Positions 1 through 47,633 of a stretch of 47,633 nt of DNA are shown here, piece by piece (position 1 is the stretch's first letter; each line of letters begins with the position of its first letter). A program made the translations under genes and the position numbers. Below the pieces are notes generated by a model, which did not search any database, had not been told where the DNA came from, and saw only the letters and a list, made by a program, of their open reading frames with translations. The stretch comes from Lactobacillus sp. MRS-253-APC-2B (GTDB taxonomy: Bacteria > Bacillota > Bacilli > Lactobacillales > Lactobacillaceae): NCBI RefSeq assembly GCF_012843675.1, contig NZ_JABAFO010000014.1, positions 1 through 47,633 on the forward strand, given 5' to 3'.

Positions 1-12
1 GGCTGGCTGCCT

Positions 13-28
13 AATAAAAATTTTTATT
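13..28. repeat. 16-bp perfect AT palindrome
   Basis: The sequence AATAAAAATTTTTATT is a perfect palindrome near the left edge. It could be the core of a terminator for a gene outside the window or a protein-binding site. Nothing else supports a function, and no gene is seen between position 1 and the end of the repressor gene at 343. Confidence 0.35.
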
Positions 29-237
29 CAGTTTACAAGTAATTAATATTCAATTCCAGCTTTTTGGGTACACACCACAGTCGATTTTTTCACCACAAAT
101 GGAGAAAGACATCCCCAACAAGTAGCAGATATTGCACTTTCGACACTTTTGCCGAAAGCAGCCGAATCCAAAACTGGATTGGTTGAAACCGACTCAAAAT
201 TGAGCCCGTTAAAACCTGAGAAAACCTGTTAAAAGTT

Positions 238-311
238 GGCCACAATTGGACAACGCAGAATCCAAAATTGGATTTTGATTGCTTGCATGAATTTGTGGCC
301 ACAATTGGACA
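238..311. repeat. Pair of 15-bp direct repeats flanking an interrupted palindrome
   Basis: GGCCACAATTGGACA occurs at 238-252 and again at 297-311, 59 bp apart. Between them lies ATCCAA-AA-TTGGAT near 260. The core AATTGGACA recurs at the other end of the element near 8091. This placement would suit arm-type binding sites of a recombinase or another element protein, but that is inference. The stretch 1-342 holds no convincing gene. Confidence 0.5.
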
Positions 312-342
312 CAAAAGCAATCCTGCCAAAAACGGCAGAAAG

Positions 343-1329
343 CTAATCATCAAAAGAATTATTATCATAGTCTTTTGGATTGTCTAAACGGTATTGAATG
401 TTATCAACTTGTTCTCTTAGGTCATATAGTTCACCTAGTATTTCTTCAAAAAGATCGGTTAATGACTCTTTAATTTCGTTGCTTTTAATTGGCTTAAGAT
501 AAGCTGCTAATGCTTTTCTTGATAGTTCTTCACTATTTGAAAATACATTTCTTGCAAGAACATTTTGAACATATGATTTAACTTTTACAGCTAATTCATA
601 GCTGCCAGCAATACCAGTTTTATATTGGTTTTCTTCAATCGTTGATAAGAAAACATAATCGTTTAACACTTTCAGATATTTATTAGCAGCCTTTTTAAAT
701 AAAGAAAAATATTTACTTTCTTCAAATGACAACCGGCCGAATACTACATTTTCAATAAAATCTAATGTATTGCTTTCTAATTCATGTATTTCATCCCTAC
801 TAAAAATAAGGTTCAAAAATTCGTGGACATCTATGCATTCGCTATTATCGATTAGTTTTTTATTTATTTTTTCTCTATCTTCTTTTGAGAAGGAATCAAC
901 GTCAGGAAATTTTTCATTACCAAAGATTTGCCAGTTATCATTACTATCATCAGTTATACCCAACGAATAAGCAGTTTTCAGAATTATATAAGAATGATCA
1001 CCAAGTTCTTCAACCATATTTATTTGATATTTATAAACTTTGCCATTCTCACAATTTTCATCTTCAAAAAATTCAGAGTCGTAATAATAGTTATGACTAG
1101 CATAAACGATTGCTAGGCTTTTAATAGCATGTTCTTTTGACCAGCCTTGACCTTGCAAATATGAAATTGGAACATCAAAATATTTCGCTAATTTTCCCCA
1201 AATTTCAGGTTTAGGATTTGTTTTTCCATTTTCATAATTATTATAAGTTCCACGCTTAACGCCTGTTTCTTGAGCTATTTCATCAAGAGTCAGGCTTTTT
1301 TGTTTTCTTAATTCTTTAAGCCTATTCAT
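343..1329 (-). CDS. XRE-family repressor with a long C-terminal domain of unknown type
   Basis: Predicted protein of 328 residues. Residues 1-60 form a helix-turn-helix of the Cro/CI (XRE) type, with the typical TLDEIAQETGVKRGTYNNYE stretch. The remaining roughly 265 residues are acidic and helical and show no S24/LexA-type Ser-Lys protease motif, so SOS self-cleavage is not expected. The ATG at 1329 is preferred over a GTG at 1338 because an AAAAGG box lies 11 bases before the ATG but only 2 before the GTG. It is divergent from the rest of the element and separated from it by three palindromic operators, the position of a master repressor (CI or SaPI Stl type). Lack of a protease suggests induction by an antirepressor or a helper-phage protein. 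Confidence 0.85.
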   Translation of the reverse strand: MNRLKELRKQKSLTLDEIAQETGVKRGTYNNYENGKTNPKPEIWGKLAKYFDVPISYLQGQGWSKEHAIKSLAIVYASHNYYYDSEFFEDENCENGKVYKYQINMVEELGDHSYIILKTAYSLGITDDSNDNWQIFGNEKFPDVDSFSKEDREKINKKLIDNSECIDVHEFLNLIFSRDEIHELESNTLDFIENVVFGRLSFEESKYFSLFKKAANKYLKVLNDYVFLSTIEENQYKTGIAGSYELAVKVKSYVQNVLARNVFSNSEELSRKALAAYLKPIKSNEIKESLTDLFEEILGELYDLREQVDNIQYRLDNPKDYDNNSFDD

Positions 1330-1351
1330 AAATAACACAACCTTTTAAGCC

Positions 1352-1357
1352 ATTATA
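1352..1357 (-). promoter_or_regulatory. -10 element of the repressor gene
   Basis: On the minus strand TGTTATAAT forms an extended -10 (TGn plus TATAAT) about 25 bases before the repressor start codon. No good -35 is seen at 17 bp, which is acceptable for an extended -10 promoter. Confidence 0.5.
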
Positions 1358-1386
1358 ACAAGCAATAAATTACGAGAAAAGCAAAT

Positions 1387-1464
1387 ATCTAAAATTATTA
1401 GACGTTGACATCTAAGAAACTTAGATATAATATCTTAAATGATCAATATCTAAGTTTCTTAGAT
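1387..1464. promoter_or_regulatory. Three-copy palindromic operator array between divergent promoters
   Basis: ATCTAAGAAACTTAGAT at 1410-1426 and its exact reverse complement ATCTAAGTTTCTTAGAT at 1448-1464 are 17-bp palindromes with arms ATCTAAG/CTTAGAT. A degenerate third copy, ATCTAAAATTATTAGAC, lies at 1387-1403. The middle copy fills the spacer of the rightward promoter, the third lies on the repressor side, and the last lies just before the ribosome binding site of the first rightward gene. The layout resembles lambda OR. Binding by the adjacent XRE protein is inferred. Confidence 0.8.
1405..1433 (+). promoter_or_regulatory. Rightward early promoter of the element
   Basis: A consensus -35 TTGACA at 1405-1410, a 17-bp spacer and -10 TAATAT at 1428-1433 drive the rightward operon. 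The 17-bp operator lies inside the spacer, so repressor bound there would exclude RNA polymerase. Confidence 0.75.
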
Positions 1465-1482
1465 TTAAAAGGTGGTGATTAT

Positions 1483-1692
1483 ATGACTGAATACATGAGT
1501 TACACGCAAGCCATGAAATATTTAGGTTTTAAATCGCGATCAGCGTTAGAAACTTATATTGCGGCTGGTTTGCCAGTAATCAAGGTTGGCCGGTCAAAAC
1601 GAATCAGCAAAACCGCAATTGACAAATTTATGGCAGAGCATCAAACAAGCACGGTCAACGCTGAATCTAAGTCAGTCAAGGAAGGGGCTTAA
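1483..1692 (+). CDS. Small helix-turn-helix protein, excisionase/AlpA-like
   Basis: Predicted 69-residue protein. Residues 3-50 look like the MerR-related HTH of excisionases and AlpA (HTH_17): YTQAMKYLGFKSRSALETYI, then a short wing with VIKVGRSKRISKTAIDKFM. The ATG at 1483 is chosen because AAAGGTGGTG lies 5 bases upstream; a longer reading from 1405 would begin inside the promoter. It is the first gene after the operator array, the place held by cro or xis genes in phages and by str/xis in satellites. It may be an excisionase, an early activator, or both. Confidence 0.75.
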   Translation: MTEYMSYTQAMKYLGFKSRSALETYIAAGLPVIKVGRSKRISKTAIDKFMAEHQTSTVNAESKSVKEGA

Positions 1693-1694
1693 TC

Positions 1695-1955
1695 ATGGAT
1701 AGTGAAGAACAAAAGAGTATTGCCGTGTTAGTTGAATCAGCAGTTAATACCGGCATTCAACGGGCTTTACATCCCCGCTATGAATGGCTGACTAACAAAC
1801 AAGTTTGCGAGTGGCTGACTATCAGCAAGACCACGCTTTACAAGTGGCGCAAGCTAGGGCTGCCATATAGCAGCATTGAGGGGATGAACGTTTACAACAA
1901 AGAACAAGTTAATCAATGGCTGCTAGAGCATAAGCAGCCAAAAGCGCGCAGCTAG
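1695..1955 (+). CDS. Second helix-turn-helix protein, excisionase/DUF771-like
   Basis: Predicted 86-residue protein starting 2 bases after the previous stop, so probably translationally coupled. Residues 30-80 contain WLTNKQVCEWLTISKTTLYK and a wing with YNKEQVNQWLLEH, the pattern of HTH_17/AlpA proteins. A GGAAGGGG box lies 7 bases before the ATG. Two consecutive small HTH proteins after the repressor is a common theme in satellites and lactobacillus prophages. Which of the two would be the excisionase cannot be decided from sequence. Confidence 0.7.
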   Translation: MDSEEQKSIAVLVESAVNTGIQRALHPRYEWLTNKQVCEWLTISKTTLYKWRKLGLPYSSIEGMNVYNKEQVNQWLLEHKQPKARS

Positions 1956-2006
1956 TCAACGGGTAGACGGCAGCACACACAAGAACATCATACGAGGTAA
2001 TTAACC

Positions 2007-2192
2007 ATGATCACGCAGATTAAAAATGATATGGCTGGCCTGATTGATACTCACGGTAAGTCAATGAGCAAACAGCAAGCTGCCTTTTGGTACGTGTATT
2101 TGAACGCGGTAATTTTCGCAGTTTTGGGATTGTATGGAGTAGCAGCATTAAATCTTTTTGAATTATACCGATACGGTAAAACTTGCTTTTAG
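2007..2192 (+). CDS. Small membrane protein, function unknown
   Basis: Predicted 61-residue protein with one hydrophobic segment at about residues 28-52 (YVYLNAVIFAVLGLYGVAAL) after a charged amino end. GAGGT lies 8 bases before the ATG. The AGAACATCA word shared with other element genes lies just upstream at 1982. Small single-pass proteins in phage early regions can act in superinfection exclusion or as holin-like toxins; nothing here decides between them, and the family is not recognised. Confidence 0.5.
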   Translation: MITQIKNDMAGLIDTHGKSMSKQQAAFWYVYLNAVIFAVLGLYGVAALNLFELYRYGKTCF

Positions 2193-2262
2193 GGGGTACT
2201 AAATCAGTACCCCCCAGCAGTCGCAACTTGCGACCCCAGTTTATTTTTAGAGGTGAAAGACT

Positions 2263-2964
2263 TTGAACACTGAGAAAATTTTGAATGCTGCCGCAAACAA
2301 GAATCTAGCCAAAGAGTTTGGCAACCCTGTTTTTTTAGGCAACGTAACCGAAGAACCATACACAACAGATGAAATTGTTGCGGCCTATTCAGGCAACAGC
2401 GTACACGCAGTTAAGAACATCATTTACAACCATAAACGCGACCTTGAAGAATTTGGGGTTTTGTCATTTGAAATGACTAAACCTAATAAGGGAACGCAAG
2501 GCGGACGGCCTACAAAAACATACAAATTCAACGAGCAGCAAGCGACCTTGCTAATGACCTATTTAGGAAATACGCCAAAGGTCAGGGCCTTTAAAAAGGC
2601 ATTAGTTAGAGCTTTCTTTGCTATGAGAGATGAAAAGCTAGAGCAAATTAAAAACCGTGCTAGGTCAATACCAGAACGCCGGACGCTTACAGACGCGATT
2701 AAGGATTGGCCTTATTGCAATAAATGGACTTACAAGGCAATTACTGACCTGATATTAAAGGCGTCAACAGGGATGAACGCGCAGCAGCTGAAAAGAAAAC
2801 GCAGCGTATCAAATGCAATGGACGGGCTAACAATTACAGAGCAGCAGACTTACAACGCAATTCAGAATGTAGTAATTGGCCTGCTTGACTTAAAACAGTC
2901 ATATCAGCAGATTAAGACGCTGCTTAATGCAATGACTGCTGGCAGTCAACCGGCAGCGTGCTAG
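2263..2964 (+). CDS. Rha-family phage regulatory protein
   Basis: Predicted 233-residue protein. Residues 20-120 match the Rha pattern: a TTDEIVAAYSGNSVHAVKNI segment, a glycine-rich GGRPTKTYKFNEQQATLLMT segment, and KALVRAFFAMRD at its end. The carboxyl part (about 120-233) is helical and basic and not recognised. Rha proteins regulate phage development and were first noted in lambdoid phages. The TTG start is supported by AGAGGTGA upstream and by absence of a better in-frame start. Rha or Ant-like proteins can counter repressors, so it could be an antirepressor. Confidence 0.75.
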   Translation: MNTEKILNAAANKNLAKEFGNPVFLGNVTEEPYTTDEIVAAYSGNSVHAVKNIIYNHKRDLEEFGVLSFEMTKPNKGTQGGRPTKTYKFNEQQATLLMTYLGNTPKVRAFKKALVRAFFAMRDEKLEQIKNRARSIPERRTLTDAIKDWPYCNKWTYKAITDLILKASTGMNAQQLKRKRSVSNAMDGLTITEQQTYNAIQNVVIGLLDLKQSYQQIKTLLNAMTAGSQPAAC

Positions 2965-3146
2965 AAAATGCTAGGGTTAATTCATATATTGACGGCTAAA
3001 TAAACAAAAAATAAAAGGCCATACCCACAAGTGGGCATGACCAGAACATCAAAACGATTATCGATCATTGAGGTATTTAAGGCCTGACCAGTTAAATTGA
3101 CGGGTCAGCCCAAATTAGGAACGCAAATGCAAGGGAGTAAACGAAA
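2965..3146. other. Intergenic stretch with two hairpins
   Basis: No gene is seen here. One hairpin lies near 3018-3042 (CCCAC-aa-GTGGG with flanking GGCCAT/ATGACC pairing) and a second near 3081-3110 (CTGACC...GGGTCAG). Neither ends in a clear T-tract. They may mark mRNA processing points between the regulator genes and the replication block. Confidence 0.4.
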
Positions 3147-3413
3147 ATGCAAGAGCAAGGATATACATTCTATTTAGCAGACGACCGCAACGGGGACAAA
3201 GCACTATTTGCCGTTAAGGGGCATTTTACCAGCGACATGGAAAAGATTGAGAATAACGGTATTCTGACCGACCCACGTTTTTTCGCTAATTACAGCGAAA
3301 CCATTAACGGCATTAAGGAAATTTTAGATCATGCTACCGTTGCGCTGCCAACGAAAGAGGAGCGTAAAAATGAAAATTCAAACACTAACCAAAGAGGAAC
3401 AACGGCTGATTAG
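3147..3413 (+). CDS. Hypothetical element protein
   Basis: Predicted 88-residue soluble acidic protein, family not recognised. A GGGAG box lies 9 bases before the ATG. Its last 44 bases overlap the next gene in another reading frame, which ties the two together translationally. The amino half (YTFYLADDRNGDKALFAVKG) looks like a small beta-sheet fold; no catalytic motif is visible. Its position directly before a winged-helix gene and the replication initiator suggests a role in replication or its control, but that is position only. Confidence 0.55.
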   Translation: MQEQGYTFYLADDRNGDKALFAVKGHFTSDMEKIENNGILTDPRFFANYSETINGIKEILDHATVALPTKEERKNENSNTNQRGTTAD

Positions 3414-3699
3414 TTTTTTACCAGCTGGAGCAGAGCGACCACGATCACAAAGCGAGCTGGCAGCCTTGTTATATGGCAATGCAAGCAATGAAAACAAGCG
3501 CAAAGTTCGCAAGCTGGTTAATCAGTCAATTTTAGACGGCGCGCCGGTAGGATCACTACACCGCAGTTATAACGCGGGCTATTTTCTAATTACGAATGAG
3601 GATGAACGACTGGCCGCCTTACAAACATTAAGAACGCAATCAAGCAGCCTGATTAAACGGGCTGACAAATTACGCAGAACGGCATTATGGACTAATTAA
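3370..3699 (+). CDS. Small winged-helix-like protein
   Basis: Predicted 109-residue protein. Residues 20-75 read as a helix-turn-helix with wing: SQSELAALLYG, then KRKVRKLVNQSILDGAPVGS and an aromatic strand NAGYFLIT. A basic helix follows. The ATG at 3370 has AGAGGAG 7 bases upstream and lies inside the end of the preceding gene. Similar small proteins with an 'ungraded choice of start conditions then GYFL' pattern occur in phage replication regions of lactic acid bacteria. DNA binding is likely; the specific role is unknown. Confidence 0.6.
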   Translation: MKIQTLTKEEQRLISFLPAGAERPRSQSELAALLYGNASNENKRKVRKLVNQSILDGAPVGSLHRSYNAGYFLITNEDERLAALQTLRTQSSSLIKRADKLRRTALWTN

Positions 3700-3763
3700 G
3701 CAACAAAAAAACCGGCTATCAGCAAAAACTGACAACCGGCACTTGCTTTAGAGGTAAAAGCAA

Positions 3764-3817
3764 ATGTTTTTTGAACATCAAAATCCAGAATTAAGGCCGC
3801 CGCCTTGTCTGGATTGA
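3764..3817 (+). CDS. Possible 17-residue peptide ORF
   Basis: A strong AGAGGT box at 3750-3755 stands 8 bases before an ATG that opens a 17-codon frame ending at TGA 3817, with three prolines near its end. The DNA inside carries the GAACATCAAAA word found elsewhere in the element. It may be a leader peptide for the next gene, or the ribosome binding site may be a relic of a deleted gene. The 200-bp gap around it holds only a GC-rich inverted repeat near 3711-3740. Confidence 0.3.
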   Translation: MFFEHQNPELRPPPCLD

Positions 3818-3907
3818 GGTATTAACCGCGTACGGGTAGGAACGCGGGCAAAGTTTTTTTAAGAACCTTACGAATGAAATTATATGACAATTAAGGGGAT
3901 GAACGCA

Positions 3908-4183
3908 ATGGAATCACCGCAGTTAGACAACTTTTTAAGAATTTTGCACGATAGCAATATTAGCAAAACGGCCCGCCTTGTATATCTAGACATCAAGGCA
4001 GAAAGCCAACTATCACACGGCGAATTTTACACCAGTGATAAATTATTAGCCGCAAAGTCTGGAGAAAGTGAGCGAACAATTGCTAGGGCCTTGCATGAGC
4101 TAGAGAAATACAATTACATCTACCGCAAAACAGTAAGAAAAGGGCTTGATATATCATCCAGAACGATCATACCGCTTAAATAA
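3908..4183 (+). CDS. Small HTH protein resembling the initiator's DNA-binding domain
   Basis: Predicted 91-residue protein, essentially one helix-turn-helix_36-type domain: YTSDKLLAAKSGESERTIAR then ALHELEKYNYI. The initiator encoded next has the equivalent YATDQHLAALFDKRRETINR and SLVKYGYI, so the two look like paralogues. Of three in-frame ATGs, the one at 3908 is chosen because AAGGGG lies 9 bases before it. As a stand-alone copy of an initiator-like DNA-binding domain next to the initiator gene, it could compete at the origin or repress the rep promoter; this is inference. Confidence 0.6.
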   Translation: MESPQLDNFLRILHDSNISKTARLVYLDIKAESQLSHGEFYTSDKLLAAKSGESERTIARALHELEKYNYIYRKTVRKGLDISSRTIIPLK

Positions 4184-4233
4184 GCAGCGAGCGCAAGCCC
4201 TGCTATATTCTGGATTGTTGTTTGCACAAAATA

Positions 4234-4262
4234 AAAAGGGCATGACCACTTTAAGCCCTTTT
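4234..4262 (+). terminator. Intrinsic terminator-like hairpin before the initiator gene
   Basis: AAAAGGGC and GCCCTTTT arms flank a 13-base loop, followed by TTG. With the A-tract on the left it could work in either direction. It would separate the regulatory genes from the replication gene, or attenuate transcription into it. Confidence 0.5.
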
Positions 4263-4293
4263 GTCTTAATCGAATTAGATAGAGGGGCTTATT

Positions 4294-5643
4294 ATGAGCA
4301 GAAATGAAGAATCAGATAAAACAGTAAAGCGCAGCAATTGGGATAGCCTGCTGCCTGCTGCCGTTCGTTATGATAGCCGGTTAAAAGGGGACACCAAAGT
4401 TTTATATAGCGAGATCCTTTTATTATCCAATAAAGCGGGCTATTGTTACGCGACTGATCAGCACTTGGCAGCATTGTTTGATAAAAGGCGCGAAACAATC
4501 AACAGGTATATTAAATCGTTAGTGAAATATGGATATATCAAAATCGAAAGTACCAGACAAGGCAAAACGGTTGTTGAACGTAAGATTTACCCGCTTACAT
4601 TGCCGAAAACATCCATTTTCCAAAATGACAAATCGGTCATATCAAGGGATAGCGCAAAACTTAGTGATCAAACAGTCACTAAGTCATTAGTTAGTGATCA
4701 AACAGTCACAAAGGTTAGTGATCAAACAGTCACTAAGGTTAGTGATCAAATAGTCACAGTAAATGACTCTAACTCTAATGACTCTAAAAAAGAATTAGAG
4801 AGAGAGCAAGAGGGGCAACAGCCCGCTGCTGGCATTTTATATAGCAACTTAACTTGGCATGAAAGCTTAGGCAGCCTAGACGGCAAACTTAAATTGCTAC
4901 TGGATAAGTATTTAACATCCCTGCCAGTTAACGTTATTCAGTATGCAATCGACAAGGCAGCCAAAAAGGACAAACTTAAATCCAGTTATGGCTATTTGAG
5001 TAAGGTTTTAGCTGACTATCAGGAAAACAACATTAACACGATTGACAAGCTGGAGAAACTGAACGCTGATAGATATAAGCAGTTGGGGATGAACCAACTT
5101 AAAGAATCAGACAAAAACAATGCTACCGCCAATGGTTTAGAGGAAAGCTCAAAATCGAGCCCTGATAATGCAAAACCTAAAACCAAGTCAATCAGTGAAT
5201 GGCAGAAAGAGCAGCAAGCTATCAGCCAACATGATATAGACGAGAACCGCAAATATGGCCTGCCTGAATGGCTTGACGCTAAAACAAGAGAATCAGAGCT
5301 TGCGACTGAAAAAGAACGAGAATCAAACAGCCTTGACGATACAGAGAGCGAAAGCAAGCAACCGGACGACAAAGCCAACAATGACAATCAGCAAGACGAA
5401 ACCAAAGTTAAAGACGGCAAGCCCGTAATAAAAGACGCTAAACGAAATAGAGAACCTAGAATGACGCAAGATGAACAGATCAATGTAGCTTTGGGAATTG
5501 CTGCTTTAAGAAAAGGCGAGCAGTTGAGCAACTATCAAATTACCTTGATTGAACGTTTTGATAACAGCGATAAAGATTTAGCGCTGCTGAGAGCATACAA
5601 AGACAAAAAAACATCCCCAACGCCAACAGCTGATCAGGGATGA
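4294..5643 (+). CDS. Replication initiator (phage replisome-organiser type)
   Basis: Predicted 449-residue protein. Residues 10-105 form an HTH_36-type winged helix (YATDQHLAALFDKRRETINR). Residues 120-160 form a linker with SDQTVTK repeated four times, encoded by DNA repeats that look like an origin. Residues 185-265 are helical, with LDGKLKLLLDKYLTSLPVNV and SSYGYLSKVL, like the second domain of DnaD-type replisome organisers. The remainder is charged and low-complexity. An AGAGGGG box stands before the ATG. Putting the origin inside the initiator gene is well known in Siphoviridae of lactic acid bacteria. No helicase, primase or polymerase gene is visible, so host replication proteins are presumably loaded. 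Confidence 0.8.
   Translation: MSRNEESDKTVKRSNWDSLLPAAVRYDSRLKGDTKVLYSEILLLSNKAGYCYATDQHLAALFDKRRETINRYIKSLVKYGYIKIESTRQGKTVVERKIYPLTLPKTSIFQNDKSVISRDSAKLSDQTVTKSLVSDQTVTKVSDQTVTKVSDQIVTVNDSNSNDSKKELEREQEGQQPAAGILYSNLTWHESLGSLDGKLKLLLDKYLTSLPVNVIQYAIDKAAKKDKLKSSYGYLSKVLADYQENNINTIDKLEKLNADRYKQLGMNQLKESDKNNATANGLEESSKSSPDNAKPKTKSISEWQKEQQAISQHDIDENRKYGLPEWLDAKTRESELATEKERESNSLDDTESESKQPDDKANNDNQQDETKVKDGKPVIKDAKRNREPRMTQDEQINVALGIAALRKGEQLSNYQITLIERFDNSDKDLALLRAYKDKKTSPTPTADQG
4661..4757 (+). repeat. Four 19-bp iterons, probable replication origin
   Basis: TTAGTGATCAAACAGTCAC occurs at 4661-4679, 4691-4709 and 4715-4733, and with one change (C to T) at 4739-4757, giving spacings of 30, 24 and 24 bp. 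Each unit has GTGA/TCAC arms. Directly downstream lies an AT-rich segment with reiterated ATGACTCTA-like units (about 4764-4790) that could be the unwinding region. The first ten bases of the unit recur once at 6782-6791. Binding by the initiator's HTH domain is inferred. Confidence 0.8.
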
Positions 5644-5666
5644 ACGACACCATGCAATTTTAGCCG

Positions 5667-5693
5667 TGTAAAAAGACCATACAGACGTTTTAC
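5667..5693. other. Hairpin after the initiator gene
   Basis: TGTAAAA and TTTTACA arms enclose a 13-base loop shortly after the initiator stop codon. There is no T-tract. It may act as a weak terminator or protect the 3' end. The rest of 5644-5800 holds no gene. Confidence 0.3.
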
Positions 5694-5800
5694 ATGAGTT
5701 AGGTATAAATACCCTACTAGGCAATTACATTTTGAATTTTGCCAGTACGGACTGAGTGCAGATAAAAATAAGAGCAAATTACAAGGGAGTGAATGACATC

Positions 5801-6139
5801 ATGGCAGTTAAAAATGAATCATGGACAACTAGCAGTCTTGAAGAACGCGAAACGATAATCAGTTATGACCGGTTATTAGACCGCTGGCATATCTGGACGG
5901 ACGAGCCAAAACACGCGCGCAAATATGAAAAATATATTGACGAGCAACAGCCAACACGCAAAGGCTACAATCCAAAAAACGGCCAGCTGGTAATGTTAGA
6001 GGGAGATTTAATAAACGTGAATGTAATTATCACGAAAAAGAGGACTTACAAAATGACACCAGAGCAGAAAGCAGAGAAAGCCAAAATTTTGTTAGAAATC
6101 AGACAACGAAATCAGAAAAAAGAAACTCAAATGATTTAG
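5801..6139 (+). CDS. Hypothetical element protein rich in aromatic and basic residues
   Basis: Predicted 112-residue protein, family not recognised. The ATG at 5801 follows a GGGAGTGA box by 8 bases. The amino half contains SYDRLLDRWHIWTDEPKHAR, suggesting a small mixed alpha/beta fold. The carboxyl third is a basic helix (MTPEQKAEKAKILLEIRQRN) that could bind nucleic acid or oligomerise. It lies between the initiator and two other unknown genes, where phage satellites often carry interference or accessory functions. No function can be assigned from sequence alone. Confidence 0.55.
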   Translation: MAVKNESWTTSSLEERETIISYDRLLDRWHIWTDEPKHARKYEKYIDEQQPTRKGYNPKNGQLVMLEGDLINVNVIITKKRTYKMTPEQKAEKAKILLEIRQRNQKKETQMI

Positions 6140-6155
6140 CGGGTAATTATACCCG
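6140..6155. other. Short hairpin CGGGTA-ATTA-TACCCG
   Basis: A 6-bp perfect stem with a 4-base loop immediately follows the stop codon of the preceding gene and ends before CAAAAAC. It is too weakly followed by T residues to be a good terminator. Confidence 0.3.
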
Positions 6156-6224
6156 AAACAAAAACAAGGCGCTTAGAACGCAATTATGGACGATATACGA
6201 GGTACAGAAAGAGGACTAACAGCA

Positions 6225-6701
6225 GTGAAGAACATAATCGAATATCCATCCCTTGTTGAACAGGCTTACGGCATGCTACTAAGTCAAGGTATTACCAACG
6301 TTAGCAAGCTGGCACTGTTTAATGAGCTGGTAAAAGAGAATCTATTAGATACGAACGGCCAGCCTACCAAGAAAGCCATTAAAGAGGGCTATATTAAGAA
6401 ATACAGGCGGGACAATATGAGCCCAATTAAAAAATTTAAATACGATTATCCACGCTTTGCATTTTTGCCTGACAGCTATTTTAAAGTCGATCATGGCGCT
6501 ATTGCTATCAGTCTTAGAGGGATAGCCCTATATATTCAACGACTGACAAGGGATGAACAAGTTACTGAGAAAGAATTACACGAGGGCCAGCAGCTGCTTA
6601 ATGACTGGATAAAGGAAAACAAGAACCCAACTCAAAAGCAGCAAAGACTAATCCAGAATCTTAAATTTGAGCTGAATTACAAACTGGCACTATTAAAATA
6701 G
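6225..6701 (+). CDS. Hypothetical protein with a KilA-C-like segment
   Basis: Predicted 158-residue protein from a GTG at 6225 with AGAGGA 9 bases upstream; an ATG at 6186 would add 13 residues but has no ribosome binding site. The segment LALFNELVKENLLDTNGQPTKKAIKEGYI resembles the carboxyl KilA-C domain of phage antirepressors (a helix, 'LL', then 'PTxKAxExGY'). This is a visual resemblance, not a confirmed match; that stretch is at about residues 28-56. The carboxyl half is a helical, glutamine- and lysine-rich region. If the resemblance holds, it may act on a repressor. Confidence 0.5.
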   Translation: MKNIIEYPSLVEQAYGMLLSQGITNVSKLALFNELVKENLLDTNGQPTKKAIKEGYIKKYRRDNMSPIKKFKYDYPRFAFLPDSYFKVDHGAIAISLRGIALYIQRLTRDEQVTEKELHEGQQLLNDWIKENKNPTQKQQRLIQNLKFELNYKLALLK

Positions 6702-6765
6702 CAGTGCAAAATAAGCCAGAATTGCACCGCAAAAGAACATCAAAATCAGAAAGAGGTAGAACATC

Positions 6766-7293
6766 ATGAGATTAATAAAACTTAGTGATCAGCATGGCCA
6801 CGCATTACGATATGACTATCACACGGCACTAAAAGGCATTAAGAGCCTATATAATTACGAGCTTACGCAAGGCGACAAGCGTTTGAATGATATTGCTAAA
6901 ACCATGCTGCCGCTGCTAGGCCATGACCTTAATAACATCAAAGCCTGCTATTGGCTTGTATTGAGCCTAAAAAATGGCGTATATCAGAAAGTAATGGACT
7001 TACTGGCATTAAATGGTGATACGTTCAAAACATTGTCAGCGGTTGAAAGACTGGACACGATTTACAGAAATACAAAGAGCAAAAAGCGAACCGTTAGCGG
7101 TAAGAGCCTAGCAGCCTTACAGTTAACACAACGTCAATCAATAGCAGTTCAGAGAGCCAATGACCTTTTAGCCAATACGGACGAAACAAACATTGCTGCT
7201 AATCTATTGCGGGCTATGGTAAGCGGTCAGCTGGACAAAATAAAAACCCCGCTACCAGCAGGCAACGGGGAAAAATTTAAAATTAAAGCATAG
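6766..7293 (+). CDS. Hypothetical helical protein before the ArpU-like gene
   Basis: Predicted 175-residue, mainly helical, basic protein of unknown family. AGAGGTAG lies 8 bases before the ATG. Its start overlaps one copy of the AGAACATCA word, and its second line of DNA carries a lone TTAGTGATCA half-iteron at 6782-6791. No catalytic motif or membrane segment is visible. A GC-rich hairpin (CCCCG/CGGGG) is embedded in its last codons at about 7249-7272. It ends just before a strong terminator, so it closes the operon. Role unknown. Confidence 0.55.
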   Translation: MRLIKLSDQHGHALRYDYHTALKGIKSLYNYELTQGDKRLNDIAKTMLPLLGHDLNNIKACYWLVLSLKNGVYQKVMDLLALNGDTFKTLSAVERLDTIYRNTKSKKRTVSGKSLAALQLTQRQSIAVQRANDLLANTDETNIAANLLRAMVSGQLDKIKTPLPAGNGEKFKIKA

Positions 7294-7298
7294 TAAGC

Positions 7299-7355
7299 AA
7301 AAAGCACGCCTAATTATAACACTTGTAGCAGCTTATAAGTGTAACCGTGCTTTTT
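7299..7355 (+). terminator. Strong long-stem terminator
   Basis: AAAAAGCACG and CGTGCTTTTT form the base of a long stem, with a second internal stem ACACTT/AAGTGT. It is followed by GTTTTG. The symmetric A- and T-tracts make it possibly bidirectional. It separates the early operon from the ArpU-like gene. Confidence 0.8.
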
Positions 7356-7384
7356 GTTTTGAGTTGAGTTAAGGGGATGAAACT

Positions 7385-7819
7385 TTGGGAGTATTGTTTA
7401 AAACAAAACCGGTAGATAAAGTAAAGACCGGCGCAAACGTTAGAGCCTTTTTTAAAAATGACGTGCAAGAATTGCAAGCAATGGCTGGCAGAAAACTAAC
7501 CGGCTTTATTACATCCCCAAACTTAACCAAGACTGGCAGCAGCAACCACGCAATCAATGGCATTGAATCATGCTATTTAGAGGCAGTTAATGCTGACCAA
7601 GAATTAGAAACCATAGCGGCAGCCATTAACACGTGTAGCGAAAAAACTAAAAAGATAATTATCATGAGGTGCATTGAAGAACGGCCACACCGACAAATGG
7701 AGGAATATTTTTGCCTTAGCAGGTCGCAATATGGCTTGTATCAACAAAAGGCCCTTTGCGAGTTTGCCGAAAATTATGCTAGATACGGCAGAGAATTAAG
7801 AGTATTTGCTGAAAACTGA
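7385..7819 (+). CDS. ArpU-family late transcription regulator
   Basis: Predicted 144-residue protein from a TTG with AAGGGG 8 bases upstream. The middle and end (ETIAAAINTCSEKTKKIIIM, then RQMEEYFCLSRSQYGLYQQK) match the sigma-70 region 4-like helix-turn-helix of ArpU/RinA-type phage regulators of packaging and lysis genes. In phages this gene is the last of the early block and is followed by terminase and structural genes. Here only a terminator and non-coding repeats follow, so its normal target operon is missing. It may act in trans on a helper phage or be a leftover of one. Confidence 0.75.
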   Translation: MGVLFKTKPVDKVKTGANVRAFFKNDVQELQAMAGRKLTGFITSPNLTKTGSSNHAINGIESCYLEAVNADQELETIAAAINTCSEKTKKIIIMRCIEERPHRQMEEYFCLSRSQYGLYQQKALCEFAENYARYGRELRVFAEN

Positions 7820-7845
7820 ATTAGTTGTTTGAAAATGTAGGAATT

Positions 7846-7880
7846 AAAAGGGATCGGCGTTTTACCGACCCCCTTTTTTT
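7846..7880 (+). terminator. Terminator after the ArpU-like gene
   Basis: AAAAGGG-at-CGG pairs with CCG-ac-CCCCTTTT across a 6-base loop and runs into seven T residues. This is the last transcription stop of the element. Confidence 0.85.
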
Positions 7881-8200
7881 GCTGCCAGTGAGATAAGATC
7901 AAAATTGAGCCTATCTTGTTAACTAATGTTAACCTTAAACGCTAAAAGCTAGAAAATCAGAGGATCAAACGCAATGAAAAGCAGTAGCCGCTTATAGTTG
8001 ACCATTCATGTTTGATAAAGTCCAACATAGACAAGCGAAAATGAATCCAGTATTGGTTTTATCTATTTACCATGATTGACTTGGACAAAATTGGACAAAA
8101 CGGCCTTTTTACAAATTGGATGAAAGACATCAAGGCTTGGCAGAGCGATCATTTTCTCAACATATTGGGAAAAACGCCGCTTAAATGAGTCTAAATGTTA

Positions 8201-8228
8201 ATTCGACAGTCGAAAATTCGACAGTCGA
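8201..8228. repeat. Tandem 13-bp palindromic boxes
   Basis: ATTCGACAGTCGA occurs at 8201-8213 and 8216-8228, 15 bp apart. Each contains CGAC-a-GTCG, an odd-centred palindrome, so a dimeric protein would find two adjacent sites. No promoter is evident next to them. Confidence 0.65.
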
Positions 8229-8487
8229 GAAAATGGAGAGCCCAAAAATGGACTATCAAAAGCCCAGATCAAAATTGAGCGCGGCAGACCCGTAATTGCA
8301 TTTAAACGCTGCCTGATTGTGAAACTTAAAAAACCTAAAATCAGCGCCTAGAATTAGACAATATCAAGCAGCAAATGGCCGTTTTCAAGGGATGAATAAC
8401 AGCTAACAGTTCCTTGCTTACACAAAATAAAAAAGGCTGCTGCCGGCAACCTTGAAATGATATTCTTTTGAGTGCCGCCGTCAAAAC

Positions 8488-8521
8488 GTCAACAGAAAAA
8501 GTCAACAGAACGTCAACAGAA
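8488..8521. repeat. Three short iterons GTCAACAGAA
   Basis: The ten-base unit occurs at 8488-8497, 8501-8510 and 8512-8521, at 13- and 11-bp steps, i.e. roughly on one face of the helix. They lie about 150 bp from the presumed right boundary. Confidence 0.65.
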
Positions 8522-8671
8522 ATTAGAGTTCATATCAGCAAGCCTAAAATCAAGAATGCTGATATATCAACGATTGCGGGCCTTGACTGACAACCAAAAT
8601 ATCATGATAATAAATGTAAGTTAATTGAAAGTAATTTATATTTCGTTGCATCGGATGGAGGGGTGAGTCCG

Positions 8672-9169
8672 ATGACAATTGTTGAAATGGGGATAACGAT
8701 GCTTACGTATGAATTGATGGTCTATCATTGTTCAAAGGGTTACTGTGCTGTTTTGCCACCAGAGCTTAAGATGCTGGAAAGTCATTATCAACGGCAGATG
8801 TGCTTTACTGATGGACTGCCAGGAGAGCTGCTGAGCGGAACGGAGCGTGATAACGTCATCTTTCGCGGCCGCGCAGTTTTGGAGCAGGTACTAAACTGTG
8901 CACGCTTTGACAATCTAGAGCTGCCTGAGCCGATCAAGTGGTCAAAATGCCGTGATGCCCAGCCACAGCTCGAGTTTGTTCCAGTCGAGTGTCTTAAAAA
9001 AGGAACGATCCAGATTTATGAAGGTCGCCACGTGCGGTTTTATCACAACAGTCTCAAGGCACCGCTGATTAGCTGGGAAAGCCAAGGAATCAAGCTGGTT
9101 GATAAGCCACATCAAGCGGCGATTGTCGGTAATGCCTTTTTTGGACTTTGTTATGACTGGACAGCCTAG
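8672..9169 (+). CDS. Hypothetical protein at the element boundary
   Basis: Predicted 165-residue protein, not recognised. The ATG at 8672 is preferred to the GTG at 8663 because GGAGGGG ends 8 bases before the ATG. The protein is soluble, with an even mix of strands and helices and several cysteines (YHCSKGYCAV near residue 15), and has no signal peptide. Codon use is like the chromosomal genes to the right rather than the element to the left. It may be the first host gene, possibly with the element inserted just upstream of it. Confidence 0.6.
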   Translation: MTIVEMGITMLTYELMVYHCSKGYCAVLPPELKMLESHYQRQMCFTDGLPGELLSGTERDNVIFRGRAVLEQVLNCARFDNLELPEPIKWSKCRDAQPQLEFVPVECLKKGTIQIYEGRHVRFYHNSLKAPLISWESQGIKLVDKPHQAAIVGNAFFGLCYDWTA

Positions 9170-9367
9170 TCGGGATCATCAGAATAATGATCAATTGTTT
9201 AGATGATGTACAAGGCGGCAGTCAGAATTACGGAGATGAATTGGGCATCAATTAAGCTGTTTACATAATGGTTAATTTAAAATCGAACAGCCTAAATATT
9301 GCCGAGTAAACGAGTCACTGGTTCACTTAAAATCAGCGAGTTTCGGCAAACTATAATTAAACGATTA

Positions 9368-9389
9368 AGTCGCTTACGGGCGGCTTTTT
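9368..9389 (+). terminator. Terminator before the flavoprotein gene
   Basis: AGTCGC and GCGGCT (one G-T wobble) enclose a 6-base loop, followed by TTTTTA. It probably ends transcription from the gene at 8672. A TGCCGA/TCGGCA inverted repeat lies just upstream near 9300-9350. Confidence 0.6.
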
Positions 9390-9459
9390 ATGATTGGCAA
9401 TGATTGATAGGTTCAGTTAGACTAGAAATGAGACTAATTTGAGTAAAGGGATGAAATAA

Positions 9460-11286
9460 ATGCAGGCCAATGATGTTCAATGGAATGCCCAGTATGACGT
9501 GGTCGTTGTAGGTTTTGGCGGTGCTGGTGCCACGGCAGCGCGCTTTGCAGCAGATTCAGGAGCCCATGTGCTGCTGGTTGATGCGGCACCACTGGGAAGA
9601 GAAGGAGGCAATACGCGCTATGCCTCTCAGCACGTCGCAATGGGAAAGGGAATCGGCCAATTAACCAGATACTATCAGCAGCTTAATGATGATTTTTTGG
9701 TACCAGCCAAACTGATGCAGACCTACCTACGCGGGCTGGTGAATATGCCGGATTATTTTGAAAAATATCTGGGAGTTCGGGCCATCAGCTGGAAAGACGA
9801 CATTCGCTTGGGGGATCCAGTCGTACCCAAGCATTCATTGGCCGAATATCCTGAGCTTGATGACAGCGAGGCAGTTGATATTGCTCTGGTTCATCGGCGT
9901 GATAAGGATGCGGCCCTTTGGAAGATTCTGCGTCAAAACGTGATCGACCGTGCCAATTTGATTGACGTCTGGCTTAATACTCGGGCACGACACCTTTATC
10001 AAGATCCTCAAACTGGTATCGTCAAGGGTGTTCAGTTGCGGCGACGGGGCAAGAATTATAATATTGCCGCAAAAAATGGATTGGTACTGGCAACGGGTGG
10101 TTTTGAAAACAATCGCGAAATGATTCAGAACTACTTGCAAAAGCCAGCGTTAATGCCAATGGGGTCACTGTTCAACCGTGGAGATGGCATCAAAATGGCG
10201 CAAGAGGTACAGGCCAAACTGTGGCACATGGGCAACTATGAAAGTTTCGGTACGCTGGCGGGCCTAACGTTTGCAGAAGAAGGGACGCAGCATCGGGGGC
10301 GGGTCATCCAAAGCTGGTCACAGTTAAATCATGGCAGTATTTTCGTGATTGGCGATGATGGGACACGCTTTTTTGCCGAGAATCAACCGGCACGTCATGG
10401 ACATCTGTATTCACATGGCCACTGGGTATTGCCGCACTACCAAAAGCATCCCTATCTGGTATTTGATCAAGCCCAGTATGAGGTTTTTGAACAACAGGAA
10501 AAAGAGGATCGGCGCCTGCCTTATCCTAAATTCATGCAAAAACTGATCAGTGCGGATTCATTGCCGGAATTGGCCAAGCAGCTGCATGTTCCCGTGATCA
10601 GCCTGACGCAGACGGTTACTGATTTCAACCATTATAAAGAATTAGGGCGTGACTACCAAACGGGACGTGATACCGATACGATGCGTAAATTTGGTGCGGG
10701 TCCATACTATGCCATTGAACTGGCCAGCAACGTCTTGAATACGCAGGGTGGTCCACAGCATGATGAAAAGGCGCGCGTTTTAAACGTTGATGATCAGCCG
10801 ATTCCACATTTGTACAGTGCTGGAGAATTGGGAGGAATTGCCGCCAACTACTATCAAAGCGGTGGCAACCTGGCTGAATGTCTGATTTTTGGTAAGCTTG
10901 CCGGTGAGAATGCCGCCAAGCCAAAATCGGATGCGGTCAACGTAAAACGGCTGCATGATGCAGTGACCGTTCATATCAATGACTTGTTGGATATGTCGGC
11001 TCAGCATTATATGGTAGGACCGGATCAATACTTGGGCGTTTCAGATGATGGCATGGGTGGCCGGATCATCGTTCGAGTTACATACCAAAAGCAAAAACTG
11101 CAGCAGATCGAGATCTTGGAAAACCATGAAAATGAAGAGATCGGTCAGGCGGCCTTTGAGCAACTTGAAAAAAATATGATTAGAGCCAATACGTCAGACG
11201 TTGATGCAATCTCTGGCGCAACCACGACCAGCCGCGCGCTGAGTGAAGCCGTAGCTGATGCCTTAAGCAAAGTAAGACAGGTATAA
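9460..11286 (+). CDS. FAD-dependent fumarate reductase-type oxidoreductase with C-terminal FMN-binding domain
   Basis: Predicted 608-residue protein. Residues 12-45 form a dinucleotide-binding fold with VVVVGFGGAGATAARFA. The family's GGFENN and FNRGDG segments follow, and the FAD-domain closing motif LYSAGELGG lies near residue 455. Residues 515-605 are an FMN_bind domain ending in DAISGATTTS. That matches the flavinylation motif D-x-x-x-G-A-T, so FMN would be attached by ApbE to about Thr588. The family includes fumarate, urocanate and acrylate reductases. No signal peptide or haem motif is seen, so it is likely cytoplasmic and takes electrons from a soluble donor. It stands alone with its own terminator. 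The substrate cannot be told from sequence. Confidence 0.85.
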   Translation: MQANDVQWNAQYDVVVVGFGGAGATAARFAADSGAHVLLVDAAPLGREGGNTRYASQHVAMGKGIGQLTRYYQQLNDDFLVPAKLMQTYLRGLVNMPDYFEKYLGVRAISWKDDIRLGDPVVPKHSLAEYPELDDSEAVDIALVHRRDKDAALWKILRQNVIDRANLIDVWLNTRARHLYQDPQTGIVKGVQLRRRGKNYNIAAKNGLVLATGGFENNREMIQNYLQKPALMPMGSLFNRGDGIKMAQEVQAKLWHMGNYESFGTLAGLTFAEEGTQHRGRVIQSWSQLNHGSIFVIGDDGTRFFAENQPARHGHLYSHGHWVLPHYQKHPYLVFDQAQYEVFEQQEKEDRRLPYPKFMQKLISADSLPELAKQLHVPVISLTQTVTDFNHYKELGRDYQTGRDTDTMRKFGAGPYYAIELASNVLNTQGGPQHDEKARVLNVDDQPIPHLYSAGELGGIAANYYQSGGNLAECLIFGKLAGENAAKPKSDAVNVKRLHDAVTVHINDLLDMSAQHYMVGPDQYLGVSDDGMGGRIIVRVTYQKQKLQQIEILENHENEEIGQAAFEQLEKNMIRANTSDVDAISGATTTSRALSEAVADALSKVRQV

Positions 11287-11288
11287 AT

Positions 11289-11327
11289 AAAAACCGTCAT
11301 CGAACGTAGAATTCGATGACGGTTTTT
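11289..11327. terminator. Perfect bidirectional terminator
   Basis: AAAAACCGTCATCGAA pairs perfectly with TTCGATGACGGTTTTT over a 7-base loop. It directly follows the flavoprotein gene and, with an A-tract and a T-tract, can also end leftward transcripts from the intergenic region 11330-11750. Confidence 0.9.
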
Positions 11328-11333
11328 AATATT

Positions 11334-11417
11334 GTCAGCAGGCTCATGGATGTAATATGGATTAAATTTTTAATGATTAGAGTGAACAAGAGTCAGTCTT
11401 AAAATGAGCCTGTAGAC
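11334..11417. repeat. 14-bp imperfect inverted repeat
   Basis: GTCAGCAGGCTCAT at 11334-11347 pairs with ATGAGCCTGTAGAC at 11404-11417 (12 of 14 positions), separated by 56 bp. It could be the end of a small decayed mobile element or part of an RNA structure. Confidence 0.5.
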
Positions 11418-11590
11418 AAGGATGATCAGATGTGAAGCCTAAAAGTGGATTAAAGGGATTGAGAGTCTAACACTGTGGATTGGCGTTTCAGTGTTGCGGC
11501 TTCACAATTTTGAGGAAAGACGAATGATCGCCTTGAGGTTAAATTGAACATCCGGCCGTTTGAGTTGGCGTACCCAAACAGTAGAAGGAA

Positions 11591-11751
11591 GGGTCGGTCA
11601 AACGCTGGCAGACAGTCGATGGATTGACGTTGACGGACGTCGTTGGCGTGGCGTGGCCAGGATGATCGTCGTCGACTGTCGGCATGAGCGGTTTCACGAT
11701 AAAACAAGTTATGAAAGAAAGCAGAATCTGAAAACACTTTCCTTACGACCC
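11591..11751 (-). ncRNA. Candidate structured RNA, about 160 nt
   Basis: Nested complementary arms span this segment: GGGTCG 11591-11596 with CGACCC 11746-11751, AAACGC 11600-11605 with GCGGTTT 11688-11694, and GACAGTCGA 11611-11619 with TCGACTGTC 11672-11680. Small internal hairpins lie inside. This yields a long rod with its two ends paired. A leftward promoter lies directly at one end and a bidirectional terminator downstream. No open frame on either strand looks like a protein. It does not show the conserved features of SRP RNA or tmRNA. The strand is uncertain because one wobble pair favours the plus strand. The rest of 11330-11940 holds no recognisable gene. Confidence 0.4.
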
Positions 11752-11757
11752 ATAAAT

Positions 11758-11786
11758 ATAATAGTATAACGGTTTACTAAGTGCAA
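11758..11786 (-). promoter_or_regulatory. Leftward promoter into the structured region
   Basis: On the minus strand TTGCAC (11781-11786), a 17-bp spacer and TATTAT (11758-11763) form a good sigma-A promoter. The expected start is near 11751, which is where the structured segment begins. Confidence 0.5.
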
Positions 11787-11943
11787 GCCTTTTTTATAAA
11801 AAATCTGAATAAGATGGTGATTAAAGGGTTAAAAGTCTGTCTTAATAACGTTTTACCTAATCAAAGAAATTTTAGAAAAGAACAGCTATTTTGATCCGAA
11901 TCGCGCTAAAATAGAATCAATCAAATCAAAGGATGTGTTGTCT

Positions 11944-12168
11944 ATGAAATGTCCACATTGTAAGGTGCCATTAAAAGCCCATACCAAGATCTGCGCCGAT
12001 TGTGGTCACACAGTTAGGGCCGAACGCCAAAAGCGACAGCGCAATCTGCTTATCGGTATGCTGCTATTGATCAGACTGCTGCTGTCAATAGTATTGGTAG
12101 TTAAATTGTCCAAACAAAAAAAAATTAAAAAACAGGACTCAGAATCATGTTCTGGGTCCCGTTTTTAA
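11944..12168 (+). CDS. Zinc-ribbon protein with one membrane segment
   Basis: Predicted 74-residue protein. Residues 1-22 carry two CxxC pairs (CPHC and CADC), a zinc ribbon. A basic stretch follows, then a hydrophobic segment at about residues 36-56 and a lysine-rich tail. The ATG at 11944 has AAAGGA 10 bases upstream. Such short zinc-ribbon/TM proteins are common in lactobacilli and of unknown function. The last codons coincide with a terminator hairpin, so the natural carboxyl end may have been lost or rewritten; the tail DSESCSGSRF is encoded by the hairpin itself. Confidence 0.6.
   Translation: MKCPHCKVPLKAHTKICADCGHTVRAERQKRQRNLLIGMLLLIRLLLSIVLVVKLSKQKKIKKQDSESCSGSRF
12131..12166 (+). 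terminator. Terminator embedded in the end of the zinc-ribbon gene
   Basis: AACAGGACTCAGAA and TTCTGGGTCCCGTT pair (with two mismatched or wobble positions) across a short loop and are followed by TTTT. The T-tract contains the stop codon of the zinc-ribbon gene. Confidence 0.75.
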
Positions 12169-12578
12169 TTATGATGGATATGGAAATGGCCAGGTTCTTC
12201 ATGACCATCCAAATAGCGATTAACATACCAGATCAAGACGTAGTGCAGCTTAACCAAGATTTGATAGGCGTTTTGGGCACCAATGAGCTGGGGATGACGA
12301 CCAGATTTACGTAGCTGAGTCAGCAGCGTGGTCATTTCATCGTTTAATAAATGAGTTGACTGCAGTTTTTTAAGTCCATCCTCACTATTAAAATGCTTGT
12401 CCATGTCGGGGAACTCACGCTTAACCAGCTTGCGAATCAAACGGCCGCTGATCTCTCGGATCAAAAGTGCCTCAGTAGCATACTGACCATTGCGGTAGGC
12501 CTTTTCCGCCATCCGAGAAAGATGCTGCAGCTTATGCATGCCATGATAGGATTTTAAAAATGCGAAGTTACCAGCCAC
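12165..12578 (-). CDS. DUF4145-like protein
   Basis: Predicted 137-residue protein. The opening NFAFLKSYHGMHKLQHLSRM, followed by AEKAYRNGQYATEALLIREI and a long charged helix, resembles DUF4145, best known as the amino-terminal module of some type I restriction HsdR subunits, but here stand-alone. No nuclease or ATPase motif is present. A GGAGG-like box (aaggaggccgatcg) stands before the ATG. It converges on the zinc-ribbon gene, overlapping it by 4 bases. Function unknown. Confidence 0.6.
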   Translation of the reverse strand: MAGNFAFLKSYHGMHKLQHLSRMAEKAYRNGQYATEALLIREISGRLIRKLVKREFPDMDKHFNSEDGLKKLQSTHLLNDEMTTLLTQLRKSGRHPQLIGAQNAYQILVKLHYVLIWYVNRYLDGHEEPGHFHIHHN

Positions 12579-12721
12579 GATCGGCCTCCTTTTTTCGTAT
12601 GTATTATAACTATTTTATCATTGATCAAACTACGTGCGGCCTGGAGGATAATTTTTCTAAAAGCAGGTGGCTGATTGAGGATCGCCGGCAGCTACTATGC
12701 TTAATTTTGGGGGGGATTTTT

Positions 12722-13267
12722 ATGGAAAATAAATTAAAACTACTAAGCATCATTGGGCTAAGCAGTCTGCTTTTAGCGGGCTGTGGCAGCCAAAACCACG
12801 AAGATCATGCATCCTCGCATTCGCGATCCACATCACGGTCAGCCAGTCATCATCAAAAATCAACTGCCAAAAAGTCCAGCCATCATGCTGATAAAACCAG
12901 TTCATCGACTGCAGCGACAAACGAGTCCTCAGCTGCAAATCAGACCAGCTCCAGTCAGTCTGATTCACAATCGGCAACCAATTCGAGCACTCAAAATGGC
13001 ATTCAGGCTGAGCAGCATGCCATTAATTCGGTTCAGGAAGCCATTGCTGCAGTTGATGCCAAATATGGCAATGGCGATATTCAGTGGTCATATATGTCAG
13101 AAGGCAATGGTACGATGGCAACCGATGAGCATGGTCAGCCGGCCTATTGGATTCGTGGCCAAGACTCAGCGTATCGCAATGGTAACTACACGGCTGGCAG
13201 CTATGATGGACACGACTATTATGTTTATCCGGATGGCCGCATCGTACCACGGGAAGGTAATCAATAA
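12722..13267 (+). CDS. Secreted lipoprotein with Ser/His-rich linker
   Basis: Predicted 181-residue protein. Residues 1-20 form a lipoprotein signal peptide with the lipobox LLAGC, so it should be anchored by a lipidated Cys20. Residues 25-95 are low-complexity Ser, Thr, His, Gln and Asn. A small carboxyl domain (about 100-181) contains AVDAKYGNGDIQWSYM and DGHDYYVYPDGRIVP. The ATG follows a run of seven G residues by 6 bases. Similar serine-rich lipoproteins occur in lactobacilli; function unknown. The linker is typical of surface display across the wall. Confidence 0.75.
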   Translation: MENKLKLLSIIGLSSLLLAGCGSQNHEDHASSHSRSTSRSASHHQKSTAKKSSHHADKTSSSTAATNESSAANQTSSSQSDSQSATNSSTQNGIQAEQHAINSVQEAIAAVDAKYGNGDIQWSYMSEGNGTMATDEHGQPAYWIRGQDSAYRNGNYTAGSYDGHDYYVYPDGRIVPREGNQ

Positions 13268-13389
13268 CTAAAGAATTCGCAAATGCATTAACGTGGCGTA
13301 TGACTTGAATTAGAAAACGGAGCAGTCGCTGCTGCAACTGACCAAATGAATGGGGTTAGTTTTGGTTGAACGTTTTACTTAAACTACTA

Positions 13390-13419
13390 TTGACCATTTT
13401 GCCATGATACGACTAAAAT
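13390..13419 (+). promoter_or_regulatory. Promoter upstream of the LacI gene
   Basis: TTGACC (13390-13395), an 18-bp spacer and TAAAAT (13414-13419) form a plausible promoter. The resulting leader would be about 190 nt and include a small ORF. A second -10-like TATAAT occurs at about 13536. The rest of 13268-13559 shows no gene. Confidence 0.45.
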
Positions 13420-13559
13420 TGAGTTATTCATTTTTAACAACTAGCGTCATGGGCATAGGGCAAAACTGGATTCAAGAATGTGTCTGACGCAGCTATAACG
13501 ATCGTCTGGGTCAATCAATGATCCAAATGCAACCATATATAATGAATGAAAGGAGAATC

Positions 13560-13595
13560 ATGCCTGTTTTGCCAGCCCAGAAAAAGACTACTTGA
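13560..13595 (+). CDS. 11-residue upstream ORF before the LacI gene
   Basis: AAAGGAGAA stands 4 to 7 bases before an ATG opening an 11-codon frame (MPVLPAQKKTT) that stops 19 bases before the LacI start. It has a far better ribosome binding site than the LacI gene itself, and the two frames differ, so it may control LacI translation by coupling or attenuation. A frameshift that displaced the original LacI start is the alternative. Confidence 0.4.
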   Translation: MPVLPAQKKTT

Positions 13596-13614
13596 ATCGG
13601 CATGATGCTTGTTC

Positions 13615-14556
13615 ATGGCAACAATCAAAGATATCGCGGCACGTGCGGGGGTCTCGGTCTCTACGGCATCAAGAGCCTTGAATGATAATCCGCGAATCAG
13701 CGAGGCTACGCGAGAAAGAATCAAAAAAATTGCCACTGAAATCGGTTATCATCCCAACTATGCCGCTCGTAATTTAACGCGGGGCGAGGCCAACATGGTC
13801 GGGCTGGTTTTTCCGGTAACGACCGATGAGGCGCCAGCTAATCCGTTTCATATTGATTTGATGCGGGGGATTGCCGCCGCGCTGGAGTCACGCGACTATT
13901 CGATGGTCGTGGCCCTGGCACCTACGCAAGAAAAGCTTTTGCGCGCCGTCAAGTCGATGGTGCTGCAATCCAAGATTCACAACTTTTTATTGTTCTATAC
14001 TTTGGAGCATGATCCAGTGGCAGCCTATCTGCGTGAGCATGGCTATAATTTTCTGGTTATTGGCCATCCAGAGCGCCATCAAAACGATCGCTATGTCGAT
14101 AATGATAACGTGGCCGCTGGTTATGCAGCAACCAAGCAGCTTTTGATCAATCATGACGTTACGCATCTGGCATACGTCAGTTCACCAAATCACTGGCAGT
14201 ATGAAGAGGATCGTCGCTTGGGCTATGAGAATTGTTTGGCAGAGCGTCATTTGCCAGAAGCCGATTGGTATTATGGCAAACAATCAGCCAGCGAATTTTT
14301 TGCTCAGCATCCCAACGTTGATGGGCTGGTATGCGCCGATGACATTTTGTTCTTAAAGCTTAATCATGAACTCCAAGAGCTGCACTTGTTGGATCGATTG
14401 TCGATTATCTGTTTTAACAACAGCAAGCTTTTAGGCATGCTGCTGCCCGATGTGGAGAAGGTTGATTTACGGCCACATGAGCTGGGTAAAAAGGCAGTTG
14501 AATTGCTCTTCAATCCAAACATTCAGCACGCGTTTGTGGCATTTAGAATTGACTAG
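13615..14556 (+). CDS. LacI-family regulator of the maltose operon
   Basis: Predicted 313-residue protein. Residues 1-50 form the LacI HTH (ATIKDIAARAGVSVSTASRA), with the hinge helix NPRISEATRE further on. The rest is a periplasmic-binding-like sugar domain (VGLVFPV...). The ATG at 13615 gives the canonical MATIKDIA start; no strong ribosome box lies before it, but the upstream ORF does have one. It is a little shorter than typical MalR proteins (about 330 to 340). Two LacI operators lie in front of the next operon, so it very probably represses maltose uptake and phosphorolysis in the absence of maltose. Confidence 0.9.
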   Translation: MATIKDIAARAGVSVSTASRALNDNPRISEATRERIKKIATEIGYHPNYAARNLTRGEANMVGLVFPVTTDEAPANPFHIDLMRGIAAALESRDYSMVVALAPTQEKLLRAVKSMVLQSKIHNFLLFYTLEHDPVAAYLREHGYNFLVIGHPERHQNDRYVDNDNVAAGYAATKQLLINHDVTHLAYVSSPNHWQYEEDRRLGYENCLAERHLPEADWYYGKQSASEFFAQHPNVDGLVCADDILFLKLNHELQELHLLDRLSIICFNNSKLLGMLLPDVEKVDLRPHELGKKAVELLFNPNIQHAFVAFRID

Positions 14557-14646
14557 CAGCTGAATGCATGTCATTGTGTCACTGGATACAGCAATGATTG
14601 AGCGTTTTTTTATAATAGAAGCCAAAAATATTTAAAAAATTTTTTA

Positions 14647-14680
14647 GTCGGTTCATTCCTTGATGGATCGGCTTTTCTTT
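14647..14680 (+). terminator. Terminator of the LacI gene
   Basis: GTCGGTTCAT (14647-14656) pairs with ATGGATCGGC (14663-14672) through G-T wobbles over a 6-base loop, followed by TTTTCTTT. It separates the regulator from the operon promoter. Confidence 0.7.
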
Positions 14681-14690
14681 AAGTTTTTTG

Positions 14691-14728
14691 CGCAATCGGT
14701 TGCATAAATTTGTGCGCAAACGGTTGCG
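14691..14728. promoter_or_regulatory. Two LacI-family operators
   Basis: CGCAAACGGTTGCG at 14715-14728 is a near-perfect palindrome with the central CG typical of LacI/MalR operators. CGCAATCGGTTGCA at 14691-14704 is a second copy, centre to centre 24 bp away. The downstream copy overlaps the -35 box of the maltose operon promoter, so binding should block polymerase. Confidence 0.9.
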
Positions 14729-14752
14729 GAAAACGAATTCATTTGTTATATT
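14724..14752 (+). promoter_or_regulatory. Maltose operon promoter
   Basis: TTGCGG at 14724-14729, a 17-bp spacer and TATATT at 14747-14752. The -35 is embedded in the second operator. Confidence 0.75.
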
Positions 14753-14770
14753 ATAAATTGTTAAAAGTCA

Positions 14771-14783
14771 TGAAGCGCTTACA
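14771..14783. promoter_or_regulatory. Possible catabolite-responsive element (cre-like)
   Basis: TGAAGCGCTTACA has the AAGCGCTT core of CcpA sites but is one base short of the usual 14-bp consensus. It lies just downstream of the promoter, where CcpA represses in many sugar operons. Confidence 0.4.
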
Positions 14784-14835
14784 CGACTTGGCAATTATTT
14801 ATTGAGTGGATTTTTTAGGATAGGAGTTTTAAGTC

Positions 14836-16188
14836 ATGAGTGAAGTAGAGCAAAAGAAACAGACCTCTGGCTTGCCATATTTGTCCAAGAAAACGATTTG
14901 GATGATTAACTTCGGTTTTCTTGGCGTACAGACGGCCTTTACTTTACAAAGTTCTCAAATGAGTCGGATCTTCCAAACGATTGGGGCTGACCCGAACAGT
15001 CTTGGGTGGTTCTTCATTTTGCCACCATTAATGGGTATGATCGTACAGCCAATTGTTGGTTACTATTCTGACCGAACCTGGGCGCCAAAGCTTGGTGGTC
15101 GGCGGTTGCCATACTTAATGCTTGGTACGATTGTTGCCGTTATTGTTATGCTTCTTTTACCAAACTCAGGTAGTCTTGGATTTGGGTATGGATCGTTTGC
15201 GGCATTGATGTTTGGTGCGATTACCGTTGCCTTCTTGGATCTGTCTTCTAACGTTGCCATGCAGCCATTCAAGATGATGGTTGGCGACATGGTTAACGAT
15301 GATCAAAAGAGTTATGCTTATGGTATTCAGAGTCTGCTGAACAACATCGGTTCCGTTCTGGCAGCCATCTTCCCATTCCTGCTGACTTGGTTTGGTCTGC
15401 AGAACACGGCTCCTAAGGGTGTTGTTCCTCCTTCGGTTCGCTGGGCCTTCTACATTGGTGCTATTCTGCTGATTTGTACCAGTGCTTTGACGATGACCCA
15501 CGTTAAGGAATATGACCCTGAAACCTATGCTAAGTACCATGGCATCAAGGAATCCGACAACACGGAAGGCGGTAACTGGGTTGAATTGCTCAAGCACGCT
15601 CCCAAGGCCTTCTGGACGGTTTCACTGGTACAATTCTTCTGCTGGTTTGCTTTCCAATACCTGTGGACTTACTCTGCTGGTGCAATTGCGCAAAACGTAT
15701 GGCACACGACCAACGCAAGTTCTGCTGCTTACCAGGCTGCTGGTAACTGGTACGGTGTGATGGCTGCTGTTCAGTCAATTGCCGCTGTTGTATGGTCCTA
15801 CGTATTGGCCAAGCTGCCTAACAAGTACCACAAAGCTGGCTACATGGGATCACTGCTGCTGGGTGCTGTTGGTTTCGCAACGGTCTGCTTCTTCTCCAAC
15901 CAATACGCTTTGATTCTGTCTTACGCACTGGTTGGTATTGGCTGGGCTGGGATCAACACTTACCCACTGACGATCGTTACCAACGCATTGTCTGGTAAGC
16001 ACATGGGTACCTACCTTGGCTTGTTTAACTGCTCGATCTGTCTGCCACAGATTGTTGCTTCGCTTTGCAGTTTCTTCCTTTACCCAATGTTGGGCAACTC
16101 CCAGCCACACATGCTGCTGCTGGGTGGGGTCGTTATGGCAATCGGTGCATTCTCCGTTAACGCCATCAAGGAAACGTTCGCTGCTTAG
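14836..16188 (+). CDS. malT: Maltose/sugar:H+ symporter of the major facilitator superfamily
   Basis: Predicted 450-residue membrane protein with about 12 hydrophobic segments. The amino end TIWMINFGFLGVQTAFTLQS and the loop GYYSDRTWAPKLGGRRLPYL are typical of the sucrose/maltose symporter branch (SLC45-like MalT). AGGAG lies 7 bases before the ATG. It is the first gene of a three-gene operon under the LacI operators and would bring maltose into the cell unphosphorylated for the phosphorylase encoded next. Codon use in the whole operon is strongly biased, as expected for high expression. The substrate is inferred from context. Confidence 0.88.
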   Translation: MSEVEQKKQTSGLPYLSKKTIWMINFGFLGVQTAFTLQSSQMSRIFQTIGADPNSLGWFFILPPLMGMIVQPIVGYYSDRTWAPKLGGRRLPYLMLGTIVAVIVMLLLPNSGSLGFGYGSFAALMFGAITVAFLDLSSNVAMQPFKMMVGDMVNDDQKSYAYGIQSLLNNIGSVLAAIFPFLLTWFGLQNTAPKGVVPPSVRWAFYIGAILLICTSALTMTHVKEYDPETYAKYHGIKESDNTEGGNWVELLKHAPKAFWTVSLVQFFCWFAFQYLWTYSAGAIAQNVWHTTNASSAAYQAAGNWYGVMAAVQSIAAVVWSYVLAKLPNKYHKAGYMGSLLLGAVGFATVCFFSNQYALILSYALVGIGWAGINTYPLTIVTNALSGKHMGTYLGLFNCSICLPQIVASLCSFFLYPMLGNSQPHMLLLGGVVMAIGAFSVNAIKETFAA

Positions 16189-16245
16189 TTTTGACTGATT
16201 TTGCAACTTTAGAAATTAATTGAGATTGAGAAAGGATAATATCTT

Positions 16246-18498
16246 ATGAAACGAACTTTTGACGTCGCTCCTTGGAATATCGTAACGACCAAGTGGGCTC
16301 CTGAAGATAAACGCCTGCAAGAATCAATGACCAGTCTGGCCAACGAAAACCTCGGGATGCGTGGTTTCTTTGAAGAAGGCTACTCTGGCGACAAGATGGA
16401 AGGTGTCTACTACGGTGGCGTTTGGTTCCCAGACAAGACGCGGGTCGGCTGGTGGAAGATCGGTTATCCAAAGTACTTTGGTAAGATGATCAACGGCACC
16501 AACTTCCTGCAGCTGACGATCAAGGTTAATGGCGAACAGCTGGATCTGGCTAAGCAGGCACCAACTGACTTCAAGCTGGACCTTGACCTCAAGAAGGGAA
16601 TCTTTACCCGTGAATTTACGGCTGAAGTTGGCGGTGCCAAGCTGCACTTTACGTTTGAACGTTTTGTCAGCGTAGCGCAAAAGGAACTGGTTGGTCAGCG
16701 TCTGCACGTCAAGAACTTGGGCAATGCTGAAGCCAAGCTGGAAGTTGCCAGCGTTATCAACGGTGACGTCTACAACGAAGACTCCAACTACGATGAACAG
16801 TTCTGGGATGTGTTGGAACAAAAGGCAGCCGGCGAACACGCACTGCTGGTTTCTAAGACGAAGCCAAACCCATTCGGCACGCCTCAATTTACGGTTGGTG
16901 TAAAGACTACTACCAAGACGACTTTGGAACATGTTGGCGATGGCACGACCGCTAAGACAGCTGAAAACGACTTTGCTGGGACGCTGGCTGCTGGTGCTGA
17001 AGTTGAATTGGAAAAGCGTTCCGTTATCGCAACTTCACGTGATTTTGACACCCAAGAAGCGCTGGTTGCTCGTCTGGATGAATTAGCTGGTCAACTGGAT
17101 GGTCAAAGCTTTGATGATCTGCTGGCTCCCCACGTTGCTGGCTGGGCAGAACGCTGGAACAAGGCCGATGTTGAAATCAATGGCGATGACGAAGCTCAAC
17201 AAGGGATTCGCTTCAACCTGTTCCAACTCTTCTCAACTTACTACGGTAACGACTCACGCCTGAACATCAGTCCTAAAGGGTTCACTGGTGAAAAATACGG
17301 TGGTGCTACTTACTGGGATACTGAAGCCTACTGCCTGCCAGTTTACCTGGGTGTTTCCGATCCTAAGATTTCCCGCAACCTGCTGATGTACCGTTATGAC
17401 CAACTGGACGGTGCTTACGTCAACGCCCAAGAACAAGGCTTGAAGGGTGCGCTGTTCCCAATGGTTACGTTCAACGGTATCGAATGCCACAACGAATGGG
17501 AAATCACGTTTGAAGAAATCCACCGTAACGGTGACATTGCCTACGCAATCTACAACTACACCAACTACACGGGCGACAAGAGCTACGTGCTGCATGAAGG
17601 TGCCAAGGTTCTGACTGAAATTTCTCGTTTCTGGGCTGACCGAGTTCACTACTCACAACGTCAAAATAAGTACATGCTGCATGCCGTTACCGGTCCTGAC
17701 GAATACGACAACAACGTTAACAACGACTGGTACACGAACCTGCTTTGCCAATGGACGCTCAAGTACACGCTGCAAGTGCTCAAGGAAGTTGACGCTGACG
17801 TAGCTGAAAAGCTTAACGTTACGGACGACGAAAAGCGCAAGTGGCAAGCAATCGTTGACAACATGTACCTGCCATACGACAAGGAACGCGACATCTTCCC
17901 TGAAAACGATGGCTTCTTAGACAAAGATCTGAAGCCGGTTGCCGACATTCCTAGCGACCAACTGCCAATCAACCAACACTGGTCATGGGACAAGATCCTG
18001 CGTTCACCATACGTTAAGCAAGGTGACGTTATCCAAGGTATCTGGGACTTTATCGACGACTTTACGCCAGAAGAAAAGAAGCACAACTTTGACTTCTACG
18101 AACAATACACGGTTCATGAATCAAGTCTGTCACCATCGATCTACTCCATTATTGCCTCTGACTTGGGTTACGAAGACAAAGCCGTTGAACTGTACGACCG
18201 TTCCGCACGGCTTGACCTGGACAACTACAACAACGACACTTCCGATGGTCTGCACATTACTTCCATGACTGGTAGTTGGCTGGATATCGTCCAAGGCTTT
18301 GCTGGCATGCGGATTCGTGAAGGCAAGCTGCACTATGCACCATTCCTGCCTAAGAAGTGGGATTCATACCAATTCACGCAAGTCTTCCGTGGCCGCGTCA
18401 TCAAGGTCTTGGTTGATAAGGAAGGCACGCACGTATCACTCGTATCCGGTGAACCACTGACCATTGACCTGGCTGGTAAGGATCTGGAACTGAAGTAG
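16246..18498 (+). CDS. malP: Maltose phosphorylase (GH65)
   Basis: Predicted 750-residue cytosolic enzyme. It splits maltose with phosphate into beta-glucose 1-phosphate and glucose. An amino-terminal beta-sandwich (about 1-265) is followed by an alpha/alpha toroid. The general acid is the glutamate in HAVTGPDEYDNNVNNDWYTN, at about residue 486, in good agreement with the catalytic Glu of the L. brevis enzyme. GGATYWDTEAYCLPVYLGV is the glucose-binding segment. Length is normal for the family. AAAGGA stands before the ATG. It lies between the symporter and beta-phosphoglucomutase genes, which confirms maltose over trehalose or kojibiose as the likely substrate, though GH65 specificity is hard to be certain of. 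Confidence 0.92.
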   Translation: MKRTFDVAPWNIVTTKWAPEDKRLQESMTSLANENLGMRGFFEEGYSGDKMEGVYYGGVWFPDKTRVGWWKIGYPKYFGKMINGTNFLQLTIKVNGEQLDLAKQAPTDFKLDLDLKKGIFTREFTAEVGGAKLHFTFERFVSVAQKELVGQRLHVKNLGNAEAKLEVASVINGDVYNEDSNYDEQFWDVLEQKAAGEHALLVSKTKPNPFGTPQFTVGVKTTTKTTLEHVGDGTTAKTAENDFAGTLAAGAEVELEKRSVIATSRDFDTQEALVARLDELAGQLDGQSFDDLLAPHVAGWAERWNKADVEINGDDEAQQGIRFNLFQLFSTYYGNDSRLNISPKGFTGEKYGGATYWDTEAYCLPVYLGVSDPKISRNLLMYRYDQLDGAYVNAQEQGLKGALFPMVTFNGIECHNEWEITFEEIHRNGDIAYAIYNYTNYTGDKSYVLHEGAKVLTEISRFWADRVHYSQRQNKYMLHAVTGPDEYDNNVNNDWYTNLLCQWTLKYTLQVLKEVDADVAEKLNVTDDEKRKWQAIVDNMYLPYDKERDIFPENDGFLDKDLKPVADIPSDQLPINQHWSWDKILRSPYVKQGDVIQGIWDFIDDFTPEEKKHNFDFYEQYTVHESSLSPSIYSIIASDLGYEDKAVELYDRSARLDLDNYNNDTSDGLHITSMTGSWLDIVQGFAGMRIREGKLHYAPFLPKKWDSYQFTQVFRGRVIKVLVDKEGTHVSLVSGEPLTIDLAGKDLELK

Positions 18499-18510
18499 GA
18501 GGCATTTTAC

Positions 18511-19173
18511 ATGAAGTTTGAAGATCTGAAAGGTTTTGCCTTTGACCTGGACGGCGTTATTGCCGACACGGCGCGTTTTCACACGCAAGCCTGGCATCAA
18601 TTGGCCGATAAAGTAGGTACGACTTGGACGCCTGAACTGCAGGAAAGCTTGAAGGGTGTTGGCCGGATGGATTCTCTGGAATTGATCCTGAAGGCTGGTG
18701 GTCACGAAAACGACTACACGCAAGCTGAAAAAGAAGCATTGGCTGCTGAAAAGAATGACAACTACCTGCGTCTGGTAGAAACCCTGACGCCAGCTGACGT
18801 TCTGCCTGGGATGCAAGCCTTCTTGGATGACATTCGTGAAAAGGGCTATCAAATGGTTCTGGCATCGGCCTCCAAGAACGCACCTAAGGTATTGAAGTAC
18901 CTGAAGCTGAGTGATTACTTTGACGGGATTGTCAACCCTGCTTCCGTTAAGCATGGTAAGCCAGCTCCTGATATTTACATCGCTGCTGCTGAAATGATGA
19001 ACCTGCCAGTTGCCAACGTGGCTGGTCTGGAAGATGCCCAAGCCGGTGTGCAAGCCATCAATGATGCTGGCGAGCTTTCAATCGGTATTGGTGCCGGTCT
19101 TGATGATGCTGACATTCGCTTTGACGCAACCAAGGACGTTACGCTGGAAGCAATCAAGGCTCAACTCGACTAG
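18511..19173 (+). CDS. pgmB: Beta-phosphoglucomutase
   Basis: Predicted 220-residue HAD-superfamily enzyme that converts beta-glucose 1-phosphate to glucose 6-phosphate. The nucleophile and acid/base aspartates are in FDLDGVIAD (Asp12 and Asp14), the cap domain follows, and ASASKNAP, KPAPDIY and GLEDAQAGVQAI are the later HAD motifs. AGGAGG lies 7 bases before the ATG, and only 12 bases separate it from the phosphorylase gene. It finishes the phosphorolytic pathway, saving one ATP per maltose. Confidence 0.95.
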   Translation: MKFEDLKGFAFDLDGVIADTARFHTQAWHQLADKVGTTWTPELQESLKGVGRMDSLELILKAGGHENDYTQAEKEALAAEKNDNYLRLVETLTPADVLPGMQAFLDDIREKGYQMVLASASKNAPKVLKYLKLSDYFDGIVNPASVKHGKPAPDIYIAAAEMMNLPVANVAGLEDAQAGVQAINDAGELSIGIGAGLDDADIRFDATKDVTLEAIKAQLD

Positions 19174-19208
19174 TCAAAATTCGTTTTGAATCAAAAATTC
19201 TCTCTCTC

Positions 19209-19246
19209 AAAATGGTCCGCGAATTTATTTCGTGGATCATTTTTTA
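19209..19246 (+). terminator. Maltose operon terminator
   Basis: AAAATGGTCCGCGAA pairs with TTTCGTGGATCATTTT (wobbles included) over a short loop and runs into a T-tract. Confidence 0.85.
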
Positions 19247-19376
19247 TTTGCAATGGTCTTGTTGATGTCGCATTTGTAAATGAAAACGTTTAATTGACTC
19301 GTAGTCAAAATGAATTGGTTTGTCAAATCAGTGCTAAACTAAAAGCAAGTAAGATTATGAAAAGGGGATGGCTAAA

Positions 19377-19844
19377 ATGGAACTAATGGATCTATTACAA
19401 TCAAGACACGCTTTTCGTGAATATGATGACCGGCCGCTTACCAGTGAGGAACTGCAGCCAATTTTGCTGGCTGCTGAAACCAGTCCAGTTGGTTTAGGCA
19501 AGTATCAAAATCATGCATTAACGGTAATCCAAAATCCTGAGGTGCTTAAAAAGATTCAAAATATCTATCATGCACCAACATTAATCGTTGTTTCATCACC
19601 CAACCCAAGCCAGCTGGAGTTTATCGATGCCGGTATCATCGTGCACAGTATGGAGCTGGCCGCTGAAAACGAAGGTTTGGCTGCTAACTACAATATGGCC
19701 TGCTTGTCTTCATTGCCTAAAGGAGTGATTCCGGAAAAGATGACGCCTTGCTTTGCATTAACGCTGGGACATACCAAAGCAAAGTTAACGCCACGTGAGA
19801 TTGATATTAAGCGGATTCCGATTAAGTGGATCAAAGAAGACTGA
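19377..19844 (+). CDS. Small nitroreductase-family flavoprotein
   Basis: Predicted 155-residue protein. The start of the fold LLQSRHAFREYDDRPLTSEE carries the usual R-x-S/H-x-R FMN-binding arginine. A GxPxxxG-like SSLPKGVIPEKMTPCFALTL segment closes it. It is shorter than classical NfsB enzymes (about 215) and looks like the short, lactobacillus-type nitroreductases with a reduced central region. The ATG at 19377 is chosen since AAAGGGG ends 9 bases before it and only 0 to 1 base before the ATG at 19368. It is monocistronic. Substrate unknown; quinone or nitro-compound reduction is typical. Confidence 0.8.
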   Translation: MELMDLLQSRHAFREYDDRPLTSEELQPILLAAETSPVGLGKYQNHALTVIQNPEVLKKIQNIYHAPTLIVVSSPNPSQLEFIDAGIIVHSMELAAENEGLAANYNMACLSSLPKGVIPEKMTPCFALTLGHTKAKLTPREIDIKRIPIKWIKED

Positions 19845-19892
19845 TTTTATTTCCTGGGAAATCAAAAAGAGGCCGGAAATTAACTCAACCTC

Positions 19893-20024
19893 TTAACTAC
19901 GTATGTAATAATGCCTCAGCGCAGGAGCTGGCGGTCTCCTGGAGCATACGCGCCGGTAAGCTTTCCAACGCTTGATTTCGGACCATTCAATCGTTTCACT
20001 ATTAATAACTGCTTTAAATTCCAT
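19893..20024 (-). CDS. Possible 43-residue small protein
   Basis: A 43-codon frame starts at an ATG with GAAAGGATGA upstream, a good ribosome binding site. The first 25 residues (opening MEFKAVINSETIEWSEIKRW) look protein-like. The rest is arginine- and proline-rich and is encoded by a GC-rich hairpin (CAGGAG/CTCCTG), so the true carboxyl end may be lost. It could be a truncated gene. Family not recognised. Confidence 0.35.
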   Translation of the reverse strand: MEFKAVINSETIEWSEIKRWKAYRRVCSRRPPAPALRHYYIRS

Positions 20025-20101
20025 CATTATAATCATCCTTTCACTGGTTGTTGAGATGATTTAGACCAGTTGCAACATAGGCAAACAGGTGCCAAAAGTA
20101 A

Positions 20102-20136
20102 GATATCGAACCCTCAGCAGTAAAGGGTCCGATATC
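20102..20136 (-). terminator. Terminator after the broken TetR gene
   Basis: GATATCGGACCCT and AGGGTTCGATATC pair (one wobble) over a 9-base loop on the minus strand and are followed by TTACTTTT. Confidence 0.75.
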
Positions 20137-20137
20137 A

Positions 20138-20670
20138 TTAGGTTAGATTTTGTAGAATGTGTTGAAGCTGATTCAACAAGGATAAAAGATTGGTCTGTGA
20201 AAGTTCTAGCTGATCGGTTTCATCAGCATCGAGAATTTCCATTAGCAGGGCAGCAACCATTGATGCCAATAGTGCTGACTGATTTTTAAAGCCCAGCTTG
20301 ACGATAAATGGCTGCAGAGATTTTGCCAACTGCTCTTTTAACATTTTTTCAACATTAAGCTCTGGTGTTTGAATCTTACGCATCAAGAGGGCAGTATCGG
20401 CTGGTTAATCAGATCGTTGATTGAATGATCAAGCTTTTTTTAGCGAGGAATTAAAACATGCTGCTGATAGTTTTTTAAGCTTTGGATTGCCAGTTGACGC
20501 GCTAGATCATATTTATCCTCATAATGATAGTAAAAAGTCGACTTGCCAATCATCACCTGTGTACAGATATCCTTGATGGTAATCTTTTCAAAGCCTTTTT
20601 CAGCTAGTAGTGATAAAAAAGCGTTCTTGATGGCTTGTTTGGACTTTTGAATTCTTAGATCTTCACTCAC
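20138..20670 (-). pseudogene. TetR/AcrR-family regulator, disrupted by a stop and a frameshift
   Basis: From a GTG at 20670 the frame encodes a complete TetR HTH (GFEKITIKDICTQVMIGKST, YYHYEDKYDL) and stops with LIPR-TAA at about 20440. Beyond the stop the same frame continues KKLDHSINDLINQ. It then shifts by one base near 20400 into the frame that encodes a coherent carboxyl domain (LLMRKIQTPELNVEKMLKEQ ... LNQLQHILQNLT). Together the pieces give a normal roughly 180-residue TetR protein, so this is one gene with two lesions. The HTH fragment might still be made as a 76-residue peptide able to bind DNA but not to dimerise. Confidence 0.85.
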
Positions 20671-20689
20671 TCATAAGCAGTCACGAAGT

Positions 20690-21523
20690 CTATTCTGCCA
20701 ACCGCAGCTCACCAGCATCGAGGTGGAAATAATCCTGCAGATACTTGGCTAGTCCGTCATGATCGTTATCAACTGGTGTGACGTCATCGGCAATTTGTTT
20801 GATGTTATCAACGGCATTTTGCATCGCAACACCGCGACCGGCATAGCTGAGCATTTCGGCATCATTGTGCTCATCGCCAAATGCAATGATCTGATCAGCA
20901 CTCAGCTGGTATTCTTTAACTAAATGGCGCAGACCGGCTTCTTTATGCGTGCCGCGTCGAATTAGCTCCATAATTGAATATGGTCCGCCCCAGACGCGTG
21001 GCTCAATAAAATCACCGTATTTCTGATTGACAGCGGCCAAAATAGCGTCTTTTTTGGACGGATCAAACTGAATCGTCAGGGCAATTGGATCGTTGTTTAA
21101 ATTATGTTCATTGAGGATCTGTTCCGGTGCCAATTTGGCGGGTAAAAACTCAGGCAGCTCGTTGCTGGGATGATCAGCCCAGACGTGGTATTTATCTTCG
21201 GCAATCACCATTTTGATACCAAGCTCCTCTTTATGCGCCAATAGATCCAGCGTCATTTCGCGCGTAACGCTGACGGCATATTCTCCTGCCCATTTACGGT
21301 GCGGGATGTGTGCCAATGCGCCATTGAAATTGATCATCGGCGTTTTAAGCCCGATTTCATCGTAAAGGTGACCAGAGATCAGATAAGGGCGACCAGTAAC
21401 GATGGTAACCAGGTGTCCTTGCTGACTGAGCGTGCGCAGAGTCTTAATCGTATTAGGCGTTAATTTAGATTGATTGTTGAGCGTAGTACCATCCAAGTCG
21501 ATGGCAATCAAATGCTGCTTCAT
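20690..21523 (-). CDS. Cof-type HAD-IIB sugar phosphatase
   Basis: Predicted 277-residue enzyme. Motif I is AIDLDGTTLN (nucleophile Asp8), motif II is VTGRP, and motif IV is GDEHNDAEML. The IIB cap lies between (about residues 85-185). These cytosolic phosphatases act on sugar phosphates or flavin precursors; specificity cannot be read from sequence. GAAAGGACG precedes the ATG. The broken TetR gene begins 19 bases after its stop, so the pair once formed an operon. It is divergent from the Fic gene. Confidence 0.92.
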   Translation of the reverse strand: MKQHLIAIDLDGTTLNNQSKLTPNTIKTLRTLSQQGHLVTIVTGRPYLISGHLYDEIGLKTPMINFNGALAHIPHRKWAGEYAVSVTREMTLDLLAHKEELGIKMVIAEDKYHVWADHPSNELPEFLPAKLAPEQILNEHNLNNDPIALTIQFDPSKKDAILAAVNQKYGDFIEPRVWGGPYSIMELIRRGTHKEAGLRHLVKEYQLSADQIIAFGDEHNDAEMLSYAGRGVAMQNAVDNIKQIADDVTPVDNDHDGLAKYLQDYFHLDAGELRLAE

Positions 21524-21696
21524 TTAATTCGTCCTTTCGAAAAAATATCTGGTTAAATTATATCGAGAATCGCTAGGTAAACGCAAATTATTCGAAACCG
21601 ATAAGACAATCGTGGATTAATGTTTTAAAGGACTGTTGAACTGGTAAAAGCCGCGCTACAATTATCCTAATTAGATCTAGAAAGGAAGATGGCGAA

Positions 21697-22494
21697 ATGT
21701 CTGCTTTGATTAATCGCAAGGCCCATCGGATTGGTGGCGTTGAGTTTCGCAATCCACGCAAGTTTCAATTATTGGCGGCAACGGTTGTCAGTAGTGCCAT
21801 GGAAGGATGGGAGCCAACCGAAGAAGAGATTCGGCTTTTGGGAGATGCGTATGAACATCCGCAGCATGAATTGGATGGGAAATTAGATCGGCTGCGTCAC
21901 TGGCCGATTCCGGTTGCTGAACCAGCAATTACTGATGAAAAGACTTTGAATCGGGATTTTCTGTACCCAAACGACACGCTGAAGAACAAGCTGGGGATTC
22001 AAGATAAAGCTGATCTGGATGAGCATGAATTTATGCAGGGTTCCTTGGTTGGCCTAAGAATTTTGCAAAGAGGCTTTAAGGTAGATGACGTTGATGATCT
22101 TTGCCGCATCAACAAAGCGCTGTTTGGTGATTTGTATGCTTGGGCAGGCAAGCTGCGCAACTATAACCTGACCAAGCAGCAGACGCTTTTTTTGCCGCCA
22201 AATGTCTTTGACAATGGCATTCGCTCGATTAACGCTGTAATCACAGATCTAAAAGAACAAACGCTGCCTCAATCAGCTGCATATGCCAGGCTGTTGGATG
22301 AGCTGAACTATCTGCATCCATTTAGAGAAGGCAATGGTCGGGCAATTCGCATCTTTATTGAACTGCTGGCGAATGAAAAGGGACAGTATCTTTACTATGA
22401 CGATGAGGATGATGAGTTTATTCAAGCGCTGTATGACTCAAAAATCGAGGTTTTGACCCATAAAATTCATCTGACGGCTTTGGCAGCTGATTAA
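21697..22494 (+). CDS. Fic-domain AMP-transferase with fused VbhA-like inhibitory helix
   Basis: Predicted 265-residue protein. The catalytic motif HPFREGNGRAIR starts at about residue 207 and matches HxFx(D/E)GNGRxxR, including the catalytic His. A flap segment NYNLTKQQTLFLPPNVF precedes it. Near the amino end SSAMEGWEP (residues 32-40) fits the inhibitory motif (S/T)xxxE(G/N), with Glu36 as the expected blocking residue. It is followed by a helix-forming TEEEIRLL, as in the VbhA antitoxin, so toxin and antitoxin appear fused in one chain. Fic proteins transfer AMP to target proteins such as gyrase or topoisomerase IV. A good AGAAAGGAAG box precedes the ATG. Target unknown. Confidence 0.88.
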   Translation: MSALINRKAHRIGGVEFRNPRKFQLLAATVVSSAMEGWEPTEEEIRLLGDAYEHPQHELDGKLDRLRHWPIPVAEPAITDEKTLNRDFLYPNDTLKNKLGIQDKADLDEHEFMQGSLVGLRILQRGFKVDDVDDLCRINKALFGDLYAWAGKLRNYNLTKQQTLFLPPNVFDNGIRSINAVITDLKEQTLPQSAAYARLLDELNYLHPFREGNGRAIRIFIELLANEKGQYLYYDDEDDEFIQALYDSKIEVLTHKIHLTALAAD

Positions 22495-22537
22495 TGCTAT
22501 AATAGTAAGGATACTTTTATGACGAGGAGCATTTTTT

Positions 22538-23917
22538 GTGAAACTACCAACTGCTTTTATTGAAAAATATCGTCAGCTGTTAGGCGATGAGGCGGATGCT
22601 TTTTTGGCTTCATTTGATCAGCCAAGCTGCAGTGGTTTTCGGATCAATCCACTGAAAAACGGTCAGCCGACTGCCACCATCAAAACCGCACAAGGCAAGA
22701 TTGAATACGTCGCGGATGGCTGGTTTGGCAAGGTCGATGGCAAGTCGCTGGATCATACGGCTGGCTGGGTATACAGTCAAGAACCCAGTGCCATGTATGT
22801 TGGCGAAGTCGTTGATCCCAAGCCTGGTGAACGGGTTTTGGATTTGTGTGCGGCGCCAGGCGGCAAGAGCACGCATCTAATTGCTAAGATGCATGATGAG
22901 GGCTTACTGGTTGCCAACGAAATCTTTCGTAAACGGGCCAATATTTTGGCAGAAAACCTGGAACGTTGGGGAGCCAAGCATGCTATTGTGATGAATGAGA
23001 GTCCGGCTGAACTTGAAAAACAGTTCCCACAGTTTTTCGATCGCATCTTAGTGGATGCACCATGCTCTGGTGAGGGAATGTTTCGCAAGGAGCCGGCGGG
23101 GATCGAGTATTGGACACCGGATTATCCAAGCGAGTGCGCCAACCGTCAGCAAAAGATTTTGAGCTCAGCCATGAAGATGCTCAAGCCTGGTGGAACGTTA
23201 GTATATTCGACTTGCACGTTTGCTCCAGAAGAAGATGAGCAAAACGCAGCATGGCTTTTGGACAATTATGATCTGACCATGGAGCCGATTCAAAAATACC
23301 CAGGGATGGACGACGGTCGACCAGAATGGGGTAATGGAAATCCTGAATTGACTAAGGCAGTCAGATTATTCCCACACCATCTTAAAGGTGAGGGACATTT
23401 TATCGCCAAGTTCCGTTTGCAGGGCAATTTGTCTGAAACAGCCGGATCAAAGCCATCAGCAAAGAAAAACAAAAAGAACAGGAAAAAAGGCAACAGTCGC
23501 AGTGCTATTACCAAAGAGCAGCGCGAATTGTTTGAAAAGTTCGCCCAAGAAACCATGCCAAGCTATCAGGTCAATCATCTGCTTACTTATGGCGATCAGT
23601 TATATGATCTGCCTAAGGGAATTGATGATATCAGCCAAATGACGGTACTGCGGCCAGGACTGCATTTGGGTACATTTAAAAAGAATCGGTTTGAGCCGGC
23701 TTTGGCGTGGGCATTGGCCAGTCAGCCAGATGAGACAGCCAATGTCTTGATAATTGATCATGACCAATGGCGTCAGTATGTTCACGGTGATACGCTGTCA
23801 ATCAGCGGCGGGAAGCCTGGCTGGCAGCTGCTGGTTTGTGAGGGACATGTCTGCGGCTGGGGGAAGCTAGTCGGTCAGACTTTAAAGAATTTCTATCCAA
23901 AAGGTCTTCGCTTTTAA
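22538..23917 (+). CDS. rsmF: RsmF/RsmB-type 16S rRNA m5C methyltransferase
   Basis: Predicted 459-residue cytosolic enzyme using S-adenosylmethionine. LDLCAAPGGKSTHLIAKM is the AdoMet-binding motif I. VDAPCSGEGMF (motif IV) and STCTFAPEEDEQNA (motif VI) carry the two catalytic cysteines. A lysine-rich linker (about 300-325) leads to a carboxyl PUA-like RNA-binding domain. The GTG start has GAGGAG 9 bases upstream. It lies 43 bases after the Fic gene. The family also includes YebU; modification of 16S rRNA is most likely. Confidence 0.9.
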   Translation: MKLPTAFIEKYRQLLGDEADAFLASFDQPSCSGFRINPLKNGQPTATIKTAQGKIEYVADGWFGKVDGKSLDHTAGWVYSQEPSAMYVGEVVDPKPGERVLDLCAAPGGKSTHLIAKMHDEGLLVANEIFRKRANILAENLERWGAKHAIVMNESPAELEKQFPQFFDRILVDAPCSGEGMFRKEPAGIEYWTPDYPSECANRQQKILSSAMKMLKPGGTLVYSTCTFAPEEDEQNAAWLLDNYDLTMEPIQKYPGMDDGRPEWGNGNPELTKAVRLFPHHLKGEGHFIAKFRLQGNLSETAGSKPSAKKNKKNRKKGNSRSAITKEQRELFEKFAQETMPSYQVNHLLTYGDQLYDLPKGIDDISQMTVLRPGLHLGTFKKNRFEPALAWALASQPDETANVLIIDHDQWRQYVHGDTLSISGGKPGWQLLVCEGHVCGWGKLVGQTLKNFYPKGLRF

Positions 23918-23959
23918 AAATCGAATTGAAGGTGCTGGGAATAAAGTCTCAAAACAGAA

Positions 23960-24006
23960 AAATGGCTGAAGATTGCGTGACTTAAAACGCTGATCTTCGG
24001 CCATTT
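23960..24006. terminator. Bidirectional terminator
   Basis: AAATGGCTGAAGAT pairs with ATCTTCGGCCATTT over a 19-base loop, between two convergent genes. T-rich sequence follows on the right and an A/T-rich run on the left. Confidence 0.75.
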
Positions 24007-24064
24007 CTATTATTAAAGTTGCTTTATTTTCCAGAAAAATTAATCTTTTTCCAACCTCTTGAAT

Positions 24065-24499
24065 TTAGTTATATGCTAATTGCAAAGCCTGATTTGAGCC
24101 ACGTCCATTCAACTTGCCCAAAAGGCGAGAAAGCTCCAGCCGTCGCTGCTGATGAGGTACCAAGACGCCCATTTTGTCAGCATTAAAGCCCGTTAGCATC
24201 TTATGACCACTAACGATTAATGGACTTTTAAGAATTTGTGGCGTGTTTTGGATGGCCTCGATCAGCTGATTCATAGTTGGTGTAGGGTGCTTGGCATATA
24301 ATTCCTTGGTTGCCTTTGAACGCTCGGATACCAAAGTTTCGGTACCGTCCGGTGAGAGCTCCAGCAGTTGGAGGATTTCATCGCGGGTTAACGGTTCTTT
24401 GTTCAGATTGCGAGACTGAAAATCAAGACTGTGCTTGGTCAGCCATTTTTCTGCCCGACGCTTGGCTGGGTTATTAGTATGAAAATAAAATTTGATCAT
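24065..24499 (-). CDS. Spx/ArsC-like protein lacking the CxxC switch
   Basis: Predicted 144-residue protein. The start IKFYFHTNNPAKRRAEKWL is the Spx/MgsR pattern, but the position of the CxxC redox pair reads NPAKR, with no cysteine in the whole domain. The later landmarks of the family are kept: KEPLTRDEILQLLELS, then SPLIVSGHKMLTGFN. The ATG at 24499 is preferred over 24520 because AAGAGGAAA lies 6 bases before it. Spx binds the alpha subunit of RNA polymerase. Without the switch this copy could not sense thiols in the usual way. It follows a TetR gene by about 24 bases and is likely co-transcribed. Confidence 0.85.
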   Translation of the reverse strand: MIKFYFHTNNPAKRRAEKWLTKHSLDFQSRNLNKEPLTRDEILQLLELSPDGTETLVSERSKATKELYAKHPTPTMNQLIEAIQNTPQILKSPLIVSGHKMLTGFNADKMGVLVPHQQRRLELSRLLGKLNGRGSNQALQLAYN

Positions 24500-24523
24500 A
24501 GGCAGTTTCCTCTTATTCATATG

Positions 24524-25123
24524 TTAGGATTCGTGATTATTTTCCTCAAAAAGGCCATTGACCGAGATGCGAACGACTTTTTTGATCTGGGTGTCTTTGA
24601 CTTGAGTGCCATTCAGCTTGGCTTGACGCAAGAGCCACATGATTGGACCTAACAGTAAGGCACCAACCAGGGTTTGATTATCGGCGGTAGCAGCAGCTTT
24701 GGTTTCATAACAAAGCTGACAGTACAGTTCATTTAGATTATGGGCAAATGATGCGCCGGCCTGTCTGGCAGCCGGTGTAATTAACTCGGGTGCGGCATGA
24801 ATGGCCATGATGTAGTTGGCCTGCAAAGGATATTTCATATACTGCTGAGCAAAATACTCGAGGCAGGTGATTAGTTGTTCTTTGGTTGAGTTCGATTTAG
24901 CAAGTCGATCATCTAAGCCCGACTCTAGTTCTTGCTTGGTAGCAATGTAGATCTGTGAGAGCATGTCCGTTTTATCGCGATAGTACACATACGGAGTTCC
25001 GGAACTGATACCGGCCCACTTGGCGATCTTACCAAACGACAGCCCTGCAAGGCCATCGTGATCGACGATTTCAAAAACGGCTTGGACGATTTTTTCTTTT
25101 TTGGTTTGGTCTTTTTCTCTCAT
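24524..25123 (-). CDS. TetR/AcrR-family repressor
   Basis: Predicted 199-residue protein. Residues 8-55 form the TetR HTH (LAGLSFGKIAKWAGISSGTP, YVYYRDKTDM). The rest is a helical ligand-binding domain. An 18-bp perfect palindrome lies right before the start codon, so it probably represses itself and the co-transcribed Spx-like gene, and may affect the divergent ROK kinase gene. Inducer unknown. Confidence 0.9.
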   Translation of the reverse strand: MREKDQTKKEKIVQAVFEIVDHDGLAGLSFGKIAKWAGISSGTPYVYYRDKTDMLSQIYIATKQELESGLDDRLAKSNSTKEQLITCLEYFAQQYMKYPLQANYIMAIHAAPELITPAARQAGASFAHNLNELYCQLCYETKAAATADNQTLVGALLLGPIMWLLRQAKLNGTQVKDTQIKKVVRISVNGLFEENNHES

Positions 25124-25132
25124 GATAATTAT

Positions 25133-25150
25133 ACTAAATGATCATTTAGT
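25133..25150. promoter_or_regulatory. 18-bp perfect palindromic operator
   Basis: ACTAAATGATCATTTAGT is a perfect palindrome 10 bp from the TetR start codon, lying between a minus-strand -35 (TTGACT, at 25154-25159) and -10 (TAGTATAAT). It is the expected autoregulatory site. Confidence 0.85.
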
Positions 25151-25187
25151 TAAAGTCAATAAAATCCTGAAAAAAGTTATGAAAAAC

Positions 25188-25216
25188 TTGTTGAATATTC
25201 AAGAAAGCGTTATATT
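25188..25216 (+). promoter_or_regulatory. Promoter of the ROK kinase gene
   Basis: TTGTTG (25188-25193), a 17-bp spacer and TATATT (25211-25216). Confidence 0.7.
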
Positions 25217-25270
25217 GTTAAACGAATGACAAAAAAATAGAATCTTTTTAGCGAGTGAGGGATCAAATTC

Positions 25271-26149
25271 ATGCTACTTGGCAGTATTGAAGCCGGCGGG
25301 ACTAAGTTTGTCTGCGCTGTTGGCAATGAAAAATATGAAGTAATCGACAAGGCAATTTTTCCGACGATTGATCCGGCAACCACAATCGGTAACTGCATTG
25401 CATTCTTTAAAAAGTATCCGGAAATGCAGGCAATGAGTGTTGCCAGTTTTGGCCCAATTGACATCGATAAGCATTCGGCCAAGTACGGCTACATTACCGA
25501 TACGCCTAAAATCAAGTGGTCCAACTGTAATTTTGTTGGGATGCTCAAGCGTGGCCTGGGACAGAACCTGCCAATCTACTTTACGACCGATGTCAACGGC
25601 TCGGTTTACGGTGAATACATCAACTTAAAGGATCAGCTGCCCAAAGCTGACTTGGTCTACTACACGATTGGGACTGGTGTAGGTGCCGGTGCCATTCAGA
25701 ATGGCCATTTTATTGGTGGCGTTGGCGCACCTGAAATGGGTCACGTTTTGGTTAAGCGGCATCCCGATGATTTAAACTTTACTGGCATCTGCCCATATCA
25801 TGGTGACTGTTTGGAAGGGCTGCTGTGTGGTCCAACCTTTAAGGCACGGCTCGGCAAGCGTGGCGAGGACGTCAGCGATGATGATCACGTTTGGGACATC
25901 ATGGCTTATTATGCAGCTCAGGCAGTCATGCAGGTAACATCGATTCTGCGGCCAGCACGGGTAATCTTTGGAGGCAGCGTTTCACGTCCTCACTTTATGG
26001 AAAAGGTACGTGTCCAATTTAAGCAGCTCTACAACGATTATCTGGAAGTCGGTGATCTGGATGAATACATCACCAACCCAAGTGTTCCTGGCAATGGTTC
26101 GGCAACGCTTGGCAACTTTGCTTTAGCAGAAAAACTGCTTAATAAATAA
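25271..26149 (+). CDS. scrK: ROK-family fructokinase
   Basis: Predicted 292-residue cytosolic sugar kinase. GSIEAGGTKFVCAVG is the ATP phosphate-binding motif. GTGVGAGAIQNGHFIGG and PEMGHVLVKRHPDD follow. The zinc site of ROK kinases is present as GICPYHGDCLEGL (Cys-x2-His-x2-Cys after the upstream His). The closing GNGSATLGNFALA is normal for bacterial fructokinases. It makes fructose 6-phosphate from fructose. It is monocistronic, with no sucrose hydrolase nearby, so free fructose may be its substrate. A GAGGG box lies 8 bases before the ATG. Mannose kinase activity is an alternative. Confidence 0.88.
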   Translation: MLLGSIEAGGTKFVCAVGNEKYEVIDKAIFPTIDPATTIGNCIAFFKKYPEMQAMSVASFGPIDIDKHSAKYGYITDTPKIKWSNCNFVGMLKRGLGQNLPIYFTTDVNGSVYGEYINLKDQLPKADLVYYTIGTGVGAGAIQNGHFIGGVGAPEMGHVLVKRHPDDLNFTGICPYHGDCLEGLLCGPTFKARLGKRGEDVSDDDHVWDIMAYYAAQAVMQVTSILRPARVIFGGSVSRPHFMEKVRVQFKQLYNDYLEVGDLDEYITNPSVPGNGSATLGNFALAEKLLNK

Positions 26150-26159
26150 TCAGTTACAT

Positions 26160-26197
26160 AGAATCGCGATGCAGCAACCGCCATTGTGATTCTTTTA
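26160..26197 (+). terminator. Terminator of the fructokinase gene
   Basis: AGAATCGCGATG pairs with CATTGTGATTCT by two G-T wobbles that favour the plus-strand RNA, followed by TTTTATTT. Confidence 0.75.
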
Positions 26198-26256
26198 TTT
26201 TGGCCGAAAAAAAGTGAATGCAGAAATTTCCCAGGAAATATCAAAGACCACAAAAT

Positions 26257-26289
26257 AGGGTCCAGCTTGCATATTGGCAGCTGGACCCT
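26257..26289 (-). terminator. Terminator of the opuC operon
   Basis: AGGGTCCAGCTGC and GCAAGCTGGACCCT form a strong stem on the minus strand, followed by ATTTTG. Confidence 0.75.
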
Positions 26290-26306
26290 AAATTATTGAT
26301 ATTTAA

Positions 26307-26972
26307 TTAATCAGCTTTTTTAGCGGTGTGGGGTGCCAACTTATGCTGAACCCAGCCAAGTACCCAGTCGGTAATGATAGCCATCAAAGCGGTTGGCAAA
26401 GCACCAGCCAAGATAATGGCCCCGCCGTTGGTTGCGTTGGTCCCCCGAATGATGATGTCACCCAGACCACCGGCACCAACGAATGAACCGATTGCCGTAA
26501 TTCCAATGGCAACAACCAAGGCATTACGAATCCCGGCCATAATAACGGAAACCGAAAGCGGCATCTCAACCATGGTTAAAAGCTGCCACTTGGTCATTCC
26601 AAGCCCACGACCGGCATCCAGCGATACGGGACTAACACTGTCGAGACCAGCCGCCGTGTTTTTGATGATTGGCAGCAATGAGTATAGAAAATTAGCTACG
26701 ATAACCGTCTGCGTGCCTAGCCCCAAGACCAGCATCAGCATTGAAACCATGGCTAAAGAAGGGATGGTTTGAATAATGTTGGCAATACTGATGATTGGAC
26801 CATTCAGATGATGATGACGCGAGATCAGGATACCAAGCGGAATGCCGACTACGGCTGCCAGTAAAACGCCGTAGACCGAAATGGCAAAGTGATGATTGAA
26901 CTGCTGCAGAACATAGGTACCATTATGCCCAAGATAGTACCAGAACTGCTGCCAAAGACTCAGACCTTTCAT
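26307..26972 (-). CDS. opuCD: Glycine betaine/carnitine/choline ABC permease OpuCD
   Basis: Predicted 221-residue membrane permease with about five to six hydrophobic segments. The EAA-like loop (LDAGRGLGMTKWQLLTMVEM) contacts the ATPase. GAGGLGDIIIRGTNATNGG is the typical Opu permease signature. It starts in the TGATG overlap with the stop of opuCC and is the last gene of the operon. Confidence 0.92.
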   Translation of the reverse strand: MKGLSLWQQFWYYLGHNGTYVLQQFNHHFAISVYGVLLAAVVGIPLGILISRHHHLNGPIISIANIIQTIPSLAMVSMLMLVLGLGTQTVIVANFLYSLLPIIKNTAAGLDSVSPVSLDAGRGLGMTKWQLLTMVEMPLSVSVIMAGIRNALVVAIGITAIGSFVGAGGLGDIIIRGTNATNGGAIILAGALPTALMAIITDWVLGWVQHKLAPHTAKKAD

Positions 26973-27916
26973 CAGTTGTCGCCTCCTTCAAAGTAGTGGT
27001 GCTTAACCAGGAAACGATGCGCAACCGTGGCCGGCTCCAACAGCTCGTCATCGGACTGGTAGTTGAGCTCTTGCATGGTTGAAAGACTGATCTTGCCATC
27101 CAGCCGATGCAGAACCTTCTTTAGGTGTGGATCGTGACGAATAATAACGCCTCTAACGACTAATGAACAGTTGTAGGGTGGGAAGAAATGCAGATTGTCT
27201 TTTAAAATCTTAAGGTTATAGCTGCGAATTCGTCCATCAGTTGAGTAACCTAAAATGACCTGCATTTTTCCCTGCTCAGCCGCATCATAGACCAATCCGA
27301 TCTGCATTGGATAGACGCGCTTGAATTTAAAACCGTAAACCTTGGCAAAATCGTTATAGCCGTCGCCTTTACGATTCATCCAGGAACTGTCGACCCCGGC
27401 TGTCAATTGACTGGCAACCGGTTTTAAGTCGCCCACCGTATTAAGACTGTATTTCTTGGCATTGGCATGCGTCACCATAAAGGCATAGGTGTCGGCAAAG
27501 CCATATGATGGATAGCGAATCTCGTCATAGCGTTCCTTTAACAAACGATCAACGGTACGGGTTGCCTTTTTAGGATCTTTTTGGGCTGGCATCCCCAAAG
27601 TCCCTGTCAGGTCAGTGCCAGTATAGCTGGTTGCCATGATATCGGCATCATTGTTTTGTAATGCCTTATGTGAAACCGATGAGCTTCCCAGGTTGCTGAC
27701 CATCTTGACCTTGTAATTGGTATCGTGTTCAATCAAGTCCTTGAGCATGTAGCCCATGATTTGAGATTCAGTTGAGCTTTGGGTTGCAATCCGCAGTGTT
27801 TTGGGCTTGTGGTAGGTGGATTCGCTTGACGAGCTGCTGCAGCCGCCAATCCCGATCATCAGGGTTAGAACGCTTAAAAATAGGGCGCCCAGCCTGAGTT
27901 TTTTACTCTTGATCAT
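26972..27916 (-). CDS. opuCC: Osmoprotectant-binding lipoprotein OpuCC
   Basis: Predicted 314-residue extracellular substrate-binding lipoprotein. The signal peptide ends in a lipobox GIGGC with Cys26. The mature part has [20 protein letters not shown] and [20 protein letters not shown], patterns of OpuC/OpuF-type binding proteins for quaternary amines. The ATG at 27916 is preferred to the GTG at 27925 because GAGGGGG lies 7 bases before it. It overlaps the end of opuCB by 14 bases, showing tight translational coupling. Confidence 0.9.
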
Positions 27917-28553
27917 CAGCCACACCCCCTCGACTCGTCACTGGTGTGAGTTTGCGCTCAACGATTCCTAACAGCCAGTCGGCAAGCAGGGCCAAGATGG
28001 TAACTGGAATCGTACCACCCATAATCAAATCAGGCTCATAAAGGTCCAGCCCATTAAAGATAAAGTCCCCTAAACCGCCAGCTCCGATGTAGGATGCCAG
28101 CGTTGACCAGGCAATTACATAGACGGCGGCCAGCCGAATTCCGGCCATGATGACGGGCAGGGCCAAGGGGAGTTCGACCATCCGAATCGACTCCCAGTTG
28201 GTCATCCCCATTCCCTTGGCACTGTCAATCAAAGTTGGATCGACATCTTCCATGCCGGCATAAGTGTTGCGCAGAATTGGCAGCAGCGAATAAATAAATA
28301 GGGCAACGATTGCCGGCTTTACACCAATTCCCAAAATTGGAATCATTAGAGCCAGCAGTGCCAAAGAAGGAATGGTTTGCAGCATGCTGGCAAGACCAAT
28401 CACCAATTTGGCAATTTTTTTACAACGGGTTAAAGCAATTCCCAGTGGTACCGCAACAATGATTCCCAAAGCAAGCGAAACTGCAGAGATATAGATCTGC
28501 TCCCATGTTTTGACGATCAGCTCGGTACCATGTGCTTGCAAGAAAGCCATCAT
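27903..28553 (-). CDS. opuCB: Glycine betaine/carnitine/choline ABC permease OpuCB
   Basis: Predicted 216-residue permease, paralogous to OpuCD: the same loop ([20 protein letters not shown]) and the signature [15 protein letters not shown]. About six hydrophobic segments. It overlaps opuCA by one base and opuCC by several. It would form the heterodimeric membrane channel with OpuCD. Confidence 0.92.
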
Positions 28554-29752
28554 TATTGCTCACCTGCCTCTTGTTGAACGTCGTCTTGCTTATGGGACGG
28601 CCGAGGATCCTCAGTGGTTCCCCAAACGGCATCATAGATCACGTCAACCAGTGCGGATCTGGTAATGATGCCTTTTAAGTGCTCTTGTTCGTCAACGACG
28701 GGAACGTATTCCCAGTTACGCTCCAAAAGCGGCTCCGTAATCATTTGCAGTCGCTCGGATTCATGAATCTTAACCGGGACGGGATGCTTCATATCATCGA
28801 CTATCAGTTGTGTCTGCTGTTGTTGATTGTGCAGTGTCTTGAGGTCCAAAATACCGGTCAGATGATTATCATCATCAACCACCATCAGACTGTCAACGTG
28901 GTGTTCGTGCATTTCTGATAAGGCATCGCCAAGAGTTTGTTGAGCGTGAATCTTGATTGGATTAGGCCGCATAATCTCTTCGGCCGTCAAGTGGTTGACC
29001 TTGGCCTGGTGCAGCCGATCCGGCCCAATCAGATTGGCAACGAACTCATTGGCTGGGTGCGTTAAGACATCATCAGGCGCAGCGTTTTGGACGATGTGCC
29101 CAAGGTCCATGACGACGATGCGATCGGCCAGACGAATAGCCTCATCCATATCGTGCGTAACCATGATGATAGTGCGTCCCATTTCCTCTTGCAGCCGTTT
29201 AACCAGTCGCTGCAAGGCTTCACGCGTTAGTGGGTCCAAGGCACCAAACGGTTCGTCCATTAAGATGATCTGCTGGTCGGCAGCTAAAGCGCGAATAACC
29301 CCAATCCGCTGCTGCTGACCACCTGAAAGCTCAGAAGGGTAGCGATCCAGAAAATCTTCTGGCAACTCGACCATTTTGATCAGTTCTTTTGCCCGCGCAT
29401 CGCGTTTTTCCTTGGGCCATTTCAATAATTTAGGTACCAGGGTAATGTTGTCACGAATCGTCATGTGTGGCATCAGACCGATATTTTGAATCACATAGCC
29501 AATGCTGCGGCGCAATTCGATTGGATCAATATCATGGATGTTTTTGCCATCAACGAAAATATCGCCACTGGTTGGTGTCAGCATACTGTTGATCATTCGC
29601 AGCGTCGTCGTCTTGCCCCCGCCAGATGTTCCAATGAAGCAGACGAATTCACCACGCTCGATCCGCAGATTAATGTTTTCAACTGCCACCTTGCCTCCTG
29701 GATAGATCTTGGAGACGTTCTTAAATTCGACCATTGGTGGTTTAGCAGCCAT
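28553..29752 (-). CDS. opuCA: Osmoprotectant ABC ATPase OpuCA with tandem CBS domains
   Basis: Predicted 399-residue ATPase. Walker A is GTSGGGKTT, the signature is LSGGQQQR, Walker B is IILMDEPF, and the H-loop is VTHDMDEA. Two CBS domains (about 255-375) should sense ionic strength or nucleotides, as known for OpuA/OpuC. Three ATGs stand close together. The one giving [10 protein letters not shown] is chosen since AAGGAGG lies 9 bases before it; the others touch the box. It is the first gene of the operon, with its own promoter. Confidence 0.93.
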
Positions 29753-29823
29753 ATGCATCATCCTCCTTACAGTCAAAAATTAGAATTTCCCAGTCAAATA
29801 ATTAGGAATCCCTCACTATTCTT

Positions 29824-29852
29824 AGTATAGGAGCGATACGTTGAATTGTCAT
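29824..29852 (-). promoter_or_regulatory. opuC promoter
   Basis: On the minus strand ATGACA (29847-29852), a 17-bp spacer and TATACT (29824-29829). It begins right after the terminator of the mevalonate operon. The leader of about 70 bases shows no riboswitch. Confidence 0.65.
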
Positions 29853-29861
29853 TACTTAAAA

Positions 29862-29890
29862 AACGTCCACTTGTCGCGCAAGTGAACGTT
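29862..29890 (-). terminator. Mevalonate operon terminator
   Basis: AACGTTCACTTG and CAAGTGGACGTT (one wobble) pair over a 5-base GC loop on the minus strand and run into TTTTTT. About 80 bp of AT-rich DNA separates it from the fni stop. Confidence 0.9.
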
Positions 29891-29972
29891 TTCAAGAAAA
29901 TATCCGGTAAAAATAGTTAATTAAATAGGGGATTTTTATTCTAATAAGTCAAAATAGTATTTTGTAACTAGG

Positions 29973-31010
29973 TTATAAGCCACGTTGAGTTGCATAGCTG
30001 ATCAACTCAGGACTTAAAACCACCTCGGCCTGAGTCAGCTCGGCAAAATTATGACAGCCCAGCAGTGTCAACAGACGTGCGATGGTTTCTTGCCAGATCG
30101 TCAGCTCACGGTCAAGGGCATCGTCGCCTTCATTCAGCAACGTGTGCAGAAAATGGCCAGCCACGCCAACTGCACTGGCCCCCAGCGCACCAGCTTTGAT
30201 GACGTCGAGTGGGGAGGTGATGCCGCCAGAAGCAACAATTGCGACATCTGGATGCTTAACGGATCGAGCTTCCAAAAGCGATTCCGGCGTTGTTTGTCCC
30301 CAATCGTTGAGCATTGAAAGATCAAATTCATGATTGCGTCGATTTTCGATCGCGGCAAAGTTGGTACCACCGCGCCCGCTGACATTAATGTATTTGACGC
30401 CAAGGTCTTGCAATAAAGCAACTGTTGTTTTATCCATGCCAAAACCGACTTCTTTAACGATAACCGGGACACCGAGACCATCAACCAGCTGTTTAATACG
30501 GTCATGCCAGAAAAATTCACGATCTCCTTCCGGCATAACCAGCTCTTGGGCAGTATTTAGATGAATCTCGATCGCATCGGCATTTAGGATGTTGATGGCT
30601 TCTTTTGCCTGGTCAATGTTGACGCCGGCGCCAACATTGGCAATTACCGGTTCAGTCGGCATTTTTTCCCGGACAATGGCAAATGAGTCTCTGGCGTTAG
30701 AATCCTTTAAGGCCACGCTTAAAGATCCGGTGGCCATTGCCAGGCCATGCCGGTGTGCCAAAATTGCCAGCCGCTCGTTGATCTTGGCTGTCTGCCTGCT
30801 GCCACCGGTCATGGCTTCAATATAAAAAGGTGCATTCAAAGACAGATTACCTAGGCTGACCTTTTGATCGACCTGACTCAGGGCCATTTCCGGCAGACTG
30901 TGGTGAATCAGTCGGACCTGATCAAAGGGATGACTGGCGTGGGATTGCTGGTAGAGCTTTTCGGCCAGTGAGACGTGCTCATTTTTACGTTGCGCTTGCA
31001 GCGATTCCAT
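29973..31010 (-). CDS. fni: Type 2 isopentenyl-diphosphate delta-isomerase
   Basis: Predicted 345-residue FMN-dependent TIM-barrel enzyme that interconverts isopentenyl and dimethylallyl diphosphate. RKNEHVSLAEKLY is the amino motif, EAMTGGS and MATGSLSVALKD bind substrate and FMN, and VSGRGGTNFAAIENRR and IVASGGITSPLDVIKA are the phosphate-binding loops. The ATG at 31010 has AAGGAGG 5 bases upstream, better than 31034. It ends the leftward mevalonate operon. Confidence 0.95.
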   Translation of the reverse strand: MESLQAQRKNEHVSLAEKLYQQSHASHPFDQVRLIHHSLPEMALSQVDQKVSLGNLSLNAPFYIEAMTGGSRQTAKINERLAILAHRHGLAMATGSLSVALKDSNARDSFAIVREKMPTEPVIANVGAGVNIDQAKEAINILNADAIEIHLNTAQELVMPEGDREFFWHDRIKQLVDGLGVPVIVKEVGFGMDKTTVALLQDLGVKYINVSGRGGTNFAAIENRRNHEFDLSMLNDWGQTTPESLLEARSVKHPDVAIVASGGITSPLDVIKAGALGASAVGVAGHFLHTLLNEGDDALDRELTIWQETIARLLTLLGCHNFAELTQAEVVLSPELISYATQRGL

Positions 31011-31036
31011 AGAATCCTCCTTGGTAGGGTGCATAA

Positions 31037-31075
31037 AATTCGCGCGTCACGAAACTGCGGCGCGCGAGCTGAATT
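31037..31075. other. GC-rich hairpin between pmk and fni
   Basis: AATTCGCGCG and CGCGCGagctGAATT pair as a long stem inside an operon, 8 to 27 bases from the fni start. In the minus-strand RNA it is followed by ATTTTAT. It may be a partial terminator that lowers fni expression or an RNA-processing site. Confidence 0.55.
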
Positions 31076-31082
31076 ATTTTGA

Positions 31083-32186
31083 CTATTTGATCTTTAGCTT
31101 GTAGCGGCGAATTGAATCGACAAAATGTACCGCTAATGGCAGCTGCTCGATTTTTTTATTCTGCCAAGCCGCTAAGAGACCATCCAGATCGGCATGACCA
31201 TCAATCGCCACGATGCCGCAGTCGCCGCCGCCAGCACCGGAAGTCTTGGCCGCGCCACCGAAATCCTCGGCAATTCGGCACAGTTCATGCAGAATCGGCG
31301 TTTCAATCTGAACGCCCGAATTGGCCCCCAGATTTTTCAACAGATCGCGATTTTTGCGGATCTCACGCTTGATTACATCCAGATCAGCATGATGAAAGCC
31401 TTCGATCATGCGCTGAATGCAGGCCTTGCTTTCTTCCAGAAAATGGTGATACTTATCCTGCTGGCGGGCCTTAAACAAAGAGATTTTGTCGACCAGCCGC
31501 GAAGTTGAGGCCGGGCTGCCAGTCCAGCCGATCAAAAGCTGCAGGTTGGCTGGGGCAGTCAGTGATTCAATTTTTAGATCTGGCCATGGCAGTTCCAACA
31601 GCGTCGGCAGATCCAGGTATTGGCGCTGTTCAGCCAGCCACTGCCGATCAAACGAGTGGTACGCGATCCAACCGCCATATACCGAAGCTGCCACATCCCC
31701 CAATGAGCCATTGCCTTGGACAGCGAAATGAGCGATCGCAGCCAGCTTAAAGAGTTTGTCCTTGTTAACCGGCAGATCATAAAAAAGACACAGTGCCTTG
31801 ACCGTGGCAACTGTAACCGCGGCTGAGGAGCCCAGACCATATTTCTTGCCATTGGCCGAATCGAGTTGACTGTCAATATAGATGTCGTAGATCTGCAGCT
31901 GACGATCCAGACTGCGCGCATATTCTTCGGTGACGCTGATGGCGGAAAGAATGTAGGCAAATGGGTTATCACGCTGATCAACGACCATCTTATCGCCTTG
32001 CCGCCGCCAGAGCAGGGAGTTTTCGTGGTACTGTTCGCTGATGATTCGTCCCGTATCGGCAGGACTGACTTTGATCGAACAGGTAACAAACTGGTTTAAT
32101 GCAACCAGAATTGCTGGGTAGCCATTTTCGACGACGGCATATTCACCGGCAATATAAAGTTTGCCAGGAGCTTTTGCAGTAATCAA
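31083..32186 (-). CDS. mvaK2: Phosphomevalonate kinase
   Basis: Predicted 367-residue GHMP kinase that phosphorylates 5-phosphomevalonate. The opening TAKAPGKLYIAGEYAVVENG, the ATP loop GLGSSAAVTVATVKAL, and the late glycine loop KTSGAGGGDCGIVAID are diagnostic. The start is TTG at 32186: AGAGGAA lies upstream, the ATG just before it is out of frame, and the conserved amino end begins exactly here. Third gene of the operon. Confidence 0.93.
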   Translation of the reverse strand: MITAKAPGKLYIAGEYAVVENGYPAILVALNQFVTCSIKVSPADTGRIISEQYHENSLLWRRQGDKMVVDQRDNPFAYILSAISVTEEYARSLDRQLQIYDIYIDSQLDSANGKKYGLGSSAAVTVATVKALCLFYDLPVNKDKLFKLAAIAHFAVQGNGSLGDVAASVYGGWIAYHSFDRQWLAEQRQYLDLPTLLELPWPDLKIESLTAPANLQLLIGWTGSPASTSRLVDKISLFKARQQDKYHHFLEESKACIQRMIEGFHHADLDVIKREIRKNRDLLKNLGANSGVQIETPILHELCRIAEDFGGAAKTSGAGGGDCGIVAIDGHADLDGLLAAWQNKKIEQLPLAVHFVDSIRRYKLKIK

Positions 32187-32212
32187 TTTTCCATATTCCT
32201 CTCAATATTGGT

Positions 32213-33193
32213 TTATTCTTGATCCAATAAGACTGTTCCTGGTCCAGGCTGGGACACGATCAGATTGTCGGCGCCGAACAGTGGGGACAGGGCAGCTTGA
32301 ATTTTATTACGGTCAGCCCGATCGTAAATGACTTTCACGTTCGGACCCGCATCCATCGTATAATAACAGTTTGTACCATTGGCGCGCAAGTCATCAACTA
32401 CATGCATAGCCTTGAGCGTTGCATCATTGAAGTATGTAAAACCAGGATCAGCTGCCAGATTCAATGCATGCATGCGCAGCGCGTTGGTTTGAGCAATATG
32501 GCCAATCTCATTGATGTCGTGCTTGTCAATGGCTTGCTTGATCTTTTGCATATCAGCTGCCACGACTTCTCGCCAGGCTGGATAGTAAGGGGAGGTTTCA
32601 ACGACATGCTGCATGCCCAGCGTGCTGGAAACCTTTTTTTGCTCGGTATTTAATAAGATTGCCATCATTTCAATTGGAAAATCAACTTCTTCCATGATGG
32701 GCTCTGCATATGAGGTCAGATCATCGATGCCGCGATGCCATTCAACCAGTCCTCCAAAAATTGAGCGCGTGGCTGAGCCAGATCCGCGCCGGGCCAGCCG
32801 TGACAGATCACGGCGCGACATGTTTAAACCAGCAGCAGTACTGGCGGCCGTGGCCAAGGCAGCAAAGGCTGAAGCTGAACTGGCCAGACCGGCTGCCATA
32901 GGAACATGGTTTTCTGATTCGACACGCGCTGCCAGATCGATATGACTCATTTTTCGAACCAGGTCCAAGACTTTTTGTACTTTTTTAAGTCCTTTGCCAT
33001 TAATACCTTGACCATCAATGATCAGCTCATCGTGGTCCAGACGATTGGAAAATTCAACTCTTGTATCGGCATAAAATTCGCTCAGGGTCAATGAGAGACT
33101 GTCGGTTTGCGGCAGCATCAGCTCACTATCGCGTTTTCCCCAGTATTTGACCAATGCGATGTTGGTATGCGCACGGGCAGTGGCACTTGTCAT
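32213..33193 (-). CDS. mvaD: Diphosphomevalonate decarboxylase
   Basis: Predicted 326-residue GHMP-family enzyme that makes isopentenyl diphosphate from mevalonate diphosphate with ATP. ARAHTNIALVKYWGKRDSEL is the family's amino motif, HVPMAAGLASSASAFAALAT is the ATP loop, and SGSATRSIFGGLVEWHRG is the conserved active-site segment. TMDAGPNVKVI is near the end. It overlaps mvk by 4 bases (ATGA). Confidence 0.95.
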   Translation of the reverse strand: MTSATARAHTNIALVKYWGKRDSELMLPQTDSLSLTLSEFYADTRVEFSNRLDHDELIIDGQGINGKGLKKVQKVLDLVRKMSHIDLAARVESENHVPMAAGLASSASAFAALATAASTAAGLNMSRRDLSRLARRGSGSATRSIFGGLVEWHRGIDDLTSYAEPIMEEVDFPIEMMAILLNTEQKKVSSTLGMQHVVETSPYYPAWREVVAADMQKIKQAIDKHDINEIGHIAQTNALRMHALNLAADPGFTYFNDATLKAMHVVDDLRANGTNCYYTMDAGPNVKVIYDRADRNKIQAALSPLFGADNLIVSQPGPGTVLLDQE

Positions 33194-34179
33194 TCTTCAT
33201 CCCCCTTTGCCAGTGGCTGAATCCAGGTTGCAACGGCGCCATGATCCTTTAGAATCCCGGCCAGCCTGCGCGCACCCAGGGCAGTTTTGGTTAGAGCAAA
33301 CATACAGCCACCACGACCACCACCAGTGAGTTTAGCACCAAGAGCACCGTTTTGCCGCGCGATGCGAATCAGATGGTCAAGCGACTCATCGCTGACGTTG
33401 AGCTCAGAAAGTTCATCTTGAGCCAGGTTCAAGACTCTTCCCAGTTCATCGGCATCATCTCTGCTTAGCAGCTGCTGAGTACGTTTTGTCAACTGTCCCA
33501 GGTGTTCTAAGCGATTCTGCGTCGTCTGCGGTTCGGTAGCCAGCAATTCTCTGACCGCCATAATGGCTTCTTTGGTGGCACCTTTGACACCAGTATCGGC
33601 AATGACCATCGTAGCATGCAAGTTGAGCTCAATTGGCTGGCCGGGCTGTCCCTTGACAAAATAGATTGGCTGATCAGAGCTGGTCGTAGCCGCATCCAAA
33701 CCGCTGGGACTGCGATGGGTGATCTGTTCTTCAACATCAGCCAGTTTCAGTAACGTCTGACGATCCAATGGTACCTCGTATAAATCAAAAAAGGCCCGTA
33801 CGATGGCAATGGCAGTGGCGGCCGAAGATCCCATGCCGCGTTCACTTGGCAGCATGCTCTCGATCTCCAGAGTCCAGCCATCGTCTTGACCATCGAAACG
33901 TTCCATCAGGGTGCTGATTAATTTTTGAATGCCTGCCATGGATTCGGGCAGACTGGTTAAATTTCCTTGGGCCCAACTGCTTTTGACAACATGACTTGAT
34001 GTTGTTGCATCAGCAGTGAGCGTTGCCTTAAGTTGGACGTTGGGCAGTGGCAGTGCGATTGCCGGCTGACCATAGACAACGCTGTGTTCGCCAATCAAGA
34101 TGATCTTGGCGTGACTTTCCCCAATACCTTGCTGTTTCAATCTGAAACCTACTTTCTTCAAAAATGTTTCTCTATCCAT
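33190..34179 (-). CDS. mvk: Mevalonate kinase
   Basis: Predicted 329-residue GHMP kinase, the first gene of the operon. SHAKIILIGEHSVVYGQPAI is the substrate motif, LPSERGMGSSAATAIAIVRA is the ATP loop, and GAKLTGGGRGGCMFAL is the late loop. The HMG-CoA synthase and reductase genes are not in the window. Only a weak AGG box precedes the ATG; about 20 residues precede the conserved domain, which is normal in lactobacilli. Confidence 0.94.
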   Translation of the reverse strand: MDRETFLKKVGFRLKQQGIGESHAKIILIGEHSVVYGQPAIALPLPNVQLKATLTADATTSSHVVKSSWAQGNLTSLPESMAGIQKLISTLMERFDGQDDGWTLEIESMLPSERGMGSSAATAIAIVRAFFDLYEVPLDRQTLLKLADVEEQITHRSPSGLDAATTSSDQPIYFVKGQPGQPIELNLHATMVIADTGVKGATKEAIMAVRELLATEPQTTQNRLEHLGQLTKRTQQLLSRDDADELGRVLNLAQDELSELNVSDESLDHLIRIARQNGALGAKLTGGGRGGCMFALTKTALGARRLAGILKDHGAVATWIQPLAKGDEE

Positions 34180-34210
34180 CTTAACCTAATCTAGGGATGG
34201 CTGAAAGAAT

Positions 34211-34239
34211 TTTATATTTTCTTAAACATAATCTGGCAA
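34211..34239 (-). promoter_or_regulatory. Mevalonate operon promoter
   Basis: On the minus strand TTGCCA (34234-34239), a 17-bp spacer and TATAAA (34211-34216). A second TTGCCA-N17-TAAAAT lies about 30 bp upstream, so there may be two starts. Confidence 0.55.
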
Positions 34240-34363
34240 AAACGTTAATAATTTTAGACTTCTTACGAATTTTTGGCAATGATTCAAACATGCGACAATG
34301 GTCAAGATGACAAATGAATAGTATTATGGTGGTGAGAAATATAACGAAGCACGGTGAAGACAA

Positions 34364-37207
34364 GTGAAAAAACAGTCAAACACGCGCGAGCCGATCTATT
34401 CGGTCGTTGACTTGGAAACTACCGGTACCAGTGTCAAGCATGGCGATCGGATTATCCAGATTGGCTGCGTGCTGGTTCAGGCAGGCCAGATTATCAATCA
34501 GTTTGAAACCAAAATCAATCCACGAACCAAGATTCCCCACACCATCGAACAGCTGACGGGGATTACCAATGCCGACGTGCACGATGCACCGTGGTTTGAT
34601 GACGTAGCAGATACGTTGGAGAGCCTGCTGAGCGATACGATTTTTGTCGCGCATAACGTCAATTTTGATTTTCCGTTTTTAAATGCCGAATTTGAGCGTG
34701 CCGGGCATCATGCTTTGGCAATCCCGGCTATTGATACGGTGACGCTGGCTCAGATTCTGCTGCCGACTGCCAAAAGCTTTCGGCTGCGCGATTTGAGTAC
34801 CTATCTTGAGATTGAACACGATCAGCCGCACAGTGCCGCTAGCGATGCCGAGGCTACGGCAGTGCTTTTGATCGATCTTTTGAAAAAGGCTCATAAGCTG
34901 CCAACCTTGACCTTAAACAGTTTGGTTAAAATGAAGCTGCAATTGCCAAAGCAGACTGCAATGATTTTTGACCAAGAGCTGGAAAAAAGGCGTCACCATC
35001 CTCAACCACTCAGCAGCGATCTATACGTTGCCAACGGCTTGGTGCTTCATAAATCACGGCCGGCAGCAACGCCATTGGCACGAGACAAGAATAGCTACCC
35101 GGTAACCAAAAAGGCCAAAGAGAAAATGTTTGGCAATCATCTGCAGTTTCGGGTTGCCCAGTCCAAGATGATGAACAGCATCTATAATCATTATGCTCAC
35201 GACTCGCAAAAGCCGATGATCATCGAGGCTGGTACTGGGGTAGGGAAGACTTTAGGGTATCTATTGCCGATGGTCTATCAGGCTTATCCGGATCGGCAGG
35301 TAGTTGTTTCAACGGCAACCAATCTCCAGCTGCAGCAGATTACACAAAAGTCAATGCCCCAGCTTAATGCAATTTTGCCATTTACGGTTGCCAGCGTGGT
35401 CGTAAAAGGCAACGATCATTATCTGGACCTGGCTAAGTTTGCCCATTCGCTGAGTATTGTTGAGGACTCCAAACTCGTTCAGTTGCTTAAGGCTCGGATT
35501 TTAGTATGGCTTTTGCAGACAACCAGTGGCGATATGGATGAATTGAACTTAAATGCGCAGCAGTCGCCTTATTTTACAGAGATTCGCCATCATGGGCTGA
35601 GAACCTTGAATCCGGATAATCCGTTCATTAAAGATGATTTTTTGGTACGACGCAACCGCCAGCTGCAGCATGCAACGGTTATAATTACCAACCATGCCTA
35701 TTTAGCCGCCCATGCAGCCGAGTTCAGCCAAGGAACGCTGCAGCCATATCTAGTGGTTGACGAGGCCCAGCATCTGAGCAGCAGCATCTTGAAAAAGGCA
35801 CGGCAAACCGTGGACTTTCAGCGTTTAACAACGGCAGCGCATGTTTTGGAAAGCCTGGTTAAAGAGGGCAGCGATCGTAATTTGATTGATGTTTTTGCAC
35901 AATTGCCATTGGGCAGCTATAACGTTGAGCTGCTTCAAGGTGATCTGCAGCAGCTTGATCAATCAATTCTGGACTTCCAAGAGGCACTCTATCGCAGTTT
36001 TATGATGAACTCTGTTGGTGAGGATGATCAAATCATCGAGCAGGTTATCAGCAATGAGCGACTGTATGCGCTTTTGGATGCAGCTGGTCCGGTTATGATG
36101 AATCTTGAGCAGGCATTGGCCAGCGTGCAGCTGCATTTCTCGGCGCTTGCCCATCTTTTTGACTCGCGCAGTGACAGTTGGCTGGTCAGTGATCGTTATT
36201 TGATGAGTCAGTTTGCCACGCAGTTAGCTGCCTTAAATGTAGCTGATGAGGTGCTGCATGAATACGTGCGGGTACTGGATCAAAACAGCACGGCAGCCGT
36301 TTTCTGGTTGACGGTGCAACAGTCGCATGAGCGCAGCACGATGAAACTCAGTGGCGGACTTTTAAGCGCCAGTCACTATTTAAGCGAGCAGGTTTATCCA
36401 TACTTTCAGCCAGCATTGTTTGTTGGGGCAACGCTGTTTACGTCCAAGCGTTCCAATTATCTATATCAGCAGCTGGATCTGAATCGTGATGACGTTAAGG
36501 TCAAGCACTTCAAGTCGCCGTTCAACTATCAGCAAAACAGCCGGCTGTTGATTGCCAAGGATGCGCCAATGCCTGCCGATGCCGATAACAGCGAATATAT
36601 TCATTATCTTAGCCAGACCATCTACCGCTTGGCCAATGAGACTCAGTGCCAGACCATGATCCTGTTTAATTCACTGGTAACGGTCGAACAAGTCTACAGT
36701 CAGCTGCGCAGCACGGATCTGTTTAATCAGCGCGACATTTTGGCCCAAGGGATTACCGGCAATCGCGAAAAGCTCTTGAAACAATTTGCCACTGGTGAAA
36801 ATTCGGTCTTGTTGGGAGCAGCCAGTTTTTGGGAAGGAATTGACTTGCCAAATAGTCAGCTGCAGCTTTTGATTATTACCAGATTGCCGTTTGATTCGCC
36901 TCAAGAAATCCTTAATCGTGCCCAAAGCAGTCTTCTTAAGGAAAAAGGCATCAACCCGTTCTATCACTTGGAGCTGCCCAAGGCGACGATGCGGATGCGC
37001 CAAGGAATCGGTCGGCTGCTACGGACGCCGGATGACTATGGCGTGGCCGTCGTCTTGGATCCACGCTTGAGTGAGCGGCGCTATGGCAAGACGATTCTGC
37101 ATGCATTGCCAGAGATGATGCCCGTAGCTGAGATTGAGACCGCTGCAGTGATCGAAGAAACAAAAAAATTCTTAAAAAACCATGAACGAGCCACGCAGCG
37201 CCAATAG
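34364..37207 (+). CDS. dinG: DinG-family helicase with DnaQ-like 3'-5' exonuclease domain
   Basis: Predicted 947-residue protein. Residues 8-180 form a DEDD exonuclease (VVDLETTG, HNVNFDFPFL, and DAEATA near the end of the domain). After a linker lies an XPD-like helicase: Walker A GTGVGKTLGYLLP, DEAH-type VVDEAQHLS, and the later QGIGRLLRTPDD. No Fe-S cysteine cluster is evident. This is the usual Firmicutes architecture, and the gene order with ypmB, asnS and dnaD is that of Bacillus. It starts with GTG. Predicted role: DNA repair or R-loop removal. Confidence 0.9.
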   Translation: MKKQSNTREPIYSVVDLETTGTSVKHGDRIIQIGCVLVQAGQIINQFETKINPRTKIPHTIEQLTGITNADVHDAPWFDDVADTLESLLSDTIFVAHNVNFDFPFLNAEFERAGHHALAIPAIDTVTLAQILLPTAKSFRLRDLSTYLEIEHDQPHSAASDAEATAVLLIDLLKKAHKLPTLTLNSLVKMKLQLPKQTAMIFDQELEKRRHHPQPLSSDLYVANGLVLHKSRPAATPLARDKNSYPVTKKAKEKMFGNHLQFRVAQSKMMNSIYNHYAHDSQKPMIIEAGTGVGKTLGYLLPMVYQAYPDRQVVVSTATNLQLQQITQKSMPQLNAILPFTVASVVVKGNDHYLDLAKFAHSLSIVEDSKLVQLLKARILVWLLQTTSGDMDELNLNAQQSPYFTEIRHHGLRTLNPDNPFIKDDFLVRRNRQLQHATVIITNHAYLAAHAAEFSQGTLQPYLVVDEAQHLSSSILKKARQTVDFQRLTTAAHVLESLVKEGSDRNLIDVFAQLPLGSYNVELLQGDLQQLDQSILDFQEALYRSFMMNSVGEDDQIIEQVISNERLYALLDAAGPVMMNLEQALASVQLHFSALAHLFDSRSDSWLVSDRYLMSQFATQLAALNVADEVLHEYVRVLDQNSTAAVFWLTVQQSHERSTMKLSGGLLSASHYLSEQVYPYFQPALFVGATLFTSKRSNYLYQQLDLNRDDVKVKHFKSPFNYQQNSRLLIAKDAPMPADADNSEYIHYLSQTIYRLANETQCQTMILFNSLVTVEQVYSQLRSTDLFNQRDILAQGITGNREKLLKQFATGENSVLLGAASFWEGIDLPNSQLQLLIITRLPFDSPQEILNRAQSSLLKEKGINPFYHLELPKATMRMRQGIGRLLRTPDDYGVAVVLDPRLSERRYGKTILHALPEMMPVAEIETAAVIEETKKFLKNHERATQRQ

Positions 37208-37258
37208 ATTTTGTTATAATGCAAGAGATACTGAATTGAATTAGGAAGGAAGGCCGCT

Positions 37259-37777
37259 ATGCAAAGTCGCCGCGAGGTACAAAGAGAACGCAGTCGTGGA
37301 GCATCGAAGCGGGTGATTCGTGATCTGCTGATTCTGATTATCCTAATTTTTTTGGTTGGCTGGAGCATCTATGCTGTCGGTAATCATCCCAAGGCTGAGG
37401 CGGAAAGGCAGGCAACCTCAATTGCCAAGCGCTATGCCAATTTAAAGACCCGGACCGGTTTTTACATCTACAATCGCGAGAATACCTATTACACGGTTGC
37501 GGGCAAAAACAACAAGGGCCAAAAGATTTTGGTCATCGTGCCGCAGAAAAACGGCTCAGTACGGATCGTCAAGCAAAGCACGGGATTAACCGAACAGCAG
37601 GCACTTGCCCAGGTTAAGAGCAATGAGCATCCTAAAAAAGTGCTCAAGGCCGTACCGGGGATCTTTAACGACAAGGTAGTCTGGGAAGTTACCTACCTTA
37701 ATCAAAAGGGTAATCTCTGCTATGACCTGATCAACTTTAAGACGGGCAGCTTTGTGCAACAGATCAACAATTTATAG
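37259..37777 (+). CDS. TseB/YpmB-like membrane-anchored protein
   Basis: Predicted 172-residue protein. A basic amino end is followed by one membrane segment (residues 24-42, LLILIILIFLVGWSIYAVG). The outside part is a small PepSY/DUF5590-like domain (NRENTYYTVAGKNNKG, TEQQALAQV). In B. subtilis the gene in this place, ypmB/tseB, encodes a cell-wall elongation factor linked to PBP2A. AGGAAGGAAGG precedes the ATG. Confidence 0.8.
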   Translation: MQSRREVQRERSRGASKRVIRDLLILIILIFLVGWSIYAVGNHPKAEAERQATSIAKRYANLKTRTGFYIYNRENTYYTVAGKNNKGQKILVIVPQKNGSVRIVKQSTGLTEQQALAQVKSNEHPKKVLKAVPGIFNDKVVWEVTYLNQKGNLCYDLINFKTGSFVQQINNL

Positions 37778-37801
37778 TTACATTGTTTGGAGGAATTTTT
37801 T

Positions 37802-39100
37802 GTGGAAATCATCAACATTATTGATGCACCAAAACACGTCAATGAACGCGTAAAAATCGGTGTCTGGCTGACTGACAAGCGTTCCAGTGGTAAGATCGCT
37901 TTTCTGCAGCTGCGTGACGGGACGGCATTTTTCCAAGGCATTTTGCGGAAAAACGACGTAACGCCAGAAGTATTTGACATGGCCCGTCATGAGCTGCGCC
38001 AAGAAAGCAGCTTCTGGGTTACGGGTGAGATTCATGAGGATGCCCGTTCCAAGTTTGGCTACGAGATCCAAATCGAAGACATCGAACTGATTGGTCAAAG
38101 CGTTGACTATCCAATCGGCAACAAGGAACACGGGGTTGACTTTTTGTTTGACCACCGTCACCTGTGGCTGCGCTCCAGCAAGCCTCATGCATTGATGCGG
38201 ATTCGTGACCGTGTGATTCGCGCCAACTACGAATTCTTCGGTGAACATGGCTTTACCAAGATCGATGCCCCAATTCTGACGGCCAATGCTCCAGAAGGTA
38301 CGACCGATTTGTTTAAGACCAAGTACTTTGATCGTGACGCTTATCTTTCCCAATCTGGTCAGCTTTATGAAGAAGCCGGCGCACTGGCATTTGACAAGGT
38401 CTACAGTTTTGGTCCGGTCTTCCGTGCCGAAAAGTCCAAGACGCGCCGTCACCTGATCGAATTTTGGATGATTGAACCAGAAATGGCCTTTATGCATCAA
38501 GAAGAAAGTCTGCAGCTGCAAGAAGAATACGTTGCCTACCTGATCAAGGCCGTAATCAAGGACTGCAGCCGCGAACTTGAAGTCGTTGGTCGTGACCCTA
38601 AGACGCTGGAACCATTTACGCAGACGCCATACCCACGCATCAGCTATGATGAAGCAATCAAGCTTTTGCAAGACGCCGGCATGGACGTTAAGTGGGGCGA
38701 TGACTTTGGTTCCCCAGAAGAAACTTACTTGGCCAACCACTTCAGCAAGCCGGTCTTTGTTTTGAACTATCCTAAGTCAATCAAGCCATTCTACATGAAG
38801 GGCCACCCAACGCGTGACGACGTTTATGTCTGTGCCGACTTGCTGGCTCCAGAAGGCTATGGTGAGATTATCGGGGGATCGGAACGTGAAACCAACTATG
38901 ACACGCTGGTTGAGTCAGCTAAAGAAGCAGGCCTAAACATTGACGACTATCAATGGTACTTTGACCTGCGCAAATACGGTACGGTGCCACACAGCGGCTT
39001 TGGTCTGGGTCTGGAACGTTTCTTGACCTGGATCTGCCTGCAAGAACACCTGCGCGAGGTTATCCCATTCCCTCGTCTGCTGAACCGGATCTACCCATAG
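37802..39100 (+). CDS. asnS: Asparaginyl-tRNA synthetase
   Basis: Predicted 432-residue class IIb synthetase. An OB-fold anticodon-binding domain (about 15-105) is followed by the catalytic core: motif 2 [20 protein letters not shown] and motif 3 [17 protein letters not shown], a segment that helps distinguish AsnRS from AspRS, is present. The GTG at 37802 is chosen, with GGAGG 8 bases upstream. No T-box leader is seen. Confidence 0.95.
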
Positions 39101-39122
39101 TCAGCAGATAAACCAAACAATA

Positions 39123-39156
39123 AAAGATCGATGGCAGTTTGGTCATCGATCTTTTT
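39123..39156 (+). terminator. asnS terminator
   Basis: AAAGATCGATG pairs with CATCGATCTTT over a 10-base loop, followed by TTGATTT. Confidence 0.85.
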
Positions 39157-39277
39157 GATTTAGTGGTTTTTAGGGTAGGCGCTTGAAAAACAATTTGGTG
39201 TCACAAATTTGAGACTTGTACAACCGGCTTTGATTATTCTAAAATGGTTCATGCACGAATAAAAAAGGGGGATGCTT

Positions 39278-39979
39278 ATGGCAGCGCAGGATTTTTTGTT
39301 TTCCTATCTGCAGGCCGGCGAAACGTCAATCAGCAATCTTTTGCTTCATCACTACCGCGAGATTGGAATGACCAGTGGCGAGCTGCTGGTTTATCTGGAA
39401 CTAAAGTCCTACATTGATCGGGGTATTGAAAATCCAAGCATCACCTGGATTGCGGAAAATCTGCAGACCGATGAGCGCATCGTTTATGAACAGATTCACC
39501 AGATGACTGAACATCAATTGCTGGTCCAGCGAATGAAGCGGGATGAAGAAGGCAAGGAAACGGCCTATTATGACTTTTCGCCGATGATCAATCGCCTGGT
39601 TGGTCGCGATGGGCAGATCAAGTCGCAGCAGACGACGGTTAAAAAAGCTACGGCACGTGAAAAGCTGTTTAAAGAGATTGAAAGTGAGTTTGGCCGCCCG
39701 CTGACGCCAATGGAGATTACCTATGTTAATGACTGGCTGGATAAGGATCACTATGATCTTGAAATGGTACGACTGGCGCTTAAAGAAGCAGTCGTCAACG
39801 GCTCTTTGCGATTCCGCTACATGGACTCGATTCTGCTGAACTGGCGTAAAAATAATCTCAAGACGCCTCAAGAAGTTGAGCAGGATAAGCAACGCTACCA
39901 AAGTCGCCAGATCCAGCAAGGACATCAGTCAAAACGACCGATTCCCAATATTCCGATTTTTAAGCTGCCTGATGACTAG
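39278..39979 (+). CDS. dnaD: DnaD replication protein
   Basis: Predicted 233-residue protein. The amino domain (about 1-110) is a winged helix. The carboxyl domain has FGRPLTPMEITYVNDWLDKD and FRYMDSILLNWRKNN, the YxxxILxxW motif of DnaD/DnaB proteins that binds DNA. It helps load the helicase through DnaB-DnaI. The ATG at 39278 has AAAGGGGG 7 bases upstream, better than 39272. Confidence 0.93.
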   Translation: MAAQDFLFSYLQAGETSISNLLLHHYREIGMTSGELLVYLELKSYIDRGIENPSITWIAENLQTDERIVYEQIHQMTEHQLLVQRMKRDEEGKETAYYDFSPMINRLVGRDGQIKSQQTTVKKATAREKLFKEIESEFGRPLTPMEITYVNDWLDKDHYDLEMVRLALKEAVVNGSLRFRYMDSILLNWRKNNLKTPQEVEQDKQRYQSRQIQQGHQSKRPIPNIPIFKLPDD

Positions 39980-40054
39980 ACCAAATCCCCAAAAACATGT
40001 CAAAAAATCAAATCGGCACCAATTTAGATATCTTAGAATTCTTGATTTTAATTA

Positions 40055-40381
40055 TGCCTGTCCATCCCGTGACTTTAGTCATGGGATGGATAGGCATACT
40101 ATGATATAATACTTATAGATAGTAATTGACTTAGTAACTGCATCACTAAGAACCAAAGTGAGCGATTACAGCATTATAAGACTGACTATCTAACAACTAT
40201 TGAGATATATTGTCCCTATGGCAACCTGGGGACATAAAAGGCATTGGTAATTAGATGATCACTGCTCAAGCGACTGTGGCTGTTTGAGTAAATCGTCCGT
40301 ATCTATGCAAATTATGGTTCAGACACTCAATATTGGGGTGTCTGCTCACAAGCCATCTACTTTAGCCGATGGTGGTTGACA
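40055..40381 (+). mobile_element. Solitary IS200/IS605-type remnant (both end hairpins, no tnpA or tnpB)
   Basis: The left part has a long imperfect hairpin (40055-40096) with CCCGTGAC-TTTA-GTCATGGG at its tip. The right part has CAGACAC/GTGTCTG (40320-40344) and CCATC-tactttagcc-GATGG (40353-40372), ending GGTTGACA. TTTAG loops and a GTTGAC border are typical ends of IS200/IS605 elements, whose right end also encodes the omegaRNA. No transposase or TnpB frame is present in about 330 bp, so it resembles a palindrome-associated non-autonomous element. The assignment rests on recognised sequence pattern. Confidence 0.65.
40111..40381 (+). ncRNA. Possible omegaRNA-like transcript of the IS605-type remnant
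   Basis: An extended -10 (TGaTATAAT, TATAAT at 40105-40110) lies just before the stretch. Inside is a hairpin GTCCC...GGGAC (about 40211-40233), then the two right-end hairpins that form the TnpB-binding scaffold in known omegaRNAs. If made, the guide would be the bases following 40381. Expression and the exact 5' end are not known. Confidence 0.45.
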
Positions 40382-40470
40382 TACTTAAGTTTTGGCTAAG
40401 GACGCGCTTTTAGGCAATCAATCAAGGTATAATATCAGATGTAAATAATCAGAAAGGCGGTTTGCTAAAG

Positions 40471-41478
40471 ATGAACAAACCAATTAAAATGCTGGCCGGC
40501 TTGATGCTGGCAGTAACGCTTGCTGGTGTGGCCACGATGGCGGCTCCAGCAGTCGTATCCGCTGACACGACGACCGAGCAGTCAAGCTCGTCATCTTCTA
40601 CGGCAACGCACACCTTGAGTAATTCCTACGTGGTTTATGGTGCCGGTGCGCCTCAAAGCGTTTATGATCAGTTAAACTCTGTGATGGGTGTTGACTCATC
40701 ATTTAAAAAACTGACGGCCACGGCCAGCGACTATGCTAAATATATCGGCAATGGTACGACGACCGATGCCGCGATGATCAGTTCAGTGGCAATTGCACCA
40801 ACTGATCCGGGCAGTGGGGTCAAGGTCAATATTAAGAAATACGATGGCCAAAGCAATATTACCGAGGTTACGGCTCAGCAATACGCGATGGTTGCGCAAA
40901 TGGCTGGGGTAACCGACATTACGATTGTCGTTACTGCTAATCGGGCCGTCTCTGGTGAATCGGCTCTGACAGGGGTCTACAAGGCTTTTGAAGCTGATGG
41001 TCATCAATTAAACAGTCAAAATACGGCAGCTGCCAACTCCGTGCTGGATGCAACTCAGTCGGCCATTGATGCCAACAAGGATGATTCGTCTTATCCAGGC
41101 AAGCTGATGGCTGCAGTCGGTGATACATCCAAGCAGATTGCCCAGCAAAAACAAAGCAGTGGTGAGCTGGCAACCAAGGCTGATATTCAGGAAATGCTGA
41201 ACAAGGCACTGGAAAAACGGGGAATTGCCGATCAGACGACAACGACGCAGCAAGAAAAGATTGCCAGTGCGCTGGTCAACTTCCAAAACTCGCCAATCTC
41301 GTCAAGCAAGACCTACGTTACCAATGTTACCAACACGATCAACAACGTTAAGAACTCTACTGGCAACCTGATGAATAAGGCCAAGAACTGGGCCAACAGC
41401 AAGGCTGGTAAGGAAACAGTCAAAGAAGCCCAAAGCTGGATTGCCAAGTTTATCGATTGGGTTAAGAGCTTCTTTTAA
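40471..41478 (+). CDS. Secreted DUF1002-family protein
   Basis: Predicted 335-residue extracellular protein. Residues 1-31 form a signal peptide with a cleavage site after VVSA-D. A Ser/Thr-rich stretch follows, then the DUF1002 domain (YVVYGAGAPQSVYDQL, and AVSGESALTGVYKAFEADGH near residue 160). The carboxyl end is an amphipathic region ending FIDWVKSFF. The function of DUF1002 is unknown; the genes are common in lactobacilli, streptococci and clostridia. The ATG at 40471 has AAAGGCGG upstream; TATAAT at about 40430 may be its -10. Confidence 0.88.
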   Translation: MNKPIKMLAGLMLAVTLAGVATMAAPAVVSADTTTEQSSSSSSTATHTLSNSYVVYGAGAPQSVYDQLNSVMGVDSSFKKLTATASDYAKYIGNGTTTDAAMISSVAIAPTDPGSGVKVNIKKYDGQSNITEVTAQQYAMVAQMAGVTDITIVVTANRAVSGESALTGVYKAFEADGHQLNSQNTAAANSVLDATQSAIDANKDDSSYPGKLMAAVGDTSKQIAQQKQSSGELATKADIQEMLNKALEKRGIADQTTTTQQEKIASALVNFQNSPISSSKTYVTNVTNTINNVKNSTGNLMNKAKNWANSKAGKETVKEAQSWIAKFIDWVKSFF

Positions 41479-41495
41479 ACTTAATAAAATTAAGC

Positions 41496-41530
41496 AAACC
41501 GTCCATGAAACTTTCATGAACGGTTTTTTT
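41496..41530 (+). terminator. Terminator of the DUF1002 gene
   Basis: AAACCGTCCATGAAA pairs with TTTCATGAACGGTTT (one mismatch) and continues in TTTT. Confidence 0.85.
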
Positions 41531-41625
41531 AAGCTGAAAAAAGCATTTTACCGGAAGAATTTATGCAAAAATGATAAAATATTTTTTATTGTGATTTGAA
41601 ATAATTAATAGATGGGATCTTTATT

Positions 41626-42558
41626 ATGAGTAAACAAAAAAATGTCGTTAAAGGAATGCTGTGGGCAGGAACCGCCTCCATCAGCTGGGGTGTCTCCGGT
41701 ACGGTTCTGCAGCTGATCTCGCAAAATCTTGCCATTCCAGCACATTGGATGCTTTCGATGCGAACCTCGGCAGCCGGGATCATTTTGCTGGTTATCAGCG
41801 CCATTCTTTATCGTGGTAAGATTTTTAACGTCTTTAAGTCTTGGCCATCAGTAATTTCGCTGTTTAGCTATGCGATCTTTGGCTTGATGGCTAACCTTTA
41901 TACGTTTTATTACTCCGTCCAAACTGGGAATGCGTCAATGGCAACCATCCTGCAGTATCTGTCACCGTTATTTATTGTTTTTGGTGGTTGGATCTTTCAG
42001 CGTGCCCGACCATTAAAAAGCGACTTACTGTCGTTTGTTATTGCCATGGTGGGCGTCTTTTTATGTCTGACCAAAGGGAATTTTGGTCACTTAGCCATTC
42101 CAATGAACTCGTTTTTATGGGGACTGGGCTCTGGCATCACGGCAGCCTTTTACGTTGTATTGCCGCAAAAAGCCGCTGAGGAGAATTCGCCACTGATTGT
42201 TCTAGGATGGGGAACCGCTATTGCCGGCTTATTGTTTAATCTGTATCAGCCATTTTGGGTTAACCCGCCACACGTTACCGTGACGCTGGTGGCTTCGGTT
42301 TCAACAGTCGTCTTGTTTGGGACGATCATTCCATTTGGGATGCTGATGCATGCAACCAAGTTTGCGCCATCAGATGTGGTTAGCATCATGGACGCGCTTC
42401 AGCCAATTGTAACTGCCATTTTAAGCGTAATTTTCTTTAAAGAATGGATGAACTGGATTGAGATTGCCGGCATCGTCTTGGTGATCTTGGCCATCTACAT
42501 TTTGCAAAATGGTCGGCGCAAGGGGTACATTGAAAAAGACTATGATCTGCATTATTAG
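41626..42558 (+). CDS. EamA-family (DMT) transporter
   Basis: Predicted 310-residue membrane protein with ten hydrophobic segments in two EamA repeats. The first holds SISWGVSGTVLQLISQ and ASMATILQYLSPLFIVFGGW. The second holds GLGSGITAAFYVVLP and APSDVVSIMDALQPIVTAIL. These drug/metabolite transporters usually export amino acids or metabolites; the substrate is unknown. The product is encoded alone, between two terminators. Confidence 0.9.
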   Translation: MSKQKNVVKGMLWAGTASISWGVSGTVLQLISQNLAIPAHWMLSMRTSAAGIILLVISAILYRGKIFNVFKSWPSVISLFSYAIFGLMANLYTFYYSVQTGNASMATILQYLSPLFIVFGGWIFQRARPLKSDLLSFVIAMVGVFLCLTKGNFGHLAIPMNSFLWGLGSGITAAFYVVLPQKAAEENSPLIVLGWGTAIAGLLFNLYQPFWVNPPHVTVTLVASVSTVVLFGTIIPFGMLMHATKFAPSDVVSIMDALQPIVTAILSVIFFKEWMNWIEIAGIVLVILAIYILQNGRRKGYIEKDYDLHY

Positions 42559-42564
42559 TAATAA

Positions 42565-42602
42565 AAAAGGCGATCAGCTCGCAATGAAGCTGATCGCCTT
42601 TT
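42565..42602. terminator. Bidirectional terminator
   Basis: AAAAGGCGATCAGCT pairs perfectly with AGCTGATCGCCTTTT over an 8-base loop between convergent genes. Confidence 0.9.
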
Positions 42603-42623
42603 AGTTTGTTCAGAAGTTAAATA

Positions 42624-44882
42624 TTACTGTCCAGTGGCAGCTGGCTGTTGAGCCGGCTGTTGCTGCTGGGAAGCAGAGCTTGATGCTGCCGGTGCTGAGC
42701 TAGCTGCACTGGCAGCACTTGATGAGCTTTCGCTAGAAGAACTAGCAGCGCTGGAACTGGAGCTGGAAGGTCTGGATTCCGAACTCGAATCAGATGCTGA
42801 AGATTCAGATTTGGAATGAGAACTGGAACTAGCAGAACTGCTGGAGCTGGATGACAAGGCCGAGCTGCTGGTTACGCCTAGAGCCCATTTAGAATCTTTA
42901 ATAACCAGCTGACGAGTACCGTTTACCGTAACGGCTTCAACCGTGCTTGGCATTGACCAGTTGGTGGCGTGATTCTTACTGTCAAGATACTGCATCAGAT
43001 TCTTGTAGAGCAGCTGGGCCGTGTTTTGGTAGGCTTTGGTAATCCCGCTGCCGGCCTGCATTGGGTGATCATAGCCAGTCCAGATTGCAATTGAGTAGTT
43101 CTTAGTGTAGCCGGCCATCCATGAGTCCATTTCACCATCGGGATGGCTAGTGGTTGGGTAGTCCGTCGAACCGGTCTTGCCGGCTTGGTAGACGCCAGAA
43201 AGGTTAGCCTTAGTGGCACTCCCTTGACCGGTAAAGACGCCTTTGAGCATGTCAGTGATCATGTAGGCGGTCGCTTTGCTCATAGCCCGCTTGCCGCTTG
43301 GCGAGTAGGTAATGGTATTACCATCCTGCGTAGTGATTGAGTTGATGTAGTATGGCTTGTAGTAGGTACCGCCGTTGGCAAAGGCCGCGTAGGCAGCAGC
43401 GATCTGCAGTGGCGATACATAGATGCCAATCCCGTTTTGCAGCGTGTAGGCTTTGGATTGCGAAATACCCACACCTTTGAGGAACTTGGTAGCTCGCGAG
43501 ATGCCGACTGTTTGCAGCGTTCGAATGGCAGGAACGTTTCTGGATTGAACCAGAGCCTCGCGCATTGTCATCGTACCCTTGTATTGATTGTCAAAGTCGT
43601 GCAGAACCTTGTTGGTACCAGGGTAGACAAACTTGGTATCTTCGACGGACTTATAGGTTGGCCACTTGAGATATTGGATAGCTGGGCCGTAGTCCATCAA
43701 AGGCTTCACAGTCGAACCAGAGGAACGGTCAGTCTGAACGGCACGGTTAAGACCGTAGACGACGTTGCCGGTCTTGCGGCCCCCCAGCATTGCGATGATC
43801 TGACCATTGTTTGGATCAACGACGGCAACCCCAGTCTGCATCTTGTCGCTTTGGAAGGCTACCGAGTTGTTAGCGGCATTGTACAGGTGCTTTTGGGCGC
43901 TCAAGTCAAGATTGGTGTGCACCTTTAAGCCGTCCGTGTAAGGGTTGTATCCCTTAGCCTCCAGCTGCGACAGAACTTCCTTGACATAGGAATCAACTAC
44001 TTTTTCCTTGACCTGGACGGAATTATCGGACGTGTTGCCATGATCAGGGTCAAGACCGTCTTTGATGCTGACTTTCTTAGCGGCATCGGCCTGACTTTGT
44101 GAAATGTACTTGCTGCGCACCATTGCATCCAGCACCTGATTGCGTCGTTGCGTTGCGTACTTGGTATTGCCGGTTGTTGGGTTGTAGTAGGTTGGCGACT
44201 GTGGAATCCCCGCCAGCATTGCCAACTGTGCCAAACTAAGTTCATTTAGATCCTTGCCATAATAGTATTGAGCAGCCGTCTTCATACCATAGACCCCATT
44301 GCCCATGTAGACTTTATTGATATAAAAGCCTAGGATCTGGGACTTGGAGAAATGGCGCTCAACGTTAATGGCCAGCCACGCTTCTTGGGCCTTGCGCTTC
44401 AGCGTCCGATCGGCATCTGAAGTTGAGAATACCGAAAGCTTGACCAACTGCTGGGTTAAGGTACTCCCACCTTGCATGCCGCTTGAACGATGGGTGATAT
44501 CAGCTACGGCAGCCCCCATGATGCGGACTGGATCGACCCCATGGTGCTTGTAGAAGCGACGGTCTTCAATCGCGACGACCGCGTCCTTTAAAGTGCTGGG
44601 GATCTCACTGTTGGAGGCATATTCACGCTTTTGTGCACCTAAGCGTGAGATGACGTTGTTGTTGGCGTCATAAATCGTGGTGGTAGTCTGACTGGCCAGT
44701 TCACTGCGACTGATCTTGGGCGCGCTGGATGCATAATAGAAGAATACGCATGCCCCAGCAACGACCGCGAGAACGAACAGTCCTAAAATCCACAGCAGCA
44801 CGCGCTTGACGATGCTGCCGCGACCAGCCTTTTTCTTGCCGGGTCGCTGACTGGCACGACTCGGCCTTGCTTGGTTGTTCAT
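42624..44882 (-). CDS. ponA: Class A penicillin-binding protein PBP1A
   Basis: Predicted 752-residue bifunctional peptidoglycan synthase. A basic cytosolic end and one membrane segment (about 28-50) are followed by the GT51 glycosyltransferase (EDRRFYKHHGVDPVRIMGAA, catalytic Glu in ED). The transpeptidase follows: SSGSTVKPL (SxxK), SRN and KTGST. The last 75 residues are almost only Ser, Ala, Glu, Pro and Gln. AAAGGAG precedes the ATG. It follows recU by 17 bases, as in Bacillus. Confidence 0.94.
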   Translation of the reverse strand: MNNQARPSRASQRPGKKKAGRGSIVKRVLLWILGLFVLAVVAGACVFFYYASSAPKISRSELASQTTTTIYDANNNVISRLGAQKREYASNSEIPSTLKDAVVAIEDRRFYKHHGVDPVRIMGAAVADITHRSSGMQGGSTLTQQLVKLSVFSTSDADRTLKRKAQEAWLAINVERHFSKSQILGFYINKVYMGNGVYGMKTAAQYYYGKDLNELSLAQLAMLAGIPQSPTYYNPTTGNTKYATQRRNQVLDAMVRSKYISQSQADAAKKVSIKDGLDPDHGNTSDNSVQVKEKVVDSYVKEVLSQLEAKGYNPYTDGLKVHTNLDLSAQKHLYNAANNSVAFQSDKMQTGVAVVDPNNGQIIAMLGGRKTGNVVYGLNRAVQTDRSSGSTVKPLMDYGPAIQYLKWPTYKSVEDTKFVYPGTNKVLHDFDNQYKGTMTMREALVQSRNVPAIRTLQTVGISRATKFLKGVGISQSKAYTLQNGIGIYVSPLQIAAAYAAFANGGTYYKPYYINSITTQDGNTITYSPSGKRAMSKATAYMITDMLKGVFTGQGSATKANLSGVYQAGKTGSTDYPTTSHPDGEMDSWMAGYTKNYSIAIWTGYDHPMQAGSGITKAYQNTAQLLYKNLMQYLDSKNHATNWSMPSTVEAVTVNGTRQLVIKDSKWALGVTSSSALSSSSSSSASSSSHSKSESSASDSSSESRPSSSSSSAASSSSESSSSAASAASSAPAASSSASQQQQPAQQPAATGQ

Positions 44883-44899
44883 TGCTTACTCCTTTAAAA

Positions 44900-45517
44900 T
44901 TATTGCTTCTTGGCGGCAATCAGCTGATCAACTGCAGCCAGGTAATGCAGCCGTGGCTTTAGACCATACTGGACAGGATAGCCGTCTTGAATAATAGCGG
45001 TCAAGGGAATGGATTTGCGCCCACCATGCAGCTGCTTTTGCCAATGCTCAAACAGGCTGGTAGCGGGCAATACATACATTTGATCGAGTTCGACGAATCT
45101 GATCAAAGCAAAGCAGATTCCACCTTGGTCAACGCACTCATGCATGTGACGAATTTGGTGCTCATGAAAGTTCTTTAAAGGAAAAGAAGTTTTATTGCGG
45201 GTTTCCTTGGCGTCAAAATCAATGTACCATCCTTTATAGATACCATTGTAGTCGGTCGTTGAAGGCTGCTTGAAGTAGGCTTCTCTGATAACGGCCGCGC
45301 TCCGCTTGGGATAGTCGACCTTAACCAGCTGGACTGGTGTCGGTTTTTTATGAATCACGGCAATATGGTTTGCCAGGTAATACTGATTGCTGGCATTGAT
45401 TTCAGCTTCCAATGACATCCCACGCTGAGCATAGGTCGAATGCAGTGCAACGGATCGATGCTGCGTTCGTTCGTGAACAGCGAGCGGCTTTTGACCACTT
45501 GGATAATGAATGCTCAT
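44900..45517 (-). CDS. recU: Holliday junction resolvase RecU
   Basis: Predicted 205-residue nuclease. QRGMSLEAEINASNQYYL is the amino motif, and YIDFDAKETRNKTSFPLKNF carries the catalytic Asp/Glu/Lys cluster. HQIRHMHECVDQGGICFALI and GYPVQYGLKPRLHYL complete the family pattern. GGGAGGAAAAA stands before the ATG. It resolves recombination and chromosome-segregation junctions. First gene of recU-ponA. Confidence 0.95.
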   Translation of the reverse strand: MSIHYPSGQKPLAVHERTQHRSVALHSTYAQRGMSLEAEINASNQYYLANHIAVIHKKPTPVQLVKVDYPKRSAAVIREAYFKQPSTTDYNGIYKGWYIDFDAKETRNKTSFPLKNFHEHQIRHMHECVDQGGICFALIRFVELDQMYVLPATSLFEHWQKQLHGGRKSIPLTAIIQDGYPVQYGLKPRLHYLAAVDQLIAAKKQ

Positions 45518-45613
45518 CAGTTTTTCCTCCCTTAACTAGGTGTTATTATACCAGAGTACGAAAAAAACCGGTTAAATCCATTCAAAAAATTAGAAAGGGG
45601 TATCAATTTTGTA

Positions 45614-46192
45614 ATGAAAAGATTGTGGACGACAGGCTATCGTGCATATGAGCTTGGTGTTTTTGACGAGCAAAAGGATCCCAAGGTAGCTGTGATCAAA
45701 GCGGTCCTACAAAAAGAGCTGCGCAGGCAACTTGAGAATACGACCGAAGAATTTTGGTTGATTACTGGACCGCAGATGGGCGTTGAACGTTGGAGCATCG
45801 AAAGCGCACTGATGTTGCAAAGCGATTTTCCCCAGCTAAAAATTGCCTTGATGGAACCTTACGCCGATTTTTCAATTCGCTGGAACGAAAATAATCAGGC
45901 TAGATTGGCAGCTGTCAAGTCGCAGGTTGATTTTGTCGGCAAGGTTAGCAAAAAAAAGTATGAATCACCTGAGCAATTGCGTGCGTACCAGAATTTTATG
46001 CTTTATTATACAGACAGCGCCCTATTGATCTATGACCCCGAGCGTGAGGGAAAAACGATCTGGGACTGGCGCGCGATCAATCGCTACCGGGAACAAAACA
46101 AAGACTATGCATTGCGAATGATTGACTTTGATGAGCTGCAGGAAGCCGCTGAAGAATACAGTGAACGACTGCGCGAGAACAGTGAAGCATAA
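45614..46192 (+). CDS. ypsA: YpsA-like DUF1273 protein
   Basis: Predicted 192-residue protein of the SLOG/Rossmann type. TTGYRAYELGVF is the conserved amino motif, ITGPQMGVERWSIESALML is the nucleotide-like loop, and DSALLIYDPEREG is the later strand. In Bacillus and staphylococci YpsA influences cell division together with GpsB, which is encoded next here. An AAAGGGG box is rather far (13 bases) from the ATG, but no better start exists. Confidence 0.9.
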   Translation: MKRLWTTGYRAYELGVFDEQKDPKVAVIKAVLQKELRRQLENTTEEFWLITGPQMGVERWSIESALMLQSDFPQLKIALMEPYADFSIRWNENNQARLAAVKSQVDFVGKVSKKKYESPEQLRAYQNFMLYYTDSALLIYDPEREGKTIWDWRAINRYREQNKDYALRMIDFDELQEAAEEYSERLRENSEA

Positions 46193-46208
46193 AAAGCAAA
46201 ATTGGCTC

Positions 46209-46236
46209 TTGAAAAATTTTTTGAGTCTGGTAGAAT
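46209..46236 (+). promoter_or_regulatory. gpsB promoter
   Basis: TTGAAA (46209-46214), a 16-bp spacer and TAGAAT (46231-46236). Confidence 0.6.
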
Positions 46237-46279
46237 TAACTAATGTGTTACGGATTAATTAAGCAATGAGGTGTTTAAG

Positions 46280-46639
46280 TTGGATGGCATTAAGTTTACC
46301 CCGCAGGATATCCTGCAAAAACAGTTCAAAGAAAAGAGCATCGGTAAAGGCTACGACGTTTCCGATGTTGATTCTTTCCTCGATGATGTTATCAAGGACT
46401 ACGACACTTTTAATAAAGAAATCGCACGTCTTCAAGATGAAAACGATCGTCTGAAGGCTAAGGTCGATGAGCTTAACCGTCAAGTGGAGGTTGGTTCGTC
46501 CATGCCACGTTCGGCAAGCTCACAGCCCGTTTCAAATGCAACCAACATGGACATCTTGAAGCGGCTTTCGAATCTGGAACGGCGGGTGTTTGGTTCTCAA
46601 TTGAACAGCAACGACCGTGATGATTCTCATTTGCTCTAG
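46280..46639 (+). CDS. gpsB: Cell-division adaptor GpsB
   Basis: Predicted 119-residue coiled-coil protein. [20 protein letters not shown] and [17 protein letters not shown] are the DivIVA/GpsB amino domain that binds PBP amino ends. The coiled coil covers about 35-70, and a short linker and carboxyl helix follow. The TTG at 46280 is chosen because AATGAGGTG lies 5 to 7 bases before it and the result matches the MDxIxFTPQDIL start of lactobacillus GpsB; a GTG at 46271 would add three residues. It probably partners PBP1A, encoded 1.4 kb away. Confidence 0.93.
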
Positions 46640-46662
46640 TCCGCAAATAAAATTGATTTAAA

Positions 46663-47055
46663 TAATGCAGGTCTTGGGCGATCGGGCATGATCATGCATC
46701 ATGTCAGGAAGGTCCATGCTCGCACAGACTGAGATGTCTGTAGTGTTTGTGCTCGCTGAAAAAATAAGGCGGGGCACCGATCTGATCGGTGACGGCGGGA
46801 AAACCGGCTAAGGCGTAAGCTATGCCCCAGTATCCCTGAAAAGTGCCACAGTGACGAAGCAGTATTGGAAACAGTGCTGGTGGAACGCGGTAAACCCCTC
46901 AAGCGGTAAACCCAAACTACGGTAGGGGAGCTTTGGATAGCGAATTGAAGCGATTCCAGGGGAGAGTTTTTACTCTGAGATAGATGATTGCCTCGACGTT
47001 GTTATGACCTGGTGACAATGTTACGACAAAACATGGCCTACAGAGATTTGCATTA
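46663..47055 (+). ncRNA. rnpB: RNase P RNA, bacterial type B
   Basis: The segment CAGGAAGGTCCATGCTCGCAC (about 46703) is the conserved P4-side core, and GGGGCACCGATC, GCCACAGTGACGAAGCAG and GGTAAACCCC follow in the type B order. ACAAAACATGGCCTACAG near 47027 closes P4 at the 3' side. The ends TAATGCAggTCT and AGAttTGCATTA pair as P1, which sets 46663 and about 47055. It lies after gpsB, as in Bacillus and lactobacilli. It matures tRNA 5' ends. Confidence 0.95.
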
Positions 47056-47061
47056 CAGGTG

Positions 47062-47085
47062 CCCGAGTTATGCTCGGGTTTTTTT
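47062..47085 (+). terminator. rnpB terminator
   Basis: CCCGAG pairs with CTCGGG over a 5-base loop, followed by seven T residues. Confidence 0.9.
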
Positions 47086-47633
47086 ATTACCATTAAATGC
47101 AACCGCTTTCAAAAACACTGATAGTTCCTGCGGCTGTGTTTTGATAGGCTGAGTTGAAAAGCGAGACTGCCCATGATTGATCAGGTGATGGTTTGTCTTG
47201 ATAATGATCAAAAGCTGAGCAAGCGACCGGTTTTTAATTGATCACACCCAAGCTTGAATTATGGAGCGATGTATTTTTATAAATGGAACGAACCAAATTG
47301 ATTAAAAAGCCTTAATTTAATATGAACGATAAAAAAACAGCGATTGTCAAAATTACAATTAGCCGAACACATATTGACAAGAAAAACACTTTTTTGAAAC
47401 AATTCGCTAAATTTGTATTAGATATATTAATAATATGCTACAGATTTAACTAAGTTCGTGTTGTTGAAAGCGCTAAGTAGATTTATACTTTAATTAGTAA
47501 AAGCAGTAAACGAAATTTCATTTTTGAAAAGGGTCGTTAATTAATTCTTTCTAATAGGCAGATTGTAAAATTTAAGTTGAACATTTAAGTGGACAGAAAA
47601 ACCCATCAAGGTCTTTAATGGTGTTACCGTACA
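47086..47633. other. AT-rich non-coding end of the window with possible cre sites
   Basis: No gene is seen. TGCAACCGCTTTCA at 47098-47111 fits the CcpA consensus in 13 of 14 positions. TGAAAGCGCTAAGT at 47465-47478 fits 12 of 14. Long AT-rich runs (about 47280-47460) contain no convincing promoter pair. A sugar-regulated gene probably starts beyond the window. Confidence 0.5.

Follow-up and report, generated by a model that had tools for sequence, protein, structure and literature searches.

A probable PICI-like phage satellite of Limosilactobacillus with putative pac sites resembling several terS alleles

How might a small element that has its own regulators and replication genes, and no recognisable structural genes, be packaged and transferred? 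This question was raised by the left end of the window, by which we mean the whole stretch of 47,633 nucleotides analysed here (contig NZ_JABAFO010000014.1 of Lactobacillus sp. MRS-253-APC-2B), where the original prediction had placed, at positions 1 to 8640, a satellite-like element with a non-cleavable repressor and without late genes.

Extent and genes of the element

Positions 77 to about 8630 of the window comprise the part of a phage satellite that serves regulation and replication; no structural or lytic phage gene was matched in it by Pfam, PHROGs or phmmer searches with phage reference genes. The right end was located near 8630, and from there the sequence was similar to chromosomal DNA of genomes G003 and G027. 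The start had to be corrected from 1 to 77: unique DNA began at about 77, and positions 1-76 are the end of a multicopy insertion sequence and not satellite DNA, with 75-77 nt identical at six other places of the genome and 94% identity over 89 nt at a seventh, every one of them a contig end. With this insertion-sequence end at the contig start the integrase side of the element is missing, so the window alone does not show that genes are absent to the left.

The repressor gene (343-1338, - strand) encodes an HTH_3 N-terminus, and Peptidase_S24 was absent among its Pfam matches at E<=0.1. All the other genes lie on the + strand, downstream of a divergent control region (1405-1469, +) recognised by its sequence and an inverted repeat (I3). 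It contains a promoter-like TTGACA...TATAAT arrangement (1405-1431) overlapped by the palindrome ATCTAAGAAACTTAGAT, as well as a second palindrome, ATCTAAGTTTCTTAGAT, both of which are likely operators. Two small HTH_17 proteins follow, identified with Pfam and PHROGs, of which the first (1480-1692) is Xis-like, with a TIGR01764 excisionase domain below the cut-off, and the second occupies 1695-1955. Next are a 61-aa protein (2007-2192), a Rha regulator (2263-2964; PF09669, phrog_2657), a phrog_2113 protein (3370-3699), an HTH_36 protein (3884-4183; Pfam) and a replication initiator with HTH_36 and DnaB_2 domains (4294-5643). A repeat search detected four 29-nt repeats inside the initiator gene (4655-4761, +), which are likely origin iterons, placing the origin within that gene. 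The last gene encodes an ArpU-family regulator (7385-7819; phrog_248), with a TIGR01637 score of 48.9 bits against a cut-off of 43.1. These results bore out the repressor without a visible S24 protease, the two small HTH genes, the element's own initiator and origin and the ArpU late regulator of the original prediction; among the other regulators expected, Rha was confirmed and KilA-C gave no match in the Pfam and PHROGs scans.

The three genes between 5801 and 7293 had been regarded as being of unknown function and as candidates for interference with a helper. Two were assigned with PHROGs to families which are themselves of unknown function, phrog_1709 (5801-6139) and phrog_25006 (6186-6701), and the third (6766-7293) had no family match in Pfam or PHROGs. 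The interference proposal was not sustained, PADLOC giving one weak match, to PtuB (E=0.005), for 6766-7293. Relatives of phrog_25006 occur in many Lactobacillaceae (38 of 396 genomes of the family), and relatives of one protein of the sister element described below were present in 14 of 40 genera. Searches with two-row alignments, which yield poor patterns, gave no genome-contig matches and one distant viral locus for the initiator and no matches in viral contigs for Rha. ArpU was found at four loci in viral contigs, which later served as sources of terS genes. A link of window positions 7842-7873 to an Ant gene was dropped, as it resembled a terminator match.

A complete sister element elsewhere in the genome

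A complete sister element of 8.8 kb was found on another contig (C7) of the same genome, with a dipeptidase gene on one side and a nuclease gene on the other, and flanked by a 15-bp repeat. It bears integrase, repressor, Xis-like, Rha, initiator, phrog_25006 and ArpU genes in a layout similar to that of the window element, and no structural gene was matched in it. Five aligned protein pairs were 42-69% identical between the two elements (69% for Rha and 68% for the initiator), and the 61-aa protein had a similar 63-aa counterpart in C7, a relative of which sits in the G003 element. The sister makes it likely that structural genes are also absent to the left of the window element, whose full size is expected to be about 9-10 kb. 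In addition, near DNA matches of the element were found in neither phages nor plasmids, and a single terminase search of the host genome, which is 99.9% complete, returned one weak match alone, to phrog_2 (22 bits). Both the sister and this search support the satellite reading of the original prediction.

The search for an integrase to the left, which that prediction had proposed, was successful for the sister only. When the genome was searched with the C7 integrase, neither the left flank nor the integrase of the window copy was found; three other matches were 27-29% identical, and PF00589 matches numbered seven in all, C7 included. The insertion sequence is positioned some 60-70 bp ahead of where the integrase of the window copy should start, and a search for a second integrase of that type was negative, so this copy may have lost the ability to excise itself; the C7 integrase might excise it in trans. 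Near the right end we found GTCAACAGAA-type repeats (8484-8522, +), also present in C7, which are possible integrase arm sites, and the motif AATGCTGATATATCAACGATT (8540-8576, +), a probable attachment-site arm, which in other genomes of the genus occurs near 3' ends resembling those of tRNA or tmRNA.

Four elements of the same family with their own terminase (L101, L103, L110 and L113) are alike in having an integrase, HTH genes and phrog_25006; they run on into HNH, TerS, TerL and portal genes and a capsid or protease gene, whereas the window element does not. They resemble capsid-forming PICIs. Gram-positive PICIs are likewise small, have the integrase and repressor together at one side and the xis-replication genes divergent from them, and lack structural genes (PMC6092414, PMC9006064). 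The C7 element has the complete arrangement, with the integrase beside the repressor and the excision and replication genes opposite; the window element lost its integrase side at the contig break. PICIs are typically about 15 kb, against 8.8 kb for C7 and the 9-10 kb expected for the window element, and their attachment sites are never occupied by prophages; the 15-bp repeat of C7 is at the end of the dipeptidase gene. Some PICIs carry a helper pac or cos in place of terS (PMC6092414, PMC9006064), and the window element has copies of putative pac-like sequence at 7916, 211 and 2952. It differs from the Gram-positive PICIs, as far as is known from sequence, in its size, in its ArpU-family last gene and in having pac-like sites of several terS alleles. 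Satellites of Streptococcus thermophilus (StCI) are similar in size (7-20 kb) and in having an integrase, regulatory and replication modules and no structural genes, but two putative cos sites are reported for them, and the main text of that paper does not use the terms ArpU, Rha or DnaD (PMC13376191).

Copies of terS-internal sequence

Four stretches of the element, all on the + strand, resembled sequence internal to prophage small-terminase (terS) genes, and the best reading is that they are pac-like copies of it. Site A (GTTAAC-TAAT-GTTAAC; 7916-7944) was identical over 29 of 29 nt to the inside of terS of IMGVR_UViG_2630968579, and all six collection matches of its 23-mer fell within terS. 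Site B (AACCTG-AGAA-AACCTG; 211-229) matched the inside of terS of G046 over 19 of 19 nt, and both IMG/VR matches of this 19-mer fell within terS, at the same codons. The scores of sites A and B were each reached by 0 of 60 shuffles. Site C (TGCTAG-AAAA-TGCTAG; 2952-3001), a partial copy of 50 nt starting in the last rha codons, had a score of 20 over its length to codons 46-62 of terS of G136, which 0 of 80 shuffles reached. The weaker site D (TTGGACAAAATTGGACAA; 8081-8128) was like the 5'-end of a second terS subfamily, had a similar stretch in C7, and its score was reached by 1 of 80 shuffles, with three of seven IMG/VR matches within terS. Sites A, B and C correspond to three different terS alleles, yet to the same terS codons (about 46-62). 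The apparent packaging signals, which the original prediction did not include, were rated the most informative feature of the element.

A 12-nt tag, TCAAAATTGAGC, precedes site B (194-205, +) and recurs exactly at 7899, ahead of site A, and at 8269. In total, it was present three times in the element, twice in C7 and not at all in 160,110 b of chromosome. Two other stretches following a tag (window 8269 and C7) gave no viral matches, so some tags have no recognisable site behind them. The C7 element had no main-type terS site at a score of at least 16. When its tail, its left region and the tail of the G003 element were compared with the main terS type, their scores were reached by 15, 56 and 59 of 60 shuffles, respectively; a score-18 site was found elsewhere in the G003 element, and the C7 match to the second terS type was reached by 2 of 80 shuffles.

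The terS site itself often takes the form of a direct repeat, hexamer-N4-hexamer, with letters that vary between alleles, as in phi11 terS, where TGTTAA-GAAA-TGTTAA is found at the LLRNVNV codons. Among 33 terS genes the mean 6-nt similarity at lag 10 was 0.857 at codon 48, the gene-wide value being 0.261; an exact repeat was found in 22 and none in 11. Lags 11 and 13 also peaked at the site, at lower values (0.527 and 0.545). Since 10 is not a multiple of 3, a repeated peptide cannot be the source of the repeat. Eight of these genes (L205-L210, L230 and L231) had been fetched because of their site content, and L160 and L192 are the same gene; in the 24 unselected genes left without the eight and the duplicate, which include close relatives and hence are not independent, the similarity was 0.840 against 0.262, with an exact repeat in 13 and none in 11. 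Altogether 53 terS genes were collected, 22 of other types being excluded from the site tests, and those of L232 onward were not added.

Other satellites also carry terS-like sites, mostly oriented with their late genes. A set of 40 loci (293,542 b) was obtained from 48, of which 41 had no structural-gene match, after removal of L118, in which no element gene was recognised; 12 of the 40, identified by a phrog_25006 match alone, are no more than candidate satellites. Compared with the 33 terS genes at a score of at least 17, these loci gave 16 matches at terS codons 45-58 (in 12 loci) and 0 elsewhere in the gene, while the chromosome control (160,110 b, from the element's own genome only and smaller than the satellite set) gave 0 and 1. 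The 24 genes gave 15 and 0, or 15 and 1 once L118, which has a score-20 match at terS codons 140-148, was restored. No site at this score was present in 28 of the 40 loci, and at a score of at least 15 the site and the rest of the gene had 29 matches each. At a score of at least 16, four of 21 sites opposed the late direction (one in L096 and three in L116). Six loci in a list of 46 had been fetched with the pattern (L249-L251 and L253-L255), and the analysis was repeated without these and without the window. A scan of 50 genomes with AACCTRNNAAAACCTR gave 17 matches, whereas the reversed pattern gave 3; of the 17, five were in terS, two elsewhere and 10 in eight satellite-type elements, all 10 in the late direction.

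Readings of the terS-like sites

The element is probably a PICI-like phage satellite of Limosilactobacillus which would be packaged via helper phages through copied pac sites. The repressor would keep the divergent promoter (1405-1431) shut through the palindromes until a helper-phage protein lifts repression, a scheme which the layout fits, and the satellite would then replicate from its own initiator and origin. A helper TerS ring could bind one hexamer-N4-hexamer site, the half-sites being one helical turn apart and so matching neighbouring HTH domains, and this binding would set off packaging of satellite concatemers, by the headful mechanism, into the capsids of the helper. With sites for several TerS specificities, the element would have a broader choice of helpers. 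The ArpU protein may, on a weak inference, influence the late transcription of the helper or of the satellite.

It seems quite improbable that the element is a degenerate prophage which lost its late genes by deletion and kept an early region, the terS-like pieces being what is left of its own terS. The order of its early genes and ArpU does resemble that of full phages such as Lv-1 and phiadh, and an insertion sequence lies at its edge; against this, the diverged C7 sister has a similar gene order, its own flanking repeat and also no late genes, elements L195, L197, L200 and those of the AACCTRNNAAAACCTR scan likewise lack them, and sites A, B and C, of about 20-50 nt each, correspond to three terS alleles but the same codons and are spread over three places. 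No prophage with a highly identical early region plus terS and late genes at the satellite end was found among phage, plasmid and genome DNA matches.

The matches are to phage terS and PICIs are known to interfere with their helpers (PMC6092414), so the sites might instead be decoys titrating helper TerS, or act by RNA pairing with terS mRNA. This is unlikely, because the common strand of sites A-D and the late direction of all 10 sites in the genus are what directional packaging predicts, the tail would be transcribed in the terS sense, and what is conserved is a DNA repeat of 10 nt within terS itself; decoy action could nevertheless accompany packaging. That a different DNA-binding protein, a regulator or host factor, binds both here and in terS would be suggested by the tag shared by sites A and B and by the tags and repeats near both element ends. 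We consider this very improbable, as the tag (<=1 mismatch over 11 nt) was absent from the nine phage loci examined, although also from the G003 and G014 satellites, and the repeat varies with the terS allele, which points to TerS as the reader.

In the packaging reading, the sites have counterparts in known pac sequences. The pac of P22 is a 22-bp sequence within terS (PMC9611059), and that of SPP1, which includes direct repeats, extends across the start of the small terminase gene (PMC4737164); the sites described here differ from those of P22 and SPP1/SF6 in being hexamer-N4-hexamer with allele-specific hexamers, as read from sequence alone. Little local sequence specificity is reported for the HTH motifs of SF6 TerS (PMC4737164), which counts against a simple hexamer code. 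In titles and abstracts of a limited literature collection, on satellites or PICIs with lactobacilli, Limosilactobacillus or ArpU and on pac sites, the motif was not reported. A broader proposal, to which we give even chances, is that satellites of Lactobacillaceae possess sets of pac sites, each set suited to several TerS specificities, that TerS of this type reads a two-half-site code (hexamer-N4-hexamer, one helical turn, neighbouring HTH domains of the ring) within its own gene, both changing in step, and that helper range could thus be readable from the satellite sequence.

A PICI-like satellite is of a known kind; copied, putatively pac-like sites of several terS alleles would be new. 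Genome recognition by the small terminases of pac phages has been described as unclear (PMC4737164), and a repeat with constant spacing and allele-varying letters, copied by satellites, offers candidate TerS recognition sites for many phages at once. A satellite which has no shell genes and carries the apparent loading signals of several phages suggests that it hitches rides in their particles and, if this is true, helper phages could be predicted from the sequence of a satellite, in a family of bacteria that is used in food.

The element, its sister copy and their relatives

The host genome comprises 1.98 Mb in 54 contigs (99.9% complete) and the window starts at base 1 of contig C6. The genes named in the original prediction were found in the window by gene and Pfam/PHROGs-type family matches, with some corrections. 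Positions 1-76 corresponded to the end of an insertion sequence, seven further copies of which were found in the genome, every one at a contig end. Because positions 115-182 were identical to DNA located about 105 bp before the integrase start of the sister element on contig C7, the insertion was placed about 60-70 bp before the expected integrase start. No second C7-like integrase was found in the genome, the three others being only 27-29% identical. The remaining DNA matching C7 was 67-84% identical, and the 68 bp of full identity (C7:38338-38405) may reflect either recent exchange or strong constraint. At the other end (8540-8576), the motif AATGCTGATATATCAACGATT, which with its variants also occurred near tRNA- or tmRNA-like 3' ends in six fetched loci (L017, L019, L026, L046, L047 and L048), is probably an attachment-site arm common to many elements of the genus.

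The C7 element (8.8 kb) lay between a dipeptidase and a nuclease gene, both named by reading the sequence, with TTTAAAAACGAAAAA at either end, and carried integrase, repressor, two HTH, 63-aa, Rha, three small, phrog_2113, initiator, phrog_25006 and ArpU genes. Identity between the window element and C7 was 68-69% for the initiator and Rha and 42-51% for ArpU, phrog_25006 and phrog_2113; the repressors shared a weak HTH match only, as expected for different immunity. Two more integrase-primase elements with no terminase matches were present in the same genome (L140, C12:143000-162999; L141, C23:68000-87999).

Of the 396 family genomes, 38 had a relative of the phrog_25006 protein (window 6186-6701), and these represented 14 of 40 genera. 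Many of the 43 loci mapped by phmmer with reference genes from phages and satellites had an integrase and repressor, HTH or Rha genes alongside phrog_25006, with no structural genes matched; phrog_25006 was the sole match in 12 of the loci L090-L129 and in L133, L118 matched no reference gene, and a few others had single phage matches. Four of the 43 (L101, L103, L110 and L113) continued into HNH, TerS, TerL and portal genes, followed by a capsid or protease gene, and could be capsid-forming satellites in Lactobacillaceae. L133 (OR846637, Enterococcus phage Efs 1-1-1, 16.7 kb), an unannotated 'phage' record, is possibly a satellite.

Relatives of ArpU (7385-7819) were found in 129 of the 396 genomes. 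The four nearest (two in G000, one each in G014 and G003) had E-values of at most 5.4e-33, the next one 5.1e-22, and TerL was present in 16 of the 20 neighbourhoods fetched (TerS too in 15 of these), terminase being absent from L195, L197 and L200, in which integrase and replication genes were present; the twentieth, L185, was a short contig. These E-values and neighbourhoods place the window ArpU closest to those of other elements of the same type.

Copies of terS-internal stretches in the element

The first clue was a short match of the element tail to two other genomes, later placed inside terS, the small terminase gene. Site A (7916-7944) matched one viral contig at 29 of 29 nt, and its 23-mer TTGTTAACTAATGTTAACCTNAA was found in three viral contigs and three genomes of the collections, inside terS every time, some of these terS being near copies of one another. 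In L208 and L209, records named Limosilactobacillus, the stretch had the same flanks as in genomes G020 and G023, which are listed under the genus of the window; this genus was therefore taken to be Limosilactobacillus. Site B (211-229) matched the terS of G046 at 19 of 19 nt, and both viral matches of this 19-mer were in terS at the same aligned codons; C7 had the tag and flanks of site B without the insert. Site C (2952-3001) resembled the terS of G136, and site D (8081-8128), weaker than A-C, the beginning of terS genes from a second subfamily. The 12-nt tag TCAAAATTGAGC preceded sites B and A at 194 and 7899, with a further copy at 8269 and others in C7.

Shuffled window regions reached the observed score in 0/60 (A), 0/60 (B), 0/80 (C) and 1/80 (D) cases. 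When 40 loci without structural-gene matches (293,542 b) were compared with 33 terS genes, all 16 matches scoring at least 17 fell at terS codons 45-58, L118, with a match of score 20 outside these codons, having been dropped from the tally. Site against elsewhere counts were 21 vs 4 at ≥16 and 29 vs 29 at ≥15; the chromosomal control (160,110 b) gave 0 vs 1, 1 vs 2 and 1 vs 10 at ≥17, ≥16 and ≥15. With 24 terS (eight pattern-fetched genes and one duplicate removed) the counts at ≥17 were 15 vs 0, or 15 vs 1 including L118.

Across 50 genomes, the reversed control of the pattern AACCTRNNAAAACCTR matched 3 times and the pattern itself 17 times, in 15 genomes: five in terS (G001, G007, G041, G046 and G048), ten in eight satellite-type elements (window, G014, G009 twice, G017, G018 twice, G025, G029 and G030) and two at other places, one an unclear case in G021 and one in G038 close to phage tail genes. 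The ten satellite-type matches all faced the late direction as read off gene maps; G014 was called satellite-type from ArpU alone, the integrase match in G030 covered 74 aa, and in G017 and G018 one protease and one lysin match lay outside the integrase-to-site span.

A direct repeat in terS and in satellite DNA

Codon sharing for identical residues among 31 terS, in 10-codon windows, was highest at codons 46-57 (0.617 starting at codon 48 and a maximum of 0.626 starting at codon 50, against a median of 0.454). Since six of the 31 had been chosen for this stretch, the test was repeated with 24 unselected terS (maximum 0.611, starting at codon 46; the window starting at codon 48 ranked third of 154 with 0.602; median 0.439). 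Similarity of 6 nt at lag 10 in 33 terS peaked at codon 48 (0.857, mean 0.261, z 6.4), where lags 11 and 13 had lower peaks (0.527 and 0.545), and an exact hexamer-N4-hexamer repeat was present at the site in 22 of the 33, against four positions elsewhere in these genes; the unselected 24 gave 0.840, z 6.4 and 13/24. The hexamers varied (AACCTG or AACCTA, GTTAAC, TGCTGA, TGTCGG, AAATGG).

Exact 6-mer repeats in 31 terS of the site type numbered 22 at lag 10 vs 5, 5, 1, 2 and 2 at lags 7, 8, 11, 13 and 14. By the same counts TerL, portal, capsid, ArpU, initiator and tape-measure genes had no comparable lag-10 excess; numbers were small for integrase genes (5 vs 3, 0, 0, 2, 3) and other terS types (6 vs 2, 0, 3, 4, 0).

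Without reference to terS, satellite-type DNA (350,688 b) contained 102 exact 7-mer repeat clusters at lag 10 vs 26, 35, 49, 36 and 23 at these five lags, and the chromosome 13 vs 4, 11, 13, 11 and 3. When the window was left out together with six loci that had been fetched by pattern, the remaining 39 loci (284,978 b) gave 85 vs 20, 31, 35, 32 and 18; the codon-multiple lags 9, 12 and 15 were raised in satellite-type DNA and chromosome alike. On L185, a short contig, four lag-10 repeats of differing sequence within about 130 bp (7483-7610), adjoining the G014 ArpU gene, look as if they formed an array of packaging sites.

A similar peptide stretch of staphylococcal phage phi11 terS had TGTTAA-GAAA-TGTTAA. 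This phage belongs to the genus Dubowvirus, for which one study gives headful packaging; the study also describes packaged plasmid concatemers starting within terS of a related phage (PMC12323379), which is only a hint because the plasmid had recombined with the phage at terS.

Proposed packaging by a helper phage

The P22 pac site is given as a 22-bp sequence in terS (PMC9611059). Two equal half-sites 10 bp apart that co-vary between alleles fit the geometry of the TerS ring, because adjacent HTH motifs lie about one turn of B-DNA apart according to the SF6 study, which also reports little sequence specificity for single HTH domains (PMC4737164). Given this latter result, a sequence code read by TerS from the half-sites is no more than a candidate. 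That the sites are instead targets of another DNA-binding protein seems to us very improbable. For packaging by helper phages through copied pac sites, one terminase search of the host genome returned no convincing helper prophage, so a helper might need to be acquired from elsewhere.

Satellites using helper pac or cos in place of their own terS are already known (PMC6092414; PMC9006064). As far as titles and abstracts on satellites, PICIs and pac sites show, two features are new: that a single small satellite carries terS-internal copies matching several alleles, and that the repeat in terS is specific to the allele.
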